A stretch of 64,000 nt of DNA, from positions 62,001 to 126,000 of the forward strand of contig NZ_QKYU01000010.1 in NCBI RefSeq assembly GCF_003253705.1. The letters run 5' to 3'. The notes below the pieces were generated by a model that was not told the origin of the DNA, ran no database searches, and saw nothing but the letters and a program-made list of their open reading frames with translations. The translations under genes were made by a program, and so were the position numbers. Positions 1 through 64,000 of the stretch are shown here, in pieces. This DNA is from Humitalea rosea (GTDB lineage: Bacteria > Pseudomonadota > Alphaproteobacteria > Acetobacterales > Acetobacteraceae). Position 1 is the first letter of the stretch. Each line of letters begins with the position of its first letter.

Positions 1-391
1 GCTCGGGCAGGACTGGATGCGGTACACTGGCGGCTTCCCCTTCTCTCCGGACCCACGCCTTGGGGCCCGAGCAGCGACCGTGCGGCAAACCGCCCAGCCG
101 TCCCTCAGACGCGTGCCACCCCCCGGCACCGCGCGCCTGATTTCGTGCCCCGGCTCTCCGGGCGCACGACGGGTCTTCCCTTTGAGGATTTCCCGCTCCG
201 GTTGCTTATCCGAAGCCGGGCGTCATCAGCAAGCACCAACCATGATGTCGCGCATCAGCGGGCGCCTGTAACACGCTGCTCACGCGAGGTTGCGTTTGGC
301 GCAGAAGCATTGCGGCATCACTGTACGGCCTGGACTTCGCGCCCATGGGGGCCAACATCGCTACGCCATAACCAGCTGGAGACCCGCCAAC
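1..391. other. Intergenic region with a stem-loop; no gene seen
   Basis: No convincing gene: the open frames here have Arg/Pro-rich shadow composition and lack plausible ribosome sites. The strongest structure is a hairpin at 144-168 (arms CGTGC-CCCGG and CCGGG-C-GCACG, CTCT loop, one bulged C). An 8-base inverted repeat GCTCGGGC/GCCCGAGC lies at 1-8 and 65-72. Neither hairpin strand is followed by a T-run, so a simple terminator is unlikely. I compared the minus strand with cobalamin riboswitch, RNase P and SRP RNA signatures and found no match. The right part is presumably the promoter and leader of the lipoprotein gene starting at 392. Confidence 0.4.
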
Positions 392-949
392 ATGTTCCAT
401 TTCCGCGCTTCCGCCCCGCTTCGTGCACTTGCGGTGGTGCTGGTGCTTGGCGGCGGGCTTGCCGCCTGTGCTCCGCAGAACACGGGTTCGACCTATTCCG
501 CCGGCAGCCTCGGCCGCGCCGCCTCGATCTCCTACGGGACCATCGTCGGCGTGCGCCCGGTGCAGGTCGCGGGCTCGCAAAGCGGCCTTGGCGCGCTCGG
601 CGGTGCCGCGGCCGGTGGCGTCGCGGGCTCCTTCGTTGGCGGCGACTGGCGCTCCCGCGCGCTGATGGGCCTCGGCGGGGCGGTCGTCGGCGGCCTGGCC
701 GGCAATGCGATCGAGGGCGGCGTGACCCGCGGCAGTGCCGTGGAATTCGTGGTCCGCGAGGATCGCGGCGGCGATATCGCCGTGGTCCAGACCAATGAGG
801 AAGGGCTCCAGGCCGGCGATCGCGTCGTGATCAACCGCGGCGATCGCACCCGGCTTTCCCGCGCCGCGGGCAATGCGCCGCCGCCGGCCGGTGCCTACAA
901 CCCGACCAGCGGCGGTGCCGCCTATGGCGCGCCCGTCTACAACAAGTAG
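392..949 (+). CDS. Glycine-zipper outer-membrane lipoprotein (SlyB/Pcp-like)
   Basis: A 185-residue lipoprotein. The ATG at 392 is chosen because it directly precedes a lipoprotein signal (basic start, hydrophobic core about 11-22, lipobox LAAC with Cys26) and follows a GGAGA-type ribosome site; an earlier in-frame start at 290 would bury the signal. After the Cys comes a Gly/Ala-rich segment (about 65-110) with GGAAAGGVAGS and GGAVVGGLAGN repeats, the glycine-zipper pattern of the SlyB/Pcp/17-kDa antigen family. The C-terminal part looks like the short beta domain of that family. Likely anchored in the inner leaflet of the outer membrane with an envelope-integrity role. Its stop codon lies inside a 21-base tandem duplication. 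Confidence 0.85.
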   Translation: MFHFRASAPLRALAVVLVLGGGLAACAPQNTGSTYSAGSLGRAASISYGTIVGVRPVQVAGSQSGLGALGGAAAGGVAGSFVGGDWRSRALMGLGGAVVGGLAGNAIEGGVTRGSAVEFVVREDRGGDIAVVQTNEEGLQAGDRVVINRGDRTRLSRAAGNAPPPAGAYNPTSGGAAYGAPVYNK

Positions 950-982
950 CGCCAAGGCGGGAACAAGTAGCGCCAAGGCGGG
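941..982. repeat. Perfect 21-bp tandem duplication across a stop codon
   Basis: The unit AACAAGTAGCGCCAAGGCGGG occurs at 941-961 and again, perfectly and head to tail, at 962-982. It starts at the last Asn-Lys-stop codons of the lipoprotein gene. Because 21 is a multiple of three, the second copy repeats Asn-Lys-stop in frame. It looks like a recent replication-slippage duplication. Confidence 0.9.
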
Positions 983-1038
983 CCGGGTGGCGGTGGACGC
1001 TGGCGGCGAGGGCAACGGGGCGGTATAGGCGGCCCCAT

Positions 1039-1890
1039 ATGCTGGCGACCGCCCCCACCCTCCTCCCCCCTCCCACGATCCATGTGATCGATGCCAACAA
1101 CCCGAATCTGCGGGGGCGGGCGATCGAAGATCTGCGCGAGGGCTTCGCCACCTGGCGCCTGGCCTTCACCTTGGCCCGGCTGGACCTGCGCAACCGGTAT
1201 CGCGGCTCGGTGCTCGGGCCATTCTGGTTCACGCTGTCCGCGGCGGCGATGATCGGCGGCCTCGGGCTGCTCTATTCGCAGTTGTTCAAGGTCGATCTGG
1301 TCGGATATTTGCCGCATCTCGCGGTCAGCCTGATCGTCTGGCAGGTGATGGCCGGGCTCGCCAATGACGCCACCACCTGCATGACCCAGGTCGATGGCGT
1401 GATCCGGCAGTTGAAGCTGCCCTACACGATCCACGCCCTGCGCTGCACCTTCCGCAACGCGCTGACCGCGCTGCACCAGTTGCCGCTGATCCTGATCGTC
1501 TTCCTCATGCTCGGCCATAATCCCGGCTGGGCGGCCTTGCTGGCGCTGCCGGGGCTCGTGCTGCTCTGCGTGAACGGCTTCGCCGCCTCGATGCTGCTGG
1601 GGATGCTCTGCGCCCGGTTCCGGGACATCGGGCCGATCGTGGGCAATGTGCTGCAGCTCGCTTTCTTCCTGACCCCGATCATGTGGAAGCCCGACCAGCT
1701 TGGCGCGGTGAAGGTCTGGCTGCCGTTCAACCCCTTCTATTCGATCCTGGAGACGATTCGCGGCCCCTTGGTCGAGGGCGGCGGCGGCATCCTCGCCTGG
1801 GTGGCGGCGATCGTGTTCACCGCGCTGCATGCGGGCATCGCCTTCAGCTTCTTCGTCCGGTTCCGCGGACGTATCGCGTTCTGGGTCTGA
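1039..1890 (+). CDS. wzm: Polysaccharide ABC exporter permease (Wzm/KpsM/TagG type)
   Basis: A 283-residue ABC-2 type integral membrane protein, predicted to move a lipid-linked or nascent polysaccharide across the inner membrane with the ATPase encoded next. About six hydrophobic segments are visible (near 62-86, 92-112, 140-160, 165-195, 205-225 and 245-270) after a cytoplasmic N-terminus containing LRNRYRGSVLGPFW, a characteristic ABC-2 polysaccharide-exporter sequence. Length is typical (260-290). The stop is four bases from the next start. The neighbouring glycosyltransferases and gmd-rmd suggest a D-rhamnose-containing O-antigen or capsule. No strong ribosome site precedes ATG 1039, so the exact start is less certain than the gene. 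Confidence 0.88.
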   Translation: MLATAPTLLPPPTIHVIDANNPNLRGRAIEDLREGFATWRLAFTLARLDLRNRYRGSVLGPFWFTLSAAAMIGGLGLLYSQLFKVDLVGYLPHLAVSLIVWQVMAGLANDATTCMTQVDGVIRQLKLPYTIHALRCTFRNALTALHQLPLILIVFLMLGHNPGWAALLALPGLVLLCVNGFAASMLLGMLCARFRDIGPIVGNVLQLAFFLTPIMWKPDQLGAVKVWLPFNPFYSILETIRGPLVEGGGGILAWVAAIVFTALHAGIAFSFFVRFRGRIAFWV

Positions 1891-1894
1891 GGCG

Positions 1895-2629
1895 ATGACT
1901 GCAAGCATCGAGGCGTCGAGCCTCTCGATCGACTTCCCGCTCTATCACGCGCCGGCGCGCAGCCTGAAGAAGCGGCTGCTGGCCAAGGCCGGCATCCGCG
2001 TCCGCACGGATGAGAGCAACCGCGTCGTGGTCCAGGCCCTACGCCAATTGACCTTCTCGATCGGGCGGGGCGAGCGTGTCGCGCTGGTCGGCCAGAACGG
2101 TGCCGGCAAGACCACGCTGCTGCGGGTGCTGGCCGGCATCTATGAGCCGGTCGCGGGCTCGCTGCGGGTCGAGGGCGAGATCGGCAGCCTGATCGACCCG
2201 GGCGCCGGCATGGACCCGGACAGCACGGGGCGGGAAAACATCCGCCTGCGCGCGCTCTACCGCAATATGGACCATGCCAGCGCCATGGCGCTGGAGAACG
2301 AGGCGGCCGAATTCTCCGGCCTCGGCGAATTCCTGGACGTACCGATCCGCGGCTATTCCGCCGGCATGGCGGTGCGGCTCTCCTTCGCCATGGCCACGGC
2401 GATCCGCCCGCAGATCCTTCTGATGGACGAATGGTTCCTGGCAGGCGACGCTGACTTCATGGGCCGCGCCGAGGAACGCCTCGCGCGGCTGGTTCAGGAA
2501 GCCGAGATCATGGTCATCGCGACGCATGAGATGTCGATCGTCCGGCGCTGGTGCACGCGGGTGCTCCGGCTGGATTCGGGCCGGCTGGTGCAGGACGGCA
2601 CGCCGGACGAGGTGCTTGGCCCGGCCTGA
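1895..2629 (+). CDS. wzt: Polysaccharide ABC exporter ATPase (Wzt/KpsT type, no C-terminal carbohydrate domain)
   Basis: A 244-residue ATPase partner of the preceding permease. Walker A GQNGAGKT is at 67-74, a YSAGM signature at 154-158 (the variant typical of Wzt/TagH/KpsT), Walker B LLMDEW at 175-180 and the switch His in ATHE at 211. ATG 1895 is chosen because it falls directly after the permease stop and gives the usual N-terminus; earlier codons overlap the permease. The protein ends soon after the nucleotide-binding domain, so it lacks the extra C-terminal domain with which long Wzt proteins recognise modified O-antigen ends. It should therefore act like short KpsT-type ATPases. Confidence 0.9.
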   Translation: MTASIEASSLSIDFPLYHAPARSLKKRLLAKAGIRVRTDESNRVVVQALRQLTFSIGRGERVALVGQNGAGKTTLLRVLAGIYEPVAGSLRVEGEIGSLIDPGAGMDPDSTGRENIRLRALYRNMDHASAMALENEAAEFSGLGEFLDVPIRGYSAGMAVRLSFAMATAIRPQILLMDEWFLAGDADFMGRAEERLARLVQEAEIMVIATHEMSIVRRWCTRVLRLDSGRLVQDGTPDEVLGPA

Positions 2630-2671
2630 CCGTCATTCCGCGTTGCACCAAGCGCCTGGGAGAGCCGGTTA

Positions 2672-4213
2672 ATGGGCAGGGAGGCTGAACCGAGCGGGCA
2701 CCGGCCCGCCCCTGCGGTCGTCTTCCTCGACGTCACGCTCAGCCTGCTGCACGGCGGCCGCTTGCCCGTGGGCATCATCCGCGTCGAACAGGACATCGCC
2801 CGCCGCCTGTTGGCGCGGCGGGACGTGGCCTTGCGGCTGGTCGTGTTCGACCGCCGGCTCCGTGCCTATCGCGCCGCCACCCCGGCGGAAAAGGCCATGC
2901 TCGGCGACATCCTCGCGGGTGCCTTCACCCGCCTCGTGCCCGAAACGGCCGAGACCGATCCGGCCGGCACCGATGGCCATGCGCTGCGCGCGCTGCGGCT
3001 CGGCCTCGCCACCGTGCGCGAGCTGGCGAACGGGCTGCGCCGGTTGCTCGGGCGCCTCGCCCGGACCCCGCCCAATGTGATCGCGGCGCAGGCGGAGGCC
3101 TTCGTGCGACGGCGGCTGCCGCCCTCAGCCGGAGGGGCGGTGTCCCACGCCCTGCGCGCCGGGCTGCGCAACGTGTTGATCGCGGGGCTGCGGGCCGCGC
3201 ATCTGATCCTGGTCGGCGGCGCCGGCGTCGGCCGGGTCGGGCGGCACCTTGCCGCGCGCCTGACCCGCTGCCCTCTGCCGGCGGCCGATGCGCAGGCACC
3301 GCTCAGCCCCGACCTGCCGCCGGATGCGGTGCTGGTGATCGCCGGCAACCCCTGGGACTGGCTGGATTTCGACCATCTGGACCGGATGGTGCGCGAACGC
3401 GGGCTGAAGGTGATCTCCGTCGTCTATGACGTCATCGCCGTGGACCTGCCCTGGGCCACGCCCGGGACGCCCGACATCTACCACCGCTTCTTCGTCGAGA
3501 TGGGGCATCTGGCCCATGCCATCGTCACCATCTCCGCCTATACCGCCGAGCGGTACCGGGCGGTGATCGCCACGCCCAACGACCTGTCGCCACGCCTCAG
3601 CTCCTGCCTGCTGCCGGTGGGGCTGGCCGAGGAGCTTGTCCCCCTCGCCGTGCCGGCGCTGGAGGGGCAGCGTTTCGTCCTCTACGTCTCGACCATCGAG
3701 GCGCGGAAGAACCACCGCTTGCTGATCGACCTGTGGGAGAGGCTGCGCCAGGAGCTGCCGCCCGGGACCCTCCCCGCTCTCGTCTTCGTCGGCCAATGGG
3801 GCTGGGGCACGGCGGATGATCGCAACCGGCTGGAGCGGAACTGGCGGCTGCGACCGCATCTGCGGGTGCTGAGCCGCGTCGGCGATGCGGAGCTGGCCTG
3901 GCTCTACCGCTCGGCGATGTTCACGGTGTTTCCCTCCCATGCCGAGGGCTTCGGGCTTGGGGCGGCGGAAAGCCTCGCCTTCGGGACGCCCTGCATCATC
4001 AGCACCTGCCCGGCCCTGGTCGAGGCGACCGAGGGGCTGATGCCGGCGCTCGATCCGCTCGACTTCCCGGCCTGGCACGCGATGGTCTCCCGGCTGGTCA
4101 CCGACCCGGCCGCGCTGGAGGCGTTGCGGCGGGCGGCGGGCCGCTTCCGGCCTGTACCGCGCGATGCCTTCGCCGATCATCTGGCCGAGATCGCCCTGGC
4201 GGCGGTGGCATGA
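2672..4213 (+). CDS. Glycosyltransferase, GT-B fold, family 4-like
   Basis: A 513-residue protein whose C-terminal half is a family-4 glycosyltransferase domain. LYVSTIEARKNH near residue 337 starts the second Rossmann half, and HAEGFGLGAAES near 420-434 carries the EX7E-type nucleotide-sugar binding motif. The N-terminal ~200 residues are less recognisable and longer than usual. The start at 2672 follows GGGAGAG at a good distance. Its stop overlaps the next gene by four bases. In this setting it probably adds a sugar during surface-polysaccharide assembly on the cytoplasmic face of the membrane. Donor and acceptor cannot be read from the sequence. Confidence 0.8.
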   Translation: MGREAEPSGHRPAPAVVFLDVTLSLLHGGRLPVGIIRVEQDIARRLLARRDVALRLVVFDRRLRAYRAATPAEKAMLGDILAGAFTRLVPETAETDPAGTDGHALRALRLGLATVRELANGLRRLLGRLARTPPNVIAAQAEAFVRRRLPPSAGGAVSHALRAGLRNVLIAGLRAAHLILVGGAGVGRVGRHLAARLTRCPLPAADAQAPLSPDLPPDAVLVIAGNPWDWLDFDHLDRMVRERGLKVISVVYDVIAVDLPWATPGTPDIYHRFFVEMGHLAHAIVTISAYTAERYRAVIATPNDLSPRLSSCLLPVGLAEELVPLAVPALEGQRFVLYVSTIEARKNHRLLIDLWERLRQELPPGTLPALVFVGQWGWGTADDRNRLERNWRLRPHLRVLSRVGDAELAWLYRSAMFTVFPSHAEGFGLGAAESLAFGTPCIISTCPALVEATEGLMPALDPLDFPAWHAMVSRLVTDPAALEALRRAAGRFRPVPRDAFADHLAEIALAAVA

Positions 4214-5097
4214 CCACAACGCGCCGCTGCCTGTTCATCGCCGCCCCGGGCGGCGGGCCATGGTCCGCCGCCCTGTGCCGGGGGATGCGGGCCGATGGCT
4301 GGGAGGTCACGGGCACGATGCCGCCCGGGGTGGCGCCGGATCTGATGCTGCTGGCGCGCGGCTCGGCCTCGGCCTGGGTGTTCCAGGGGCCCGCGGGGCC
4401 GCGGCCGGACGCCGCCCGGTTGGAGCAGGCCGATCTCGTGCTCTGCGCCTCGGCGCGGGCCTTGCCGGGGATGCGCGCGGCCGGGGCGCGGCGGGTGCTG
4501 CATCTGCCGCTCTGTTCGGAGTTGGCCGAAACCGCGTTGCCGGAGGCGGCCGCCGCGCCCTATTGCGCGCTGAGCGGCGACGACGGGCCGGGGCGGATCG
4601 AGGGTGTCTTCGCCCTGTTCCCCGAGGGGCTGGGCTTCCTCACCCGGCGCCAGCAGATCCGGGTGGCGGGGGCCTTGGGCCTCGCCTTGCCCGCGGATCC
4701 GCGCTGGCGCCCCTTCGCGGCCACCAATGCGGCGCGCTTCCAGGCGATGGGGCCCTTGTCGCGGGAGGGTCTGGCCCGCTTCTACCAGGGGGCGCGGGCC
4801 GCGCTGCTGCCGATCACGGCCGCAGGCTGCGCGGGGGCGGATATCGCGGATGCGCTGGTCGCCGGCTGCCCGGTGATCGCGACCAGCCGGGTGCTTGAAG
4901 AGACGGGGGCGCTGCCGGATGGGGTGCTCGGTGCCGGGGTCTGGGCGGCCGATACGCCCCAGGCCTTTCGCGCCCTGGTCCGCGCCGCATTGGCGGGGGA
5001 CCTCGCCCGGCCAGGACCAGGCCTGCGGGAGGCCTTCTCCCCGCAACGCTTCGCCGCCGTGCTCGGCGCGGCCGTGGCGGCGCTGGCACCCGGTTAA
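4210..5097 (+). CDS. Divergent glycosyltransferase-like protein
   Basis: A 295-residue cytoplasmic protein, translationally coupled (ATGA) to the preceding glycosyltransferase. It resembles a degenerate GT-B protein: the last third has a DALVAGCPVIATSRVLEETG segment, similar to the way family-4 enzymes select the donor site, then a helical tail. The usual EX7E motif with a clear glutamate pair is not obvious and the whole protein is short for GT-B (usually 340-420). It may be a truncated or accessory transferase for the same polysaccharide, or inactive. Codon use and GC match its neighbours. It ends 13 bases before the convergent rmd stop. Function is inferred mainly from context. Confidence 0.55.
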   Translation: MTTTRRCLFIAAPGGGPWSAALCRGMRADGWEVTGTMPPGVAPDLMLLARGSASAWVFQGPAGPRPDAARLEQADLVLCASARALPGMRAAGARRVLHLPLCSELAETALPEAAAAPYCALSGDDGPGRIEGVFALFPEGLGFLTRRQQIRVAGALGLALPADPRWRPFAATNAARFQAMGPLSREGLARFYQGARAALLPITAAGCAGADIADALVAGCPVIATSRVLEETGALPDGVLGAGVWAADTPQAFRALVRAALAGDLARPGPGLREAFSPQRFAAVLGAAVAALAPG

Positions 5098-5110
5098 GCG
5101 CGGGGCGGGG

Positions 5111-6070
5111 CTAGTCCTCGTCGAGGCGGCCGCGCCAATCGGCCAGGACATTGCCCAAGGTCGTCTCCCAGGGCACCGCCGGTGCCCAGCCGAGCGCCGC
5201 GCGTGCCGCCGAGGCATCCGGCACCGCGCGGACGACATCGGTGCTGCGCAGCCGGTTGGCCGCCTCCTCGATCTCGGGGCTGACCCCGGCGAGGCGCAGC
5301 AGGTCGTCCAGCACATCCCCGATCCGCCGCAGGCTGCCGCTGGCGAGGTTCAGCACCGTCCCCGGCGCCAGAGCATCGCCCCGCGCGATGGTCGCGGCAT
5401 AGGCGGCGCAGACATCCTGCACATCCAGGAAGTCGCGCCAGCGGTCGAGTGCTCCGACCTGGAGCCGGGGCGGCTGTACCCCGGCCGCGATGCGCGCGGC
5501 CTGGCGGGCGAAGGCGGGCACCGCATAGGCCGAGGACTGCCCCGCGCCGGTATGATTGGCCGGGCGCAGGCGGATCGCGCGCAGGCCGCGCAACGCCATC
5601 TCGCCCACCGCGAGGTCGGCTGCGGCCTTGCTGGCGGCATAGGGGTTGGCCGGGCGGGGCAAGGCCGTCTCGTCGAGCGGCAGGCCCGACTGGAAGCTCA
5701 GCCCGTACACCTCGACGGTCGAGACATAGATGAACAACGCATCGGGCGCCTCGGCCATGACCGCCTCGGCCAGCGCCAGGGTGCCGCCCAGGTTGATCTT
5801 CCAGGTGCCCGCCGGATCGGCGAAGGACACCGGGACCGAGGCCTGGGCCGCCAGATGCAGCACCGCGGTCGGTGCCGCCTCCCGCACCGCCGGCCGCCAG
5901 CTGTCCGGCTCCAGCAGATCCGCCACGATCGCCGCATCGGCGCCGACGGGAACGCGCCCGCTGCGGCTGGCGGCGATCAGGCGCGATTGCGGGAACGCTT
6001 CCCGGAGCACCGGCAGCAGATGGCGTCCGACGAAGCCATCGGCGCCGGTGATCAGGATGCGCGCGGACAT
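5111..6070 (-). CDS. rmd: GDP-6-deoxy-D-lyxo-4-hexulose reductase (GDP-D-rhamnose forming)
   Basis: A 319-residue extended short-chain dehydrogenase. It should reduce GDP-4-keto-6-deoxy-D-mannose, the product of the gmd gene just upstream, to GDP-D-rhamnose. Nucleotide-binding GADGFVG is at 9-15, the catalytic Ser/Thr at 117-118, and the YxxxK pair at Tyr144/Lys148. RPANHTGAGQ at 169-178 matches the RPxNHTGxGQ signature of Rmd rather than of GDP-fucose synthase. It lies 12 bases downstream of gmd on the same strand, so the pair is an operon. An alternative is a related 4-reductase giving GDP-6-deoxy-talose, but the signature favours Rmd. Confidence 0.85.
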   Translation of the reverse strand: MSARILITGADGFVGRHLLPVLREAFPQSRLIAASRSGRVPVGADAAIVADLLEPDSWRPAVREAAPTAVLHLAAQASVPVSFADPAGTWKINLGGTLALAEAVMAEAPDALFIYVSTVEVYGLSFQSGLPLDETALPRPANPYAASKAAADLAVGEMALRGLRAIRLRPANHTGAGQSSAYAVPAFARQAARIAAGVQPPRLQVGALDRWRDFLDVQDVCAAYAATIARGDALAPGTVLNLASGSLRRIGDVLDDLLRLAGVSPEIEEAANRLRSTDVVRAVPDASAARAALGWAPAVPWETTLGNVLADWRGRLDED

Positions 6071-6082
6071 TGCGGACGCGGG

Positions 6083-7069
<987 letters not shown>

Positions 7070-8287
7070 TCACTCTGTCTCATGCGTTGGTTGGTAACCC
7101 GTCGGAAGCGGTCTTGCCAGCCGCGTTCTCGCCAAGTCGAGAAGGACAGCATAATCCGGCGCGGGAAAAGCGACCGGAGGCGGGTGGCGCAGCCCCTCTG
7201 TTCCGGCGATCCGCCGCAGGATGGCGGCCGCTGCATCGAGGTCGGGATCAGCCCAGGACATCGCCGGAAAATCATACGTCGCCTGCGGGTCACGCGCGGG
7301 GATCAGGCGGGCCGGCACCGGATGCACGCCGGGGCCATGCATGAAATCGCGGTTGCCCGACCAATCCGTGGCCACCACCGGGCGGCCCAGTGCCATGGCC
7401 TCGGCGATGGCAAAGCCGAAGCCCTCGGCGCGATGCAGCGAGACCACGACATCCGCCGCGGCCATCAGCGCCCACATCTCCGCGCGCGGCAGATCGGCGT
7501 CGATCACGCGGATATTCGGCCGGGCCGCGGCGGCGGCGGCCACCTCGGCCCAACCGGGGCCCGCCGTGGCGGTGCCATGGGTCTTCAGCACCAGGATACG
7601 GTCGGGCTGGTCGCCGAAGGCGCGCTCATGCGCCGCGATCGCCCCCAGCGGATTTTTTCGCGCGAGGGAGGAGCCGGCGTCGAACAGGCAGAGGCTGATG
7701 AACGCCGCCTCCGGCAGGCCGAAGGCCGCCCGCCCGATCGGCGCGCAGATGGGCTCAGGCAGCGGATGCGGCACCACCCGCACCGGCGGACCCGTGGGGC
7801 GGCGCATCGCCGCGGCGCAGAAGCTGGAGGGGGCCCAGATCTCATGCGCGAAGCGGAAGCCCCGCGCCCAATCCGCCGGCAGCCCCGGCAATTCCCAGGC
7901 CCAATAGGCGATCACCCGCTTGCCGGCGACGGCCCGGCGGCCGAGCGCCAGCAAGGCCCAGGGCAGCATCGGGCCGTTCACATGGAGGATGAGCGTGCCC
8001 GGCCCCCGCGGCACCTCGGGCGGCGCATGGCGCGGCCCCTGGCGATGCGCCCAGGTCAGGTCGGCCGGATGCACCGCGAGACCCTGCGCCCGCATGGCCG
8101 CCAGCATGCGGCGCGCGCCCTCCCCAAGCCCGGTCGGCGCGGTGAGGTAGCCGGCGAGGATGATCGGCTCCGAGGGGGCCGGCGCCGGGCGGGTGGGACG
8201 CGGGGCGAGCAGCGCCATGCCGCCGAACAGCGCCCCGCGCCGGGCCTCGCGCGGGATGGCGCGCCACAGACGGTGCAGTTGGTTCAT
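7070..8287 (-). CDS. Glycosyltransferase, family 4-like
   Basis: A 405-residue GT-B glycosyltransferase. The C-terminal donor domain shows HRAEGFGFAIAEAMALGRP, an EX7E motif, followed by VVATDWSGN. The N-terminal half has the Gly-rich start LAGYLTAPTGLGEGARR. The ATG at 8287 is chosen because it overlaps the stop of the upstream gene in an ATGA junction; an upstream in-frame start at 8326 would intrude further. It is followed six bases later by gmd. It probably transfers rhamnose or another sugar during polysaccharide assembly; the specific linkage is unknown. Confidence 0.82.
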   Translation of the reverse strand: MNQLHRLWRAIPREARRGALFGGMALLAPRPTRPAPAPSEPIILAGYLTAPTGLGEGARRMLAAMRAQGLAVHPADLTWAHRQGPRHAPPEVPRGPGTLILHVNGPMLPWALLALGRRAVAGKRVIAYWAWELPGLPADWARGFRFAHEIWAPSSFCAAAMRRPTGPPVRVVPHPLPEPICAPIGRAAFGLPEAAFISLCLFDAGSSLARKNPLGAIAAHERAFGDQPDRILVLKTHGTATAGPGWAEVAAAAAARPNIRVIDADLPRAEMWALMAAADVVVSLHRAEGFGFAIAEAMALGRPVVATDWSGNRDFMHGPGVHPVPARLIPARDPQATYDFPAMSWADPDLDAAAAILRRIAGTEGLRHPPPVAFPAPDYAVLLDLARTRLARPLPTGYQPTHETE

Positions 8288-9360
8288 GCCAGGGCCCGCA
8301 CCAGGGTCGCCGCCTGGGCATCCCAATCGGACAGCCCCCGCCCGACCCGCAGCGCGGCCGCGGCCATGCGGGCGTGGGCCTCCCGGTCCAGCATCCGCGC
8401 CATGGCGCCGGCCAGCGCCGCGGCCTCCGGCGCCACCAGCAGGCCGCCGGCGCCATCGCCCATCTGCTCCGAAAGCCCGCCCACCGCGGTCGCGATCACC
8501 GGCACGCCGCAGGCCATGGCCAGCGGCAGCACGCCGGATTGGCTGGCTTCGCGATAGGGCAGCACCAGGGCGCGGGCGGAGGCGACGAGGCCGGGCATCT
8601 CGGCCTCCGATACCCAGCGCGCCTCGACCGTGACACCAGGCAGCGCCGCGAGGCCGGGGGCCACCGCTTCAGGATTGCCCTGCCCCACCACCCGCAGCCT
8701 GGCGCCGGGATGGGTTCGCAGCAGCAGCGCCCAGGCATCGCGCAGCAGGTCCAGGCCCTTGTAGGCCCGCATCCGCCCAAAGAAGAGGAAGTCCTCGCCG
8801 GCCGATTCGGCAGGGGCCGGCACGCCATTGGGCAGATGCGCGCCGAGCGGCAAGCGGATCAGCGGCAGGCCCGGAGCCTCCGCCGCCACCACCTGTGCCA
8901 CGGCATCGGAGAGCACCACCGCCGCGCGCGCGGCGCCGAGTTCGCGCCGCATCCGCCACCGCCACAGCAGGGCCGGGTCGCCGGGATGCGGCCGGGCGTC
9001 ATGGATGATGGGGACGAAGGCGATGCCATCGCGGGCGAGCAGCGGCGCAGCCAGGGGCGTCCAGACATGGCTCATGACCGAGAGCACCACATCGGCGCCC
9101 ATGGCCCGCGCCTGCGCCCGCAGGGTGCCGATGATCCAGGGCAGGCGCAGCGTCGCGGCAAGAAAGCCCGCTGGGCCATTGAAGGTATTGATGAAATGCA
9201 CGGGCACGCCGAGCCCCGCGAAGCGGTCGGCCAATTCTCCCTGGGCGGAGACCGAAAGCTCCAGGGATACGTCCGGGCGGGCCGCCAAAGCACGGGCGAG
9301 GCAGAAGGCATGCTGGGCGCCGCCACCGCGCCGCCCCCAGTACCAGAGCAGAATTCTCAT
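8284..9360 (-). CDS. Glycosyltransferase, family 4-like
   Basis: A 358-residue GT-B glycosyltransferase. The start MRILLWYWGRRGGGAQ at 9360 has the Gly-rich acceptor-side loop (GGGAQ) normal for this family; longer in-frame extensions run into the fusA terminator and are rejected. The C-terminal half contains FLFFGRMRAYKGLDLL (second Rossmann start) and LVLPYREASQSGVLPLAMA, in which the conserved Glu pair of EX7E is partly altered (YREASQSGVLPLA). It is the first gene of the minus-strand arm of the polysaccharide locus and overlaps the next glycosyltransferase by four bases. Confidence 0.82.
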   Translation of the reverse strand: MRILLWYWGRRGGGAQHAFCLARALAARPDVSLELSVSAQGELADRFAGLGVPVHFINTFNGPAGFLAATLRLPWIIGTLRAQARAMGADVVLSVMSHVWTPLAAPLLARDGIAFVPIIHDARPHPGDPALLWRWRMRRELGAARAAVVLSDAVAQVVAAEAPGLPLIRLPLGAHLPNGVPAPAESAGEDFLFFGRMRAYKGLDLLRDAWALLLRTHPGARLRVVGQGNPEAVAPGLAALPGVTVEARWVSEAEMPGLVASARALVLPYREASQSGVLPLAMACGVPVIATAVGGLSEQMGDGAGGLLVAPEAAALAGAMARMLDREAHARMAAAALRVGRGLSDWDAQAATLVRALA

Positions 9361-9387
9361 CCGGCGGTCCGAGCCCGGAAACGACAA

Positions 9388-9419
9388 GGGCCGCACATCC
9401 CTTCCGGCATGTGCGGCCC
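9388..9419 (-). terminator. Probable rho-independent terminator of fusA
   Basis: A perfect 11-base inverted repeat (GGGCCGCACAT at 9388-9398, ATGTGCGGCCC at 9409-9419) with a 10-base loop sits 20 bases after the fusA stop. On the minus strand the stem is followed by TTGTCGTTT, a moderate T-rich stretch. It should separate fusA from the glycosyltransferase operon downstream. Confidence 0.75.
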
Positions 9420-9439
9420 CACGGTTCAAGTCCTCGAAA

Positions 9440-11527
9440 TCAGGCGCTCTTGGCCATGATCTCGTCGGCGATGTTGCGCGGCACCGGGTCGTAGTGATGG
9501 AACTGCATCGAGAAGGACGCACGCCCCTTGGTCATGCCGCGCAGGTTGGAGATGTAGCCGAACATCTCCTTCAGCGGGACATGGGCGCGAACGATGACCG
9601 AGGTGCCGGCCATGTCCTGGGACTGGATGACGCCACGGCGACGGTTGAGATCGCCCACCACGTCACCGACGTGGTCCTGCGGGGTGGTCACTTCCACGTC
9701 CATGATCGGCTCCAGGATCACCGGGCCGGCCTTCTTCATGCCTTCGCGGAAGCAGGCCTTGGCGGCGATTTCAAACGCCAGCGCGCTTGAGTCGACGTCA
9801 TGGTACTTGCCGTCGATCAGGCTGTACTTGAAGTCCACGGTCGGGAAGCCGGCCATGACGCCGGTATCGGCCTGCACCTTGATGCCCTTTTCCACCGCCG
9901 GGATGTATTCGCGCGGGACCGAGCCGCCGACCACGCCGTTGTGGAACTCGACGCCGGTGTTGCGCTCTTTCGGCTCGAAGGTGATCTTCACCTCGGCGTA
10001 CTGGCCCGAACCGCCCGACTGCTTCTTGTGGGTATAGGTTTCGGTATGCGACTTGGTGATCGTCTCGCGATACGCGACCTGCGGGGCGCCGATGTTGCAA
10101 TCCACGCCGTATTCGCGGCGCAGACGATCGACGATGATCTCCAGGTGCAGCTCGCCCATGCCGGAGAGGATGACCTGGCCGGTCTCCTGATCGGTCTTGA
10201 CGCGCAGGCTGGGGTCTTCGCCGGCCAGCTTGCCGAGGCCCATGGTCATCTTCTCGACCGCTTCCTTGGTCTTCGGCTCGACCGAGATGTCGATGACCGG
10301 GACCGGGAAGGCCATGCGCTCCAGCACCACCGGATCGGAGGCGTCCGCCAGCGTGTCGCCGGTCCCGGTGTCCTTCAGCCCCACGAAGGCCGCGATGTCG
10401 CCGGCGGTGACTTCCTTGATTTCCTCACGCTTGTCGGCGTGCATCTGGAACATGCGGCCGATGCGTTCCTTGTGGTCCTTGGTCGTGTTCATGACCGTGT
10501 CGCCCACCTTCAGCACGCCCGAATAGACGCGGACGAAGGTCAGGTTGCCGTACTTGTCATTGATGATCTTGAAGGCGAGGCCGGCGAAGGGCGCATCCAC
10601 ATTCGCCGGGATCACGCGGCGGTCGTCGCCGACCGTCTCTTCCTGGCCTTCCTCACCGGCGACCTTGATGCCGGGGACGTCGATGGGGCTCGGCAGATAA
10701 TCCAGCACGCCATCCAGCAGCGGCTGCACGCCCTTGTTCTTGAAGGCGGTGCCGCACATCACCGGGCGGAAGGCGCCGTCGATGGTGCCGCGCTTGATGG
10801 CGCGCTTCAGCGTCGCGACCGAGACGTCGCCATGCTCGAAATATTCCTCCATCCCGGCGTCATCCACCGAAAGCGCGGTGTCGAGCAGGATCTGGCGGTA
10901 TTCCTTCGCCTTCTCCACCAGATCGGCGGGGATGTCGGCGTAGTGGTAGGCGGCGCCAAGCTCGTCGCCTTCCCAGATGATCGCCTTCATCTCGACCAGA
11001 TCGACGACGCCGAGGAAGGTGTCCTCGATGCCGATCGGGAGTTGCAGGGCCACCCAGTTGATGCCGAGCTTCTCGGTCAGCGTCGCCGCCGCCTTGTAGA
11101 AATCGGCGCCGGTGCGATCCAGCTTGTTGATGAAGATCAGGCGGGGGACGTTGTAGCGGTCGGCGAGACGCCAGTTGGTCTCCGACTGCGGCTGCACGCC
11201 GGCCACGCCTTCGATGATGAAGACGGCACCATCCAGCACGCGCAGCGACCGGTTGACTTCGATGTTGAAGTCGATGTGGCCGGGGGTGTCGATGATGTTG
11301 ATCCGGTGGTCCTTCCACACGGCGGTCACGGCGGCGGAGGTGATGGTGATCCCGCGCTCGCGCTCCTGCTCCATGTAGTCGGTGGTGGTGTTGCCGTCAT
11401 GGACTTCACCGATCCGGTGGCTCTTGCCGGTGTAGTAGAGAATCCGCTCGGTCGTCGTGGTCTTCCCGGCGTCGATATGCGCCGTGATGCCAATGTTGCG
11501 GATAAGATCCAGCGAAATGCGCGCCAC
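9440..11527 (-). CDS. fusA: Translation elongation factor G (GTG start, stand-alone copy)
   Basis: A 695-residue translocation GTPase. The G-domain motifs are AHIDAGKT (16-23), DTPGH (80-84) and NKLD (134-137), followed by the remaining EF-G domains to a normal C-terminus. The GTG at 11527 is chosen because it gives the conserved N-terminus ([15 protein letters not shown]) and is preceded by GGAGG six bases upstream; the frame upstream is not conserved. Unlike the usual rpsL-rpsG-fusA-tuf arrangement it stands alone between dksA and a glycosyltransferase. Several G-domain positions differ from the common housekeeping form ([21 protein letters not shown]). It may be a second EF-G paralogue or the relocated single copy; the window cannot decide. 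Confidence 0.93.
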
Positions 11528-11694
11528 GGGGGGCCTCCATACGAAAACGCGGGCCCGAGGCGGCATCCTTGCCGCCCGCCCGAGGCTGAAAGACAAAACA
11601 ATAGCTAGGTCGGCCGCCTTCTGCGCTGGCGCGCCCGGAAATGCAAGCCGCTGTCGCCGCGCCCCGCCGCTATGGACGGGGCGGCGGCATAGGA
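11528..11694 (-). promoter_or_regulatory. dksA-fusA intergenic region: fusA leader hairpin and possible dksA terminator
   Basis: Two structures are visible. GGCGGCA/TGCCGCC with a TCCT loop (11559-11576) lies about 30 bases upstream of the fusA start and would form in its leader RNA; CCCGAGG is repeated directly on both sides of it. CGCCCCG/CGGGGCG (11660-11683) lies 12 bases beyond the dksA stop and could end dksA transcription, though no T-run follows. No convincing -35/-10 pair was found, so the fusA promoter position is unknown. Confidence 0.4.
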
Positions 11695-12111
11695 TCAGTC
11701 GTCGCGGTGGACGCGTTCCATGCGTTCGTGGCGCTCCTGCGCCTCGATCGACAGGGTCGCGATCGGCCGCGCCTCAAGCCGGCGCAGGCCAATCGGCTCG
11801 CCCGATTCCTCGCAATAGCCGTAGGTGCCGTTCTCGATCCGCTCCAGGGCCTGATCGATCTTGCTGATCAGCTTGCGTGCCCGGTCGCGGGTGCGAAGTT
11901 CCAATGCGCGGTCGGTCTCGACGCTGGCGCGATCGGTGAGATCGGCCTCGACGATTCCGCCCTGCCCCATGGAGGACAGGGTTTCCCCCGCCTCCCGGAC
12001 CAGATCGCTGCGCCATCTCAGCAGCTTCTGGCGGAAATAGGCCAGATGCTGCGCGGACATGTAGTCCTCGTCAGCGGAGGGTTTGTAGTCCGGCGGCAGC
12101 GTCATGAGCAT
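11695..12111 (-). CDS. dksA: RNA polymerase-binding transcription factor DksA (cysteine-poor form)
   Basis: A 138-residue DksA. It binds the RNA polymerase secondary channel and works with ppGpp to adjust rRNA and amino-acid promoter activity. The coiled-coil tip motif DLTDRA is at 57-62, matching the essential DxxDxA. The C-terminal globular part keeps [10 protein letters not shown] and [11 protein letters not shown] but only Cys100 of the four zinc-site cysteines; the others are Ser103, Ser121 and Ala124. This is the alphaproteobacterial, probably zinc-independent type. The ATG at 12111 is preceded by GGGGAC and gives the family N-terminus [19 protein letters not shown] at 12150 is possible but less likely. 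Confidence 0.92.
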
Positions 12112-12248
12112 GCGTGAGTCCCCGAACGTGACCGGTGAAAGGATCACCACCAGCCCCTTGTTGGGGCGCCTTTATCGCGCGGCGCGGCTGGTGCCAAGGG
12201 GTAACCAATGGGTGATTTTTGTGACAACGGCTTGATCTGCCGCGCTTT
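12112..12248 (-). promoter_or_regulatory. dksA upstream region with competing inverted repeats
   Basis: Read on the minus strand, this leader region holds two mutually exclusive pairings: CACCAGCC (12148-12155) with GGCTGGTG (12186-12193), and CCCCTTG (12154-12160) with CAAGGGG (12195-12201). A smaller hairpin GCCCC-AACAA-GGGGC also lies nearer the gene. A weak promoter candidate is TTGGCA with GATAAA, but the spacing is only 15. Competing stems could allow leader regulation of dksA; this is inference only. Confidence 0.35.
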
Positions 12249-12668
12249 TCAACCCGGGCGTAAGCAATGTGCCTTTGCGCGCGCCAGTTCTATGCGGGCG
12301 CGAAGCCGGATCGAGGCCGTAACTTCCGCCAGGAGGGGGTCCAAGGGCTCAGGCAGGGCCACCAGGGTGGCAAGCACCGCCCGCCCGTCCTCCCCCCCGC
12401 CACCGCCCAGCATGGCCAGCTGCAGCCCCCCCAGCCCGTCGAGCGCCGCCTCGGCCCGCGAGGCAATATCGGCGTCGGAGGGGGGCGGGGCGGGGCTGCG
12501 CGCCGCCTCCTGCAACTCCAGCGACAGGCTGGCGGCAACCGCACCGGATTCGTCCGGGGACTCGGCCGCGGGCGCCCCGGGCAGGCGGAAGGCCGCCCCA
12601 CCCCGCCCGGCCCGGCGCGTCGGCTCCTGCGCGATGCGACCCGCTCCCTGAATTCCCAACGCCAGCAT
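12249..12668 (-). CDS. fliX: Flagellar assembly regulator FliX
   Basis: A 139-residue protein with an N-terminus MLALGIQGAG, an Ala/Pro-rich middle and a helical C-terminal half containing LGGLQLAMLGG and a leucine-rich tail. This composition, length and position divergent from flgI match FliX, the alphaproteobacterial protein that couples class II flagellar structure assembly to the FlbD regulator in Caulobacter. ATG 12668 is chosen for its perfect AGGAGG ribosome site; an upstream start at 12701 has none. The 176-base gap to flgI should hold divergent promoters. Confidence 0.75.
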   Translation of the reverse strand: MLALGIQGAGRIAQEPTRRAGRGGAAFRLPGAPAAESPDESGAVAASLSLELQEAARSPAPPPSDADIASRAEAALDGLGGLQLAMLGGGGGEDGRAVLATLVALPEPLDPLLAEVTASIRLRARIELARAKAHCLRPG

Positions 12669-12844
12669 CACCGCCTCCTGTCTCTCTCCGCCCCACGCCA
12701 TGCGGCAGTTCCTGCCTCATCCCCGGCGCTTTCCTGCCGGGCGGCGGGCAGGGCCTGCCGCCGCGAGGCCCAATCGGGCTGGCATGGGCTTCGCCATGTG
12801 CCGTCCGGCCACCGGCGTTCCGTCGGCTGGCCCGGAGGCGCATC

Positions 12845-13963
12845 GTGGCGAGTAATACTTTCGCAAGGATCAAGATCGCTGCCGTGCTGCTGCTCGCCAT
12901 GGCGCTTATGGCCCCGGCCATGGCGCAGGTGCGCATCAAGGACATCGCGGATCTGGAGGGGATCCGGGACAACCAGCTGGTCGGCTATGGCCTGGTGGTC
13001 GGGCTGCCGGGGACCGGCGACCGGCTGCGCTCCTCGGTCTTCACCCGCCAGTCGCTGGTCGGCATGCTGGAACGGCTCGGCGTGAACACCCGCGACTTCG
13101 AGCGCCAGATGGACACCAAGAACGTCGCCGCGGTGATGGTGACGACCAATTTGCCCGCCTTCGCCCGGCCCGGCAGCCGGATCGATGTCGCGATCTCCTC
13201 GCTCGGCGATGCCCAGAACCTGACCGGCGGGCTCCTGCTGGTCACCCCGCTGCTCGGCGCGGATGGGGAGGTCTACGCCGTCGCCCAGGGGCCGGTCGCG
13301 ACCGGGGCCATCGCCGCGCGCGGCGCCGGGGCCAGCGTGCAGCGCGGCGTGCCGACGAGCGCACGCATCGCCAGCGGCGCCATCGTGGAGCGGGAGGTGC
13401 CCTATTCGCTCGGCGCGCAGCAGGCGATGCGCCTCGCCCTGCGCAACCCGGACCTGACCACCGCCCGCCGGATCGCGGCCGCCATCAACCGTGCCTCCGG
13501 CGCCACCGTCGCCACCGCGACCGACCCGCGCACCGTGGCCCTGGCCCTCGGCGGCCGCGACCCGGTGGGCTTCCTGGCCGGGATCGAGCAGCTCCGCGTG
13601 GTGCCGGACCAGGTGGCGCGCGTGGTGATCGAGGAAGCCTCGGGCACCATCGTCATGGGCAGCAACGTCCGCATCAGCACGGTGGCCATCGCCCAGGGCA
13701 ACCTGACCATCCGCATCACCGAGACGCCCCAGGTCAGCCAGCCCAACCCCTTCTCGGACGGCGAGACGGTGGTGACGCCGCGCACCCAGATCGAGATCGA
13801 CGATCAGCGCGAGCGCCGGGTAGGGGTGCTCGCCGGCTCCATCACCTTGGCGGAGCTGGTGCGCGGGCTGAACAGCCTCGGCGTCGGGCCGCGCGACCTC
13901 ATCACCATCCTGCAGACCATCAAGGCCGCGGGCGCGCTGCAAGCCGAGCTGGAGGTCCGCTGA
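12845..13963 (+). CDS. flgI: Flagellar P-ring protein FlgI (GTG start)
   Basis: A 372-residue periplasmic protein forming the ring around the flagellar rod in the peptidoglycan layer. A Sec signal peptide covers about 1-27, ending AMA|QVRIKDIA. The mature start through NQLVGYGLVVGLPGTGD, and NVAAVMVTTNLPAFARPG further on, are strongly conserved FlgI sequences. Length is normal. Translation starts at a GTG with GGAGG upstream. It is followed without a gap by cheL and flbY (TGATG and ATGA junctions), the usual alphaproteobacterial order. Confidence 0.96.
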   Translation: MASNTFARIKIAAVLLLAMALMAPAMAQVRIKDIADLEGIRDNQLVGYGLVVGLPGTGDRLRSSVFTRQSLVGMLERLGVNTRDFERQMDTKNVAAVMVTTNLPAFARPGSRIDVAISSLGDAQNLTGGLLLVTPLLGADGEVYAVAQGPVATGAIAARGAGASVQRGVPTSARIASGAIVEREVPYSLGAQQAMRLALRNPDLTTARRIAAAINRASGATVATATDPRTVALALGGRDPVGFLAGIEQLRVVPDQVARVVIEEASGTIVMGSNVRISTVAIAQGNLTIRITETPQVSQPNPFSDGETVVTPRTQIEIDDQRERRVGVLAGSITLAELVRGLNSLGVGPRDLITILQTIKAAGALQAELEVR

Positions 13964-14241
13964 TGACCATTGCCGCCCCAATCACCGCCATCACCCGCGT
14001 CGCCCGCCAGTTCGAGGCGCAGGCCCTCGGCGCGCTGTTGCAGCCGATCTTCGCCACGGTGAATGCGGCCGCTGGCCGCTTCGGCGGTGGCGCGCCGGAG
14101 GCGGCGTGGCAGCCGATGCTGGTCGATGCCATCGCCACCGCCATGGCCGGCACCGGCGGCATCGGCCTCGCCTCCGCCGTCCAGGCGGAATTGCTGCGGG
14201 CCCAGGCCGCACAACAGACACCGGAGACCCCGACCCCATGA
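13963..14241 (+). CDS. cheL: Rod-binding protein, FlgJ N-terminal type (CheL-like)
   Basis: A 92-residue protein corresponding to the rod-binding N-terminal domain of FlgJ without the muramidase domain. Alphaproteobacteria encode this short form as CheL, directly after flgI. Visible features are ARQFEAQALGALLQPIF, the conserved motif of the domain, and GGIGLASAVQAELLR near the end. It should cap or chaperone rod assembly in the periplasm. Because it has no muramidase, a separate lytic enzyme must open the wall. It starts one base inside the flgI stop (TGATG). Confidence 0.82.
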   Translation: MTIAAPITAITRVARQFEAQALGALLQPIFATVNAAAGRFGGGAPEAAWQPMLVDAIATAMAGTGGIGLASAVQAELLRAQAAQQTPETPTP

Positions 14242-14642
14242 TGCATGCCCTGCTCACCGCCGGCCTGCGCCTCGCCGAGGCGCTGCGGGCCGAGAACGCC
14301 GCCTTGGCCGCCATGGATCTCGGCCGCGCCGCCGGCATCACAGCGGCCAAGGCCCGCGCCTCGGATGCCTTCGCCGCCGCCTGGGCCGCGGCCCAGAAGA
14401 CCGGCGCCCGGCCCGGCGGCGAGGAGGCCCATGCCGCCGCCACCGCGCTGGCCGACCGGCTCGCGCATCTCTCGGCGGAGAACCGCCGGCTGCTGGAATA
14501 TGCCATCACCCTGCAGGCCAAGGTGATCGAGACCATCGCCGGCGCCGCCCTGCCGCGCGCGAGCCCGCCGACCTATGGCGCCTCCGGCCTGCGCCCGGCG
14601 CCGCGGGTGACGCCCGCCGTGGCCTTCGTCGCACGCGTCTGA
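14238..14642 (+). CDS. flbY: Flagellar export chaperone-like protein (FlbY/FlgN type)
   Basis: A 134-residue, mostly helical protein. ATG 14238 overlaps the cheL stop (ATGA); an upstream frame opening at 14106 lies inside cheL and has shadow composition. Residues 1-100 form long amphipathic helices rich in Ala and Glu with coiled-coil character (LRAENAALAAMDL, AHLSAENRRLLEYAITL), like FlgN-type chaperones of hook-associated proteins. Position after flgI-cheL matches flbY of Caulobacter. Sequence conservation in this family is low, so the name rests partly on gene order. Confidence 0.65.
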   Translation: MMHALLTAGLRLAEALRAENAALAAMDLGRAAGITAAKARASDAFAAAWAAAQKTGARPGGEEAHAAATALADRLAHLSAENRRLLEYAITLQAKVIETIAGAALPRASPPTYGASGLRPAPRVTPAVAFVARV

Positions 14643-14694
14643 GACGGCCCCTGCCCTTTCGATGCCACGATGGCTGGGCCATATACCGCCCCGC

Positions 14695-15489
14695 ATGACG
14701 CAGCCCGCCGCCGACGCCGAAATGGACCGCCTCTGGACAGCGCTGCTGGACCGCGCGGCGGGGGGGCATGCGGCCTTGCCGGAGCATCCGCTCCGCGCGC
14801 TGTTCGCGCCGCTCTTCGCCGCGCCGCGCCAGGCCGGTGGCGCCGTGGTGGTGGGGCGGCTCGCGCAATCCCTCGATGGCCGGATCGCGGCCTGCAATGG
14901 CGCGTCACAATGGATCGGGGGTGCGGGCGACCTGCGCCACACCCATCGCCTGCGCGCGCTCTGCCATGCCGTCGTGGTCGGCGCCGGCACCATCGCCGCG
15001 GATGATCCGCAGCTCACCACGCGGCTGGTGCCGGGTCCGCATCCGCTGCGGGTGGTGCTGGACCCGCGGCGCCGGCTCGCCAGCCACTACCGCATCTTCA
15101 CCGAGGGTCCGCCGACCCTGCTCGTCACCACGACCGAGGGCCCCGACCGGCATGGCCAAGCCGAGGTGCTGCGGCTGCCGGCCGATACCGACGCGCGCTG
15201 CGATGTCGCGGGGCTGATTGCGGCGCTTGCCGCGAGAGGGCTGACCCGCATCTTCGTCGAGGGCGGCGGCGTCACCGTCTCGCGCTTTCTCCGCGCGGGG
15301 TGTCTGGACCGGCTGCACATCACCATCGCGCCCCTGATCCTCGGCTCCGGCCGTCCGGCCTTCGTGCTGCCCGAGGTCACCTGCATTCAGGATGGGCTGC
15401 GCGCGCCCTGGATGGTGCATCCGCTCGGCGACGACATATTGGTGGATATGGCGATCGACGGCGCCCGGCCCTGGAGCAACGCAACATGA
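14695..15489 (+). CDS. RibD C-terminal-type reductase (pyrimidine/pteridine reductase family)
   Basis: A 264-residue dihydrofolate-reductase-fold enzyme of the RibD_C family, without the deaminase domain of housekeeping RibD. SLDG (59-62), GAGTIAADDP (96-105) and FVEGGG (187-192) are the substrate- and NADPH-binding motifs. In riboflavin synthesis this fold reduces the ribosyl group of a 5-amino-uracil; stand-alone versions act on related heterocycles in natural-product pathways. ATG 14695 follows ATATACC and leaves 52 bases after flbY. It begins a chain of five genes with 1-4 base overlaps or very short gaps, so its substrate is probably a pteridine or pyrimidine-derived intermediate handled by the next genes. 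Confidence 0.78.
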   Translation: MTQPAADAEMDRLWTALLDRAAGGHAALPEHPLRALFAPLFAAPRQAGGAVVVGRLAQSLDGRIAACNGASQWIGGAGDLRHTHRLRALCHAVVVGAGTIAADDPQLTTRLVPGPHPLRVVLDPRRRLASHYRIFTEGPPTLLVTTTEGPDRHGQAEVLRLPADTDARCDVAGLIAALAARGLTRIFVEGGGVTVSRFLRAGCLDRLHITIAPLILGSGRPAFVLPEVTCIQDGLRAPWMVHPLGDDILVDMAIDGARPWSNAT

Positions 15490-16466
15490 TCGGCCGCGCC
15501 TTCTGGACCATCGCCGCCGGCCAGGGCGAACTGCGCGAGGAGCGCCTGCCCCCGCGCGCGCCCGACCAGCTCCTGATCCGCACCCTTGCGACCGCGATCT
15601 CGCGCGGCACCGAGCGGCTGGTCTTCTCCGGCCGCGTGCCGGAGACGCAATGGGGCGCCATGGCCTGCCCGCTGATGGCGGGCTGCTTCCCCTTCCCGGT
15701 CAAATACGGCTACGCGGCGGTCGGCGTGGTGGAGGCCGGCCCGGAGGAGATGATCGGTCGCCGTGTGTTCGTGCTGCACCCGCATCAGGACCGTTTTCTC
15801 GCGCCCTCCGCGATGTGCGTGCCCGTGCCCGATGCGGTGCCGGATAGGCGCGCGGTGCTGGCGGCGAACATGGAAACCGCGCTGAACATCATCTGGGATG
15901 CGCGGCCGCTGCCCGGCGAACGCGCGCTGGTGATCGGCGCAGGCGTGGTCGGGCTGCTGGTGGCGCATCTGCTGTCGCGCTTTCCCGGCATGGAGCTGAC
16001 GCTCTGCGACGCCGATCCCTCGCGCGAGGTGATCGCCCGCGCGCTCGGGCTGCGCTTTTGCCTGCCCGAGGCTGCGCCCGGCGATCGCGAGTTGATCGTG
16101 CATGCCTCGGCCAATCCGGAGGGGCTGCGCCTCGCGCTGCGCTCCGCCGGTTTCGAGGCGCGCATCATCGAGGCCTCCTGGTTCGGCGATGCGCTGTGCA
16201 ACCTTCCGCTCGGCGAGGCCTTCCACTCCCGCCGGCTGTCGCTGGTCAGTTCCCAGGTCGGCGCGGTCAGCCCGGCCATGCGCGGCCGGCGCAGCTATGG
16301 CGAGCGTCTGGCCTTGGCCTTGACGCTGCTTGAGGATACGCGCCTGGACGCCCTGCTCGGCGTGCCCACAGCCTTCGCCGATCTGCCGGCGCGGATGGGG
16401 GCGCTGCTCGGGCTGGATGGATCTGTTGCCGCTGCCCCCTGCCCCGTCGTTACCTATGATGCCTGA
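15486..16466 (+). CDS. MDR-family dehydrogenase, BchC/threonine-dehydrogenase-like
   Basis: A 326-residue medium-chain dehydrogenase/reductase. The N-terminal catalytic domain shows ISRGTERLVFSGRVP (38-52), a sequence type shared with bacteriochlorophyllide hydroxyethyl dehydrogenase BchC rather than with zinc alcohol dehydrogenases; the usual catalytic Cys-Gly-x-Asp is absent. The Rossmann motif is GAGVVG at 151-156. It starts with ATGA overlap on the reductase stop and is followed 15 bases later by the PTPS-like gene. Probably oxidises or reduces a hydroxyl on the pathway's small-molecule substrate with NAD(P)(H). A role in bacteriochlorophyll synthesis is unlikely because no other bch gene is nearby. 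Confidence 0.72.
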   Translation: MIGRAFWTIAAGQGELREERLPPRAPDQLLIRTLATAISRGTERLVFSGRVPETQWGAMACPLMAGCFPFPVKYGYAAVGVVEAGPEEMIGRRVFVLHPHQDRFLAPSAMCVPVPDAVPDRRAVLAANMETALNIIWDARPLPGERALVIGAGVVGLLVAHLLSRFPGMELTLCDADPSREVIARALGLRFCLPEAAPGDRELIVHASANPEGLRLALRSAGFEARIIEASWFGDALCNLPLGEAFHSRRLSLVSSQVGAVSPAMRGRRSYGERLALALTLLEDTRLDALLGVPTAFADLPARMGALLGLDGSVAAAPCPVVTYDA

Positions 16467-16481
16467 AGGATCGCGCCTGCC

Positions 16482-16895
16482 ATGTTCAGCCTGACCGTCG
16501 CCGACCACGTCATGATCGCGCATTCCTTCCGCGGCGAGGAATTCGGCCCGGCGCAGCGCGTGCATGGCGCGACCTTCGTGGTCGAGGCCGAGTTCCGCGC
16601 CAAGGCGCTGGACCAGGCGAACCTGCTGGTGGACATCGCCGCCGCGCGGGTGGAACTGCGCAAGATCCTCGACGGCTTCGACTACACCAACCTCGATACC
16701 CTGCCGGTCTTCGCCGGGCAGAACACCACGACCGAATATCTGTGCTTCCACATCCACGCCGAGCTTTGCGCGGCGCTGAAGCAGGGCAAGCTCGGCGCGG
16801 GCGGCCACAAGGTCGAGGCGCTGAAGGTGCTGCTGCGCGAAAGCCCGCTCGCCTGGGCCGCGTACGAGGCGCCCATCGACGCCGCCCTCGCCTGA
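16482..16895 (+). CDS. 6-pyruvoyl-tetrahydropterin synthase / QueD-like protein with altered active site
   Basis: A 137-residue T-fold protein of the PTPS/QueD family. Recognisable landmarks are IAHSF with zinc-type His14, RVHGATF where the first His of the HxH zinc pair is kept (His28) but the second is Ala30, FDYTNLD in place of the catalytic DH motif (His to Tyr), NTTTEY in place of NPTSE, and LLRESP with the substrate-binding Glu. The catalytic Cys normally just before HxH is also missing (position of Ala24). It is unlikely to carry out ordinary PTPS or QueD chemistry, and may bind a pterin or catalyse a changed reaction. It overlaps the next gene by one base. Confidence 0.7.
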   Translation: MFSLTVADHVMIAHSFRGEEFGPAQRVHGATFVVEAEFRAKALDQANLLVDIAAARVELRKILDGFDYTNLDTLPVFAGQNTTTEYLCFHIHAELCAALKQGKLGAGGHKVEALKVLLRESPLAWAAYEAPIDAALA

Positions 16896-17941
16896 TGCCC
16901 GCGCCGATCGCGCTGCTGGTCCCGGGGCCGTTCGACGCCATCAGCGGCGGCTATGTCTATGACCGACGCATCGTGGCGGGGCTGCGGGCGGATGGGCGGG
17001 AGGTCGCGGTGATCGAACTCGCCGGCCACCATCCGCTGCCCGATGCCGCCGCCGAGGATTTTGCCCGCGCGACGCTGGCGGCGATCCCGGCCGGCACGCG
17101 GATCGTCGTGGATGGGCTCGGCCTGCCGGCCTTCGCCCCCGTGGTGGAGGATCTGGTGGCGCGTGGCGCCGTCGGGCTGATCCATCACCCGACGGCGCTG
17201 GAGACCGGCTTCGCCGAGGCCGACCGCGCCGCGCTGAAGGCGCGCGAGCAGGCGATCTTCCCGCGTCTCGCGGGTCTCATCACCACCTCCCGCCTCACCG
17301 CCAGCCGCCTGCCGGATGAATTCGCGGTGGACCCGGCGCGGGTGACGATCGTCGAGCCTGGCACCGACCCTGCCCCACGCAGCACCGGCAGTGGCGGGCC
17401 TGGCTGTGCCATCCTCTCCATCGGCACGCTGGTGCCGCGCAAGGGCCATGACGTGCTGCTGCGCGCCCTGGGCCGGCTGACCGATCTCGACTGGTCCCTG
17501 ACCATCGTCGGCGCCCCGCGCGATACCGCCCATGCCGATGGGCTGGTGGCGCTGGCCGAGGAGCTTGGGCTGACCAAGCGCGTCACCTTCGCCGGCGAAG
17601 TGGATGAGGTCGGCATCGAGGCGCTGTATGCCAAGGCCGATCTCTTCGCGCTGGCCACCCATTGGGAAGGCTATGGCATGGTCGCGGCCGAGGCGCTGGC
17701 GCGCGGCCTGCCGCTGGCGATCACGGCGGGCGGTGCCATCGCCGATCTGGCGACGCAGGGCACCGCCATCGTGGCCCCGGTCGGGGATGCCGACAGCCTG
17801 TCACGCGGGATGCGGCGGGCGATCCTGGACCCGCTGCTGCGCGCCAACATGGCCAAGGCCGCCTGGACCGCCGGACAGGGGCTGCCGCGCTGGTCGGATC
17901 GCGCAGCCCTCTTCGCCGCCGCATTGGATGCCGCAGCATGA
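16895..17941 (+). CDS. Glycosyltransferase family 4 in the pteridine-like cluster
   Basis: A 348-residue GT-B glycosyltransferase. The first domain begins LLVPGPFDAISGGYVYD with the GG acceptor loop; the second begins near residue 175 with LSIGTLVPRKGHDVLL; HWEGYGMVAAEALARGLP near 257 contains the EX7E motif. It starts in a TGATG junction and ends in an ATGA junction with the methyltransferase, so it belongs to the five-gene unit and not to the distant polysaccharide locus. The likely product is a glycoside of the small molecule made by the upstream enzymes. Pterin glycosides are known in cyanobacteria and some other bacteria, which makes a pterin acceptor plausible but unproven. Confidence 0.75.
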   Translation: MPAPIALLVPGPFDAISGGYVYDRRIVAGLRADGREVAVIELAGHHPLPDAAAEDFARATLAAIPAGTRIVVDGLGLPAFAPVVEDLVARGAVGLIHHPTALETGFAEADRAALKAREQAIFPRLAGLITTSRLTASRLPDEFAVDPARVTIVEPGTDPAPRSTGSGGPGCAILSIGTLVPRKGHDVLLRALGRLTDLDWSLTIVGAPRDTAHADGLVALAEELGLTKRVTFAGEVDEVGIEALYAKADLFALATHWEGYGMVAAEALARGLPLAITAGGAIADLATQGTAIVAPVGDADSLSRGMRRAILDPLLRANMAKAAWTAGQGLPRWSDRAALFAAALDAAA

Positions 17942-18822
17942 GCGAGAGTTTCGATGCCGAATGGCTCGACCAGCGCGAGGGCTTCGATGCCGTCTCGCGC
18001 GACATCGAATTGGCGGAACTGCTCGCGCAGGCGCTGCCGGCCCGGCCACGCCTGCTGGACCTCGGCGCCGGCACCGGCAGCCTGTTCCGCTGGCTGGCGC
18101 CGATCATCCATCGTGCCCAGGCCTGGACCCTGGTCGATGCCGATCCACGGCTGATCGAGGAGGCCTTCGAGGCCATCGCCGGCTTCGGCGCCGAGATCGG
18201 GCTGACCATCACCTTCCCCAGCCGGCGCACTTTGTTGCTGCATGCGCCGGGCGGCGCCTGGCGGGTGGAGGGGCTGGTCGCCGACCTGCGCGGCAGCCCG
18301 GCCAACCTGCCGCTGGTCAATGCCGATGCGGTGGTGAATTCAGCGCTTTGCGATCTGGTGTCGGAGCCCTGGGTGGCCCGCATGGCCGCCGCCATCGCCG
18401 CGCGAAAAATCCCCTTCTATGCCGCGCTGAACGTGACCGGGCGCGACGTCTTCTCGCCACCCTGGCCAGGCGATGCCGAGGTCGCCCGCGGCTTCCGCCG
18501 CGACCAGGGGCGGGATAAGGGCTTCGGCGGCCGCGCGCTGGGCGCGGCAGCCCCCACGGCGCTGGCCGCGGCCTTTACGGCGCATGGCTACAGCGTCCGG
18601 ACCGCACCCTCCGACTGGCACATCCCGCGCCAGGCGCCGGGAATGGCGGCTGATCTCGCCGAGGGCCATGCCGGCGCGGCGGCGCGCAGGGAACGCCGCG
18701 CGCAGAAGCGCATCCAGGCCTGGTACGAGGCCCGCACACGGCAGGCGATGGAGGGCCGCCTCTCCGTGCGCGTCGGCCATCGCGACGTGCTGGCGCTGCC
18801 GCCGGGCCACGCCACGGCTTGA
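17938..18822 (+). CDS. Class I SAM-dependent methyltransferase in the pteridine-like cluster
   Basis: A 294-residue methyltransferase. LDLGAGTGS at 40-48 is motif I for S-adenosylmethionine binding, TLVDADPRL near 65-73 carries the acidic ribose-binding residue, and DAVVNSALCDLVS near 125-137 corresponds to motif IV. The C-terminal ~70 residues are basic and helical, which is unusual and may help to bind an acidic substrate. It is the last gene of the five-gene operon (ATGA overlap at its start) and is followed by a 59-base gap before otnK. It should O- or N-methylate the pathway product; the acceptor is not known. Confidence 0.75.
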   Translation: MSESFDAEWLDQREGFDAVSRDIELAELLAQALPARPRLLDLGAGTGSLFRWLAPIIHRAQAWTLVDADPRLIEEAFEAIAGFGAEIGLTITFPSRRTLLLHAPGGAWRVEGLVADLRGSPANLPLVNADAVVNSALCDLVSEPWVARMAAAIAARKIPFYAALNVTGRDVFSPPWPGDAEVARGFRRDQGRDKGFGGRALGAAAPTALAAAFTAHGYSVRTAPSDWHIPRQAPGMAADLAEGHAGAAARRERRAQKRIQAWYEARTRQAMEGRLSVRVGHRDVLALPPGHATA

Positions 18823-18881
18823 CGCGGGGCGCCCGCTGGCTCCCCATCCGCCAGGCCAAAGAGAATTAAGGGGGAGAGTTC

Positions 18882-20132
18882 ATGCCGCTTCTGGGCTGCA
18901 TCGCCGATGATTTCACCGGGGCCACCGACCTCGCCGCCATGCTGGTGCAGAACGGCATGGCGACGGTGCAGACCATCGGCGTGCCGGATGGCGAGATGCC
19001 CGAGGCCGATGCCATCGTCGTCGCGCTGAAGTCGCGCACCATCCCCGCCGCGGATGCCGTCGCGCAGTCGCTCGCGGCGGCCGAGGCGCTGCTGGCGGCC
19101 GGCGCGACGCAACTGCTGTTCAAGGTATGCAGCACCTTCGACAGCACCGCCGAGGGCAATATCGGCCCGGTCGCGGATGCGCTGATGAAGCGGCTCGGCG
19201 CCTCCATCGCGCTGGTCTGCCCGGCCTTCCCGACCAATGCCCGCACGGTGTTCCAGGGTCACCTGTTCGTCGGCGACAAGCTGTTGAACGAGAGCGGCAT
19301 GCAGCACCACCCGCTGACGCCGATGACCGATGCCAACCTCGTGCGCGTGATGGCGGCGCAGACGCCGGGCGGGGTTGGGCTCATCCCCTTCGCCATCGTG
19401 GACCAGGGGGCGGCCGCGATCCGCACCGCCGTCGCCGGGTTGAGCGACCGCGACCGGCGCTATGCCATCGTCGATGCCGTCACCGACACGCATCTGATGG
19501 CGATGGGTGAGGCCGCCGCGCGGCATCCGCTGCTGGTCGGCGGCTCGGGCATCGCCATGGGCCTGCCGGAGAATTTTCGCCGCGCCGGGGTGCTGCCAAT
19601 CCGCGCGGATGCGGCGGCGCTACCGCCGGCACAGGGGCTTTTCGCGGTGCTCGCGGGGTCCTGCTCACGCGCGACGCTGGCGCAGATCGGCTATGCGCGC
19701 GACCAGGTGCCGACCCTGGAACTGGATGCGCTGGCGACGCCGGATGCGGCGGCGCTGACCGCGCAGGCGCTGGCGTGGATGGAGGGGAAGCTGTCGGCGT
19801 CACGGCCCGTGGTGATCGCCGCCTCGGCGCCGCCCGAACAGGTTGCCGCGTTGCAGCAGAAACTCGGCCGCGATGTGGCGGGCGCGCTGGTCGAGGATGC
19901 CATGGCCCGCATCGCGCGCGCCTTGGTCGCGGCCGGCGTCGGGCGGTTGGTGGTCGCGGGCGGCGAGACCTCGGGTGCCGTGGTGCAGGCGCTGGATGTG
20001 CGGAGCCTGCGGATCGGGCCGACCATCGATCCCGGCGTGCCCTGGACCTATGCCGAACCGGGGGGGCTGCATCTGGCGCTCAAGAGCGGCAATTTCGGCG
20101 GGCGCGATTTCTTCCTCAAGGCCTTCGCATGA
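18882..20132 (+). CDS. otnK: 3-oxo-tetronate kinase
   Basis: A 416-residue kinase of the four-carbon acid sugar kinase (DUF1537) family. The N-terminal IADDFTGATDLAAML contains the conserved DDxTGA motif, and VVAGGETSGAVVQAL near 365 is the C-terminal ATP-binding signature. It phosphorylates 3-oxo-tetronates at C4. The next gene, overlapping by four bases, encodes the class II aldolase-type decarboxylase that uses this product, so the OtnK/OtnC assignment is well supported. A strong GGGGGAGAG ribosome site precedes the ATG. No isomerase or tetronate dehydrogenase is adjacent. Confidence 0.88.
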   Translation: MPLLGCIADDFTGATDLAAMLVQNGMATVQTIGVPDGEMPEADAIVVALKSRTIPAADAVAQSLAAAEALLAAGATQLLFKVCSTFDSTAEGNIGPVADALMKRLGASIALVCPAFPTNARTVFQGHLFVGDKLLNESGMQHHPLTPMTDANLVRVMAAQTPGGVGLIPFAIVDQGAAAIRTAVAGLSDRDRRYAIVDAVTDTHLMAMGEAAARHPLLVGGSGIAMGLPENFRRAGVLPIRADAAALPPAQGLFAVLAGSCSRATLAQIGYARDQVPTLELDALATPDAAALTAQALAWMEGKLSASRPVVIAASAPPEQVAALQQKLGRDVAGALVEDAMARIARALVAAGVGRLVVAGGETSGAVVQALDVRSLRIGPTIDPGVPWTYAEPGGLHLALKSGNFGGRDFFLKAFA

Positions 20133-20764
20133 GCAAGGAAGCCGACCTGCGCGAGAGCCTCTGCCGTCTCGGCGCCAGCCTGTTCGCGCGCGGCTACTCG
20201 GTCGGCAGCGCCGGCAACATCAGCGTGCGGCTGGATGACGGCTACCTGATGACGCCGACCAACAGCAGCCTCGGCAGCCTCGATCCCGCGAGCCTGTCCA
20301 AGCTCGCGCCGGACTGGTCGCATGTCTCGGGCGACAAGCCGACCAAGGAGGTCTTCCTGCATCGCGCCGTGCTGACGGCGCGGGCGGAGGCGGGGGCCGT
20401 GGTGCATCTGCATTCCACGCATGCGACCGCGATCTCCTGCCTCGCGTCCCCCGGCGACACCGCGCCGATCCCGCCGCTGACGCCCTATTTCGTCATGCGC
20501 GTCGGGCGCAGCCTGCCCGTCGTGCGCTACTGGCGCCCGGGCGATGCGCGGATGGAGCCCGAGATCCATGCCGCCGCGCTGACGGCGCGCGCCATGCTGC
20601 TGGCAAACCACGGCCCCGTCGTATCCGGCAAGAGCCTGATCGATGCGGTCTATGCCGCCGAGGAATTGGAGGAGTCGGCGCGCCTCGCGCTGATGCTGCG
20701 CGGCATGGGCGCGCGCGGCCTGACCGAGGCCGAGGTCGAGGATCTGCTCGGCACCTTCGGCTGA
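20129..20764 (+). CDS. otnC: 3-oxo-tetronate 4-phosphate decarboxylase (class II aldolase family)
   Basis: A 211-residue class II aldolase/adducin-family enzyme. GSAGNISVR (26-34) binds phosphate; the zinc ligands are His93 and His95 in VHLHSTHAT and His161 in LLANHGPV; Glu74 is the catalytic acid. It converts 3-oxo-tetronate 4-phosphate to dihydroxyacetone phosphate and CO2, completing the OtnK step. ATG 20129 overlaps the otnK stop. Its own stop abuts the convergent acetyltransferase stop with no spacer. Confidence 0.88.
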   Translation: MSKEADLRESLCRLGASLFARGYSVGSAGNISVRLDDGYLMTPTNSSLGSLDPASLSKLAPDWSHVSGDKPTKEVFLHRAVLTARAEAGAVVHLHSTHATAISCLASPGDTAPIPPLTPYFVMRVGRSLPVVRYWRPGDARMEPEIHAAALTARAMLLANHGPVVSGKSLIDAVYAAEELEESARLALMLRGMGARGLTEAEVEDLLGTFG

Positions 20765-21229
20765 CTACAGCGAGGCGCTCGGGTCGAGCCGGATGACGTA
20801 GCTGCGCCAATCGGCGCGCGCGGCGATGCGCTCGTACAGCGCGATGGCGTCCTGGTCGCCTTCCGGCACGATCCAGCGCAGATGCGACCAGTGGCGGTTG
20901 CGACCAAGCCCGGTCAGCGCCTCGATCAAGGTGCGGGCGATGCCGCGGCCGCGATGCGTGGGCAGCACGAACAGATCATCCAACGCACCACAGCGGCGCG
21001 CGAAGACAGCCTCCGGCAGGTCGAAGAAGATGGCGAAGGCGACCGGCTGGCCATCGGCCCAGGCGACGAGCAGTTCCGTATGGGGATCGGCGTCGAGCAT
21101 GGCGGCCGTGGCGGCGCCGGAGGCCGGTGCGGTGCCGGCCAGCACATCCCGCATCTCATCCGCATAGGCATCGAACAACGCTGCCAACAGGACGCGGTCG
21201 CCGGGCGGAAGGGGGGTGATGGTGATCAT
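20765..21229 (-). CDS. GNAT-family N-acetyltransferase
   Basis: A 154-residue acetyltransferase. LDDLFVLPTHRGRGIARTLI (about 84-103) contains the beta4 strand and the R/QxxGxG/A acetyl-CoA motif RGRGIA, and ALYERIAARADW is the usual C-terminal helix. The substrate cannot be inferred. The start is uncertain: ATG 21229 gives a normal N-terminus (MITITPLPPGD); an in-frame ATG at 21253 adds eight residues; neither has a clear ribosome site. It is convergent with otnC, stops touching, and lies 76 bases downstream of the H1-like gene on the same strand. Confidence 0.75.
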   Translation of the reverse strand: MITITPLPPGDRVLLAALFDAYADEMRDVLAGTAPASGAATAAMLDADPHTELLVAWADGQPVAFAIFFDLPEAVFARRCGALDDLFVLPTHRGRGIARTLIEALTGLGRNRHWSHLRWIVPEGDQDAIALYERIAARADWRSYVIRLDPSASL

Positions 21230-21310
21230 CGCAAAGCGCGCCGGCGATGCCATCCAGGGGAAGGCATCGCCGGGCTATGGGCCGCGATCAGGCGCGGCCC
21301 ATGGTGCCGA

Positions 21311-22150
21311 TCAGGCCATCGGCTCGTCGGTGGGCTCAGGCGCCGGGGCGGGCGCGGGCGTCGGAGCAGCCGCGGCGGCGGCAGCCTTGCGGGCGGCGCG
21401 GGTCTGCGCGCCCTTCCGTGCGGCTTCGCTGCGCGCGCTGGGGGCGGCGGGCTTGGGCGCGGCGACGGGGGCAGCAGGGGCGGCCTTCGGCGCGCGGCGC
21501 GTCGCGGGCTTGGCGGCAACGGCGGCCTTGCGCGGCGCGGCCTTGGGGGCAGCAGCCTTGGGGGCAGCGGCCTTGCGGGGCGCGGCCTTGGGGGCAGCGG
21601 CGGCAGCGCGACGGGCGGGCGCCTTGGCGGCAGCGGCCTTCTTCGGTGCGGCCTTGGCGGCAGCGGCCTTCTTCGGCGCGGCCTTGGCGGCAGCGGCCTT
21701 CTTCGGCGCGGCCTTGGCGGCAACGGCCTTCTTCGGCGCGGCCTTGGCGGCGGCGGCCTTCTTCGGCGCTGCCTTGGCGGCAACGGCCTTCTTCGGCGCG
21801 GCCTTGGCGGCAACGGCCTTCTTCGGCGCGGCCTTGGCGGCGACGGCCTTCTTCGGCGCGGCCTTGGCGGCGACGGCCCGCTTCGGCGCGGCCTTGGCGG
21901 CAACGGCCCGCTTCGGTGCGGCCTTGGCGGCAACGGCCTTCTTCGGAGCAGCCTTGGCGGCGGCCTTCTTCGGCGCGGCCTTGGGGGCGGCGGCAGCGGC
22001 CTTCTTCGGCGCGGCCTTCGGTGCCGTCACCTTGCGCGAGGTCGCGGCCTTGCGCGCGCCACCGCCACGACGCGTGGTGCTGGACATCGCCATCGCGCAA
22101 GCGCGGCTCGGGGTTTCAGTCGCGGTCGGGTCGATCATGTCGTCGTTCAC
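21311..22150 (-). CDS. Histone H1-like Lys/Ala/Pro repeat DNA-binding protein
   Basis: A 279-residue basic, low-complexity protein. A 45-residue head ([18 protein letters not shown]) leads into decapeptide repeats of the form [10 protein letters not shown] from about residue 45 to 215, then an acidic-Pro tail ([14 protein letters not shown]). Composition matches bacterial histone-H1-like proteins and the AlgP/AlgR3 type, which compact DNA or affect transcription. The GTG start at 22150 is preceded by AAGGAG nine bases upstream; ATG 22138 is a possible alternative. The repeats are encoded by an 11-copy 30-base tandem array, so length is likely to vary between strains. The other reading frames are open only because of the repeat. 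Confidence 0.8.
21631..21960. repeat. Eleven tandem 30-bp units inside the H1-like gene
   Basis: Eleven consecutive 30-base units, each close to CAACGGCCTTCTTCGGCGCG followed by GCCTTGGCGG. Differences are mostly at positions 2-4 (CAGC, CAAC, CGGC, CGAC) and in the TTCTTC/CCGCTTC segment, which changes Lys-Lys to Lys-Arg. Less regular copies continue on both sides. Near-identity suggests frequent slippage or recombination. Confidence 0.92.
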
Positions 22151-22603
22151 TTCAGGCGTCTCCTTGTCATCGAGGTTCCGTGGCGCATGCGATCAAGACG
22201 CGGCAATCCGCGAGGGAGCTTGTGGACGCCACGTCATTGCCGAAGCGGTAACGCACCGCGCCACGCAAAGTCGCGCCATCCGCCGCACCCAAATGCGCGA
22301 CATGGCGAAGGGGTGTCCGGCGCAACTTCCAGATGCCCAACAGGATTTCGGCATGCACGACATGCGATGATCCCTCCTTGCCACGGCGCCTCATCCGGCT
22401 GCGTTTCCATCGCCGCGTACCTGGCTCTGCATCGCTACCGCAGTCGCCTCGACACGCTGGTTCCGAATCGCATCATTCATCGGTGCACGTCGGGCGCAGG
22501 CTATCTGGCCGCGCCCGAGGCTTGTCAACGAAATCCATCTCGGAACCAGTGCATTTTTGCGCGCATCGCATGCAGGGACATCATGCGATGGCGCAATTTC
22601 GCG
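22151..22603. promoter_or_regulatory. 453-bp gene-free region carrying four CATGCGAT motifs
   Basis: No gene was seen; the region is somewhat less GC-rich than its surroundings. The 8-mer CATGCGAT occurs at 22186-22193, 22361-22368 and 22582-22589, and its reverse complement at 22565-22572. The last two form a large inverted repeat. A weak minus-strand promoter for the H1-like gene is possible: TTGACA at 22528-22523 with a poor -10 about 17 bases on. The repeated motif suggests a regulator or nucleoid-protein binding region upstream of the H1-like gene. Confidence 0.5.
22561..22594. terminator. Large inverted repeat just beyond prpC
   Basis: CATCGCATG (22564-22572) and CATGCGATG (22582-22590) pair perfectly over nine bases with a nine-base loop; flanking GCGC on both sides extends the stem with one bulge. 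It lies ten bases beyond the prpC stop on the minus strand. No T-run follows on that strand (GCAAAAATG instead), so it may slow decay or bind protein rather than terminate transcription. Confidence 0.5.
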
Positions 22604-23731
22604 TCAGCCGCGTTCGGCTGCACTCGGCACACTGCGCTGCGCCTTGCCGATGTAGTGCGACAAGGGACGGATCAGACGGTTGTTCGCGGCCTGCTCGATG
22701 ACATGCGCGCTCCATCCCGTGACGCGGCTCGCGACGAAGATCGGCGTGAACAGCGGGATGTCGAAGCCCATCAGGAAGTAGGCGGGGCCAGCAGGGAAAT
22801 CGAGATTGGGATGGATGTTCTTCCGCTCCAGCATCACCTCCGCCAGCACGCGCGACGTCTCCATCCAGCGGCGGTCGCCCACCACCTCGGCCATGATGTT
22901 CGCGTATTTCGTCATCGTCGGGACGCGGCTGTCGCCGCTCTTGTAGACGCGATGGCCGAAGCCCATCACCAGCGCCTTGTGGTCGAAGCGGCTCTCCAGC
23001 CAGGCCGCCGCGGCCTCGGGCCCCGGGATCTCCTTCAGCATATGCATCACCGCCTCATTGGCGCCGCCATGCAGCGGGCCCTTCAGCGCGGCGATGCCCG
23101 CCGTGATCGCGCCATGCAGATCCGCACCGGTGCTGGTGACCGTACGCGCGGTGAAGGTCGAGGCGTTGAACCCGTGCTCGGCATAGAGGATCAGCGAGAC
23201 GTCGAAGGACTTCACCACCTCCTTCGCCGGCACCTTGCCGAAGACCACGTGGAAGAAGTTCTCGGCGAAGGTCAGCGAGGGATCGGGGTCGATCGGCGGC
23301 AGCCCCTTGGCGGCACGCGCGGCGGCGGCGATCGCCGTCGGCACCTTGGCCAGGATGCGCATCGCCTTGCGCCGCGTCGCGGGCTCGGACACATCCGCGG
23401 TCTCGGGGTCTTCCATGCCGAGGAAGCTGACGGCGGTGCGGATCGCATCCATCGGATGCGCGTCCTTCGGGAAGTCGGCGATGACGCGGTGCAGCGCGGG
23501 GCTGATGGCGCGCTGGGAGGCTTCCTCGGCGCGGAAGGCAGCAAGCTCGGCCTTGGTCGGCAGTTCCCCGTTCCAGAGCAGGAAGGCCACCTCCTCGAAG
23601 GCGCAGGCCTCGCACAGTTCCTGCACGGGATAGCCGCGATAGGTCAGGCTGTTGGTCTCGGGCACCACCTTGGACACGGCACTCTCATCGGCGATCACGC
23701 CAACCAGGCCCCTGCGGATTTCTTCGCTCAT
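22604..23731 (-). CDS. prpC: 2-methylcitrate synthase / citrate synthase family
   Basis: A 375-residue citrate synthase-fold enzyme of the short 2-methylcitrate synthase type. It condenses propionyl-CoA (or acetyl-CoA) with oxaloacetate. Catalytic residues are His221 in PLHGGANEA, His260 in GFGHRVYK and Asp311 in NLDF. ATG 23731 is chosen for its AGGAGA ribosome site; a longer frame to 23839 overlaps the intercistronic hairpin. prpD lies upstream on the same strand, so the 2-methylcitrate cycle is the likely role. Neither methylisocitrate lyase nor a PrpR regulator is nearby; a divergent LysR gene may serve instead. Confidence 0.88.
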   Translation of the reverse strand: MSEEIRRGLVGVIADESAVSKVVPETNSLTYRGYPVQELCEACAFEEVAFLLWNGELPTKAELAAFRAEEASQRAISPALHRVIADFPKDAHPMDAIRTAVSFLGMEDPETADVSEPATRRKAMRILAKVPTAIAAAARAAKGLPPIDPDPSLTFAENFFHVVFGKVPAKEVVKSFDVSLILYAEHGFNASTFTARTVTSTGADLHGAITAGIAALKGPLHGGANEAVMHMLKEIPGPEAAAAWLESRFDHKALVMGFGHRVYKSGDSRVPTMTKYANIMAEVVGDRRWMETSRVLAEVMLERKNIHPNLDFPAGPAYFLMGFDIPLFTPIFVASRVTGWSAHVIEQAANNRLIRPLSHYIGKAQRSVPSAAERG

Positions 23732-23824
23732 CGTCGCGTCTCCTAGTTCTTGATTGCGGGCCGGCCATGGGGCGCGGGCGAAGGCCCGGCGCGGCTTGCT
23801 GGTCTTTGGTGATGTCGCCCATGC

Positions 23825-23852
23825 GGGCAGGCACGCCACGGCGCGCCTGCCC
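23825..23852 (-). promoter_or_regulatory. Intercistronic hairpin between prpD and prpC
   Basis: GGGCAGGC (23825-23832) pairs with GCCTGCCC (23845-23852), with an additional CGC/GCG inner pair and a CACG loop. It sits 13 bases after the prpD stop, within a 134-base gap before prpC. Without a T-run it is more likely to set the prpD:prpC expression ratio by RNA stability or partial termination. Confidence 0.5.
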
Positions 23853-23865
23853 TGGTCGCCCCGGC

Positions 23866-25389
23866 TCAGAAGATGCCGGGCTTGCCCTCCAGCAGCGTGC
23901 CCTTGGGCAGGCTCACATTCAGCAGGGAGAGGTCGCCGGCCGCGAGGCGCGGCAGGTCCTGCACCACATCGAGGAAGCGGTTCGCCTCCCGCGCGCTGAT
24001 GATGCCGTCGGTCAGGGTCTGGAACTTGCGGATGTAGTCCTGGCGGCCGAAGGGCCGCGCGCCGTTCGGATGGGCATTGGCGACACCCAGCTCATCGACC
24101 AGCGAGGTGCCGTCCTTGAACTGGATCTCGACGCGGCCGCCGAAGGCGAGTTCGTTGGGGTCCGTCGCATGGTAGCGGCGGGTCCATTCGGGGTCCTCCT
24201 GCGTCTCCACCTTGTGCCAGAGCCGCACGGTATCGGCACGGCCGGCACGCTTGGGAGAGTAGCTCTCGACGTGGTGCCAGCTCCCGTCCTGCAGAGCGAC
24301 GGCAAAAATGTACATGATCGAATGGTCCAGCGTTTCGCGGCTGGCCTTCGGGTCCATCTTCTGCGGGTCGTTGGCGCCGGTGCCGATCACATAATGCGTG
24401 TGATGGCTGGTGTGGATGATGATCTTCTCGATCTTTTCCAGGTCGGCGATCTGCTCGCGCATGCGGAAGGCGAGGTCGATCAGCGCCTGGCTCTGGTACT
24501 CGGCCGAATGCTCCTTGGTGTAGCTGTCCATGATGGCGCGCTTGGGCTCGCCCTTCTCGGGCAGCGGCACCTGGTAGTAGGTCGGGCCGAACACGTCGTC
24601 GCGATTGCTGCGCCCGGCGAGCACCCAGGCGATGACGCTGTCCTCGCCCTCGTAGATCGGCGAGGGCGCGCCCTCTCCACGCATCGCGCGATCCACCGCC
24701 TCGATCGCGAGCTTGCCGGCATGCGCCGGGGCGAAGGCCTTCCAGGACGAGATCTCGCCCTTGCGCGACTGGCGGAAGGTGATGGTGGTGTGCAGCGCCT
24801 GCTGCACGGCCTGGAAGATCACCTCCTGCTTCAGCCCGAGCAGCGCGCCGATGCCGGCGGCGGCGGAGGGCCCGAGGTGGGCGATGTGATCTACCTTGTA
24901 TTCATGCAGGGAGATCGCGCGGACCAGGTCCATCTGGATCTCGTAGCCGGTGGCGATGCCGCGGACGAGGTCCTTGCCCGACTTCTCCATCGCCTGCGCG
25001 ACCGCGAGCACGGGGGGGATGTTGTCGCCCGGATGCGAATATTCCGCCGCGAGGAAGGTGTCGTGCATGTCGAGTTCACGCACCGCGGTGCCATTGGCCC
25101 AGGCCGCCCATTCCGGGCTGACCGTCTTGGTCGCGGGCATGCCGAACACCGCCGCACCACCCTTGCTCGGATGGCCGAGCGCCATGGCGCGGGCGGAGAC
25201 CACCGGCGAGCGGTTGATCGCGGCGATGGCGACCGAGGCATTGTCGATGACCCGGTTGATGATCATCGCGGTCACGTCCTTCGGGACGGCAACCTTGTCG
25301 GTGGCGACACCGGCGATCTTCCAGGCAAGCTGGTCCTCGCGCTTGAGCAGTGCCTTGGAGGGATGGACCTTCACGCCGTGCAGCTTCAT
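23866..25389 (-). CDS. prpD: 2-methylcitrate dehydratase PrpD (MmgE/PrpD family)
   Basis: A 507-residue MmgE/PrpD-family dehydratase, normally converting 2-methylcitrate to 2-methylaconitate. [20 protein letters not shown] at the start, and [19 protein letters not shown] near residues 105-123 (conserved Asp/His residues of the helical domain), identify it as a true PrpD-like member. [20 protein letters not shown] near 200-219 is another family signature. Length is in the normal range (450-510). It heads a two-gene unit with prpC, 112 bases from a divergent LysR gene that shares the promoter region. Confidence 0.88.
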
Positions 25390-25448
25390 CGGGCGTCCTT
25401 TCTTGCTTGTCGTCAGGCTTGACCGGGGCCTTGTGCGCCGCGGCTTGC

Positions 25449-25498
25449 CTATCGTCCATTCCGATTGACGTGGCAGAGCGATAGCGTTTCCGTATCGC
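25449..25498. promoter_or_regulatory. Probable LysR operator between prpD and the LysR gene
   Basis: Half-sites are CTATCG at 25449-25454, CGATAG at 25479-25484 and TATCGC at 25493-25498. The last two form GCGATA-N9-TATCGC, containing ATAG-N7-GTAT, close to the classical LysR-type ATAC-N7-GTAT / T-N11-A pattern; the first two form a wider inverted pair. Position a few bases before the LysR start suggests autoregulation plus control of the divergent prpDC unit. Confidence 0.55.
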
Positions 25499-25501
25499 CC
25501 T

Positions 25502-26428
25502 ATGGATTTTCGCCTGGTTCGCCGTCTCGGTCATTTCCTCGCTGTCGCGGAGGAGGGTCATTTCGGCCGTGCCGCCGCGCGCCTCGGCATCTCGCAGCCG
25601 CCGCTGACCGCGCAGATCCAGGCGCTGGAGCGCGAACTCGGCGTACGCCTGCTGGAACGCAGCGGCCGCGGCACGCGCCCGACGCGGGAGGGCGAGGCGC
25701 TGCTGCCGCTGGCCCGGCGCCTCGCGGAGAATGCCGCGGCCCTGGAGGATCTGGCGCGTGAACTGCGCGCGGGGCGGCATGCGCCGGTCTCGCTCGCCTG
25801 CGTCACCTCGGCCTTGTTCGATTATCTGCCGCCGCTGGTCCGCGCGCTGCAGGGCGCGCGCCCCGATGCCGCCATCGCCGTCCGCGAACTCGACACCGCC
25901 GATGCGGTCGAGGCGCTGCGGCGCGGCGAGGTGGATCTCGCGCTGCTGCGGCTGGACCGCGAGCGCCATCCGATCCGCCTGCGTCCGCTCGGCACCGATG
26001 TGCTGGTGGTCGCGCTGCCGCTTGGGCACGCCTTGCTGGACGCCCCCGATCCGCTGCCGCTCGCGCTGCTCGCCGATGCGCCGATGCTGGTGCTGCCGCG
26101 GGCGATCAGCCCGGCCTATTCCGATGCGATGGTCGCGGCCTGCCGCGATGCGGGCTTCGCACCGCGTGCGGCGCGCGAGGTGGGCTCGGCCATGGCGCAG
26201 CTCGGCTTCGTCGCGGCGGGGCTCGGGGTCGCGCTGGTTTCGGCCGGCATGGCGCGGCTGCGGCCGCCGGGGGTCGCCTTCCGTGCCCTGGCCGGGCCGA
26301 TCCACGCCGTCGGTGTTGCCCTGGCGTGGAACGGGGAGCGCGAAAGTGAGGCAGTTCAGCTCGCCCTCGCCCATGCCGACCGCTTATTCCCGATGCCGGC
26401 GGTTGGCGAGCCCGGCGCCTCGCCGTAG
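25502..26428 (+). CDS. LysR-family transcriptional regulator
   Basis: A 308-residue LysR-type regulator. The winged helix-turn-helix is at 1-60: [40 protein letters not shown] and the wing [12 protein letters not shown]. The rest is the periplasmic-binding-protein-like effector domain (about 90-300). It is divergent from prpD and 37 bases upstream of the hydantoinase gene in the same direction, so it could control either or both. The inverted half-sites just before its start support autoregulation. The effector is unknown; intermediates of propionate or hydantoin breakdown are natural candidates. Confidence 0.9.
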
Positions 26429-26465
26429 TTTGCCGCGGTCCCGCCCTCTTGGAGCCTGAGCCCGC

Positions 26466-27872
26466 ATGAGCAGCCCCTATGATCTCGTCCTGCGTGGCAC
26501 GCTGGTGCTTTCCGACGGGATGATCCCGGATGGCTATGTCGCGGTGCGGGGCGCGACCATCGCCGCGATCGGCCAGGGCAGCCCGCCGCCGGCGCTCAGG
26601 ACCGTGGACTACGGCGCCGCGCTGATCCTGCCCGGGCTGGTCGATGGCCATATGCATACCGGCAGCGCGATCGGCTGGCCGGGGATCGAGGGCGCGACGA
26701 TGACCGCCGCGGCCGGCGGCGTGACCACCGTCTGCGACATGCCCTATGACGTGCCGCGCGCGACCACCGATGCCGGCATCTTCCGCGAGAAGGTGGCGCA
26801 GGTCGAAGCCCTCGCGCATGTGGATGTCGCGCTCTATGCGACGATCACCAAGACCGACGGCATCCATGCAATCCCCGAATTGGCGGAAGCCGGGGCCTCG
26901 GCCTTCAAGCTCTCCACCTATGAATATGATGCGGTGCGCTTTCCGCGCATCGACCACCCGACCATGGCCGCGGCCTTCCGCGAGATCGCCAAGACCGGGC
27001 TGATGGTCTCCATCCACAATGAGGATGAGGAGCTGGTCACCCGCCTGACCAATGAGGCACGCGCCGCGGGCCGCACCGATCCCATCATGCATTGCCGCAC
27101 GCGTCCGCCCTTGGCGGAAACGATGGCCGATCTGGAGATTTTCGAGATCGGGCTGGATGCGGGCGCGCATGTCCATATGGCCCATTCCTCCCTGTCCCGC
27201 GGCTTCGAACTCGCCACGATGTTCCGTGGCATGGGCGGCAAGGCGAGCGGGGAGGCCTGCGTGCAGTACCTCTGCATGACCGAGGAAGACATCATCCGCC
27301 TGCGCGGTTTCGGTAAATGCAACCCGCCGTTCCGCACCACGGAGGAGGTGGAGCGGATGTGGAAGGCGCTGCTCGCGGGCAGCATCGGCTATATCTCGAC
27401 CGATCACGCCCCCTGGGGCCGCAGCCGCAAGGTCTATGAGGGCGACATCTTCACCGTCGGCGCCGGGCTGACGGGCTTGCAGTCCTTCGCGCCGAACATG
27501 TTCACCATGCTCGCCGATCGCGGCCTCTCGCCCAGCTATATGGTGCGCTACTGCGCCGAGCGCCCGGCGCGCTTCCACGGGCTGTTCCCGAAGAAGGGCG
27601 CCCTGGCGCCGGGCTCGGACGCCGATTTCTGCATCCTGGAGGAAGGCCGCTTCCTGTTCGACGAAGCGACGATCCAGGATCGCGAGGACTGCCGCTGGTC
27701 GCCCTGGCATGGCGTGCCGATGCGCGCCCGCGTCGCCGCCACCTGGCTGCGCGGCACCGAAATCTGGGACGGCACGGCGGTGAAGGTGCTGCCGGGCAAC
27801 GGCACCTTCGTGCCCCGCCAGCACCGGATGAGCGCGCTCGATGCGGGGGCGCCTGGCGGGGCGGCGCATTGA
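26466..27872 (+). CDS. Cyclic amidohydrolase (hydantoinase/allantoinase family)
   Basis: A 468-residue amidohydrolase. All binuclear metal ligands are visible: His62 and His64 in DGHMHTGS, the carbamylated Lys148 in AFKLS, His184 in SIHNED, His240 in HMAHSS and Asp313 in STDHAPW. It should open a cyclic amide ring such as a hydantoin or allantoin-like compound. The two N-carbamoyl-D-amino acid hydrolases downstream act on exactly the kind of product a hydantoinase makes, so hydantoinase is favoured over allantoinase. It is probably cotranscribed with the small membrane protein and hydrolases, with overlapping or closely spaced starts. Confidence 0.85.
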   Translation: MSSPYDLVLRGTLVLSDGMIPDGYVAVRGATIAAIGQGSPPPALRTVDYGAALILPGLVDGHMHTGSAIGWPGIEGATMTAAAGGVTTVCDMPYDVPRATTDAGIFREKVAQVEALAHVDVALYATITKTDGIHAIPELAEAGASAFKLSTYEYDAVRFPRIDHPTMAAAFREIAKTGLMVSIHNEDEELVTRLTNEARAAGRTDPIMHCRTRPPLAETMADLEIFEIGLDAGAHVHMAHSSLSRGFELATMFRGMGGKASGEACVQYLCMTEEDIIRLRGFGKCNPPFRTTEEVERMWKALLAGSIGYISTDHAPWGRSRKVYEGDIFTVGAGLTGLQSFAPNMFTMLADRGLSPSYMVRYCAERPARFHGLFPKKGALAPGSDADFCILEEGRFLFDEATIQDREDCRWSPWHGVPMRARVAATWLRGTEIWDGTAVKVLPGNGTFVPRQHRMSALDAGAPGGAAH

Positions 27873-28072
27873 TGCGCGTCGCGGTTCCCTGCCTGCTCGC
27901 CATTGCCGCCTTCGCGGCCTGGGTCTGGGTGACCGGCCCCGGGACGTCGGTCCTGATCGCCTTGGTGGGCCTGGCCATCGCGACCGCGGTGCTGCTCGGC
28001 GTGGCGCGCATCATGAACGGCCCGCGCGGCGTCGCCGAGGTTGGCGATGAGCCCCGGCCACCTGTCGAATGA
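27872..28072 (+). CDS. Small two-helix membrane protein of unknown function
   Basis: A 66-residue protein with two hydrophobic segments (about 3-20 and 26-45) and a short charged tail (GDEPRPPVE). Its ATG shares the last base of the hydantoinase stop codon, so it is translationally coupled. It is not a recognised transporter or enzyme. It lies between hydantoinase and N-carbamoylase genes and could be a membrane anchor or transport accessory. Its high GC and codon pattern match its neighbours, supporting a real gene. Confidence 0.55.
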   Translation: MRVAVPCLLAIAAFAAWVWVTGPGTSVLIALVGLAIATAVLLGVARIMNGPRGVAEVGDEPRPPVE

Positions 28073-28082
28073 GGGTCCATCC

Positions 28083-29033
28083 ATGACACGTATCCTGACC
28101 GTCGCCGGCGCCCAGCTCGGCCCGATCCAGCACGCCGACACGCGCGCGGCGACGATGGCGCGGCTGATCGCGCTGCTGGAGCAATCGGCCGCACGCGGCG
28201 CGCGCTTCGTCGTCTTTCCGGAACTCGCCTTCACCACCTTCTTCCCGCGCTGGCTGATCGAGGACACCGCGGAACTCGACACCTATTATGAGCAGGGCAT
28301 GCCGAATGCGGCGGTGCAGCCGCTGTTCGACCGCGCCAAGGCCCTCGGCGTCGGCTTCTCCATCGGCTTCGCGGAGCTGACGCCGGAGGGCAGGCGCTTC
28401 AACACCGCCGTTCTGGTAGGCGCCGATGGGGCGATCCTGCTGAAATACCGCAAGGTGCATCTGCCGGGCTCGGTGGAGCCGCGACCGCAGAACCGCTTCC
28501 AGCAGTTGGAAAAACGCTACTTCGAATATGGCGACCTCGGCTTCCCGGTGGCGCGCGGGTCGGCCGAATGGGGCGCGCCGGTGATGGGATCGCTGATCTG
28601 CAACGATCGCCGCTGGCCGGAAGCCTGGCGCTGCCTCGGGCTGCAAGGGGTGGAGCTGGTCGCGATCGGCTACAATTCCGCCGCCTATGACCCGAACGGC
28701 GGCGATGCCGAGGATGGCGCGCGGCGGGTGTTCCACTCCACGCTCGCGGTGCAGGCCAATGCCTATATGAACGCGACCTGGGCGGTCAGCGTCGCCAAGG
28801 CCGGCGTCGAGGATGGCGCGGGGCTGATCGGCGGCAGCGTGATCGTCAGCCCGGACGGGTTGATCGCGGCCCAGGCCACGACCGAGGGCGATGAGGTCAT
28901 CGTCGCGGACTGCGACTTCGACGCCTGCCAGCAGGGGCGTGGCCCCGGCAAGATTTTCGATTTCGCTGCCCATCGGCGGCCGGAGCAGTACCGCCGCATT
29001 GTGGAACAGACCGGCGCCCTGCCGCCCGCGTGA
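28083..29033 (+). CDS. N-carbamoyl-D-amino acid hydrolase (nitrilase superfamily), copy 1
   Basis: A 316-residue carbon-nitrogen hydrolase. The catalytic triad is Glu47 in FPELAFTTFFPRW, Lys124 in KYRKVHLPG and Cys173 in ICNDRRWPE. The FPELALTTFFPRW and CNDRRWPE sequences are diagnostic for N-carbamoyl-D-amino acid hydrolases, which release free D-amino acid, CO2 and ammonia. ATG 28083 is chosen because it gives the family N-terminus; an earlier frame to 28041 overlaps the small membrane gene. The upstream hydantoinase supplies N-carbamoyl amino acids. A second, similar gene follows 11 bases later. Confidence 0.9.
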   Translation: MTRILTVAGAQLGPIQHADTRAATMARLIALLEQSAARGARFVVFPELAFTTFFPRWLIEDTAELDTYYEQGMPNAAVQPLFDRAKALGVGFSIGFAELTPEGRRFNTAVLVGADGAILLKYRKVHLPGSVEPRPQNRFQQLEKRYFEYGDLGFPVARGSAEWGAPVMGSLICNDRRWPEAWRCLGLQGVELVAIGYNSAAYDPNGGDAEDGARRVFHSTLAVQANAYMNATWAVSVAKAGVEDGAGLIGGSVIVSPDGLIAAQATTEGDEVIVADCDFDACQQGRGPGKIFDFAAHRRPEQYRRIVEQTGALPPA

Positions 29034-29044
29034 AGGATCACAGC

Positions 29045-30010
29045 ATGTCCCGTAAACTCGTCCTCGCCGCTGCCCAGCTCGGCCCGATCCAGCGCGCCGA
29101 GGGGCGCGAGGTCGCCGTCGCGCGCATGGTCGCCCTGATGGAAACCGCGCATCGCCGTGGCGCCGATGTGGTGGTCTTCCCCGAACTCGCGCTGACCACC
29201 TTCTTCCCGCGCTGGTACGAGGAGGATTTGACCAATGCCGATCATTGGTACGAGACCGCCCTGCCCTCCAACGCCACCGCGCCGCTGTTCGAGGCCGCGC
29301 GCAAATTCAACATCGGCTTCCACCTCGGCTATGCCGAGCGGACGCCGGATGGGCGGCGCTTCAACACCGCCGTCTATGTCCACCCCTCGGGCGAGGTGGT
29401 GCTGAAGTACCGCAAGATCCATCTGCCCGGGCACAGCGAATACGATCCGACCCGTACCGTGCAGCATCTGGAGAAGCGCTACTTCGAGGTCGGCGACCTC
29501 GGCTTCCCTGTTGTCCGCGCGCCGATCGGCAACGCGGGGCCGGTCAACATCGGCATGATGATCTGCAACGACCGCCGCTGGCCCGAGGCCTGGCGCTCGC
29601 TCGGGATGCAGCAGGTCGAGCTGGTGATGCTCGGCTACAACACGCCGAGCCTGAACATGGAGAACCGGGGGTTCGAGGCGCATCATCTGCGCGTCTTCCA
29701 CAACCACCTCTCGATCCAGGCGGGCTGCTACCAGAACGCCTGCTTCGGCGTGGGCGTGGCCAAGGCCGGCACCGAGGACGGGCACGAGCTGTTCGGCCAT
29801 TCGATCATCGTGAACCCCTCGGGCGAGATCATGGCCCAGGCGACGAGCTGGGATGACGAGCTGATCGTGGCCGAGGCGGATCTGGACATGTGCAAGCTCG
29901 GCCGCACCACGATCTTCGACTTTGCCAGGCATCGCCGGCCCGAGGCCTATGGCCGCATCCTGGCCAGTGCCGGTAGCGAGGCGCCGGAGGAATGGGCGCC
30001 AAAATCATAG
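29045..30010 (+). CDS. N-carbamoyl-D-amino acid hydrolase (nitrilase superfamily), copy 2
   Basis: A 321-residue paralogue of the preceding gene with the same triad: Glu47, Lys124 and Cys174, and the sequence FPELALTTFFPRW identical to well-studied N-carbamoyl-D-amino acid hydrolases. ATG 29045 follows AAGGA; a GTG at 29030 overlapping the previous stop is less likely. The two copies differ most in the region about 130-165 and at the C-terminus, so they may have different side-chain preferences. It closes the collinear hydantoin operon; beyond it lie a small hairpin (30050-30065) and the low-GC island. Confidence 0.9.
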   Translation: MSRKLVLAAAQLGPIQRAEGREVAVARMVALMETAHRRGADVVVFPELALTTFFPRWYEEDLTNADHWYETALPSNATAPLFEAARKFNIGFHLGYAERTPDGRRFNTAVYVHPSGEVVLKYRKIHLPGHSEYDPTRTVQHLEKRYFEVGDLGFPVVRAPIGNAGPVNIGMMICNDRRWPEAWRSLGMQQVELVMLGYNTPSLNMENRGFEAHHLRVFHNHLSIQAGCYQNACFGVGVAKAGTEDGHELFGHSIIVNPSGEIMAQATSWDDELIVAEADLDMCKLGRTTIFDFARHRRPEAYGRILASAGSEAPEEWAPKS

Positions 30011-30049
30011 TCGCTCTGTTCGTTCCATACAGGGCATCGCGTTAAGCGA

Positions 30050-30065
30050 GCCCCCCGCAGGGGGC
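30050..30065. terminator. Short GC hairpin after the hydantoin operon
   Basis: GCCCCC (30050-30055) pairs with GGGGGC (30060-30065) around a CGCA loop, 40 bases after the second hydrolase stop. No T-run follows (CGTCATTCC). It may weakly end the operon or mark the boundary with the low-GC island to the right. Confidence 0.35.
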
Positions 30066-30193
30066 CGTCATTCCCTCTTCCGAGACGTGTCGGGGATGTT
30101 GACGGCCGTCCCTGGCACATCCGGCGTCTGCTACATGTTGCGAGGGAGGATTGGTTAGCGCAGGCTGACGGCACCGGAACATAGAGCAATGCC

Positions 30194-30628
30194 ATGTGGA
30201 TGCGACGCCTCTTCATTGCCGCTGCGATGCTCGCTTTTCCCTGGCGCTCTTCACGTGGACAGGCGCCTGCCGGCAGCCTTCGCCCTCCGTTCAATCAGAT
30301 GAGATCTCGTGACGTCATCGACTACCTGCCGGCCGTAGAACAAGTGCTCCGGATATCGGTCCGCAACAACGAGGCGGAGGCCAGGCGCCTCCTTGGTACA
30401 GTTCTAGAGGGGTTTTCGACGCTCGAGATTCCGGATGTTTCCCTGGAAACATTTGTTAAAGATTATCCTGAACGCGCAACAAATCTGATCGCCGCGCAAC
30501 GTAATGCCACCACGCTACTCCTGGAAGTTCTGGTGGAAGGTCGTACGCCCGATGGGCAAGTCGCTATTTCGGAAGGCATAATTGATAGAGTTATCAGAAA
30601 AATATGCCCCCTCTACCCGTTCTGCTAG
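30194..30628 (+). CDS. Secreted protein of unknown function in the low-GC island
   Basis: A 144-residue protein with an N-terminal signal peptide (MRRLFIAAAMLAFPW, likely cut after about residue 22 near RGQA). The mature part is mostly helical with no motif I recognise; the final CPLYPFC has two cysteines that could form a disulfide. Codon use is less GC-biased than in neighbours. It overlaps the next gene's open frame by up to 47 bases, or ends just before its likely ATG at 30633, suggesting cotranscription. It might be a periplasmic partner of the membrane protein that follows. Function unknown. Confidence 0.6.
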   Translation: MWMRRLFIAAAMLAFPWRSSRGQAPAGSLRPPFNQMRSRDVIDYLPAVEQVLRISVRNNEAEARRLLGTVLEGFSTLEIPDVSLETFVKDYPERATNLIAAQRNATTLLLEVLVEGRTPDGQVAISEGIIDRVIRKICPLYPFC

Positions 30629-30632
30629 ACAG

Positions 30633-31028
30633 ATGGATATTCCGATGAATTCTGAATCTATAGAGGCTACAAAATTAGGTTTTTCATTTGCGAAAGATTT
30701 CAGCGTTCAACTCATCACGATATCTACAGCAATAGTTGTTTTATCTGTAACAATTGCAAAAGATGTTGTTAAGAAACACAGCAAAAGTGACTTTATAATT
30801 TTTCTATTTATTATTATCGGATCATTTTTATCGATACTGTCAGGAATAATTTGCCTAATGACGCTGACCGGAAATCTTATTCCAGCGGAAGGTCCATCCA
30901 ATTTCGTTATCACCAGCGGAACCAGATTTTGGGCAGGCACACAGGTATTTTTATTCCTATTTGTTGTTTTTTTCTTTGGCTTGTATGGCGTGAAGGGCGC
31001 GTTTCGATTCTTGCGCAATGCGCCGTAA
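30633..31028 (+). CDS. AT-rich membrane protein of unknown function
   Basis: A 131-residue protein with three clear hydrophobic segments (about 26-46, 56-80 and 100-123) and a charged KDVVKKHSKSD loop between the first two. No known family was recognised. The strongly AT-rich codon use differs from everything else in the window and indicates horizontal transfer. ATG 30633 is chosen; ATG 30645 and an upstream start at 30582 overlapping the secreted-protein gene are alternatives. A strong hairpin with a T-run follows at 31095-31119. Small secreted-plus-membrane pairs of this kind can be defence or toxin/immunity modules, but nothing in the sequence proves it. Confidence 0.6.
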   Translation: MDIPMNSESIEATKLGFSFAKDFSVQLITISTAIVVLSVTIAKDVVKKHSKSDFIIFLFIIIGSFLSILSGIICLMTLTGNLIPAEGPSNFVITSGTRFWAGTQVFLFLFVVFFFGLYGVKGAFRFLRNAP

Positions 31029-31070
31029 CGCCTTTAGTCGAGCGTTCAAGACGTGACTTAGACGGGGGTC

Positions 31071-31119
31071 TGGGGCCTCAGGCCCCAGCGGGGTCCAGGG
31101 GCTGGCCCCTGGATCTTTT
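31071..31119 (+). terminator. Twin hairpin with T-run; REP-like element and terminator
   Basis: Two stems lie side by side: TGGGGCC-TCA-GGCCCCA (31071-31087) and CCAGGGGC-TG-GCCCCTGG (31095-31112), the second followed by ATCTTTT. The second is a good rho-independent terminator for the plus-strand island genes. The GGTCTGGGGCC...GGGTCCAGGGG layout resembles short extragenic repeats scattered in many high-GC alphaproteobacterial genomes, recalled from general knowledge and not checked here. Confidence 0.7.
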
Positions 31120-31760
31120 CAGCTGACCGCCAGCACCGCCGCCGCAGCCGAGGCGGCAATGGGCTCGATGACCGGCAGGCCGATGGTGCCCTCCAGGTAA
31201 CGGCGATGCGCCGCGAGCCCGGCGCAGCCGAGCACCAGCGCCTCCGCCCCCATCCCCGCGAGCTGGCGCCCAACCTCGGCCAGCCTGGCCCGCGGCGCCT
31301 CCGCATCCAGCAGGGTCGCCATCGGCAGGTCCAGCGCGACCTGCCCCGCGAGCCGGCCCTCCACCCCCATCGCCTGGAGCACGCGGCGCTGGCGCTGCTT
31401 GCTGGCCTCGACGAAGGCGATCAGGCCGAAGCGGTCGGCGCGGGCCAGCGCCGCCGCGACGCCGCAGCGCAGCGCGCCCAGCACCGGCGCCCGGGTCTGG
31501 CTGCGGAGCAGGTCGATGCCGGGGTCCGACACGCAGGCGATGACGTAGGCGGCGGCGGGCTCCCGCGCGACCAGCGCCGCGAGCAGCGTGGTCGCCGCAT
31601 GCCAGTCGGCCCAGGTCGCGATGGCGGGGGGGCCGTCGGGCAGCCTCACGGTGTCGAAATGGGCCAGGCCCGGCCGCGCGAAGGGCGCGACGGCGGCCGC
31701 GATTCCCGCAGTGCAGGGGGCATCCGAATTGGGGTTGATCACAAGGATACGGGCGCTCAT
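31119..31760 (-). CDS. Hydantoin racemase / Asp-Glu racemase family
   Basis: A 213-residue racemase-fold protein. The two catalytic cysteines are present: Cys76 in VIACVSDPGID and Cys179 in LVLGCAGLAAH, at the positions used by hydantoin racemases (about 76 and 181). NPNSDAP near the N-terminus binds the substrate. It should interconvert L- and D-5-substituted hydantoins, feeding the D-specific route encoded by the hydantoinase and N-carbamoylases on the other side of the low-GC island. It is convergent with that operon, so it is transcribed separately. Confidence 0.82.
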   Translation of the reverse strand: MSARILVINPNSDAPCTAGIAAAVAPFARPGLAHFDTVRLPDGPPAIATWADWHAATTLLAALVAREPAAAYVIACVSDPGIDLLRSQTRAPVLGALRCGVAAALARADRFGLIAFVEASKQRQRRVLQAMGVEGRLAGQVALDLPMATLLDAEAPRARLAEVGRQLAGMGAEALVLGCAGLAAHRRYLEGTIGLPVIEPIAASAAAAVLAVS

Positions 31761-31878
31761 GCCTCAGATGCTCGGCTGCCAAGCCCGGTTTCGCAAGCGC
31801 CCGCGCTTGAATCCGGCCGCCCGGAAGCCGATGATGCAGTGCACAACGGGGCATGAACCCCGAAGAGGAAGAACCACC

Positions 31879-32334
31879 ATGCGCTGGGAGCCCGACCGGA
31901 CCCCACCTGCCTTGCCCTACGCCCCGCCGCCGTTCCTGACGGCGATCCGCCGTGGCGCCATGAACCGCTGCCCGATCTGTGGGCAGGGGAAGGTGTTCGA
32001 CGGCTATCTGAAGGTCGTCGCCGAATGCTCGGTCTGCCATGCGCCGCTCGGGCGGCTGCGGGCGGATGACGCACCGCCCTATTTCACCATCCTGCTGGTC
32101 GGGCATTTACTCGTGCCGGGCATCTTCCTGGTCGAGCGCGCCTATATGCCGCCGATGTGGCTGCACATGGCCATCTGGCTGCCGCTGTTCACGCTCGCGA
32201 GCATGGCGGTGCTGCGGCCGGTCAAGGGCGCGGTCGTCGGCTGGATGCTGTCGCTCGGCTTTACCGGCGACGAGCATGGACCCGATCCGATCCCCGCGCC
32301 CCTGGCCGCGGCCGTCGTCAGGCCGGATCACTGA
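31879..32334 (+). CDS. DUF983 zinc-ribbon membrane protein
   Basis: A 151-residue DUF983 protein. A zinc ribbon, CPICGQGKVF and CSVCHAPLG (CxxC...CxxC), precedes two membrane segments (about 72-94 and 97-120). The family is common in alphaproteobacteria, often near cytochrome oxidase or housekeeping genes; its function is not established. The ATG follows a purine-rich GAAGAGGAAGAA. It is probably cotranscribed with the UPF0262 gene starting eight bases after its stop. Confidence 0.85.
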   Translation: MRWEPDRTPPALPYAPPPFLTAIRRGAMNRCPICGQGKVFDGYLKVVAECSVCHAPLGRLRADDAPPYFTILLVGHLLVPGIFLVERAYMPPMWLHMAIWLPLFTLASMAVLRPVKGAVVGWMLSLGFTGDEHGPDPIPAPLAAAVVRPDH

Positions 32335-32341
32335 CGAGACC

Positions 32342-32812
32342 ATGCCTGCGCAACGGCTGATCCGGATCGAACTCGACGAATGCGGCGATCTGCCCTCGGC
32401 CTATGCCGAGGCGGATCGGGCGCAGGCGGTCACGGATCTGCTCGCGGGCAATCATTTCGACCCGCCGGGGCTGAAGGCCGGGCCCTATGCGCTGCATCTG
32501 GCGCTGCGCGACGGGCGGCTGGTCTTCGACATCCGGGCCGCGGACGACACCCCGCTGCATGCGCTGGTCCTGGCCCTCGGCCCGTTCCGGCGGTTGATCA
32601 AGGACTACGCCATGGTGGTGGAAAGCCATGAGCAGGCGGTCCAGGACGGCGCCCAGGAGGCCCGTATCCAGGCCATCGACATGGGGCGGCGCGGGTTGCA
32701 CAACGAGGGCGCCGAGCTTTTATGCGAGCGGCTCGAAGGCCGCATCGGCCTCGATTTCGAAACGGCGCGGCGGCTCTTCACCCTGGTCTGCGCCCTGCAC
32801 CAGCGTATTTGA
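32342..32812 (+). CDS. UPF0262 family protein
   Basis: A 156-residue cytoplasmic protein matching the alphaproteobacterial UPF0262 family: it begins RLIRIELDE, has the conserved GPYALHLALRDGRLVFDI and AIDMGRRGLHNEGAELL sequences, and ends in the usual helix LFTLVCALHQR. Function unknown. It sits between DUF983 and mtnA, all in the same direction with short spacers. Its stop codon is inside a 15-base-period tandem duplication. Confidence 0.85.
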   Translation: MPAQRLIRIELDECGDLPSAYAEADRAQAVTDLLAGNHFDPPGLKAGPYALHLALRDGRLVFDIRAADDTPLHALVLALGPFRRLIKDYAMVVESHEQAVQDGAQEARIQAIDMGRRGLHNEGAELLCERLEGRIGLDFETARRLFTLVCALHQRI

Positions 32813-32829
32813 AGCCGGCGTATTTGAAG
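32803..32829. repeat. Tandem duplication (15-bp period) across the UPF0262 stop codon
   Basis: GCGTATTTGAAG occurs at 32803-32814 and again at 32818-32829, period 15. The first copy contains the UPF0262 stop (TGA at 32810-32812). The second copy lies just before the mtnA start at 32841. Like the repeat at 941-982, it looks like slippage at a stop codon. Confidence 0.85.
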
Positions 32830-32840
32830 AGGGTCCCGGC

Positions 32841-33929
32841 ATGAAGATCGACGGCGTCCCGCATCGTTCCATCCAGGCCGAGGACGGGGCGATCCTCATC
32901 CTGGACCAGACCCTGCTGCCCTGGCGGGTGGAGTGGCTGCGGATCGCGAATGCCGGGGCCGCCGCGCAGGCAATCCGTTCCATGCAGGTGCGCGGCGCGC
33001 CGCTGATCGGCGCGGTCGCGGCCTATGGGCTGGCGCTGGCGCTGCGGGACGATCCGGCGGCGCTGGAGCCCGTCGCCGCGATGCTGGGTGAAACCCGGCC
33101 GACCGCGATCAACCTGCGCTGGGCGCTGGGGCGGATGCTGACGGTGCTGCGCCCGCTGCCCGAGGCGACCCGCGCCGCCCGCGCCTGGGCCGAGGCCGGC
33201 GCCATTGCCGAGGATGACGTCGCGACCTGCCGCGCGATCGGCGCGCATGGCCTGCCGCTGATCGAGGCCATCGCGGCGGGAAAGCCGGGCAGGCCCGTCA
33301 ATATCCTGACCCATTGCAACACCGGCTGGATCGCCACCGTCGATTTCGGCACCGCCCTGTCGGTGGTCTACCAGGCGCATGACGCCGGCATCCCCGTGCA
33401 TGTCTGGGTGGACGAGACCCGCCCGCGCAACCAGGGCGCGCTGCTGACCGCCTGGGAGCTGGGCGCGCATGGCGTTCCGCATACCGTCATCGCCGACAAT
33501 GCCGGCGGCCATCTGATGCAGCATGGCGAGGTCGATATCGTGCTGGTCGGCACCGATCGCGTGACCCGCCGCGGCGATGTCGCGAACAAGATCGGCACCT
33601 ATCTCAAGGCGCTGGCCGCGCATGACAACAACGTGCCGTTCTGGGTCGCGCTGCCGCACTCGACCCTGGATTGGGCCGTGGCCGATGGCGTCAGCGAAAT
33701 CCCGATCGAGGATCGCGGCGAGGCCGAGGTCACCCACACCACGGGCCTGCTGCCCGATGGCACCCCAGGCTCGATCCGCACCGCCGCCCCGGGCAGCCCC
33801 GCGCGCAATCCGGGCTTCGACGTGACGCCGGCGCGGCTGGTGACGGGGATCATCACCGAACGGGGGCGCTGTGCCGCGTCGGAGGTGGGGCTGCTCGGCC
33901 TCTATCCGGAGCGCGCGCTGGCGGCCTGA
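32841..33929 (+). CDS. mtnA: S-methyl-5-thioribose-1-phosphate isomerase
   Basis: A 362-residue MtnA, which isomerises methylthioribose-1-phosphate to the ribulose form in the methionine salvage pathway. Signatures include SMQVRGAPLIGAVAAYGLAL near 47-66, LTHCNTGW near 156-163 with the catalytic Cys, VDETRPRNQGALLTAWEL near 191-208, and VGTDRVTRRGDVANKIGTY near 235-253 with the catalytic Asp. Length is typical. No other mtn gene is nearby; in many alphaproteobacteria the isomerase feeds alternative MTA-recycling branches, so the downstream pathway is open. Confidence 0.95.
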   Translation: MKIDGVPHRSIQAEDGAILILDQTLLPWRVEWLRIANAGAAAQAIRSMQVRGAPLIGAVAAYGLALALRDDPAALEPVAAMLGETRPTAINLRWALGRMLTVLRPLPEATRAARAWAEAGAIAEDDVATCRAIGAHGLPLIEAIAAGKPGRPVNILTHCNTGWIATVDFGTALSVVYQAHDAGIPVHVWVDETRPRNQGALLTAWELGAHGVPHTVIADNAGGHLMQHGEVDIVLVGTDRVTRRGDVANKIGTYLKALAAHDNNVPFWVALPHSTLDWAVADGVSEIPIEDRGEAEVTHTTGLLPDGTPGSIRTAAPGSPARNPGFDVTPARLVTGIITERGRCAASEVGLLGLYPERALAA

Positions 33930-33956
33930 CGAGTTCATCAAGGGAGAAAATACACA

Positions 33957-34916
33957 ATGAGCGACCTGCCAAGCCATGTGACCATCGCCGAGGAAGGCCC
34001 GCGCGAGGGCTTCCAGATCGAGCCTGGCCCGATCGCCACCAGCGACAAGATCGCGCTTATCGACGCGCTCTCCGGCACCGGGCTGCACCACATCCAGGTC
34101 GCGAGCTTCGTGAACCCGAAGCTGGTGCCGGGCTGGGCGGATGCCGAGGCGACGGTCGCGGGCTTCACCCCGCAGCCCGGCGTCGCCTATTCGGCGCTGT
34201 GGTTCAATGCGAACGGGCTGGAGCGCGCTTTGGCCTTCCGCGACCGGCTGACCCTGTTCGGCTCGATCTCCTTCGCCGCCTCGGAGGCCTTCTCCAAGAA
34301 GAACCTCAACCGCGACCGCGAGGGCCAGAAGGTTGCCATGGCGAAGATGACCGCGGCGCATAAGGCGGCCGGCGTGCCGGTGACGCGGATCGGCATCCAG
34401 GCGGCCTTCGGCTGCAACTACCAGGGCGACATCTCGCCGGCCCAGGTGATCACGGCGGTGTCCGATGCGATGGCGGTCGCCAAGGACGCCGGCGAGACCA
34501 TCAAGGACCTGACCTTGGCCGACACCATGGGCTGGGCGACGCCGATCCGCATCGAACGCACCGTCGGCGAGGTCCGCGCGCTGTGGCCCGATCTGGCGCT
34601 GACCCTGCATCTGCACGACACCCGGGGCCTCGGCATCGCCAATGCCCATGCCGGGATGCGCATGGGTGTCGCGCGCTTCGATGCCACGGTCGGTGGGCTC
34701 GGCGGCTGCCCCTTCGCGGGCCAGCCGGGCGCGCCGGGCAATATCGCCAGCGAAGAACTGGCGCTGCTGTGCCAGGAGATGGGGATCGAGACCGGCATCG
34801 ACCTCGATGCGCTGATCGAGGCCGGGCGCCTCGCCGAGCGCATCATCGGGCGCCGGCTGCCCTCGGCGGTGCTGCGCGGCGGCGCGCTGTCGGCGTTCCG
34901 GGCGAAGGCCGCCTGA
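33957..34916 (+). CDS. Hydroxymethylglutaryl-CoA lyase-like protein (DRE-TIM family)
   Basis: A 319-residue DRE-TIM metallolyase-fold protein. It starts with IAEEGPREGFQIEP, where the family DGLQ/DRE element is replaced by EEGPREGFQ, has LHLHDTRGLGIANAHAGM (metal-binding HxH) near 219-236, and ends with GGLGGCPFAGQPGAPGNIAS, the C-terminal Cys loop of HMG-CoA lyase. Divergence of the first motif suggests a substrate other than HMG-CoA, for instance another branched 3-hydroxyacyl-CoA. It lies 27 bases after mtnA with an AGGGAGAA ribosome site. Confidence 0.75.
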   Translation: MSDLPSHVTIAEEGPREGFQIEPGPIATSDKIALIDALSGTGLHHIQVASFVNPKLVPGWADAEATVAGFTPQPGVAYSALWFNANGLERALAFRDRLTLFGSISFAASEAFSKKNLNRDREGQKVAMAKMTAAHKAAGVPVTRIGIQAAFGCNYQGDISPAQVITAVSDAMAVAKDAGETIKDLTLADTMGWATPIRIERTVGEVRALWPDLALTLHLHDTRGLGIANAHAGMRMGVARFDATVGGLGGCPFAGQPGAPGNIASEELALLCQEMGIETGIDLDALIEAGRLAERIIGRRLPSAVLRGGALSAFRAKAA

Positions 34917-36116
34917 TCAGACGGCGGGGCTGCGGCGCAGGATCAGCGCCCGCAGCCCCAACGCCGTGAGCGAGGCCGCCGCCATCATCGCCCCCAGGCC
35001 GGGCAGCCCCACGATACCGATCAGCGCCGTGGACATGCCCCCCGCCACCGCCCCGCCCAGCATCTGGATCGAGCCGCCGAGTGCGGCGGCGACGCCGGCC
35101 ATGGCGCCGAAGGGCTGCAAGGCCGCCGCGGTCGCATTGGACGACACCAGGCCGAGCGAACAGCAGTTCGCGACCAGCAGCGGCATCAGCAATGCCAGCG
35201 GCGGCTGCCCAAACAGCGTCAGCACCAGCACCCCGCAGCAGGCCGTGGCCGACAGGAACAGCCCCGCCCGCAGCGCCACCGCCCCCGGCACGCCGCGCTT
35301 GGCCAGCATCCGGTTGGTCGCCGAACCGGCCATGATGCCAAGGGCGGTGATCGCGAACAGCGCCCCATAGACCGTGCCCGAGACGCCATAGATCCCCATC
35401 AGCACCAGCGGTGAGGCCGCGACCCAGGCGAAGAGCCCACCGAAGCAGAAGGCGTTGATCAGCGCGAACAACGGGCTGGTGCGGTGCCGCAGCCAGAGGA
35501 GGTGGTTCGCCTTCAGCCGCGCGGGTTCCAGCGCCGTCGGGTCGCGACGCGTGTGGCTTTCCCGGAAGCCGAGCCCAACGCCCAGGCAGAGCCCGCCACC
35601 GGCCAGGGCCAGCACGCCGAACACCGCGCGCCAGCCGAACCCCGCCAGCACCTGCGCCCCGATCGCCGGCGCGACCACCGGGGCGATCGACAGCACCATG
35701 GCGACGCTGGAGAGGCGCATGCGGGCCTCCGCCCCCTCGAACAGGTCGCGCACGCTGGCGAAGACCATCACGACCGCCGCCCCGGCCCCCGCCCCCTGCA
35801 CCGCGCGCAGCGCCAGCAACCCCGGCAGCGAGGCGGCGAAAGCACAGCCGAGCCCCGCCAGGGCAAACAGCGCGGTGCCGGCGAGCAACATCGGGCGGCG
35901 GCCGAACCGGTCGCTGATCGGCCCCGCGACCAGCTGCGCGCAGGCAAAGCCGACCATGAAGAGCGAGAGCGTCAGCCCGATGCGGGGTTCCGCGACGCCG
36001 AGCGCCACGGCGATCGCACCATGCGCCGGCAACCCCATGTCGATCGCCAAAGGCGGCAGCGCCGCCAGGGCGCCGAGCAGCAAGGTCAGGTAGGGCGCGT
36101 GTCGGACAGGGGTCAT
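34917..36116 (-). CDS. Bcr/CflA-type MFS drug:H+ antiporter
   Basis: A 399-residue major facilitator transporter with 12 predicted membrane helices. GPISDRFGRRPMLLAG in the loop between helices 2 and 3 is the MFS signature, and RAVQGAGAGAAVVM matches motif C of 12-helix drug antiporters. Overall pattern and length fit the Bcr/CflA subfamily. ATG 36116 is chosen because it gives a normal N-terminus (MTPVRHAPYLTLLLGALA); the frame remains open upstream only because of high GC. Convergent with the HMGL gene (stops abut) and divergent from the amino-acid ABC operon. Confidence 0.85.
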   Translation of the reverse strand: MTPVRHAPYLTLLLGALAALPPLAIDMGLPAHGAIAVALGVAEPRIGLTLSLFMVGFACAQLVAGPISDRFGRRPMLLAGTALFALAGLGCAFAASLPGLLALRAVQGAGAGAAVVMVFASVRDLFEGAEARMRLSSVAMVLSIAPVVAPAIGAQVLAGFGWRAVFGVLALAGGGLCLGVGLGFRESHTRRDPTALEPARLKANHLLWLRHRTSPLFALINAFCFGGLFAWVAASPLVLMGIYGVSGTVYGALFAITALGIMAGSATNRMLAKRGVPGAVALRAGLFLSATACCGVLVLTLFGQPPLALLMPLLVANCCSLGLVSSNATAAALQPFGAMAGVAAALGGSIQMLGGAVAGGMSTALIGIVGLPGLGAMMAAASLTALGLRALILRRSPAV

Positions 36117-36271
36117 GCCAGCACAGTGGCATCGGTCGCGGATGGGACGAAGGGGGCGTGTTGCATCGCAGCACTGCGGCGCGGAATGCCCCCGGATGCG
36201 GCAGCGTGCCGCGCCCGGCGCCAGCGGCATGTCCCGGCCGGCCAATTCGCGTGCCGAGCACCCTATGAATT

Positions 36272-36285
36272 GCAGGCGCGCCTGC
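36272..36285. promoter_or_regulatory. Perfect 14-bp palindrome upstream of the ABC binding-protein gene
   Basis: GCAGGCGCGCCTGC is a perfect palindrome 63 bases before the binding-protein start, in the 232-base divergent region shared with the MFS gene. A weak -10-like TATGAA lies just before it (36264-36269), which would put the palindrome over the transcription start, a common operator position. The regulator is unknown. Confidence 0.4.
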
Positions 36286-36348
36286 GGCAGGTTGTCGTGA
36301 AGGCCCGTCAAGGGACATCTGCAACAAAACAAGAAAGGACCAAGCTTC

Positions 36349-37224
36349 ATGTCCAGCCCGATCCTGGCGCGCTTCGCCGCACCGCTCGCCCTGGCGGCGG
36401 CCGTGCTGCTGGCCCCTGCCCTGGCACGCCCCGCCGCGGCCCAGGCCGCCGCCCAGCCGCCACTGCGCTGCGCCGTGGATGGCACCTTCGCCCCCCATGC
36501 CTTTCCGCGTCTGGAAGGCGGCGTGCAGGGCTTCAACGTCGATCTGTTCCGCGCCATCGCCCGCCAGATGGGCCGCGAGATCGTCATCGACAGCGCCACC
36601 TTCTCCGGGTTGGTCCCGGCGATGAACGCGGGGCGCTACGACTTTCTCTGCGCGCCGACGACGGTGACGGCCGAGCGCGCGCCGAACATGCTCTTCACCG
36701 AAGGCTACCTGTACACCGAATACCAGTTCGGCATCCGCCGCGGCACGCCGCCGATCACCTCGCTGGAGGATCTGCGCGGCAAGTCGCTCAGCGTGAACAA
36801 GGGCAGCAATTACGATTCCTGGGCCAAGGACAATGCCGAACGCTACGGCTTCACCGTCCAGGCCTATGACACCCAGCCCGATGCGGTGCAGGCGGTGATC
36901 TCGGGCCGCGCCTATGCCAACCTCGCCGGCAATACGGTGGTGCGCTACGCCGCCTCCCGCCAGCGGCAGTTCATCGCCGATTACGTGCTGACCGAGACGC
37001 GCGCGCATTGGTCCGCCCCCTTCCCGCTGGGCGCCGAGGCGCTGCGCGCGCAGGTCGAGAACGCGCTCGAATGCCTGAAGAAGGACGGCACGGTCGCCCG
37101 GCTCTCGGCGCAGTGGTTCGGTGACACGCCTGGCCCGGATTCGGCCGAGAACACCGTCTTCCCGGGCACCGGCGTCCCCGGCATGCCGCATTACGACCCG
37201 ACGCCGCGCGAGCCGCGTTGCTGA
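36349..37224 (+). CDS. Polar amino-acid ABC transporter substrate-binding protein
   Basis: A 291-residue periplasmic binding protein with a signal peptide of about 30 residues (APLALAAAVLLAPALARPAAAQA). The mature protein has the family-3 pattern: VDGTFAPHAFP near the start, GFNVDLFRAIARQMG, a hinge segment and DLRGKSLSVNKGSNYDSW near 140-157. It should capture a polar amino acid or related small acid for the two permeases that follow 24 bases later. The C-terminus is unusually extended with Pro/Asp-rich residues after the last helix. Confidence 0.85.
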   Translation: MSSPILARFAAPLALAAAVLLAPALARPAAAQAAAQPPLRCAVDGTFAPHAFPRLEGGVQGFNVDLFRAIARQMGREIVIDSATFSGLVPAMNAGRYDFLCAPTTVTAERAPNMLFTEGYLYTEYQFGIRRGTPPITSLEDLRGKSLSVNKGSNYDSWAKDNAERYGFTVQAYDTQPDAVQAVISGRAYANLAGNTVVRYAASRQRQFIADYVLTETRAHWSAPFPLGAEALRAQVENALECLKKDGTVARLSAQWFGDTPGPDSAENTVFPGTGVPGMPHYDPTPREPRC

Positions 37225-37248
37225 TCACAGGATAGGGGGCGTCACGGC

Positions 37249-37935
37249 ATGAAAGGCTGGGACGCCTTCGTCTCCTCCTTCCTCAATCTGCAGGTCATCG
37301 GCACCTATTGGCCGGTGATCGTGCAGGGCTTCTTCGTCACCGTGGAACTCGCGGTGCTGATCGTGATCGTGGGGCTGGCCCTTGGGCTCGTCCTCGCGGT
37401 GATCCGGGCCTTCGGGATCAGGCCGCTGAACTGGCTGATCATCTTCATCGTCGATGTGTTCCGCGCCTTGCCGCCGCTGGTGATCATCGTGCTGCTGTAT
37501 TTTGGGCTGCCGGCGGCGGGGCTCTCCTTCTCGGGCTTCACCGCCACCTTCATCTCGCTGGCGCTGATCCTCGCGGCCTTCTCCGAGGAGATCTATTGGG
37601 CCGGCATCACCGCCGTCCCGCATGGCCAGACCGAGGCCGCCCGTGCCCTCGGGCTGCGGTTCCTGCATGTGCTGTTCCTGGTGGTGTTGCCGCAGGCGTT
37701 GCGGATGGTCATCCCGCCCTTGGTCAACCGCACCATCGCCATCACCAAGGGCACGGCACTCGGCAGCGTGGTCGCGGTCAGCGAGATCCTGGGGGCGGCG
37801 CAATCCTCCGTCGCGTTTTCCTTGAATCCCTCGCCCCTGACGCTCGGGGCGCTCGCTTATCTGATACTGTTCCTGCCGGTGGTGATCGTGGGGCGCCGGA
37901 TCGAGCTGCGCTTCGCCAGGCCCTTCGCCCGATGA
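37249..37935 (+). CDS. Amino-acid ABC transporter permease 1
   Basis: A 228-residue inner-membrane permease of the His/Glu/Gln/Arg class (HisMQ). Five hydrophobic segments; the FRALPPLVIIVLLYFGLP segment and the EAA loop GQTEAARALGLRFLHVLFL are diagnostic. It overlaps the second permease by four bases (ATGA). The two form the heterodimeric channel. No ATPase gene is adjacent. Confidence 0.9.
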   Translation: MKGWDAFVSSFLNLQVIGTYWPVIVQGFFVTVELAVLIVIVGLALGLVLAVIRAFGIRPLNWLIIFIVDVFRALPPLVIIVLLYFGLPAAGLSFSGFTATFISLALILAAFSEEIYWAGITAVPHGQTEAARALGLRFLHVLFLVVLPQALRMVIPPLVNRTIAITKGTALGSVVAVSEILGAAQSSVAFSLNPSPLTLGALAYLILFLPVVIVGRRIELRFARPFAR

Positions 37936-38612
37936 GCTGGGAAGATTTCCAGGACGCGTTCCTCGACTGGTCCATCGTGGTCCAGGCTTGGCCGATCCTG
38001 CAGGCCGGGCTGATCTCGACCATCCTGCTGTCCGTCATGACCGTGCCGCTCGGCATCATCGGCGGGCTGATCCTGGCGGCGCTGTCGCGGGCGGAAAGCC
38101 GCTGGGTCAGCATCCCTCTCGGCATCTGGGTCGATGTGTTCCGCGCGCTGCCGCCGTTGGTGCTGCTGATCTTCCTGTATGCCGGCCTGCCCTTCGCGGG
38201 GCTGGACCTGGGGCCCTGGGGCTCGGTCGCGCTGGCCTTCTTCCTCAACACCGGGGCCTATTACGCGGAAATCCTGCGCGCCGGGCTGGAAAGCGTGCCG
38301 CGCGGCCAGTCCGAGGCAGCCCGCGCGCTGGGGCTGCGGCCGACGCCGATCTTCTTCCTGATCGTGCTGCCGCAGGCGGTGAAGAACGTGCTGCCCGACC
38401 TCGTGTCGAACACGCTGGAGGTGGTGAAGCTCACCTCCCTCGCCTCGGTCGTGGCGCTGCCGGAGCTGCTGTACCAGGCGCGGCAGGCGCAGAGCGTGAC
38501 CTACAACGCGACGCCGGTGGTCGCGGCGGCGATCCTCTACTTCCTCATGCTCTGGCCGGTGGTGCGGCTGCTGTCGCGGCTGGAGCACCAGAAGATCGCG
38601 GGGAATCGCTAG
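37932..38612 (+). CDS. Amino-acid ABC transporter permease 2
   Basis: A 226-residue partner of the preceding permease, with the same features: FRALPPLVLLIFLYAGLP and the EAA loop RGQSEAARALGLRPTPI. It is clearly paralogous to permease 1. It ends in a hairpin (38607-38621) shared with the convergent rhodanese gene. The expected HisP-type ATPase is not within reach, so the system must borrow one encoded elsewhere. Confidence 0.9.
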   Translation: MSWEDFQDAFLDWSIVVQAWPILQAGLISTILLSVMTVPLGIIGGLILAALSRAESRWVSIPLGIWVDVFRALPPLVLLIFLYAGLPFAGLDLGPWGSVALAFFLNTGAYYAEILRAGLESVPRGQSEAARALGLRPTPIFFLIVLPQAVKNVLPDLVSNTLEVVKLTSLASVVALPELLYQARQAQSVTYNATPVVAAAILYFLMLWPVVRLLSRLEHQKIAGNR

Positions 38613-38621
38613 AGGCTAGCG
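38607..38621. terminator. Hairpin containing the stop codons of two convergent genes
   Basis: CGCTAG (38607-38612) and CTAGCG (38616-38621) with an AGG loop. The TAG of the permease (38610-38612) is in the left arm and the TAG of the rhodanese on the other strand (38616-38618) in the right arm. It could act as a compact two-way transcript end, though no T-runs follow. Confidence 0.45.
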
Positions 38622-39029
38622 CTGCACCCAGGGCAGCCCCTCGGCCTTCCACCCGGCGGTGGCGCCACGATGGCCGCTCGCATCCACCGGGCCCTCAAAG
38701 CCATTGGCAACATTGTAGGCATGCGGGAACCCCGCCGCCTGCGCCGCCTGGCCCGCCGCCAGCGACCGCGCGCCGGACCGGCACAGGTAATAGACCTTGG
38801 ACAGCGGCGTGACGCCGGCGCGGCGCAGATGCTCGGCGAAGGCGCCGTTGACCTGCATCGAGGGATAGACCTGCCACGGGATCAGCACCGTTTGCTTGCC
38901 GGCCTCGGACAGGTCCGGGACACCGACGAAGGTCCATTCGGCATCGGTGCGGACATCGACCAGCACCGCATCCGGATCGGATCGGATCGCGGCCCAGGCC
39001 TCAGTCGCGGAAATATCGGGCACGCCCAT
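38616..39029 (-). CDS. Rhodanese-domain protein
   Basis: A 137-residue single-domain rhodanese. Asp25-Val-Arg27 (VDVRTDAEW) is the conserved structural motif and the active-site loop is YLCRSGARS with Cys83. It should carry a persulfide for sulfur transfer. The loop CRSGARS is the six-residue type used on sulfane sulfur rather than the CDC25-like longer loop. It is stand-alone, convergent with the permease and divergent from tetR. Confidence 0.88.
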   Translation of the reverse strand: MGVPDISATEAWAAIRSDPDAVLVDVRTDAEWTFVGVPDLSEAGKQTVLIPWQVYPSMQVNGAFAEHLRRAGVTPLSKVYYLCRSGARSLAAGQAAQAAGFPHAYNVANGFEGPVDASGHRGATAGWKAEGLPWVQR

Positions 39030-39153
39030 GGCACGGCTCCTCTGTCAGTGGGCGATAGATGGGCCGGTCCCGGGGTCGGATGCAATCCACGAGGGCACGG
39101 GTTTGCACACAAGCCGCGCAAGCTTCTCGCCAAGGCGCGGCGTTTCTGATAGA

Positions 39154-39177
39154 CTGACGCTTCACATTATTCGTCAG
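39154..39177. promoter_or_regulatory. TetR operator in front of the tetR gene
   Basis: CTGACG (39154-39159) and CGTCAG (39172-39177) form an inverted repeat with a 12-base spacer, nine bases before the tetR start. An extended -10-like TGATAGACT lies immediately upstream. The half-site ATTCGTCAG also occurs, with one change, before the efflux operon, which supports recognition by the same TetR protein. Confidence 0.6.
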
Positions 39178-39185
39178 AATCCATC

Positions 39186-39809
39186 ATGTCGCCATTCCTT
39201 CCATCCGCCATCGAGCAACGCGCGGCCGAAACCCGCCGCCGTATCGAGACGGTGGCCGAGGCGCTGTTCCGCCGCATCGGCTACCAGAAGACCACCGTCG
39301 CCGACATTGCGCGCGACCTCGGCATGTCGCCGGCCAATATCTACCGCTTCTACCCCACAAAAAGCGCCATCAACGAGGCCATCGCCGCCAGCATGCTCAA
39401 GGGCGTGGCCGACGAGATGGAGGCGATCGCCTCCGCTCCTCTCCCCGCGCCCGAGCGCCTCCGGGCCGTGCTGCATCATCTGTTCGACAGCGACATGCGG
39501 CTGTTCATCCATGAGCGCTGCATGCACGACATGGTCCAGGCGGCGATGACCGAGCATTGGAACGTGATCGAACGCTTCATCGTCGCGGTCGAGGCGGTGT
39601 TCGCGCGACTGCTCGCCGATGGCATCGCCGAGGGCGTCTTCGCCCCCACCGATACGGCGGCCGGCGCGGAGATCATCAACACCGCGACGCTGGTCTGGAC
39701 CCATCCGGTTCTGCTGGCCGACTGCCTGAACCACGGCAAGACCGAACCGGCGCTGAAGGCGCGGCTGGATGCGATGGTGGATTTCCTCATCCGGGGCTTT
39801 CGGGCCTGA
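39186..39809 (+). CDS. TetR-family repressor of the RND efflux operon
   Basis: A 207-residue TetR-type regulator. The N-terminal helix-turn-helix (about 20-65) shows TVADIARDLGMSPANIYRFY, the family signature, after ETVAEALFRRIGYQK. The C-terminal helical domain would bind the inducer, probably a drug pumped by the adjacent efflux system. It lies 78 bases upstream of the RND membrane-fusion gene in the same direction and both promoters carry the same inverted half-sites, so it likely represses itself and the pump. Confidence 0.9.
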   Translation: MSPFLPSAIEQRAAETRRRIETVAEALFRRIGYQKTTVADIARDLGMSPANIYRFYPTKSAINEAIAASMLKGVADEMEAIASAPLPAPERLRAVLHHLFDSDMRLFIHERCMHDMVQAAMTEHWNVIERFIVAVEAVFARLLADGIAEGVFAPTDTAAGAEIINTATLVWTHPVLLADCLNHGKTEPALKARLDAMVDFLIRGFRA

Positions 39810-39821
39810 CACGCATCATAA

Positions 39822-39852
39822 CTGATGATTCTTGACTTTCATCAATCGTCAG
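39822..39852. promoter_or_regulatory. TetR operator over the RND operon promoter
   Basis: CTGATGATT (39822-39830) and AATCGTCAG (39844-39852) form a nine-base inverted repeat with one mismatch and a 13-base spacer. A promoter candidate, TTGACT (39832-39837) with TTTTGA 17 bases later, lies within and just after it, so bound repressor would block RNA polymerase. The half-site matches the one before tetR. Confidence 0.6.
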
Positions 39853-39887
39853 GGTTTTGATGCGGCCGTGTCACCGAGGCAAGCCGC

Positions 39888-40973
39888 ATGTCCCCCTCCC
39901 GCCCTCTCCTTCTAACCCTGCTGGCCCTGGCCGCCTGCCGGCCCGAGGCCGCCGAGGCGCCCGTCGCCGAGGCTCCCCACCCGGTCCAGGTCGCCGAGGT
40001 CCACTTGGCGCCCGAGGCCCATGCCCGCAGCTTCACCGGCCAGATCCTGGCGCGGCGGGAGGCCGATGTCGGCTTCCGCACCGGCGGCCGCATCACTGCC
40101 CGGCTGGTCGATGCCGGCTCCACCGTCCAGGCCGGGCAGGTAATGGCGCGGCTGGATGCCGCCGACCTGACCCTGGCGCTGCGCAGCGCCCAGGCCGATC
40201 TGGAAGCCGCCGCCGCCGAGGCCCGCCGCGCCACCGCCGAGGCACAGCGCTCCCGCAGCCTGCGCGCCGCCGGCCACGTCGCCGCCGCCTATGACGAGCA
40301 GCGCATCGCCACCGCCCGCGCCGCGGTGGAACAGGTCGCCTCCGCCTCCGCGGCGCTGGACCTGGCCCGCAACCGCCTCGGCTATGCCGAATTGCGCGCG
40401 CCCTCCGATGGGGTGGTGATCGCGCTGCTGGCCGAGGCCGGGCAGGTGGTCGCCGAGGGTGCTGCGATCCTGCGCCTCGCCGATCCCTCCGAGCGCGAGG
40501 TGCTGGTCGCCCTGCCGGAACAGCTTGCCCTCCCGCCGGGGGCCGCCGCCGAGGTCACCCTCTGGTCCCGCCCCGGCGAGCCCCTGGCCGCGCGGCTGCG
40601 CGAGGCCGCGCCCCAGGCGGAGGGCGCGCTGCGCACCCGCGCCGCCCGCTTCGCGCTCGACAATCCGCCCGACTGGGCCGCCCTCGGCGCCACCGCGACG
40701 GTGCGGGTGGCCGAGGCCACTGCGGCCCCGGTCGCGACCCTGCCGCGCGGGGCGCTGCATGATCGCGGCCAGGGCGCCATGGTCTGGCGCCTGGCCGCGC
40801 CGGGCCGGGTGGAGGCGGTGCCCGTCACCGTCGCGCGCCTCGGGCCCGAGACGGTGGCGCTGCGCGGCGACCTTGCCGAGGGCGACCTCGTGGTGACCGC
40901 CGGGGTGCAGTTGCTGGATGCCGGCAGCGCGGTGCGCATCGCCGACCGCCGCCCCGCCGCGACCTTGCGGTGA
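39888..40973 (+). CDS. RND efflux membrane-fusion lipoprotein
   Basis: A 361-residue periplasmic adaptor. The signal ends in a lipobox LAAC (Cys17), so it should be anchored in the inner membrane. GRITARLVDAGSTVQAGQVMARLD is the first lipoyl half-motif (about 65-88), the alpha-helical hairpin spans about 90-150 and is rather short, and LGYAELRAPSDGVV begins the second lipoyl half, followed by beta-barrel and membrane-proximal domains. It couples the RND pump to an outer-membrane channel. No TolC-type gene is adjacent. Eight bases separate it from the pump gene. Confidence 0.9.
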   Translation: MSPSRPLLLTLLALAACRPEAAEAPVAEAPHPVQVAEVHLAPEAHARSFTGQILARREADVGFRTGGRITARLVDAGSTVQAGQVMARLDAADLTLALRSAQADLEAAAAEARRATAEAQRSRSLRAAGHVAAAYDEQRIATARAAVEQVASASAALDLARNRLGYAELRAPSDGVVIALLAEAGQVVAEGAAILRLADPSEREVLVALPEQLALPPGAAAEVTLWSRPGEPLAARLREAAPQAEGALRTRAARFALDNPPDWAALGATATVRVAEATAAPVATLPRGALHDRGQGAMVWRLAAPGRVEAVPVTVARLGPETVALRGDLAEGDLVVTAGVQLLDAGSAVRIADRRPAATLR

Positions 40974-40980
40974 TCCCGCC

Positions 40981-43900
40981 ATGGAACGCTTCAACCTCTC
41001 GGCCGCCGCGGTCCGCAACAGCGCGCTGACGCTCTTTGCCTTGCTGCTGGTGCTGGCGCTCGGCGCCACCGCCTGGCAGCGCCTGGGCCGGGCCGAGGAC
41101 CCGGCCTTCACCCTCAAGGTCATGGTGGTCAGCGCGCAATGGCCGGGCGCCACCGCCGAGCAGATGCAGCGCCTGGTCGCCGACCCGATCGAGGCGCGGC
41201 TGCAGGACCTGCCCAACCTCGACATCCTGCAGACCTTCGCCCGCCCCGGCACCGCGACGATCCAGGTGACCCTGCGCGACACCACCCCGCCGCGCGAGGT
41301 CGCCGGGCTGTGGTACCAGGTCCGCAAGAAGGTGGGCGACATCGCCGGCAACCTGCCCAGCGGGCTGCGCGGACCCTATTTTGACGACGAGTACGGCGAT
41401 GTCTTCTCGGCCCTCTTTGCGCTGACCGGTTCGGACAACGCCGATCTGGTGCGGCAGGCCGAGCGCATCCAGGCGCGCCTCCGCCGCATCCCCGGCGTCG
41501 GCAAGGTCAGCATCGAGGGCGAGCGCCCGCAGCGCATCCATGTCGAGGTGAGCCATGCCCGGCTGGCCACCCTCGGGGTCCAGCCCGCCCAGATCGTCGA
41601 GGCGCTGCAACGCTTCAACCCGGTGATCGCGGCCGGCGTGGTGGAGGGTGGCGCCTCGCGGCTGTTCCTGCGGCCGGGCGATGGCTTCGGCGGCTTGCAG
41701 GCGATCCGCGACCTGCCGATCGCAGTGGGCGGGCGCAACCTGCGCCTGTCGGACATCGCCACGGTGGAACGCGCGCTGGAGGACCCGCCGACCCGCGCGA
41801 TCCGCCAGGATGGCGTGCCCGCCGTCATCATCGCGGTCGCCAAGCAGCCGGGCTTCGACGTGCTGGCGCTCGGCGCCGCGCTGCGGACGGAAGCCGCGGC
41901 GATCCGCGCCGACCTGCCGCTCGGCATCGGCCTGGCCGCGGTGAACGACCAATCGGCGGTGGTGGCCGAAAGCATCGCCGAATTCCTGCTGAAATTCGCG
42001 GTCGCGATCGGCGTGGTGCTGCTGGTGTCCTTCGCCGCCCTCGGCTTCGGGGCGGGGATCGTGGTGGCGCTGGCGGTGCCGCTGACCCTGTCGCTCACCA
42101 TGGCGCTGATGTGGCGCTGGGGGATGGAGCTGGACCGGATCAGCCTCGGCGCGCTGATCCTCTCGCTCGGGCTGCTGGTGGATGACGCGATCATCGCCAT
42201 CGAGGCGATGGTGGTGAAGCTGGAGCAGGGCTGGGACCGCGCCCGCGCGGCGGGCTTCGCCTGGACCAGCACGGCGGGGCCGATGCTGACCGGCACGCTG
42301 GTCACCATCGCCGGCTTCATCCCGGTCGGCTTCGCGGCCTCCTCGGCGGGCGAATACGCGGGCGGCATCTTCTGGGTGGTGGGGGCGGCGCTGATCGCCT
42401 CCTGGCTCGTCGCCGTCACCTTCACCCCCTGGCTCGGGATACGGCTGCTGCCGAAGCCGAGCGCGCATCACGCCGATCCCTACGCCGGCCGCTTCTTCCA
42501 TCATTTCCGCCGGCTGGTCGGCTGGGTTCTCGACCACCGGCTGCTGGTGCTGGGGGCGACGCTGCTGGCGCTGGCCGGCGGCGGTGTGCTCATGGGCATG
42601 GTGCGGCAGCAATTCTTCCCGGTGTCCGAGCGGCGGGAATTGCTGGTGGATGTGACCCTGCGCCAGGGCGCGCCCTTCGCCGCGACCGATGCCGCCATCG
42701 CGCGGATCGAGGCGGAGTTGCGGAACGACCCGGATGCGACGCTCTTCACCGCCTACCTCGGTGCCGGGGCGCCGCGCTTCTTCCTGGCGCTGAACCCCGA
42801 CCTGCCGAATGAGGCCTTCGGCAAGATCGTGGTGCTGACGCCGGATGTGCCGGCGCGCGAACGTCTGCGGACGCGGCTGCTGGCGCTGGCCGAGGCGGGG
42901 ATCGCGCCCGAGGCGCGCATCCGCGTCTCCCGCCTCGACTTCGGCCCGCCGGTCGGCTTCCCGGTCCAGGTCCGCGTCACCGGCCCCGACCCCGCTGAAT
43001 TGCGCCGCGCCGCCGACCAGGTGCTGGCGGTGCTGCGCGAGGTGCCTGGGGCGGCGCATGCCGAACTCGCCTGGTCCGAGCGCATGCCCTCGCTGCGGCT
43101 GGAGCTGGATTCGGCGCGGGTCGCGCAGCTCGGCCTCTCACCCGCCGAGGTGTCGCAGGCCCTGGCGACGCTGCTCTCCGGCACCACCGCGACCAGCCTG
43201 CGCGAGGGCAACCGGCGGGTGGATGTGATCCTGCGCGCGCCGGCGGCCGAGCGGCTCGACCCCGGCAGCCTGCCGGATCTGACGCTCTCGACCTCCGCCG
43301 GCGCGGTGCCGCTGGCGCAGATCGCGCGGCTGGTGCCGGAGGCGGAGGAGCCCATCCTCTGGCGCCGCAACCGTGAGGGCTTCCTCACGGTCCGGGCCGA
43401 TGTGCAGCCGGGGTTCCAGCCGCTGGATGTGAGCAACGCGGCGATGGCGGCCCTCGCCCCCATCGTGGCCGGGCTGCCCGCGGGCTACCGGCTGGAGCCC
43501 GGTGGGGCGGCCGAGGAATCGGCCAAGGCCAATGCCAGCCTCGCGGCCCTGTTCCCGGTGATGGGCGGGGTCATGCTGCTGCTGCTGATGATCCAGCTAC
43601 GGCATTGGGGCGACATGGCGGTGGTGGTGGCGACCGCGCCGCTCGGCCTGCCCGGTGCCGCGGCGGCGTTGCTGGTGATGGGCCAGCCCTTCGGCTTCGT
43701 GGCCTTGCTCGGCGTGATCGCGCTGGCGGGCATGATCATGCGCAACACGCTGATCCTGGTCGATCAGGTGCGGCAGGATCTGGCGGCGGGGGCGGAGCGC
43801 CGCACCGCCATCATCGAGAGCACGGTGCGCCGGGCGCGGCCGGTGGTGCTGACCGGGCTCGCGGCGGTGCTGGCCTTCATCCCGCTCACCAGTTCGGCGT

Positions 43901-44067
43901 TCTGGGGGCCGATGGCGGTGGCGATGATCGGAGGGCTGCTGTTCGCGACCGTCGCGACCTTGGTGGTGGTGCCGGCGGTGGCGGGGCTGGCGCTGGGCCG
44001 TCGCGGGCGGGCCGTGGTCCGGGGCGGTGCCGCCCCGGCAGGAACGGCGGCCGCCCCCGCCGAATAA
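40981..44067 (+). CDS. RND-family efflux pump (hydrophobe/amphiphile type)
   Basis: A 1028-residue resistance-nodulation-division transporter. It has a membrane helix at the N-terminus (about 12-30), a large periplasmic loop, helices 2-6, a second loop and a final helix group. The proton-relay pair Asp401-Asp402 lies in SLGLLVDDAIIAIEAMV. The first residues are MERFNLSAAAVRNSALTLF, similar to the VexF/MdtBC-like rather than AcrB subgroup. Substrates are probably drugs or other amphiphiles; the upstream TetR regulator supports an induced efflux role. Confidence 0.94.
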   Translation: MERFNLSAAAVRNSALTLFALLLVLALGATAWQRLGRAEDPAFTLKVMVVSAQWPGATAEQMQRLVADPIEARLQDLPNLDILQTFARPGTATIQVTLRDTTPPREVAGLWYQVRKKVGDIAGNLPSGLRGPYFDDEYGDVFSALFALTGSDNADLVRQAERIQARLRRIPGVGKVSIEGERPQRIHVEVSHARLATLGVQPAQIVEALQRFNPVIAAGVVEGGASRLFLRPGDGFGGLQAIRDLPIAVGGRNLRLSDIATVERALEDPPTRAIRQDGVPAVIIAVAKQPGFDVLALGAALRTEAAAIRADLPLGIGLAAVNDQSAVVAESIAEFLLKFAVAIGVVLLVSFAALGFGAGIVVALAVPLTLSLTMALMWRWGMELDRISLGALILSLGLLVDDAIIAIEAMVVKLEQGWDRARAAGFAWTSTAGPMLTGTLVTIAGFIPVGFAASSAGEYAGGIFWVVGAALIASWLVAVTFTPWLGIRLLPKPSAHHADPYAGRFFHHFRRLVGWVLDHRLLVLGATLLALAGGGVLMGMVRQQFFPVSERRELLVDVTLRQGAPFAATDAAIARIEAELRNDPDATLFTAYLGAGAPRFFLALNPDLPNEAFGKIVVLTPDVPARERLRTRLLALAEAGIAPEARIRVSRLDFGPPVGFPVQVRVTGPDPAELRRAADQVLAVLREVPGAAHAELAWSERMPSLRLELDSARVAQLGLSPAEVSQALATLLSGTTATSLREGNRRVDVILRAPAAERLDPGSLPDLTLSTSAGAVPLAQIARLVPEAEEPILWRRNREGFLTVRADVQPGFQPLDVSNAAMAALAPIVAGLPAGYRLEPGGAAEESAKANASLAALFPVMGGVMLLLLMIQLRHWGDMAVVVATAPLGLPGAAAALLVMGQPFGFVALLGVIALAGMIMRNTLILVDQVRQDLAAGAERRTAIIESTVRRARPVVLTGLAAVLAFIPLTSSAFWGPMAVAMIGGLLFATVATLVVVPAVAGLALGRRGRAVVRGGAAPAGTAAAPAE

Positions 44068-44220
44068 CGCGTGAATACAGCGCTATCCGCCTAAAGATTG
44101 GGCAATTTTCAGCGAACTCTGGAGGATGTAGAGATGGCATGGCCCGTTTGGCCTCGCCGCCCGTGGCACCGCAGGTGCTAGGGTCGGCGGACCTACGTCC
44201 ATCCCGGAGAGCCCGCCGCA

Positions 44221-45051
44221 ATGAGCAGCGCCATGGAACGCCCCTTCGTCGAGATCATGGATGTCGCCATGCGCTACGGCGGGGTGGAGGGCACGCTGGC
44301 GCTCAAGGATTGCTCCCTGACCGTCGGCAAGGGCGAATTCGTCGCCGTCGTCGGCCCCTCCGGCTGCGGCAAATCCACGCTGATGCGGCTGGTCACCGGC
44401 CTCTGGCCGATGACCCAGGGCAATGTGATCGTGGCGGGGCAGGAGGTGGATCGCCCGCTCTCCTCCGCCGGCATGGCCTTCCAGGCGCCGACGCTGCTGC
44501 CATGGCGCACCATCCTGGCCAATGTGATGCTGCCGCTCGAAGTGGTGGAACCCCATCGCCGCCGCCTGCGCAGCGAACGCGCGATGTATGACGCCAAGGC
44601 CCGGCGCCTGCTCGCCATGGTCGGGCTGAAGGGGTTCGAGGAGAAATTCCCTTACCAGCTTTCGGGCGGCATGCAGCAGCGGGCGAGCCTCTGCCGCGCG
44701 CTGATCCATGACCCGGCGCTGCTGATGCTGGACGAACCCTTCGGCGCGCTCGACATTTTTACGCGCGAGGACCTGTGGCTGGAATTGCAGACGGTCTGCC
44801 AGACGCTGAAGCCCACCGTCATCCTCGTCACCCATGACCTGCGCGAGGCGGTGTTCCTGGCCGATCGCGTGCTGGTCATGTCCTCCCGCCCCGGCCGCAT
44901 CATCGCGGAGCGCAAAGTCCCCTTTCCGCGGCCGCGGACGATGGAGGACATCTACAAACCGGAGTTCCAGGCGCTGCTGCACGATCTGCGCGAACACATC
45001 AGCGATGCCCGCCGCGCCGGCGCCACCCTGGAGGCCAGCCATGCCGCGTGA
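44221..45051 (+). CDS. ABC transporter ATPase, nitrate/sulfonate/taurine type
   Basis: A 276-residue ATPase of the SsuB/TauB/NrtD class. Walker A GPSGCGKST is at 45-53, signature LSGGMQQR near 149-156, Walker B LLMLDEPFGALD near 168-179 and the switch His in LVTHD. It overlaps the permease gene by 11 bases. Typical ligands are sulfonates, taurine, nitrate or thiamine precursors. No binding protein is encoded adjacently, so the substrate cannot be assigned. Confidence 0.9.
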   Translation: MSSAMERPFVEIMDVAMRYGGVEGTLALKDCSLTVGKGEFVAVVGPSGCGKSTLMRLVTGLWPMTQGNVIVAGQEVDRPLSSAGMAFQAPTLLPWRTILANVMLPLEVVEPHRRRLRSERAMYDAKARRLLAMVGLKGFEEKFPYQLSGGMQQRASLCRALIHDPALLMLDEPFGALDIFTREDLWLELQTVCQTLKPTVILVTHDLREAVFLADRVLVMSSRPGRIIAERKVPFPRPRTMEDIYKPEFQALLHDLREHISDARRAGATLEASHAA

Positions 45052-45910
45052 CGCCACCCCCGAGCCGATCCCGACCAACCGCGGCCCGACCCGGGCCGAG
45101 GCGATGGCGCTCGCCGCCCGCCGCCGCCGGCGCCTGCAGGCCTGGCTGCCCTGGATCATCATCCTCGGCACCTTCCTGATCTGGGAGGCGGTGGTCTTCG
45201 CCTTCCAGATCCCGCAGTTCATCCTGCCGGCGCCGAGCGATATCGCCGCCAGCATGTACAAATGGTGGTGGCCGCTGCTGGATAATTCCTGGCAGACCCT
45301 GATGACGACGCTGATCGGCTTCGCCTTCGCCATCGCCTTCGGCCTGGCGCTGGGGGTGGCGATCGGCTCCTCCAGCCTGCTCTATGCCGGGCTGTATCCG
45401 CTGCTGATCGCCTTCAACTCGGTGCCCAAGGTCGCGGTGGTGCCGATTTTGGTGATCTGGTTCGGCATCGGCACGGTGCCGGCGGTGATCACCGCCTTCC
45501 TGATCAGCTTCTTCCCGATCGTGGTGAATGTCGCGACCGGGATCGCCACCGTGGAGCCGGAGCTGCGCGACGTGCTGCGCGCCCTCGGCGCCAAGCCGAC
45601 CGACATCATCCGCAAGGTCGGGCTGCCGCGGGCGATGCCCTATTTCTTCGCCAGCCTGAAGATCGCCATCACCGTCGCCTTCGTGGGCAGCATCATCGCC
45701 GAGACCGTCGCCTCCAACAAAGGCATCGGCCATCTGATGATCCTCGCCTCCTCCCGCTTCGACGTGCCGCTGGTTTTTGCCGGGCTGATCATCACCGGGA
45801 TCATGGGTGTGGTGATGTATGCGATCGCCGTGAAGATCGAGGACCGCACCACCGGCTGGGCGATGCGCGGGCAGGAAGGCCAGAGCGTCGCGACCAGCAT
45901 CGGCGGTTAG
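45041..45910 (+). CDS. ABC transporter permease, nitrate/sulfonate/taurine type
   Basis: A 289-residue inner-membrane permease with about six helices after a 30-residue basic cytoplasmic head (RRRRRLQAWLP). PKVAVVPILVIWFGIG near 125-140 and the EAA loop ELRDVLRALGAKPTDIIRKV identify the SsuC/TauC family. ATG 45041 overlaps the ATPase stop region. Its stop TAG overlaps the convergent metallopeptidase stop by three bases. Confidence 0.9.
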   Translation: MPRDATPEPIPTNRGPTRAEAMALAARRRRRLQAWLPWIIILGTFLIWEAVVFAFQIPQFILPAPSDIAASMYKWWWPLLDNSWQTLMTTLIGFAFAIAFGLALGVAIGSSSLLYAGLYPLLIAFNSVPKVAVVPILVIWFGIGTVPAVITAFLISFFPIVVNVATGIATVEPELRDVLRALGAKPTDIIRKVGLPRAMPYFFASLKIAITVAFVGSIIAETVASNKGIGHLMILASSRFDVPLVFAGLIITGIMGVVMYAIAVKIEDRTTGWAMRGQEGQSVATSIGG

Positions 45911-46734
45911 CTGTCGCAGGCCTCGGGGCGCCCGGCTCCCATGCCGCGCTTGAAGGCCGCGACACGCTGGGCGCTGCTGCCATGGGTGAAGCTCTCCGGC
46001 GTCACCCGACCCTCGCCCTGGCGTTGCAGCCGGTCGTCGCCCACGGCTGCGGCGGCGTTCATGCCTTCCTCGATATCGCCATCTTCCAGGATATTGCGTG
46101 CGGCATCGGCCTGGTTGGCCCAGACCCCGGCGTAGCAATCGGCCTGCAATTCGGTGACCACCGAGGCGGCATTGCCCTGACCGCCGCGCAGCCGCCCGGT
46201 CAGGTTCTGGACATGGTGCCCGACCTCATGCGCCACGATATAGGCCGCGGCGAAATCCCCGCGCGCGCCGAGGCGCTGCTGGAGCGCGGCCATGAAGTCG
46301 AGGTCGATGTAAACCTTGCGGTCGTTGGGACAGTAGAAGGGCCCCATCTGCGCCTGGGCATAGCCGCAGCCCGATTGCGTGGCGCCGGTGAAGAGCACCA
46401 GCGTGGGCGGCTCGTAGCGGCGATTGGCGCGGGCGAATTCGGCGGTCCAGACCTGTTCGGTCTCGCCCAGCACCTGGGCGATGAAGCGGCGGCCGCTGTC
46501 GGAGGCCTGCGGCCCGGCCTTGCCGGCAGCGGCGGGGCGCTGCTGTTGCTGAGTCGCCGCCGGGTCCATGCCTTGCAGAAGCTCGGTCGGGTCCACCCCC
46601 AGCAGGAGCGACACCACCACCAGAAGCACGCCACCGATGCCGCCGATGGCGACCCGGCCGCCGCCGAAGCCACCGCCACCGCCACCGCTGCGGCGATCCT
46701 CGACGTTCGAACTCTCAGGACCGCCCAATCGCAT
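45907..46734 (-). CDS. YpfJ-type neutral zinc metallopeptidase family protein
   Basis: A 275-residue member of the YpfJ family. The N-terminus RLGGPESSNVEDRRS matches the conserved xxSxNVEDRR start; a Gly-rich linker and one membrane helix (about 28-46) follow; the catalytic HEVGHH is at 169-174, with a likely third ligand Glu195 in TELQADCYAG. Predicted to sit in the inner membrane with the catalytic domain in the periplasm. ATG 46734 is chosen because it gives the family start; ATG 46764 is possible. Function is poorly understood despite wide conservation. Confidence 0.88.
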   Translation of the reverse strand: MRLGGPESSNVEDRRSGGGGGGFGGGRVAIGGIGGVLLVVVSLLLGVDPTELLQGMDPAATQQQQRPAAAGKAGPQASDSGRRFIAQVLGETEQVWTAEFARANRRYEPPTLVLFTGATQSGCGYAQAQMGPFYCPNDRKVYIDLDFMAALQQRLGARGDFAAAYIVAHEVGHHVQNLTGRLRGGQGNAASVVTELQADCYAGVWANQADAARNILEDGDIEEGMNAAAAVGDDRLQRQGEGRVTPESFTHGSSAQRVAAFKRGMGAGRPEACDS

Positions 46735-46820
46735 CTGCCGAAACCCTTTTTGCGCCGGTATCATAACACGGCGGCAGGGCTCGGCGTTGCCAATGCAATT
46801 TCACGGATCCGGTGGCGCTG

Positions 46821-47813
46821 TCATTGCCGCTCGATGGCGGCGCGGTCGATTACCTGTGCCCAGACGGCAATGTCACGGCGCAGCAGCGCGTCCATCTCGG
46901 CCGGCGTGTTGGGTGCGGGCTCGACGCCCAGGGCGAGAAGCCGCGCACGCATCGCCGGCGTGGCCAAAATCTCCCGCAAATGCCCGTTCAGCAGATCGAT
47001 GATCGGCTGCGGCGTACGTGCCGGCACAAACAGAGCGTTCCATCCGGTGACGGCATAGTCGGTGAGGCCCGCCTCGCGCAGCGTCGGCAGATCGGGCAGC
47101 ATCTGCGACCGCTTCTCCCCGGTCGAGGCGATGGCGCGGAGCAGCCCACCGTCGAGTGCGCCGCGTAGGGCGGCATAGGATTCGAAGGCGAGCTGCACGT
47201 CGCCACGTTGTGCCGCTGTCACCACCTCCGGCGTGGTGCGGTAGGGGATCACAGTGGCATCCAACCCCGCGGCGACGCGCAGCCATTCTGCCGCCAGGTT
47301 CTGGGTGCTGCCGGCGTTGACGGTGGCGATGGCCAGACGCCCGCCATTGCGGCCCGCGGCCAGCACGTCCTGCACGGTCCGCAACGGCGATGTGCTGCTG
47401 GTCACCAGCAACAGGTCGAAGGAGACCAGCGCGGAGATGGCGGCGAAATCCGCGACCGGGTCGTAGGGCAGCGATTTGAACAGCGATTTGTTGATGGCGT
47501 TGCCGGTGCTGAGGATCATCAGCGTCTGGCCATCCGGCTCGGCGCTGGCCCCGATGCGTGCCGCTACAGCGCCGCCGGCGCCCGGGCGGTTGTCCACCAC
47601 CACCGGCTGCCCCAGGCGCAGCGACAGCTGCTCGCCGACCAGGCGCGCCGTCAGATCCGCCAACCCGCCCGGGCCGAAGCCGATGATGATGCGGATGGGG
47701 CCGGACGGAAAACTCGCCGCGTCGGCTGCCGCCCAGGGCAGCAAAGCAGCCCCCAGCAACGCGCCGCCAAACAGCCGACGGCCGCCAAATGTCACGGCCT
47801 TGGACTTGGTCAT
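46821..47813 (-). CDS. Bug-family periplasmic receptor (tripartite tricarboxylate transporter type)
   Basis: A 330-residue TctC/Bug-family binding protein with a Sec or Tat-like signal peptide (TFGGRRLFGGALLGAALLPW; the GRRLF pair hints at Tat). PIRIIIGFGPGGLADLTARLV near 42-62 is the conserved ligand-binding start; VVVDNRPGAGGAVAARIGA follows. Start 47813 has a strong GGAGGAG. No tctA or tctB membrane gene is nearby, which is common in Bug-rich bacteria. Ligands are usually carboxylates; given the dihydropyrimidinase and racemase-like genes upstream on the same strand, it may collect a related carbamoyl or cyclic compound. Confidence 0.9.
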   Translation of the reverse strand: MTKSKAVTFGGRRLFGGALLGAALLPWAAADAASFPSGPIRIIIGFGPGGLADLTARLVGEQLSLRLGQPVVVDNRPGAGGAVAARIGASAEPDGQTLMILSTGNAINKSLFKSLPYDPVADFAAISALVSFDLLLVTSSTSPLRTVQDVLAAGRNGGRLAIATVNAGSTQNLAAEWLRVAAGLDATVIPYRTTPEVVTAAQRGDVQLAFESYAALRGALDGGLLRAIASTGEKRSQMLPDLPTLREAGLTDYAVTGWNALFVPARTPQPIIDLLNGHLREILATPAMRARLLALGVEPAPNTPAEMDALLRRDIAVWAQVIDRAAIERQ

Positions 47814-48183
47814 TTCGTCTCCTCCCTGGGCGCCGTTGGTTCGCAAGCGGGCGCCGCAACACCTCGGCCGTGTCGGGGCTGATGCGCCTGGCCAGCGCAG
47901 CCGGCGACGCCCTTGGCAGGGGCGGCGCGGAAACCCGTTCCGGGAAACCGGCCTGCCTGTGCGACGATATCCAAGCCCGTTTCCCCTCACCGTTGACCAG
48001 CCTGTCCAAGGCCGGTGGGGACCGGCAAGCGCGGTTTGGCTGCGTTCCGCAGTCCGGAAAGGGGCGCCCAGGGTGGCAAGGGCGAGAGCGAGAGCGAGGG
48101 GGTGGTAGGCTCAGGCGGGTGAGAGCGGCCAGGGGTGACTCATGCCCCTCCGCGTCGGGGCAGGCGAGTGACGGGTCCCGAGC
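47814..48183. other. 370-bp intergenic region; nothing convincing
   Basis: No gene is supported: all open frames are short and have Arg/Pro/Gly shadow composition. It contains a short microsatellite-like stretch of GCGAGA units near 48082-48100 and the leader of the Bug receptor with its GGAGGAG ribosome site at the left end. No clear -35/-10 pair or strong hairpin was seen. Confidence 0.5.
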
Positions 48184-48918
48184 CTAGCGACCGCGCAGCA
48201 TTGCCGCGAGCGGCTCGGACAGCCCGATGCTCGCCCGCCCCTCGGGCGGCGCCATCGATCCCGCGGCGGGCTTCGGCAGGCCGAGCCCCACCAGCATCTC
48301 CGCCATCCGCACCGCGCAGACGATGCCATCCAGCAGCGGCACCGGCGTCCTTCCCTGCAACCGTGGCGCCATCCCGGCCAGCGCCGCGCCCCCCAGCACC
48401 ACCGCATCGGCTCCGGCGGCGACCAACGCCATGATGCCGGCCAGCACCTTCACCTCGACCCCTGCGGGATCGGCCAGCGTCTCCTGCGGTGTCGCCTCGA
48501 CGCCCACGAGCCCCGCGAGCCGCCCCGCCAGCCCATGCTGGCCGATGCGCTCGCGATAGGTCTCGATGCCGCCGAAGGTGACCAGGCCAAAGCGCGCGCC
48601 GACCAGGCAGGCGGCGAAGCAGGCCGCCTCGGTCATCCCCACCACCGGGCAGGGCATGAGCTGGCGCGCCGCCTCCAGCGCCGTGTCATGGCTGACCGCC
48701 AGCACCACGGCATCGACCGTGCCCGCATGTTCGGCCAGCAGCTCCAGCAGCGCATGGCCCGCGATGATGTTTTCCGCCCGCGAGCTGATCACAGCCGGGC
48801 CGAAACGCGGGGTGGCTGGGACGATCTCCGTCCCCGGGCTCGCGGCGCTGCGCGCGGCGGCGGCGCAGAGCTCGGTGATCTCCTGCGTCGTATTGGCGTT
48901 GGCGATGAGGATCCTCAC
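48184..48918 (-). CDS. Asp/Glu/hydantoin racemase-family protein lacking both catalytic cysteines
   Basis: A 244-residue protein of the racemase fold: NANTT near the N-terminus, LGGAALAG near 175-182 and helical C-terminus. Compared with the intact hydantoin racemase at 31119-31760, the first catalytic Cys segment is VVLAVSHDTAL (Val75/Ser76) and the second is VVLGGAAL (Gly177), so neither catalytic cysteine remains. Cys100 and Cys104 are present elsewhere but not at the active-site positions. It overlaps the dihydropyrimidinase gene by four bases (ATGA). It may be a binding or lyase-like relative rather than a racemase. Confidence 0.75.
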   Translation of the reverse strand: MRILIANANTTQEITELCAAAARSAASPGTEIVPATPRFGPAVISSRAENIIAGHALLELLAEHAGTVDAVVLAVSHDTALEAARQLMPCPVVGMTEAACFAACLVGARFGLVTFGGIETYRERIGQHGLAGRLAGLVGVEATPQETLADPAGVEVKVLAGIMALVAAGADAVVLGGAALAGMAPRLQGRTPVPLLDGIVCAVRMAEMLVGLGLPKPAAGSMAPPEGRASIGLSEPLAAMLRGR

Positions 48919-50369
48919 GCCACGGGCCAGGGCGCGGCATCGAAGCCATTGGCCAGCCGCCCGGTCGGGCGGATGTAGTCGTAGAGCCCGCGCGGCAAAA
49001 ACCGGCCCGATCCGGGCTCGGCCTGCACCTTGCCATCCTGCATCACTATTTCGCCCCGGCGCAGGGTCGCGACCGGCCAGCCGGTGACCTCCAGCCCCTC
49101 AAAGGGCGTGTAGTCGATGGCATGGCCCATCATGGCATTGGTCAGGGTCTGCGTCCGGGTCGGGTCCCAGAGCACCAGATCGGCGTCGCTGCCCGGCAAT
49201 ATCGCGCCCTTGCGCGGATAGAGCCCCATCAGCCTGGCGGCATTGGCCGAGGTCAGCGCCACGAATTCATCCAGCCCGATGCGGCCCTTGGCGACCCCTT
49301 CGGAGAACAGGATCGGCATCCGCGCCGCGAGGCCAGGGATGCCGTTCGGAATGTCGCGGAACACCGCGTCACGGCCATTCATCGCCTTGCCCGCCTCGCC
49401 TTCATAGGAGAAGCCGCAATGGTCGGAGGAGACGACGCCCAGCGTGCCGCGCTGGATCATCTCCCAGATGCGCCCCTGTTCGGCGGCGTCGCGGGGCGAC
49501 GGGCTGCACATCCACTTGGCGCCCTCGAAGCCGGGGCGGTCCATGTCGGCGGCGGTCAGGGTCAGGTATTGCGGGCAGGTCTCGCCCCAGACCTTGAGGC
49601 CGCGGGCCTGGGCGCGGGCGATCTCCTCGGCCGCCTCGGCGCAGGAGACGTGGAAGACCTGGATCGGCTGGTCCACCAGCTCGGCCAGCGCGATGGCGCG
49701 ATGTGTCGCCTCCCGCTCCACCACCGGCGGGCGCGACCAGGCGTGGTATTTGGGTGCAGTGAGGCCCGCATCCAGCAAAGCCTGGGTGCGCCAGGAGATC
49801 GCGTCGAAATTCTCGCAATGCACCGTGACCAGGCAGCCATTGCGCCGTGCCGCCAGCAGCACCTTGAGGAACTCACCGTCCGAGAGGTGGAGCGGCTCAT
49901 AGGTCAGGAAGACCTTGAGGCTGCGGATGCCCTTGGCGACAAGCCCGGGGATTTCGGCCAGCACCGCCTCGGTGGGATCGGCGATGATCTGGTGGAAGGC
50001 GTAATCCATCATGGACTCGCGCGAGGCCTGCGCCTCGGCATCCGCCACATGCGGGGCCAGGGCCGATCCCTTGACATGTGGGATGAAGGTGACGACCGAG
50101 GTGGTGCCGCCGAGAAAGGCCGAATGGCTGGCGGTCGCGAAGCTTTCCTCATGCCGGGTGCCATTCGCCTCGGCCTGGGCGATGTGACAGTGGCTGTCCA
50201 CGCCCCCCGGAATAACCAGCAGCCCCGTCGCATCGAGCACGCGCGCGGCTTCAGGGATGCTCTCTGCCAAAGCGGCGATGCGGCCGTCGCGGATGCCGAT
50301 GTCGCAGCGGATCGCGCCCTGTCCGGTGGCGACGGTGCCGCCGCGGATGGCGAGGTCGTAGGTGGCCAT
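48915..50369 (-). CDS. Dihydropyrimidinase / D-hydantoinase-like amidohydrolase
   Basis: A 484-residue cyclic amidohydrolase. Metal ligands: His60 and His62 in DSHCHI, carbamylated Lys152 in LKVFLTYEP, His184 in TVHCEN, His240 in VFHVSC, and Asp316 in SSDHCGF. GNGI-type loop appears as IPNGIPGLAARMPILFSEGV near 339-358. ATG 50369 begins MATYDLAIRGGTV, the usual family start; the long open frame upstream has shadow composition. It opens a cyclic ureide or hydantoin and is coupled to the racemase-like gene. It resembles the 26466 hydantoinase but is clearly a different subfamily. Confidence 0.87.
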   Translation of the reverse strand: MATYDLAIRGGTVATGQGAIRCDIGIRDGRIAALAESIPEAARVLDATGLLVIPGGVDSHCHIAQAEANGTRHEESFATASHSAFLGGTTSVVTFIPHVKGSALAPHVADAEAQASRESMMDYAFHQIIADPTEAVLAEIPGLVAKGIRSLKVFLTYEPLHLSDGEFLKVLLAARRNGCLVTVHCENFDAISWRTQALLDAGLTAPKYHAWSRPPVVEREATHRAIALAELVDQPIQVFHVSCAEAAEEIARAQARGLKVWGETCPQYLTLTAADMDRPGFEGAKWMCSPSPRDAAEQGRIWEMIQRGTLGVVSSDHCGFSYEGEAGKAMNGRDAVFRDIPNGIPGLAARMPILFSEGVAKGRIGLDEFVALTSANAARLMGLYPRKGAILPGSDADLVLWDPTRTQTLTNAMMGHAIDYTPFEGLEVTGWPVATLRRGEIVMQDGKVQAEPGSGRFLPRGLYDYIRPTGRLANGFDAAPWPVA

Positions 50370-50493
50370 GGGGTGGGGGCGCTCCGTTGCAGCAGGGGAT
50401 AATGTTCGGGCGTGGAGGCGCCACGGGCAAGCAGCGCCGTTGTGTTTCACAATGGTTCGGGCGAGGCTGCTGCCCATAACGGGAGCAAATGCC

Positions 50494-51549
50494 ATGAGCA
50501 CAACACGAAGGGCCGCCGCCATCGCAGCCATGATCGGTGCCGTCGCATCCAAATCCGCCGCGGCCCAGACCGCGCCCGCCGAGCCGAAGCCCGGCATCAC
50601 CTTGGAGCGCTGGGGGTCCTTCCACGTCGGCGGCAAGGAAGTCGTGGTCAGCGGCCAGCCCGTGCGCGAGGTGCTGTTCACCCCGGGCGGCGTGCCCGCC
50701 CGCGTCGATCCCAACGGCACCTATCTGATGGCCGGCATGTACGCGCAGTACATGGTCCCGAGCCCGCAGCGCGGCGTGGCGCCTATGCTGATGTGGCATG
50801 GCGGCGGGCTGACCGGCGTCACCTGGGAAACCACGCCGGATGGGCGCGAGGGCTGGCAGAGCTACTTCCTGCGCCGGGGCTGGGTGACCTATGTCAGCGA
50901 TGCCGTGGAGCGCGGCCGCGCCGGCTGGACCATGATCCCCGAGCAGACCGGCGGCACGCCGGTGCTGCTGACCGTGGACAACCCCTATGAGCGCTTCCGC
51001 ATCGGCGACGGGATCGGCTCCTTCCAGCGCGGCACGACGCTGCCCGGCAACCAGTTCCCGACCGACCGCGAGTCCTACCTGAATTTCGTCAAGCAATGCG
51101 TGCCGCGCTTCACCACCACGGATGCGCTGACGCAGGAGGCCTATGCGGCACTGCTGGACCGCGTCGGGCCCTCGGTCGTCGTCGCGCATAGCCAGGCCGG
51201 GCTGTTCGGCTGGCGCGCGGCGCAGAACAAGCCGGACAAGGTCCGCGCCCTGGTGCTGGTCGAGCCCGCGGCGATCGGCGACCCGGCCAAGGTCGCGGCG
51301 CTGAAGGATGTGCCGGTGCTGATGGTCTATGGCGACTTCATCGCCCAGGACAGCCGCTGGCCGACCATCCGCGCCAATGGCGTGCGCTTCGCCGAGGCGG
51401 TGCGCGCGGCCGGCGGCAGCGTGGACATCATCGACCTGCCGGAACGCGGCATCCGCGGCAACAGCCACATGATGATGATGGACAAGACCAGCGACACCGT
51501 CGCGGGCGTGGTGCAGGACTGGCTGGTGGCCAAGGGGATGTGGCGATAG
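50494..51549 (+). CDS. Secreted alpha/beta hydrolase (esterase-like)
   Basis: A 351-residue alpha/beta hydrolase with a signal peptide (RRAAAIAAMIGAVASKSAAAQ). MLMWHGGGLTG near 100-110 is the oxyanion-hole HGGG motif. The nucleophile elbow is AHSQAG near 230-235, an Ala-x-Ser-x-Gly variant of GxSxG. The catalytic His is likely in GNSHMMMMD near 324-332 and the acid in the MVYGDF region. The substrate, probably an ester in the periplasm, is unknown. The start 50494 follows GGGAG. It is divergent from the dihydropyrimidinase gene with a 124-base spacer. Confidence 0.82.
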   Translation: MSTTRRAAAIAAMIGAVASKSAAAQTAPAEPKPGITLERWGSFHVGGKEVVVSGQPVREVLFTPGGVPARVDPNGTYLMAGMYAQYMVPSPQRGVAPMLMWHGGGLTGVTWETTPDGREGWQSYFLRRGWVTYVSDAVERGRAGWTMIPEQTGGTPVLLTVDNPYERFRIGDGIGSFQRGTTLPGNQFPTDRESYLNFVKQCVPRFTTTDALTQEAYAALLDRVGPSVVVAHSQAGLFGWRAAQNKPDKVRALVLVEPAAIGDPAKVAALKDVPVLMVYGDFIAQDSRWPTIRANGVRFAEAVRAAGGSVDIIDLPERGIRGNSHMMMMDKTSDTVAGVVQDWLVAKGMWR

Positions 51550-51597
51550 GCCATCTCGCGGCAAGTTCACCGCAGAGCGATGCGTCTTCGCACCGAG

Positions 51598-51634
51598 CCT
51601 GCTTTGGCGCGTGGTAGCCTCGTGCCAAAGCAGG
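51598..51634. terminator. Perfect 11-bp inverted repeat before the NlpC/P60-like gene
   Basis: CCTGCTTTGGC (51598-51608) pairs perfectly with GCCAAAGCAGG (51624-51634) around a 15-base loop, 49 bases after the hydrolase stop. No T-run follows on the plus strand. The right arm runs into the purine-rich GGGGGTGG ribosome site of the next gene (start 51647), so it could end the upstream transcript or partly mask translation of the downstream gene. Confidence 0.55.
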
Positions 51635-51646
51635 GGGTGGCACGGG

Positions 51647-52564
51647 ATGTCCTACGACACGCCAGCGGCCTATGCCGGCCGCTATCACAAGCTCAGCATC
51701 ATGGATGCGAAGCTCGGCATCGCCGCGAGCCTCGACATTCAACGCTACATCAGCGGCTGGATGGCGGAGCAGGACCAGGAATACTACCGGCTGCTCTCCG
51801 GCCTCGCCGCGAAGCTGAAGCTGAAGAACCCGGCGCAGGTGCGCGCCCTGACCCAGCCCTTTTACATCACCGGCCATCCGGACCGGATCGCCCCCGGCGA
51901 GGAATGGTACGATCCCTCGCTCCGCCGCGCCTATGCGGGGCGCGGCTCGCCGGATGAGATCTCCGATGCCGTGCGGCTCGCGGTCTTCTGCGGCCTCACC
52001 AAGGACGCCAAGGCTTATGGCGAGAAATGGTTCGGGATCGACTGCAACGCCTTCGTCGGCAATTGGCTCGGCATCTCGCCCTCCACCGCGATCTTCGCCT
52101 ATGGGCTCGGCTACGGCAAAAAGGACAAGCTGCCAGGCGCCAGCCCGGATGTGTACACCACGCGAAAGCGCGTGCCGCTCGATCTGATCACCGATCCGCA
52201 GAAGCTGGAATGCGGCAATGTGGTCTGCACCTTCGGCGAGAAGGACAGCCGCGGCATCCGTTGGCGTCACATCGCCCTGGTCGAGGATGTGAAGCTGGTG
52301 ACCGGAACGACATACCAGATATGGCTCGCCGAATGGGGGCAGGCCGGGAACATCGAGAAGCACCGCACCGCCAAGGCGTCACCGAAGCTCGTGGACATCA
52401 CCCTCGGCAAGTTCTGCGCCGAGATGCCGGGCAAGGATGTGCTGGCCTTCGACGGCACGACCTATCCCGACAAGAAGGCGGCCAAACGCATCTTCTTCGA
52501 CCACACCTCGCTGGATGATCTGGCGAACCGCGGCTGGCATGTCGGCGGAATGTACGGGACCTGA
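51647..52564 (+). CDS. NlpC/P60-like cysteine-hydrolase fold protein of unknown function
   Basis: A 305-residue protein not assigned to a named family. GIDCNAFVGNWLG (130-142) has the Cys133 nucleophile context of NlpC/P60 enzymes (D-C-x-x-F-V), and WRHIALVEDV at 206-215 supplies a His208 in the right type of beta strand; NVVCTFGEKDSRG just before it resembles the GDLVFF strand. No signal peptide or membrane helix is seen, so unlike wall-degrading NlpC/P60 enzymes it may work in the cytoplasm or leave by another route. The N-terminal ~120 residues are helical and unassigned. ATG 51647 follows GGGGGTGG. Confidence 0.55.
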   Translation: MSYDTPAAYAGRYHKLSIMDAKLGIAASLDIQRYISGWMAEQDQEYYRLLSGLAAKLKLKNPAQVRALTQPFYITGHPDRIAPGEEWYDPSLRRAYAGRGSPDEISDAVRLAVFCGLTKDAKAYGEKWFGIDCNAFVGNWLGISPSTAIFAYGLGYGKKDKLPGASPDVYTTRKRVPLDLITDPQKLECGNVVCTFGEKDSRGIRWRHIALVEDVKLVTGTTYQIWLAEWGQAGNIEKHRTAKASPKLVDITLGKFCAEMPGKDVLAFDGTTYPDKKAAKRIFFDHTSLDDLANRGWHVGGMYGT

Positions 52565-53254
52565 CTACCGCCGGTCCGCCGACTCCCCCGCGTAGCCGCG
52601 CCCGAACCGCGCCTCCAACCTTCGCTGCACCATGTCCCAGACCGTGGTCATCAACAAATAGTAGAGGGCGGCGACGGTAAACAGTTCCAGCACGAGGAAC
52701 TTCTCCTGCACCAGGATCTGCGTCCGCCGCAGCAATTCATCCATCGAGATGACGCTGGCGATCGAGGTCGTCTTCAGCAGCCCGTTCACGCTGTTGCCCA
52801 GGGGCGGGATGATGATGCGCAACGCCTGCGGCCAGACCACCAGACGGAACCGCTGCACGCTGTGCAGGCCGAGCGCGGTCGCCGCCTCCCCCTGCCCGCG
52901 CGGCACCGCGAGGATGCCGGCGCGCACGGTCTCGGACAGATACGCCGCCTCGTTCAACGACAGGCCGAGCAGCGTCGCCTCGATCACCGACAGGCGGATG
53001 CCGAACAGCGGCAGGGCCGTGTAGATCATCAGCAACTGCACCAGCAGCGGCGTGCCGCGGAAGAACCAGCAATAGGCGAGCGCGAAACCACGCCCGAACC
53101 GCCCACCGGACAGCCGCAGCAGCGCCACCACGATCCCGCCCGCCAGCCCCATGACGAGGGCGACGACGGTCAGCCCGAGGGAGATCAGCGCCCCCTCGAA
53201 CAGATAGGCATTCGTCAGATAATCGAAAAAGCCGTCCCAGTGCCAGACGCGCAT
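52565..53254 (-). CDS. Amino-acid ABC transporter permease
   Basis: A 229-residue HisMQ-type permease. FFRGTPLLVQLLMIYTALP and the EAA loop RGQGEAATALGLHSVQRFRL identify it. It is seven bases downstream of the binding-protein gene on the same strand; no second permease or ATPase is present, so it may work as a homodimer with an ATPase from elsewhere. With the DapA-family gene and divergent dehydrogenase fusion it probably imports the amino acid that these enzymes break down. Confidence 0.9.
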   Translation of the reverse strand: MRVWHWDGFFDYLTNAYLFEGALISLGLTVVALVMGLAGGIVVALLRLSGGRFGRGFALAYCWFFRGTPLLVQLLMIYTALPLFGIRLSVIEATLLGLSLNEAAYLSETVRAGILAVPRGQGEAATALGLHSVQRFRLVVWPQALRIIIPPLGNSVNGLLKTTSIASVISMDELLRRTQILVQEKFLVLELFTVAALYYLLMTTVWDMVQRRLEARFGRGYAGESADRR

Positions 53255-53261
53255 CCGGGCG

Positions 53262-54083
53262 TCAGGTCGGGCCGACGACGGTATAGGGCTCGGGCCAGCC
53301 GCTGATGCCGTAGCCGCCCATCAAGGTCGGCAGGAAGCCATCGGCCCTCATCTCGGTGAAGGCCGCGGCGACCGCGGTCGCCAGCACGCGCGAGCGCATG
53401 CCCACGGTGACCGGCGTGCCGTAAAGCCCCTTGATCGCGTGCGTGAACTCGCCACGGTCGTCGTAGTTCTTGCAGGTGCTGTCGATGGCGATGGCGGCAT
53501 CGAGCTGGCCGACCCGCAGCGCCTGGAACGACACCGCGAAATTGTCGAAGGCGCGCACGGTGATCGGCGCGAGGTTGGCCTTCTGCAGATCGGCGATCAG
53601 ATCCTGGCTGCGGCGGTATTCGAAGCCGCCCTGTTCGACGCCGACCGAGAGCCCGGCCAGATCCTCGATCTTGGTGATGTTCTTCGGATTGCCGCGGGGC
53701 ACGCAGATGCCGATGGTCTGCTGCTCATAGCGCACCAGCTGCATGATCCTGGCGCGTTCCTCGGTGTAGAACATGCCGGTGTTGATCAGGTCCCAGCGGC
53801 GCGCGGCGAGGCCGGTGATCATGGTGCTGAATTCCACCCGCACATACTCGGGCGTGAGGCCGAGGCGCTTGGCCAGCTCGACCCCCATCTCGATCCGCAT
53901 GCCCTTCAACTGGCCGGTGCTGTCCACGTATTGGACCGGCGGCAGGGTCGGGTTGGTGCTCATCGTCAGGGTGCCGGGCTTGACCAACTCGCTGTCCGGC
54001 ACGCGCTGCGCGGCCAGCGCCGGCGTCACGGCAATCAGCGCGGGGGCGGCAAGCAGGCTTCGGCGGGAGATCAGCAGGGGCAT
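53262..54083 (-). CDS. Amino-acid ABC transporter substrate-binding protein
   Basis: A 273-residue periplasmic binding protein (family 3). The signal peptide (ISRRSLLAAPALIAVTPALA, with an RR pair) is about 25 residues. GTLTMSTNPTLPPVQYVDST near 37-56, GMRIEMGVELAKRLGL and DLAGLSVGVEQGGFEYRRSQ near 143-162 fit amino-acid binders. It lies 14 bases after the DapA-family gene and 7 before the permease in one operon. The RDGQxDA-type segment is RVGQLDAAIAIDS. The ligand may be hydroxyproline or another imino acid; this is inferred from neighbours. Confidence 0.88.
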   Translation of the reverse strand: MPLLISRRSLLAAPALIAVTPALAAQRVPDSELVKPGTLTMSTNPTLPPVQYVDSTGQLKGMRIEMGVELAKRLGLTPEYVRVEFSTMITGLAARRWDLINTGMFYTEERARIMQLVRYEQQTIGICVPRGNPKNITKIEDLAGLSVGVEQGGFEYRRSQDLIADLQKANLAPITVRAFDNFAVSFQALRVGQLDAAIAIDSTCKNYDDRGEFTHAIKGLYGTPVTVGMRSRVLATAVAAAFTEMRADGFLPTLMGGYGISGWPEPYTVVGPT

Positions 54084-54097
54084 GGGGTTCTCCTTGT

Positions 54098-55006
54098 CTA
54101 TTCCGCCGCTTCCCGGTCGGAGGCGAGCAGGTCAACGCCGCGCAGCACGCGGGCCAGCGCGGGAATATCGGCATCGGGCAGCGGCAGGCGCGGCGGGCGC
54201 GGTGCGCCCATGTCCCTCCCGATCAGCCGGAAGGCGGCCTTGGTGCCGCTGACGTAGCGCGGCCCGCCCACCCAGGGCAGCAGCGGCGCCAGCTTGCGGT
54301 ACAGCGGCAGCGCCGTGTCGCGGTCCCCGGCCATGGCGGCGTGGAACATGTCGGCACTGAGCCGGGGGGCGACGTTGCTGCAGACCGCGACCCAGCCGCT
54401 GGCGCCGAGCCAGGCGGATTCATATCCGAGCACGCCGGCGAAGACCGTCATCCGCCCGTCGCAGGCCGCCAGGATATCGCGCACCCGCGTCACCTCCAGC
54501 GTGCTTTCCTTGACGTAGCGGCAGTTCGGAATGCGCGAGAGCCGCGCCAAGGTCGCCGCCCCCATATCGACATTGGAGGTCGCAGGGTTGTTGTAGACCA
54601 TGATCGGGATGCCGATCGCATCCGCCACCGTGCTGTAGTGGTGGAACAGCTCATCCTCGGTCGGCACGGAGTAGTATGGCGGGATGATCATCACCCCATC
54701 GGCGCCCATCGCCTCGGCCTCGCGCGACAGGGCCACGACCAGCCGCGTGTCTTCCTCACCTGTGCCGATCAACACCGGGACACGACCGGCGGCGGCGGCA
54801 ATCACCGTCTCCACCACCTGGGCGCGTTCCTCGCGGGAGATGGAGAGGAACTCTCCGGTGGAGCCGAGCGGGATCAGCCCGCGCACGCCATTTGCGATCT
54901 GGTACTCGACCAGGCGCCTCAGCGCGGGCACATCGATGGCGGCGCCATCCTCGGTGAACGGGGTCACCAGAACCGTGTAGCAGCCGGAGAATGGCTCGCG
55001 TGCCAT
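54098..55006 (-). CDS. Dihydrodipicolinate synthase-family enzyme (candidate pyrroline-hydroxycarboxylate deaminase)
   Basis: A 302-residue DapA/NAL-family TIM barrel. The Schiff-base Lys166 is in RYVKES, Tyr138 is in VYNNPA, and GSTGE at 48-52 binds the carboxylate. ATG 55006 has a TAGGA ribosome site; the longer frame to 55090 overlaps the divergent gene. It is not likely to be housekeeping DapA because it is in an operon with an amino-acid importer and divergent from an HcnABC-type dehydrogenase. In hydroxyproline catabolism a DapA-family deaminase handles the product of such a dehydrogenase. N-acetylneuraminate lyase or a related aldolase remains an alternative. Confidence 0.8.
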   Translation of the reverse strand: MAREPFSGCYTVLVTPFTEDGAAIDVPALRRLVEYQIANGVRGLIPLGSTGEFLSISREERAQVVETVIAAAAGRVPVLIGTGEEDTRLVVALSREAEAMGADGVMIIPPYYSVPTEDELFHHYSTVADAIGIPIMVYNNPATSNVDMGAATLARLSRIPNCRYVKESTLEVTRVRDILAACDGRMTVFAGVLGYESAWLGASGWVAVCSNVAPRLSADMFHAAMAGDRDTALPLYRKLAPLLPWVGGPRYVSGTKAAFRLIGRDMGAPRPPRLPLPDADIPALARVLRGVDLLASDREAAE

Positions 55007-55088
55007 GTGTCCTACCCGTCTCCCTTTATGCAGGTGACTACCGGAACCGAAAGCCGATGATACGACAAGGGCAGAAGCGAACCATCCC

Positions 55089-57998
55089 ATGCGGCTGATT
55101 CATACCAAAATCCGCGCCATTGCCGCCCCCATGGGCATTCGCTTCAACGGCGAGCAGATCGCGGCCGTCACAGGCGAAACGATCGCCGCGGCCCTCTCCG
55201 CCGCCGGGCATTTGGCCTTCCGCGAGACCGCGAGCGGCGCGCCGCGCGGTCTGTGGTGCGGCATGGGGGCCTGCTTCGATTGCCTGGTCACCGTCGATGG
55301 CCGCGCCAACCAGCGCGCCTGCATGGTGAAGGTCGCCGATGGCATGCAGGTCGCATCGGCTGTCCCCGCGCGGCCGGCACCCCTCGCCACGCCGCCGATC
55401 TCGATCCCCGAACGCGCGGTCGATCTTCTGGTCATCGGCGCCGGCCCCGCCGGGCTCTCGGCCGCCGTCGCCGCCGCCGAGGCCGGGGTGCGCGTCCTGG
55501 TGCTGGACGAACGCGATGCGCCGGGCGGGCAGTATCTGAAGCCGCTTGCCCCCGGCCACGTCCATGCCGCGCCCGATGCCCAGTTCCGTCGCGGTGCCGC
55601 GCTTTTCGCCCGGGCCGCACGGGCGGGGGTGGAGATCCTCCAGGGGGCCACCGCCTGGGGCGGGTTCTCCCCCGCCCCCGCCGATTGGGCCGCCAATGCC
55701 GAGACGCGTCCACCGGGCCTGGAGATCGCCGCCATCATCCAGGGCGCGGCAGAGACCCTGCGCCCGCGCCTGCTGGTCATCGCCGCCGGCGCGCATGAGT
55801 GCCCGGTGCCGGTCCCCGGCTGGACCCTGCCGGGGGTGATGACCACCGGCGCGATGCAGACCCTGGCCCGCGCGCAGCGGGTCAGCCCGGCCGCCAAGGT
55901 GGTGATCGCCGGCAATGGCCCGCTGAACCTGCAGCTTGCCTGCGAATTGCTGGCCGGTGGCGTCGAGGTCGCGGCGGTGGTGGAGGCCGCCCCCGCCCCC
56001 GGCGCCGCGGTGCTGCTGCGGATGGCCGCCGCCTCGCCGAGCCTTGCCTGGGATGGCGCGCGCTACCTCGCCCGGCTGCGCGCCGCGGGGGTGCCGGTGC
56101 TGTGGAACACCGAGGTCCTGGCCTGCGAGGGCACGGACCGCTTTCAGGCCCTGCGCGTGCGCGGCCCGGGCGGTGAGCAGCGGATCGCGGCCGGCGCCTG
56201 CGCCCTGACCCTCGGCTTCCAGCCGGAGACGGGCCTCGCCCGGGCGCTCGGCTGCGCGCATCGCTTCATCGACCAGGGGCTGGGGCGGCTGGAAACCGAA
56301 ACCGATCCCGAAGGCCGCACCAGCATCGAGGGCATTTTCGCCGTTGGCGATGGTGCCGCACTGGGCGGCGCGCGGGCGGCGCTGGCACGCGGGCGGCTGG
56401 CCGGGCTCGCCGCCGCGCGGGCGCTGGGCCACCACCTGCCCGAGGACCGCGCCACCGAACGCGCCCTGGCGCGGGCCGAGCGTTTCCAGGCGGCGCTATG
56501 GCAAGGCTTCGCCGCCCCCGCCTTCAATGTCGCCGCCATCGCCGATGCCACGATCGTCTGCCGGTGCGAGGAGGTGACCGCCGGGGCATTGCGGGCGGCG
56601 GGCCGGAACGCCTCGCTACCCGGCCTGAAGAAGGCGACGCGCGCCGGCATGGGCCGGTGCCAGGGCCGCATGTGCGCCGCGACCATCGCCCGCCTCACCG
56701 GCACCAGCGCCGAGGCCGGCTTCGCCGCGCCGCGCGCGCCCATCAAGCCGGTGCCGGCGGCAGCGCTGCGCCATGAGCTGCCGGAATGGTCCGCCTCCCC
56801 CATCGTCGCCGCCCCGGCCCCGATTGCCTGGCGCAGCCATCGCACCGCCGAAACCCCGCCGGCAACCGCCGAATTCGTGATCATCGGCGGCGGCGTGGTG
56901 GGGCTGGCGACCGCACTCTATCTGGCGCGGGAGGGGCGGGAGGTGGTGCTGCTGGAGCGCGACGAGCCGGGCCTGGCCGCCAGCACCGCCAATGCCGGTA
57001 GCCTGCATGTGCAGTTGCTGTCCTATGATTTCGGCGAGGTCGCCGATGCCGCGGGCACCGCTGGGCCGGCGGCGGACACCCTCAGCCTCGGCCCGGCCTC
57101 GATCGCGCTATGGCATGAGATCGCGCGGGATGGGTCCGACACGCTCGGCATCCGCCAGGAAGGCGGGCTGATGCTCGCCGAAACCGAGGCCGAATTCGCC
57201 TGGCTACGCGGCAAGACCGCGCTGGAACGGGCGCGGGGAATCGAGACGCATCTGCTCGGGGCCAATGAGCTCCATGCCCTCGCCCCCCATCTCGGCGTGG
57301 GGTTTTTGGGTGCGGCGTTCTGCCCGACGGAAGGCCAGATCGACCCGCTGCGCGGCACCACGGCACTGGCCGCCCAGGCTCGGGCGGCAGGGGTGCGGAT
57401 CGTCACGGGCGCCGATGTCGCGGCCCTGGCGCCCGAAGGCAACAGCTGGGCGGTGACGACCGGCAGCGGGCGGTTGCGCGCGGGGCGGGTCATCAATGCC
57501 GCCGGGCCCTGGGCCGGGCGGATCGCGGCTTTGGCCGGCATGCGGCTGCCGGTGAAGGGGGCCGTCCAGCAGGTGGTGATCACCGAGGCAGCGCCACCGA
57601 TCCTGCGCCATCTCGTCGCCCATGCCGGGCGGCATCTGTCGCTGAAGCAAAGCGATGCCGGCCATATGGTGATCGGCGGCGCCTGGCCAGGCGACCAGGA
57701 CGCCGCGACCGGCGCCACGCGGAACCGGCGCCGCAGCATCGAGGGCAATCTCTGGGTGGCGGGCCATGTCGCCCCGGCCATCAATGGCCTGCATGTGCTG
57801 CGGGCCTGGACGGGGCTGAATGTCGCACTCGACCGGGCACCGCTGGTGGGGGAACACCCCGCGGCGCCCGGCCTGATCCACGCCGTCACCGGCAATGGCT
57901 ATACGCTCGGGCCGGTGGTGGCGCGGATGGCGGCGGATGCGGCCCTTGGCCGCGGCGCGCCGCCCCCCGCCTTCTCCCCGACCCGCTTCACCACCTAG
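55089..57998 (+). CDS. Single-chain fusion of HcnA-, HcnB- and HcnC-type dehydrogenase modules
   Basis: A 969-residue flavoprotein joining three modules normally made as separate subunits. Residues 15-95 are an HcnA-like [2Fe-2S] domain (Cys57, 62, 65, 78). Residues 110-545 are an HcnB-like FAD/NAD module: GAGPAG at 117-122, second nucleotide motif GNGPLN at 275-280, and a C-terminal BFD-type [2Fe-2S] site (Cys491, 493, 524, 529). Residues 595-965 are an HcnC-like amino-acid oxidase domain, with GGGVVG at 600-605. Separate versions are hydrogen cyanide synthase, opine oxidase and D-hydroxyproline dehydrogenase. Context, divergent by 82 bases from a DapA-family gene and amino-acid importer, favours a D-hydroxyproline- or D-amino-acid-type dehydrogenase. 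Confidence 0.85.
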   Translation: MRLIHTKIRAIAAPMGIRFNGEQIAAVTGETIAAALSAAGHLAFRETASGAPRGLWCGMGACFDCLVTVDGRANQRACMVKVADGMQVASAVPARPAPLATPPISIPERAVDLLVIGAGPAGLSAAVAAAEAGVRVLVLDERDAPGGQYLKPLAPGHVHAAPDAQFRRGAALFARAARAGVEILQGATAWGGFSPAPADWAANAETRPPGLEIAAIIQGAAETLRPRLLVIAAGAHECPVPVPGWTLPGVMTTGAMQTLARAQRVSPAAKVVIAGNGPLNLQLACELLAGGVEVAAVVEAAPAPGAAVLLRMAAASPSLAWDGARYLARLRAAGVPVLWNTEVLACEGTDRFQALRVRGPGGEQRIAAGACALTLGFQPETGLARALGCAHRFIDQGLGRLETETDPEGRTSIEGIFAVGDGAALGGARAALARGRLAGLAAARALGHHLPEDRATERALARAERFQAALWQGFAAPAFNVAAIADATIVCRCEEVTAGALRAAGRNASLPGLKKATRAGMGRCQGRMCAATIARLTGTSAEAGFAAPRAPIKPVPAAALRHELPEWSASPIVAAPAPIAWRSHRTAETPPATAEFVIIGGGVVGLATALYLAREGREVVLLERDEPGLAASTANAGSLHVQLLSYDFGEVADAAGTAGPAADTLSLGPASIALWHEIARDGSDTLGIRQEGGLMLAETEAEFAWLRGKTALERARGIETHLLGANELHALAPHLGVGFLGAAFCPTEGQIDPLRGTTALAAQARAAGVRIVTGADVAALAPEGNSWAVTTGSGRLRAGRVINAAGPWAGRIAALAGMRLPVKGAVQQVVITEAAPPILRHLVAHAGRHLSLKQSDAGHMVIGGAWPGDQDAATGATRNRRRSIEGNLWVAGHVAPAINGLHVLRAWTGLNVALDRAPLVGEHPAAPGLIHAVTGNGYTLGPVVARMAADAALGRGAPPPAFSPTRFTT

Positions 57999-58011
57999 GC
58001 CGGCCGCCGTT

Positions 58012-58054
58012 CATTTTCCAAGTCGTCGGGTGACTCCAGCCGACTTGAAAAATG
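58012..58054. terminator. Long inverted repeat between convergent genes
   Basis: CATTTTCCAAGTCG (58012-58025) and CGACTTGAAAAATG (58041-58054) pair over 14 bases with one mismatch and a 15-base loop. It fills the gap between the dehydrogenase fusion (stop 57998) and the convergent lipoprotein gene (stop 58057). The stem ends in A/T bases rather than a following T-run; a bidirectional terminator is plausible. Confidence 0.6.
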
Positions 58055-58056
58055 CT

Positions 58057-58344
58057 CTACCGGCGGCGCTGGTCGTAGCGGCGATCCTGGCGATAGTCGC
58101 GCCGGTCATTGTCGCGGTATTGCTGCTGCTGCGACTGGTCGTAAATGTAGCCAGCGCCGGCACCGACACCGGCGCCCAGCAAGGCACCCCAGCCGGTATT
58201 CCCGCTGAAGGACCCGGCAAGCCCGCCCAGGGCGGCACCGCCGAGGGCGCCGGTCCCGACCGCGCGCTGCTGCGGGTCCATCCCGGCGCAGGCGCCGAGC
58301 GAGAGGATGGCAAGGAGAGGAAGGGCGAGACGCGCTGCGCGCAT
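58057..58344 (-). CDS. Small glycine-zipper lipoprotein
   Basis: A 95-residue lipoprotein. ATG 58344 follows AGAGGA eight bases upstream and gives a short signal with lipobox LGAC (Cys19). Gly-rich GALGGAALGGLAGSF and GALLGAGVGAGAGYIYDQ repeats form a glycine-zipper, then a Gln/Arg/Asp-rich hydrophilic tail with repeated Tyr (YRDNDRRDYRQDRRYDQ). Similar to YMGG/osmotically inducible lipoprotein-type proteins and unrelated in tail to the 392-949 lipoprotein. Probably an envelope protein; function unknown. An in-frame ATG at 58362 is less well supported. Confidence 0.8.
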   Translation of the reverse strand: MRAARLALPLLAILSLGACAGMDPQQRAVGTGALGGAALGGLAGSFSGNTGWGALLGAGVGAGAGYIYDQSQQQQYRDNDRRDYRQDRRYDQRRR

Positions 58345-58363
58345 GGTCGTGATCCTCTTCATG

Positions 58364-58786
58364 TCAGCGGGCCGCCCGAGGGGCGGCCGCGCAGGGATAG
58401 GTGGCCCGCGCATAGCGCAGCAGGCCGTCGAGGGCGGGCTCACTCGCATGTTCGGGGTGCTGGGCCGCCCAGGCGGCAAAGCCGATCCCGGCCTCGGCGA
58501 TGCTGGGCCCCGGCGTGCCCATGCAGACGATCTGCGGGCGCGGGCCGGAGGCCGGCACCAGCTCGGCATAGGCATGGCCGGCCGCAGTGACATAGCCCTG
58601 GCAATAGGCGATCGACTCAAGCCGCGGCAGCCCGGTGGAGCGCGGCGCGCACATGGCGGCAAGGTCGGCGACGGTGGTGGCGTGGGTCACCTGGGTCGAA
58701 CCGGGCGGCGGCGAACCCGAGGTCTGAGCCAGCGCAGGTCCCCCGAGCAAGGCGGCGAGGGCCGCGACGGGCATGAGCATTCGCAT
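58364..58786 (-). CDS. Rap1a/Tai-like periplasmic protein
   Basis: A 140-residue exported protein with a signal peptide of about 20 residues (MPVAALAALLGGPALAQ). The mature domain has Cys positions and helices typical of the Rap1a/Tai family (VADLAAMCAP, IAYCQGYVTAAGHAY, PQIVCMGTPG, YARATYPCAA), first known as immunity proteins against type VI amidase effectors but now seen in many proteins of unknown role. No type VI gene is nearby. ATG 58786 has a strong GGAGGAG; the start at 58849 lies upstream of the ribosome site and is rejected. Confidence 0.7.
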   Translation of the reverse strand: MRMLMPVAALAALLGGPALAQTSGSPPPGSTQVTHATTVADLAAMCAPRSTGLPRLESIAYCQGYVTAAGHAYAELVPASGPRPQIVCMGTPGPSIAEAGIGFAAWAAQHPEHASEPALDGLLRYARATYPCAAAPRAAR

Positions 58787-58802
58787 GGGTATCTCCTCCA
58801 GC

Positions 58803-58820
58803 GACCCCATTGATGGGGTC
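58803..58820 (-). promoter_or_regulatory. Hairpin overlapping the DctM stop codon
   Basis: GACCCCAT (58803-58810) and ATGGGGTC (58813-58820) pair perfectly with a two-base loop. On the minus strand the dctM TGA stop overlaps the first arm, and the Rap1a-like gene's GGAGGAG follows nine bases after the stem. It may limit read-through or set downstream expression. Confidence 0.5.
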
Positions 58821-60105
58821 AGAGCACTCCCATAACGCCCGGAAGCCACAAAGCGATGCCTGGAAAAATCACCACAAGTGCAAGTGCCACCAACATCGCC
58901 AGAACCATCCAGATGACCCAGGGGATGGTCGATTCCATGGAAACTTCCGCAATTCGGCAGGAAACCATGAGGTTGACGGCCATCGGCGGGGTGAATTGGC
59001 CGATCGCGATCTTCATGGTCAGCACCACGCCGAACCAGGTCGGGTCCCAGTCAAAATGCCGTGCGATCGGCATCAGCACCGGCAGCAGGATCAGGAAGAT
59101 CGACACCCCGTCCAGGAACATGCCGACCACCACGATCGCCACCACCAGCAGCGCCATGGTGCCATTGGCGCCAAGGTCGAGCCCAACGATCCAATCCGCC
59201 ACCGGCTGCACCAGCCCAAGCGTGCTGGTGGACCAGGCGAAGACGGTGGCCAGCGCGATCACCACCAGGATGATGCCGGAGAGTTCGGCGGCCTCGACCA
59301 GCATCTCATACACATCGCGCAGGGTCAGGCTGCGATAGACCACGAAGCCGACGAAGAGCCCGTAGAACACCGCCATCACCGCCGCCTCGGTGGGGGTCAC
59401 GAAGCCCGCGCGCATGCTGCCGAGGATGACCACGGGCGCCATCAGCCCCCAGATCGCCTCGCGGAAGCTGCGCCAGATCGAGAGGGTTTCCCGGTCCGGG
59501 CTCTTGCCGCCGAAATCGCAAAGCCAGGAAATCAGCAGCACCGCCACGATGATCGCGCAACCGGCCAGCAGCCCGGGAAACATGCCCGCCATGAAGATCG
59601 CCGGCACCGACACGCCGGGCACCATCACCGCATAGACGATGAAGGCGATGGAGGGCGGGATCAGGATGTCGGTCGAGGCCGCCGCCGCCACCGTGCTGGC
59701 GATGAAGGGGCGCGGGTAGCCGTCCCGCACCATCCCCCGCGTCACCACCTGCCCCACCGCGGCCGAGGTGGCGGGGCCGGAGCCGGAAATGCCGCCCATC
59801 ACCATCGCGACCAGCACCGCGACGCTGGCCAGCGCCCCCCTGCCCGCGCCCACCAGCGCCGTGGCGAAGCGCACCAGCCGCAGCGCGACGCCGGTGCGGT
59901 CGAAGACGCTGCCGACCAGGACGAACATCGGGATCGCCATCAGCGGGTATTTCGCGATGCCGGCATAGACGCTGGTCGGCATCGCCATGATCGACTGATC
60001 GGCCAGCCAGATGCAGAAGGCACCGGCCAGCCCCAGCGCCACCCCGATCGGCACCCCCGCCACCAGCAGCACGCCGAAGCCCAGGAACAGGGTTGCGCCG
60101 ATCAC
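58819..60105 (-). CDS. dctM: TRAP transporter large permease DctM (GTG start)
   Basis: A 428-residue TRAP large permease with about 12 membrane helices. VMGGISGSGPATSAAVGQVV near 110-129, ASTDILIPPSIAFIVYAV near 149-166 and GQFTPPMAVNLMVSCRIAEV near 370-389 are the conserved signatures. Translation starts at GTG 60105 overlapping the dctQ stop (GTGA); the upstream frame is inside dctQ. It uses the sodium or proton gradient to import a substrate delivered by DctP. Confidence 0.93.
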   Translation of the reverse strand: MIGATLFLGFGVLLVAGVPIGVALGLAGAFCIWLADQSIMAMPTSVYAGIAKYPLMAIPMFVLVGSVFDRTGVALRLVRFATALVGAGRGALASVAVLVAMVMGGISGSGPATSAAVGQVVTRGMVRDGYPRPFIASTVAAAASTDILIPPSIAFIVYAVMVPGVSVPAIFMAGMFPGLLAGCAIIVAVLLISWLCDFGGKSPDRETLSIWRSFREAIWGLMAPVVILGSMRAGFVTPTEAAVMAVFYGLFVGFVVYRSLTLRDVYEMLVEAAELSGIILVVIALATVFAWSTSTLGLVQPVADWIVGLDLGANGTMALLVVAIVVVGMFLDGVSIFLILLPVLMPIARHFDWDPTWFGVVLTMKIAIGQFTPPMAVNLMVSCRIAEVSMESTIPWVIWMVLAMLVALALVVIFPGIALWLPGVMGVL

Positions 60106-60587
60106 GCCGCCTGGCCCTTCAGCACCCGCACCAGCCGCCCAGCCGCGCGCAGGACCACGACCAGCGAGAGCAGCGGCAGCCAGCCGGTGTACCACCAGTT
60201 CGGAGTGCCCAGGCCGTTGGACAGCACCTCATACCGATACTCGTCCCAGGTCAGGCTGGCGCCGAAGACCACCAGCAGCCCGAAGCAGAGCATGGTCAGC
60301 AGCAAGGCGAAGGCCTCCGCCAACTGCCGCCGTCGCGGCGACATCAGCCCGACGAAGAAGTCGATGCTGATATGCCGCCCGCGAGCGGTCGCGACCGCGG
60401 TGCCGAGCAAGGCGACCACCACCATCAGCACCACCGAATATTCCTCGGTGAAGGCCAGTGAGACATTGGTCAGATAGCGCGTGACGACATTGGCGGCGGT
60501 GATCAGCGCCATCGCGCCCATCGCCGCCGCCATCAGCACCTCCTCGATTTTCAGGGGAATGCGCGGCTCCGGTTGTTCCCCTGCCAT
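60102..60587 (-). CDS. dctQ: TRAP transporter small permease DctQ
   Basis: A 161-residue four-helix protein. EEYSVVLMVVVALLGTAVA and ARGRHISIDFF near 55-85 are typical DctQ sequences. ATG 60587 starts three bases after the dctP stop region; an extended frame to 60659 lies inside dctP. It forms the membrane complex with DctM. Confidence 0.9.
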   Translation of the reverse strand: MAGEQPEPRIPLKIEEVLMAAAMGAMALITAANVVTRYLTNVSLAFTEEYSVVLMVVVALLGTAVATARGRHISIDFFVGLMSPRRRQLAEAFALLLTMLCFGLLVVFGASLTWDEYRYEVLSNGLGTPNWWYTGWLPLLSLVVVLRAAGRLVRVLKGQAA

Positions 60588-60589
60588 GG

Positions 60590-61621
60590 TCAGCTCCGCG
60601 CGGCGCGCACGGCGGCCTCGGCGCGGCGCACCAGATCGGTGCCGACCGTCTGCGCCCATTTGTCATAGACAGGCTTGGTGAGCCTCGCAAAAGCCTGCTT
60701 CTCGGCATCGGTCGAGGTCACCACCGCGACCCCGCGCCGCGCCAGCTCCTCCAGGCTGGCGCGATCGCCGTTCTGGCCGAGCCCGGCGCGGGAGGCGCGG
60801 ATTTGCGCCTCGGCGGCCTCCATGGCGCAGGCCTTCACGAGATCGCGGTCGGCCGGGGTGAAGCTTTCCAGCACCGGCTTGGCCACCACGAAGAGCCCGG
60901 CATCGGCGACATAATTCCACAGGGTCAGGTGTTTCTGGGCCAGCGCGTCCATGCGCAGCGCCAGGAACAGGTTCACCGGATTCTCCTGCCCATCGACCGC
61001 GCCGGTCGAAAGGGCCGGCTGCAGATCGGCGAAGGACATCTGCACCGGGTTGGCGCCAAGCGCGGTGAATATCTCGGAGAAGATGGCCCCGGCAGCGAAG
61101 CGTATCTTCAGCCCCCGCAGATCGGCGGGCTCCCGGATCGGGCGCTTGCTGTTGGATATCTCGCGGAAGCCGTTCTCGCCCCAGGCCATGGGCACCACGT
61201 CGCGGGTGGCGATGACGCGCTCCAGCTCACGCCCCACCTCACCGCGGATCAGCGCATCGAAGCCGCGCGCATCGCCGAGCAGGAAGGGCAGCGAGAAGAT
61301 GTTCATCTCCCGCACCTGCGGGCTGATGTTGATGGTGCTGAAGGTTGCCATGTCGATGATGCCCTGGCGCATCGCGACCAGTTCGCGCGTCTGGTCGCCG
61401 CCGACCAGCTGGCTGCCGGGATAGACCTTCATGTTGATGCGGCCGCCGCTGCGCTCGGTCACCAGCTCGGCCCAGCGGAAGGCGCCATCGGCGAGCGCGA
61501 TCGGGCGGTTGCCGACGACGCTCACCTTGTATTCGGCCTTGTACTGGGTCTGCGCCCGCGCGACGGCGGGCATCGCCAAAGCGGCGGGGGCGGCGAGGAT
61601 GAGCCTGCGGGATATGGTCAT
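60590..61621 (-). CDS. dctP: TRAP transporter periplasmic receptor DctP
   Basis: A 343-residue DctP-family binding protein. Signal peptide about 1-23 (RRLILAAPAALAMPAVARAQ). The carboxylate-binding arginine is probably in LRGLKIRFAAGAIFSEIF near 166-183, and MSFADLQPALSTGAVDGQEN near 195-214 is the conserved helix and loop. It delivers a carboxylate, typically a 2-oxo acid or aromatic acid, to DctQM. The E1 genes upstream in the same direction suggest that the imported compound is a 2-oxo acid or acetoin-related substrate. Confidence 0.92.
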   Translation of the reverse strand: MTISRRLILAAPAALAMPAVARAQTQYKAEYKVSVVGNRPIALADGAFRWAELVTERSGGRINMKVYPGSQLVGGDQTRELVAMRQGIIDMATFSTINISPQVREMNIFSLPFLLGDARGFDALIRGEVGRELERVIATRDVVPMAWGENGFREISNSKRPIREPADLRGLKIRFAAGAIFSEIFTALGANPVQMSFADLQPALSTGAVDGQENPVNLFLALRMDALAQKHLTLWNYVADAGLFVVAKPVLESFTPADRDLVKACAMEAAEAQIRASRAGLGQNGDRASLEELARRGVAVVTSTDAEKQAFARLTKPVYDKWAQTVGTDLVRRAEAAVRAARS

Positions 61622-61682
61622 GGCGGTTCTCCCTGATGGGTCGCCCGTTGGCCGGGCCTTTTCATGGCGTCAGAGTGCGGGG

Positions 61683-61702
61683 GCTTGCCTCAGCGGGCAA
61701 GC
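61683..61702 (-). promoter_or_regulatory. Hairpin around the E1 beta stop codon
   Basis: GCTTGCC (61683-61689) and GGCAAGC (61696-61702) pair with a six-base loop that contains the E1 beta stop (minus strand). No T-run follows. It may adjust expression between the E1 genes and the TRAP genes that start 68 bases further on. Confidence 0.45.
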
Positions 61703-62649
61703 AGGCGATCGGCGGCGGCGACGATCTTGGCGGGGGTGACCTTGATCGCCTCCTCCAAGGGCGGCGAGAAGGGCAGCGGCACCCGCGGCATGCCGCAGCG
61801 CGCGAGCTTCACCCCCGGGGCGTGTTCGGCGACGCAGGCGATGATCTCGGCGCCGAAGCCGCCCACCTCCACCGCCTCATGCGCCACCAGCAGCCGGCCG
61901 GTGCGCCGGGCGCTGGCGACGACGGCGGCCTGGTCCCAGGGCCAAAGGCAGCGCAGGTCCAGGATTTCCGCCCCGATCCCGCGCGAGGCGAGCACCGCCG
62001 CCGCCTGCTGCACCGCCGGCATCAGCGCCGACCAGGAGACGATGGTCAGCCCATTGCCCGATTGCACGCGGCGGACGCGGCCGAAGGGGATGGGCTCGAT
62101 GACCTCGGGCACCTCGCCCTCGACGCCGAACAGGTTCTTGGGGTCGAAGAACAGCACCGGATCATCGCTGCGGATCGCCGAGACCAGCAGCCCGGCGGCA
62201 TCGGCGGGGGTCGAGGGTGCCACCACGACCACGCCGGGCAGATGCGCGAACCAGGCCTCCAGCACCTGGCTGTGCTGGGCGGCGCTGTTGCGCCACAGCC
62301 CGTGCGGCATGCGCACCACCAGCGAGGGCCGCGCCTGGCCGCCGAACATGTAGCGGATCTTGGCGATCTGGTTCACCAGCTCGTCCATCGCGCACATCAC
62401 GAAGTCGAAGATGCGCATCTCGATGATCGGCCGCGTGCCGACCAGGGCCGCACCCAGCCCCGCGCCCATGATGACGGCCTCGCTGATCGGGGTGGAGACC
62501 ACGCGATCCGGCCCGAATTTTTCCAGGAAGCCGCGATACTGGCCGAACAGCCCACCGCGCGCGACATCCTCGCCCAGCACCCAGACCCGGGGATCGCGCT
62601 TCATCTCCTGCAACGCCGCAAGACGCAGGGCTTCCACCAGGGTCGTCAT
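61690..62649 (-). CDS. 2-oxo acid / acetoin dehydrogenase E1 component, beta subunit
   Basis: A 319-residue transketolase-like beta subunit. MKRDPRVWVLGEDVARGGLF near 16-35 is the conserved TPP-side start, and TPISEAVIMGAGLGAALVGTRP near 56-77 is the usual interface. It forms an alpha2beta2 TPP-dependent decarboxylase with the overlapping alpha gene (ATGA). It resembles acetoin dehydrogenase and pyruvate dehydrogenase E1 beta. No E2 or E3 gene is within the window. Confidence 0.9.
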   Translation of the reverse strand: MTTLVEALRLAALQEMKRDPRVWVLGEDVARGGLFGQYRGFLEKFGPDRVVSTPISEAVIMGAGLGAALVGTRPIIEMRIFDFVMCAMDELVNQIAKIRYMFGGQARPSLVVRMPHGLWRNSAAQHSQVLEAWFAHLPGVVVVAPSTPADAAGLLVSAIRSDDPVLFFDPKNLFGVEGEVPEVIEPIPFGRVRRVQSGNGLTIVSWSALMPAVQQAAAVLASRGIGAEILDLRCLWPWDQAAVVASARRTGRLLVAHEAVEVGGFGAEIIACVAEHAPGVKLARCGMPRVPLPFSPPLEEAIKVTPAKIVAAADRLLAR

Positions 62650-63617
62650 GCGCCGAGCACATCGCTGAAGGCGGTGGCCGGATCGGGCCAGGGCGCGGCC
62701 ATTGCGGCTGCCCGGGCGGCCTGCATCTCGGCCAGCGCATCCTCCCGGACGGCCGCGAGTTCCGCGGCGGTGGCGACGCCCTCGGCGAGCAGCCGGGCCT
62801 CGAAGCGTGCGATGGGCTCGCCCTGCTTCGCTGCGGCGACCTCATCGGCCGGGCGCCAGGCGGCGGCATCGGTGCTGGTATGGCCGGTGTGGCGATAGGT
62901 TTGCGCATGCAGCAGGCGCGGGCCGGCCCCGCCCCGGACCTCGGCGACCAGGCGCGCGGCGGCGGCATCCACGGCGCCGACGTCATTGCCATCGACGGTC
63001 ACGGCGGGGACGCCGAGTGCGGCGGCGCGGGCCACGACCCCGGGCCCGGCGGTGACATCGGCGGCGCGGGTGAAGGCGGCCACGCCATTGTCCTCGCACA
63101 CGAACAGCACCGGCAGCCGGTAGAGCGCCGCCCAGTTCAGCCCCTCCAGGAACGGCCCGCGGTTGATGGCGCCATCGCCGAAGAAGCAGACGGCGATATG
63201 GTCGAGCCCCAGCAGCTTCAGCCCCTGCGCCGCGCCCACCGCGATCGGGATGCCACCCGCGACCACACCATTGGCCCCGAGCATGCCGACCGAGAAATCG
63301 GCGATATGCATCGACCCGCCCTTGCCGCCGCAATGCCCGCCGGCGCGGCCATGCAGCTCCTCCATCATCCCCGCCACCCCGGCGCCCTTGGCCAGCGCAT
63401 GGCCATGGCCGCGATGGTTGGAGGTGATGCGGTCCTCACGCCGCAGGTTGAGGCAGACGCCGGCCGCGACCGCCTCCTGCCCGATGCTGACGTGCAGCGG
63501 CCCCGGAATGTCGCCGGCCTGGTGCGCCGCGAGCGCGGTTTCCTCAAAGGCACGGATGCGGCACATGCTGCGATGCAGCGCGAGCCAATGCGCGGCGTTG
63601 GCCGTCGTTGCGTTCAT
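62646..63617 (-). CDS. 2-oxo acid / acetoin dehydrogenase E1 component, alpha subunit
   Basis: A 323-residue E1 alpha subunit. The TPP-binding motif is FFGDGAINRGPFLEGLNWAA leading to FVCEDN (canonical final NN is DN). GHGHALAKGAG near 70-80 and GGKGGSMHIAD near 96-106 are conserved. The phosphorylation-loop YRHTGHTSTD is present near 243-252. ATG 63617 follows GGGGGAA. It starts the minus-strand operon E1 alpha, E1 beta, then dctPQM. Acetoin dehydrogenase alpha and pyruvate dehydrogenase alpha are the closest types; substrate unproven. Confidence 0.9.
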   Translation of the reverse strand: MNATTANAAHWLALHRSMCRIRAFEETALAAHQAGDIPGPLHVSIGQEAVAAGVCLNLRREDRITSNHRGHGHALAKGAGVAGMMEELHGRAGGHCGGKGGSMHIADFSVGMLGANGVVAGGIPIAVGAAQGLKLLGLDHIAVCFFGDGAINRGPFLEGLNWAALYRLPVLFVCEDNGVAAFTRAADVTAGPGVVARAAALGVPAVTVDGNDVGAVDAAAARLVAEVRGGAGPRLLHAQTYRHTGHTSTDAAAWRPADEVAAAKQGEPIARFEARLLAEGVATAAELAAVREDALAEMQAARAAAMAAPWPDPATAFSDVLGA

Positions 63618-63666
63618 TTCGTTCCCCCGTCTTGCGAGCTTGACGCGCTCGGCGCAGGAATCAAGC

Positions 63667-64000
63667 GTGGAGAGAAACGGCGCCCTCATACGGGACAGCG
63701 TGACCGAGCTTGGCGCCGAAGCGCGCGGGCAAGTGGCGCTGTGCGCGAGCCATGGCGGCGGCTATGCCGCTGCCTATGCGGCCGCGCGCGGGGTCGCGGG
63801 GCTGCTGCTGCATGATGCCGGGATCGGGCGGGAGCGCGCGGGCGTCGCGGGGCTGGAAGGCCTGACCATTCCCGCCGCGGCCTGTACCGGCGCGCCGATC
63901 GGCGATGGCGCGGCGTTGCTGGCCGAAGGGCGCCTCTCGGTCGTGAATGCCGCCGCCGCGGCGCTCGGCCTGCATCCCGGCATGGGCTGCGGCCCAGCGC
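63667..64000 (+). CDS. Unrecognised protein, partial (runs off the right edge)
   Basis: An open frame from GTG 63667 continues to the end of the window without a stop (111 codons seen). Its amino-acid composition is that of a real protein: VALCASHGGGYAAAYAAARG, LLLHDAGIGRERAGVAGLEG, PAAACTGAPIGDGAALL. The HDAGIGRE and CTGAPIGDG segments look like conserved turns, but I do not recognise the family. It is divergent from the E1 alpha gene with a 49-base spacer. A GTG start with GAG before it is the best candidate; other in-frame GTGs exist. Confidence 0.6.
   Translation, partial: MERNGALIRDSVTELGAEARGQVALCASHGGGYAAAYAAARGVAGLLLHDAGIGRERAGVAGLEGLTIPAAACTGAPIGDGAALLAEGRLSVVNAAAAALGLHPGMGCGPA

Follow-up and report, generated by a model that had tools for sequence, protein, structure and literature searches.

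Five genes lie in tandem on the forward strand of the window, the 64,000-nucleotide stretch of Humitalea rosea DNA analyzed here; their start codons were picked by inspection. The first (14695..15489) encodes a 264-residue reductase in which RibD_C (PF01872, E 6.6e-42) is the sole Pfam family, with no deaminase domain. A 4-base ATGA overlap joins it to the gene of a BchC-like, apparently zinc-less MDR dehydrogenase of 326 residues (15486..16466), which is followed after a 15-base gap by the gene of a 137-residue T-fold protein of the PTPS-IV type (16482..16895; PF01242, E 3.8e-21). The latter shares one base with the gene of a 348-residue GT4-family glycosyltransferase (16895..17941; PF00534, Glycos_transf_1, E 2.2e-30), and a further 4-base overlap leads into that of a 294-residue class I SAM-dependent methyltransferase (17938..18822). 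The coordinates agree with the initial annotation, which had described a five-gene run with 1–4-base overlaps and one 15-base gap, and Pfam matches reproduce its RibD_C, PTPS, and GT4 assignments.

The cluster was followed through 119 distinct loci in which the MDR gene is present; 107 of them have room downstream. The MDR, PTPS, GT4, and methyltransferase genes stand in this order on one strand in 95 of these 107; eight others have GT4 in place but lack the methyltransferase, so that a GT4 orthologue occupies the same position in 103/107, and the methyltransferase was not found in order in 12/107. RibD_C occurs near the cluster in 98 of the 119 loci, in every case (98/98) at most 1.9 kb from a core gene. 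Among the 60 loci with room outside the close relatives of the window ("distant" loci), PTPS was found in 58, GT4 in 57, methyltransferase in 55, RibD_C in 44, CDP-alcohol phosphatidyltransferase in 37, GCHII in 30, and a creatininase-family hydrolase in 24; the absence of RibD_C from 16 of them, like that of an in-order methyltransferase from 12/107, counts against the pathway model proposed below. Two streamlined genomes, L080 and L081 (1.4 and 1.6 Mb), hold all seven genes together. The same order and strand in different phyla, and a partial set in Haloarcula, put the association beyond chance. The window holds one representative of a cluster that is deeply conserved in many bacteria and, in part, in haloarchaea, and its retention across families and phyla supports the earlier suggestion that the five genes form one system. 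Since the gene set is stable in proteobacteria, actinobacteria, partly haloarchaea, and the two streamlined genomes, the product is probably of general use, for instance as a cofactor, a pigment, or part of the membrane, and not an antibiotic specific to single strains.

By profile comparison, the best solved relatives of the RibD_C protein are 6p8c and 2azn, 2,5-diamino-6-ribosylamino-4(3H)-pyrimidinone 5'-phosphate reductase, and we propose a role as reductase of a GTP-derived diaminopyrimidine ribosyl phosphate. The riboflavin RibD model TIGR00326 gave 111.8 bits against a cut-off of 156. The riboflavin pathway was rejected as the home of this protein, because the genome encodes a separate ribD with deaminase and reductase domains, adjoining riboflavin synthase and ribBA. 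Archaeal riboflavin synthesis begins with GCHIII, the ArfB deformylase, and the ArfC reductase. The cluster likewise combines a GTP cyclohydrolase, a creatininase-family hydrolase, and a deaminase-less RibD_C protein, but it adds PTPS, MDR, GT4, and methyltransferase, and in the window genome it coexists with the separate ribD, riboflavin synthase, and ribBA. The match of the ArfB model to the cluster creatininase (one representative, L138) was weak (E 8.4e-6, 25.7 bits, cut-off 180); the MftE model was closer, also below its cut-off.

The MDR protein reaches no Pfam cut-off. Its closest curated model, and the best in NCBIfam, is BchC of bacteriochlorophyll synthesis, as initially annotated, but the score of 46.7 bits is far under the cut-off of 291; no bacteriochlorophyll genes were recognized among the recurring neighbors listed. 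The predicted structure has the MDR fold (pLDDT 95.3). Zinc-dependent MDR alcohol dehydrogenases bind the catalytic zinc through a Cys and the GHE motif; GHE occurs in 0/26 aligned sequences, which have no invariant Cys either, and this identity was therefore rejected. Polyol dehydrogenases are among the nearest solved chains, tied with other MDRs, and we counted the tie against the proposal that the enzyme oxidizes a secondary alcohol of a side chain. The GT4 and methyltransferase genes form a single open reading frame in six Halomonas/Vreelandella loci. The Pfam Methyltransf matches of the methyltransferase are all sub-threshold; the assignment made at first reading is supported by its DLGxGTG SAM motif (DLGAGTG in the window) and by a confidently predicted class I fold (pLDDT 96.4) with matches to small-molecule methyltransferases.

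The window PTPS matches the solved protein SCO6650 (PDB 3d7j) over nearly its whole length (E 3.4e-59). It carries FGPAQ, and FGPAQ or FGPAR followed by HGA is present in 110/113 ORFs, the three exceptions being FGLAQ in L107, FGPSQ in L129, and a fragment in L148. The FGPAQ signature defines PTPS-IV, a subfamily of COG0720, for which a neighborhood with PF00925 (GTP_cyclohydro2) and PF01872 (RibD_C) was reported in 2017 (PMC5445326). The same neighborhood is seen here. RibD_C is adjacent in the window, and GTP cyclohydrolase, which the initial annotation had anticipated as a recurring partner, appears as GCHII near 30 of the 60 distant loci and as GCHIII in two Haloarcula records; GCHII is near none of the 33 near loci with room, the window included. 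The passages on PTPS-IV in that report name the two neighbors and no product, and in them the ordered set with MDR, GT4, and methyltransferase is absent, as are the creatininase, the CDP-alcohol transferase, the fusions, and the exchange for GCHIII (PMC5445326). No account of the complete cluster came to light in the literature, but the earlier statement that no such pathway is known has to be qualified, as the association of PTPS-IV with GCHII and RibD_C had already been noted.

If the PTPS were the QueD of queuosine synthesis, the other cluster genes would be bystanders. The genome of the window and three other cluster genomes encode QueC and have the cluster PTPS as their only PTPS, which we counted against the pathway model, and in L048 the cluster is immediately preceded, on its own strand, by queF, queG, queC, and a gene for a Vut_1-type transporter. 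However, the Cys, third zinc His, and catalytic His of QueD are replaced in 25/25 aligned PTPS-IV sequences: Ala stands at the Cys position and HGH has become HGA, so that the CxxxHGH motif is lost, while E85 and E120 are kept in 25/25. The HGH of solved relatives was seen in the profile matches. The window copy has, as it happens, the catalytic Asp of QueD. The NCBIfam QueD model TIGR03367 scored 42 bits against a cut-off of 89, and QueC is not above its cut-off in 10 of the 24 cluster genomes examined. Where a second PTPS occurs in these genomes, it is always alongside QueC (10/10), which argues that PTPS-IV has another role, and we regard the queuosine reading as very improbable. A function in coenzyme F420 synthesis is hardly credible. 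A passage in PMC5041015 places PTPS-IV there on the basis of unpublished work, and CofG is encoded in 5 of the 24 chosen cluster genomes, but it is below the cut-off in the other 19, that of the window among them. The counter-proposal that each gene comes from an unrelated established pathway is thus contradicted for riboflavin, F420, and QueD.

In the window genome, the GCHII and creatininase genes lie away from the cluster, and both are unlinked in all 33 near loci, which counts against the pathway model. Its RibBA copy has no zinc cysteines; the RIBA-type GCHII therefore probably also serves as the riboflavin enzyme here, and the GCHII linkage elsewhere may in consequence partly reflect riboflavin. 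Among the named loci, the Streptomyces cluster GCHIIs have Met (8/8) where the 23 others have Tyr. The Met-type GCHII of S. coelicolor, SCO6655, releases a formylated product, for which a deformylase would be needed. GTP cyclohydrolase I was not recognized among the listed neighbor clusters, which were judged from one representative sequence each and are partly annotated. It is encoded elsewhere in 22 of the 24 cluster genomes, and the only two in which it was not found are L080 and L081; FolE2 or folate uptake could explain this as well as a separate route to the pterin ring, considered below, would. In the two Haloarcula records, GCHIII, which is unrelated to GCHII (PF05165, E 6.6e-81 in the first cluster), stands beside MDR, PTPS, and methyltransferase, and its occurrence in the place of GCHII points to the same GTP-derived precursor. 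Other features of the Haloarcula clusters count against the pathway model: the PTPS is distant (45 and 48 bits) and retains an HxH motif, the GT4 is divergent and weak (32–34 bits), and genes for RibD_C, the creatininase, and the flippase-like protein were not seen.

Here, we propose that these genes form the linked core of a pathway leading from GTP to a glycosylated, methylated pterin-like (2-amino-4-oxo-pteridine) compound, with a probability of about 0.6. As gene association suggests, a GTP cyclohydrolase (GCHII in bacteria, GCHIII in Haloarcula) would open GTP to a diaminopyrimidine ribosyl phosphate, and the creatininase-family hydrolase would deformylate the product of those cyclohydrolases that do not remove the formyl group themselves. 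Judging from its family, the deaminase-less RibD_C protein would reduce the ribosyl chain to ribityl with the 2-amino group kept. The zinc-less MDR might then oxidize a chain hydroxyl (C2') to a ketone, with which the 5-amino group could condense to a 7,8-dihydroneopterin-phosphate-like ring; reduction by RibD_C and re-oxidation by the MDR would thereby constitute a redox detour around the rearrangement catalyzed by GTP cyclohydrolase I. PTPS-IV may bind the pterin and perform or assist non-QueD chemistry on it. Finally, the compound would receive a sugar from GT4 and be methylated by the methyltransferase, as their families and natural fusion suggest; the sugar- and methyl-bearing pteridine of the initial annotation was likewise deduced from enzyme families. 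The entry to folate and biopterin runs via GTP cyclohydrolase I and PTPS, and the cluster too has a PTPS-fold protein that probably acts on a GTP-derived pterin, but its sequence predicts none of the zinc/Cys chemistry. Cyanopterin and limipterin are bacterial pterin glycosides and make this product class plausible; the known ones start from tetrahydrobiopterin-type pterins.

Alternatively, the reduced diaminopyrimidine ribityl phosphate may stay a pyrimidine, or react with a different carbonyl to form a ring of the 8-ribityl lumazine or flavin type, before being glycosylated and methylated, with PTPS-IV merely binding the 2-amino-4-oxo-pyrimidine part. GCHII and RibD_C are riboflavin-type enzymes, PTPS-IV has lost residues that QueD uses on the side chain of the pterin, and the MDR may have some other role, all of which would suit such a heterocycle. 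We nevertheless consider it unlikely: no lumazine, riboflavin, or DHBP synthase was recognized among the listed neighbor clusters, and the PTPS folds known to date act on pterins. A lipid connection is suggested by the CDP-alcohol transferase, found in 41/119 loci with the full catalytic motif in 41/41. It is head-to-head with the MDR gene in Streptomyces, Halomonas-type, and Acidobacteria-MAG loci and near the cluster in Microbacterium, Thiodictyon, and Haloarcula; a flippase-like LPG_synthase_TM protein is encoded in 25/119 loci. The product may be lipid-linked in lineages with the transferase and, in bacteria, the flippase-like protein. That the cluster, through CDP-alcohol transferase, GT4, methyltransferase, and flippase-like protein, chiefly builds a glycolipid whose polar head group is the GTP-derived ring in every lineage appears improbable, since the transferase subtype is absent from 16 of the 24 cluster genomes, including that of the window, and therefore cannot be a universal end step. 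An extension of the pterin pathway, which we put forward as quite unlikely in its entirety, joins a new ring route through GCHII or GCHIII, RibD_C, and MDR to a glycosylated, methylated cofactor, made by PTPS-IV, GT4, and the methyltransferase, that is phospholipid-attached in some lineages and would found a novel group of membrane pterins. The CDP-alcohol transferase would attach it in Halomonas-type bacteria, Streptomyces, some rhizobia, and haloarchaea, and the flippase-like protein would move the lipid-attached pterin in the bacteria having the transferase.

The redox route, if true, would be an additional way of making pterins. A concrete candidate pathway is now at hand for PTPS-IV, until now an orphan subfamily, and for SCO6650, which is solved but uncharacterized; its product can be looked for by gene deletion combined with mass spectrometry in strains that are tractable. 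In the annotated records read, the cluster enzymes go by "6-carboxytetrahydropterin synthase" and "zinc-binding alcohol dehydrogenase", although the aligned bacterial members lack the residues on which either name rests.

All five genes lie on the forward strand of contig C10 of the 4.97 Mb genome of H. rosea: the RibD_C reductase (14695-15489; PF01872), the MDR dehydrogenase (15486-16466; nearest model BchC, below its cut-off), the PTPS protein (16482-16895; PF01242), the GT4 glycosyltransferase (16895-17941; group 1 glycosyltransferase, E 2.2e-30), and the methyltransferase (17938-18822; SAM motif and predicted fold). The tight spacing described in the initial annotation agrees with these coordinates: neighbouring genes overlap by 4, 1, and 4 bases, apart from a single 15-base gap. 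Flagellar genes lie upstream of the operon (a Rod-binding domain and a subthreshold FlgN match). Directly 3' of it, at 18882-20764, are otnK and otnC (3-oxo-tetronate kinase and decarboxylase), which were rejected as part of the cluster because they recur only in loci related to the window (Acetobacteraceae/Rhodospirillales records and one Proteobacteria MAG, L135). A search for sigma-70-type promoters gave 0 matches (0.5 in shuffles), and the terminator-like matches (3 versus 1.4 +/- 1.4 in shuffles) were uninformative. Further downstream, 21311-22150 on the reverse strand holds a low-complexity Lys/Ala/Pro ORF of 279 aa with KAAPKKA units, histone H1-like by eye.

Eighteen of 60 relatives (E <= 1.7e-96; next match, 1.2e-8) and 36 of 289 class genomes (E <= 2.4e-46; next, 2.7e-10) carry an MDR orthologue, and a PTPS subfamily profile matched 27 of 398 phylum genomes (E <= 1.9e-54; next, 1.9e-15), the own genome being counted each time. 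The relative and class surveys gave 51 orthologue-bearing genomes besides the own genome, from which 40 neighbourhoods were drawn; together with the best 80 of 591 confirmed relatives and the window, these made 121 loci, or 119 distinct loci after the duplicates L089 and L093 were left out. The best-80 set is rich in the window's kin, and to lessen this bias, loci were grouped as near or distant according to how identical their MDR is to that of the window, the distant ones being below 60%. Neighbouring ORFs were filtered by codon-position GC, which could discard real genes; recurrent antisense ORFs were removed in this way as noise of GC-rich DNA. The core MDR-PTPS-GT4-methyltransferase was found in order on one strand in 95 of the 107 loci with room (>3.6 kb downstream of the MDR gene), and this recurrence rules out a chance operon. 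The remaining loci with room lacked the methyltransferase (8) or had MDR-PTPS only (1) or MDR only (3), and the complete core was also present in 5 of 12 loci with <=3.6 kb. Among the 119 loci, RibD_C precedes the core on its own strand in 62, follows it on the other strand in 36, and was not seen in 21; wherever present (98/98), it was <=1.9 kb from a core gene. In two Candidatus Contendobacter loci (L134 and L145), MDR, CDP-alcohol transferase, and sulfatase-fold genes stand together, and no PTPS, GT4, or methyltransferase gene was seen in the stretches; this arrangement may be a split or reduced version of the cluster.

Additional partners recur in the distant loci. Among the 60 with room, PTPS was found in 58, GT4 in 57, methyltransferase in 55, RibD_C in 44, CDP-alcohol transferase in 37, GCHII in 30, the creatininase family in 24, LPG_synthase_TM in 23, MdoH-like in 16, FkbM in 15, and sulfatase-fold in 8. 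The 33 near loci with room had PTPS, GT4, and RibD_C in 33 and methyltransferase in 29, and the other seven partners in none. Partner representatives were verified by Pfam (GTP_cyclohydro2, Creatininase, CDP-OH_P_transf, LPG_synthase_TM, and others), and the catalytic motif was complete in all 41 CDP-alcohol transferases from the 119 loci. The MdoH-like GT2 (18 of the 119 loci), FkbM methyltransferase (17), sulfatase-fold protein (11), cytochrome b561 (10), and YceI (10) are accessories of limited lineages. In the own genome, a cluster-type GCHII (354.8 bits) and a creatininase (287.6 bits) are present away from the operon. In L080 and L081 (26 and 28% GC), the genes for creatininase, MDR, PTPS, GT4, methyltransferase, RibD_C, and GCHII are all adjacent; the hosts, G196 and G294, have AT-rich streamlined genomes of 1.6 and 1.4 Mb. 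Within the best 80 of 591 relatives, all eight Streptomyces cluster GCHIIs carry Met where 23 others carry Tyr; one Actinomadura copy has His at this position, and one fragment was unreadable. The Met-type GCHII of S. coelicolor, SCO6655, reportedly releases a formylated pyrimidine.

In both Haloarcula records read, of three, CDP-alcohol transferase, GTP cyclohydrolase, MDR, PTPS, and methyltransferase genes are consecutive, and the cyclohydrolase is GCHIII (PF05165, E 6.6e-81 in the first record), a family unrelated to GCHII. The occupation of the same place by two unrelated cyclohydrolases points to a GTP-derived diaminopyrimidine as the likely starting material. In Haloarcula, the PTPS is only distantly related (48 and 45 bits), with an HxH motif kept and FGPAQ missing, and the GT4 shows only weak similarity; genes for RibD_C, a creatininase, or a flippase-like protein were not seen in these stretches.

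The families of the individual enzymes were analyzed by profile and structure searches and in alignments of chosen subsets (A1, A2, A3, A6, and A7, with 26, 21, 25, 34, and 24 sequences). In the Pfam search, the RibD_C protein matched PF01872 (E 6.6e-42), and no deaminase domain was found. Among solved structures, its orthologue profile best matched RibD-type chains, 2,5-diamino-6-ribosylamino-4(3H)-pyrimidinone 5'-phosphate reductases among them (6p8c, E 8.3e-45; 2azn, E 4.2e-40). The MDR protein scored 46.7 bits against its nearest model, BchC, whose cut-off is 291. Since the GHE motif was absent from all 26 aligned MDR sequences and no Cys was invariant, it is probably a zinc-less dehydrogenase. 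Among the solved chains nearest to the MDR model are dehydrogenases of L-idonate, xylitol, arabinitol, and sorbitol (Z 29.9-30.7); because other MDRs reach an overlapping range (Z 28.6-30.5), this lends slight support to the ribityl oxidation proposed below. No BchC structure was in the VIA-align match list, which is no evidence against BchC. Motif and predicted fold place the methyltransferase among the class I SAM enzymes, and its fold matches pointed to no substrate. GT4 and methyltransferase are fused into a single open reading frame in six Halomonas/Vreelandella loci, which argues that the two work in one pathway.

Based on these associations, we propose that the cluster would make a glycosylated, methylated pterin-like compound from GTP. 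GTP would be processed by the cyclohydrolase and then by RibD_C, a sequence supported by gene association, and the creatininase-family hydrolase may be the deformylase of the formylated pyrimidine. Because RibD_C has no deaminase domain, the 2-amino group should be retained and the ring should be of the pterin type, not the flavin type; this would fit a PTPS-fold partner with its glutamates kept. The MDR may oxidise C2' of the ribityl chain to a ketone. On chemical grounds, this ketone would be within reach of the 5-amino group to form a six-membered ring, and the closed ring would share its carbon skeleton with 7,8-dihydroneopterin phosphate. GT4 and the methyltransferase would decorate the product last. 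Several observations speak against this proposal: the cyclohydrolase and hydrolase are away from the cluster in the window's kin, RibD_C is absent in 16 of the 60 distant loci with room, and the CDP-alcohol transferase subtype was not found in the own genome. The probable riboflavin role of GCHII in the own genome and the possible one of RibD_C in G196, both described below, weigh against it too.

The PTPS protein matches PF01242 (E 3.8e-21) and might have been QueD of the queuosine pathway. It scored 42 bits against the QueD model (cut-off, 89), and its residues argue against this identity. The members were compared with a QueD sequence and with solved relatives. Both glutamates (E85 and E120) and two of the zinc histidines were invariant across the 25 aligned members. 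Ala occupies what we take to be the QueD Cys and third zinc histidine positions in all 25 (HGA for HGH), the presumed catalytic histidine is replaced with Tyr, Phe, or Leu in all 25, and the presumed catalytic Asp is present in only five, including the window copy. Among solved structures, that of the uncharacterised SCO6650 (3d7j) is closest (E 3.4e-59). In 24 genomes chosen from cluster-positive ones, which served for all the gene surveys below, a second PTPS was found in 10, all of which have QueC. The cluster PTPS is the sole PTPS in the other 14; as QueC is below the cut-off in 10 of these, PTPS-IV is retained independently of queuosine. In the four QueC-positive single-PTPS genomes, the own genome among them, the cluster PTPS may contribute to queuosine. 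One of these four has queF, queG, queC, and a Vut_1-type transporter gene immediately 5' of the operon and in the same orientation (L048:10240-13759).

The window PTPS carries FGPAQ, the signature of PTPS-IV, whose neighbourhood holds PF00925 and PF01872 (561 sequences) according to PMC5445326; in PMC5041015, the subfamily is assigned to F420 on unpublished grounds. F420 was rejected as the general role because CofG reached the cut-off in only five of the 24 genomes, and not in the own genome. Riboflavin synthesis was likewise rejected as the role of the operon RibD_C: apart from the operon, the own genome encodes a deaminase-bearing RibD, with riboflavin synthase and ribBA next in line, so the operon copy is dispensable for riboflavin. 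In G196, the cluster RibD_C is the sole one found and might serve riboflavin. The GCHII domain of the own RibBA (L084 and L178, contig C3) matches PF00925 without the cysteine zinc motif, and its GCHII activity has probably been lost. The separate RIBA-type GCHII (L083, contig C22) keeps the motif; the cluster-type GCHII is thus probably also the riboflavin enzyme in this genome. GTP cyclohydrolase I was found in 22 of the 24 genomes, with no match in G196 and G294, the streamlined genomes with the seven-gene set; as FolE2 or folate uptake could explain this equally well, it is only a hint at pterin supply.

The orphan status of the PTPS-IV subfamily and the association with GCHII and RibD_C are already published. 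Our literature search, in which subscription papers are poorly covered, found no description of the ordered cluster with its MDR, GT4, methyltransferase, creatininase, and CDP-alcohol transferase partners, nor of the GT4-methyltransferase fusions and the GCHIII exchange. Judged from sequence, the cluster appears to be a GTP-derived heterocycle pathway built from known families.

The cluster also occurs on plasmids, which were not counted within the 119 loci. Nineteen annotated plasmid records had an MDR match at E <= 1e-40, and seven were inspected, the two Haloarcula records described above among them. In an unannotated Arthrobacter plasmid record, MDR, PTPS, and GT4 were found and the methyltransferase was not. 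The cluster is present on plasmid records of Streptomyces, Microbacterium, Thiodictyon, and Methylosinus. In a Microbacterium air isolate (L173, NZ_CP027930.2), it lies on a 59-kb mobilizable plasmid near fluoride transporter genes and includes the CDP-alcohol transferase, a flippase-like gene, and RibD.
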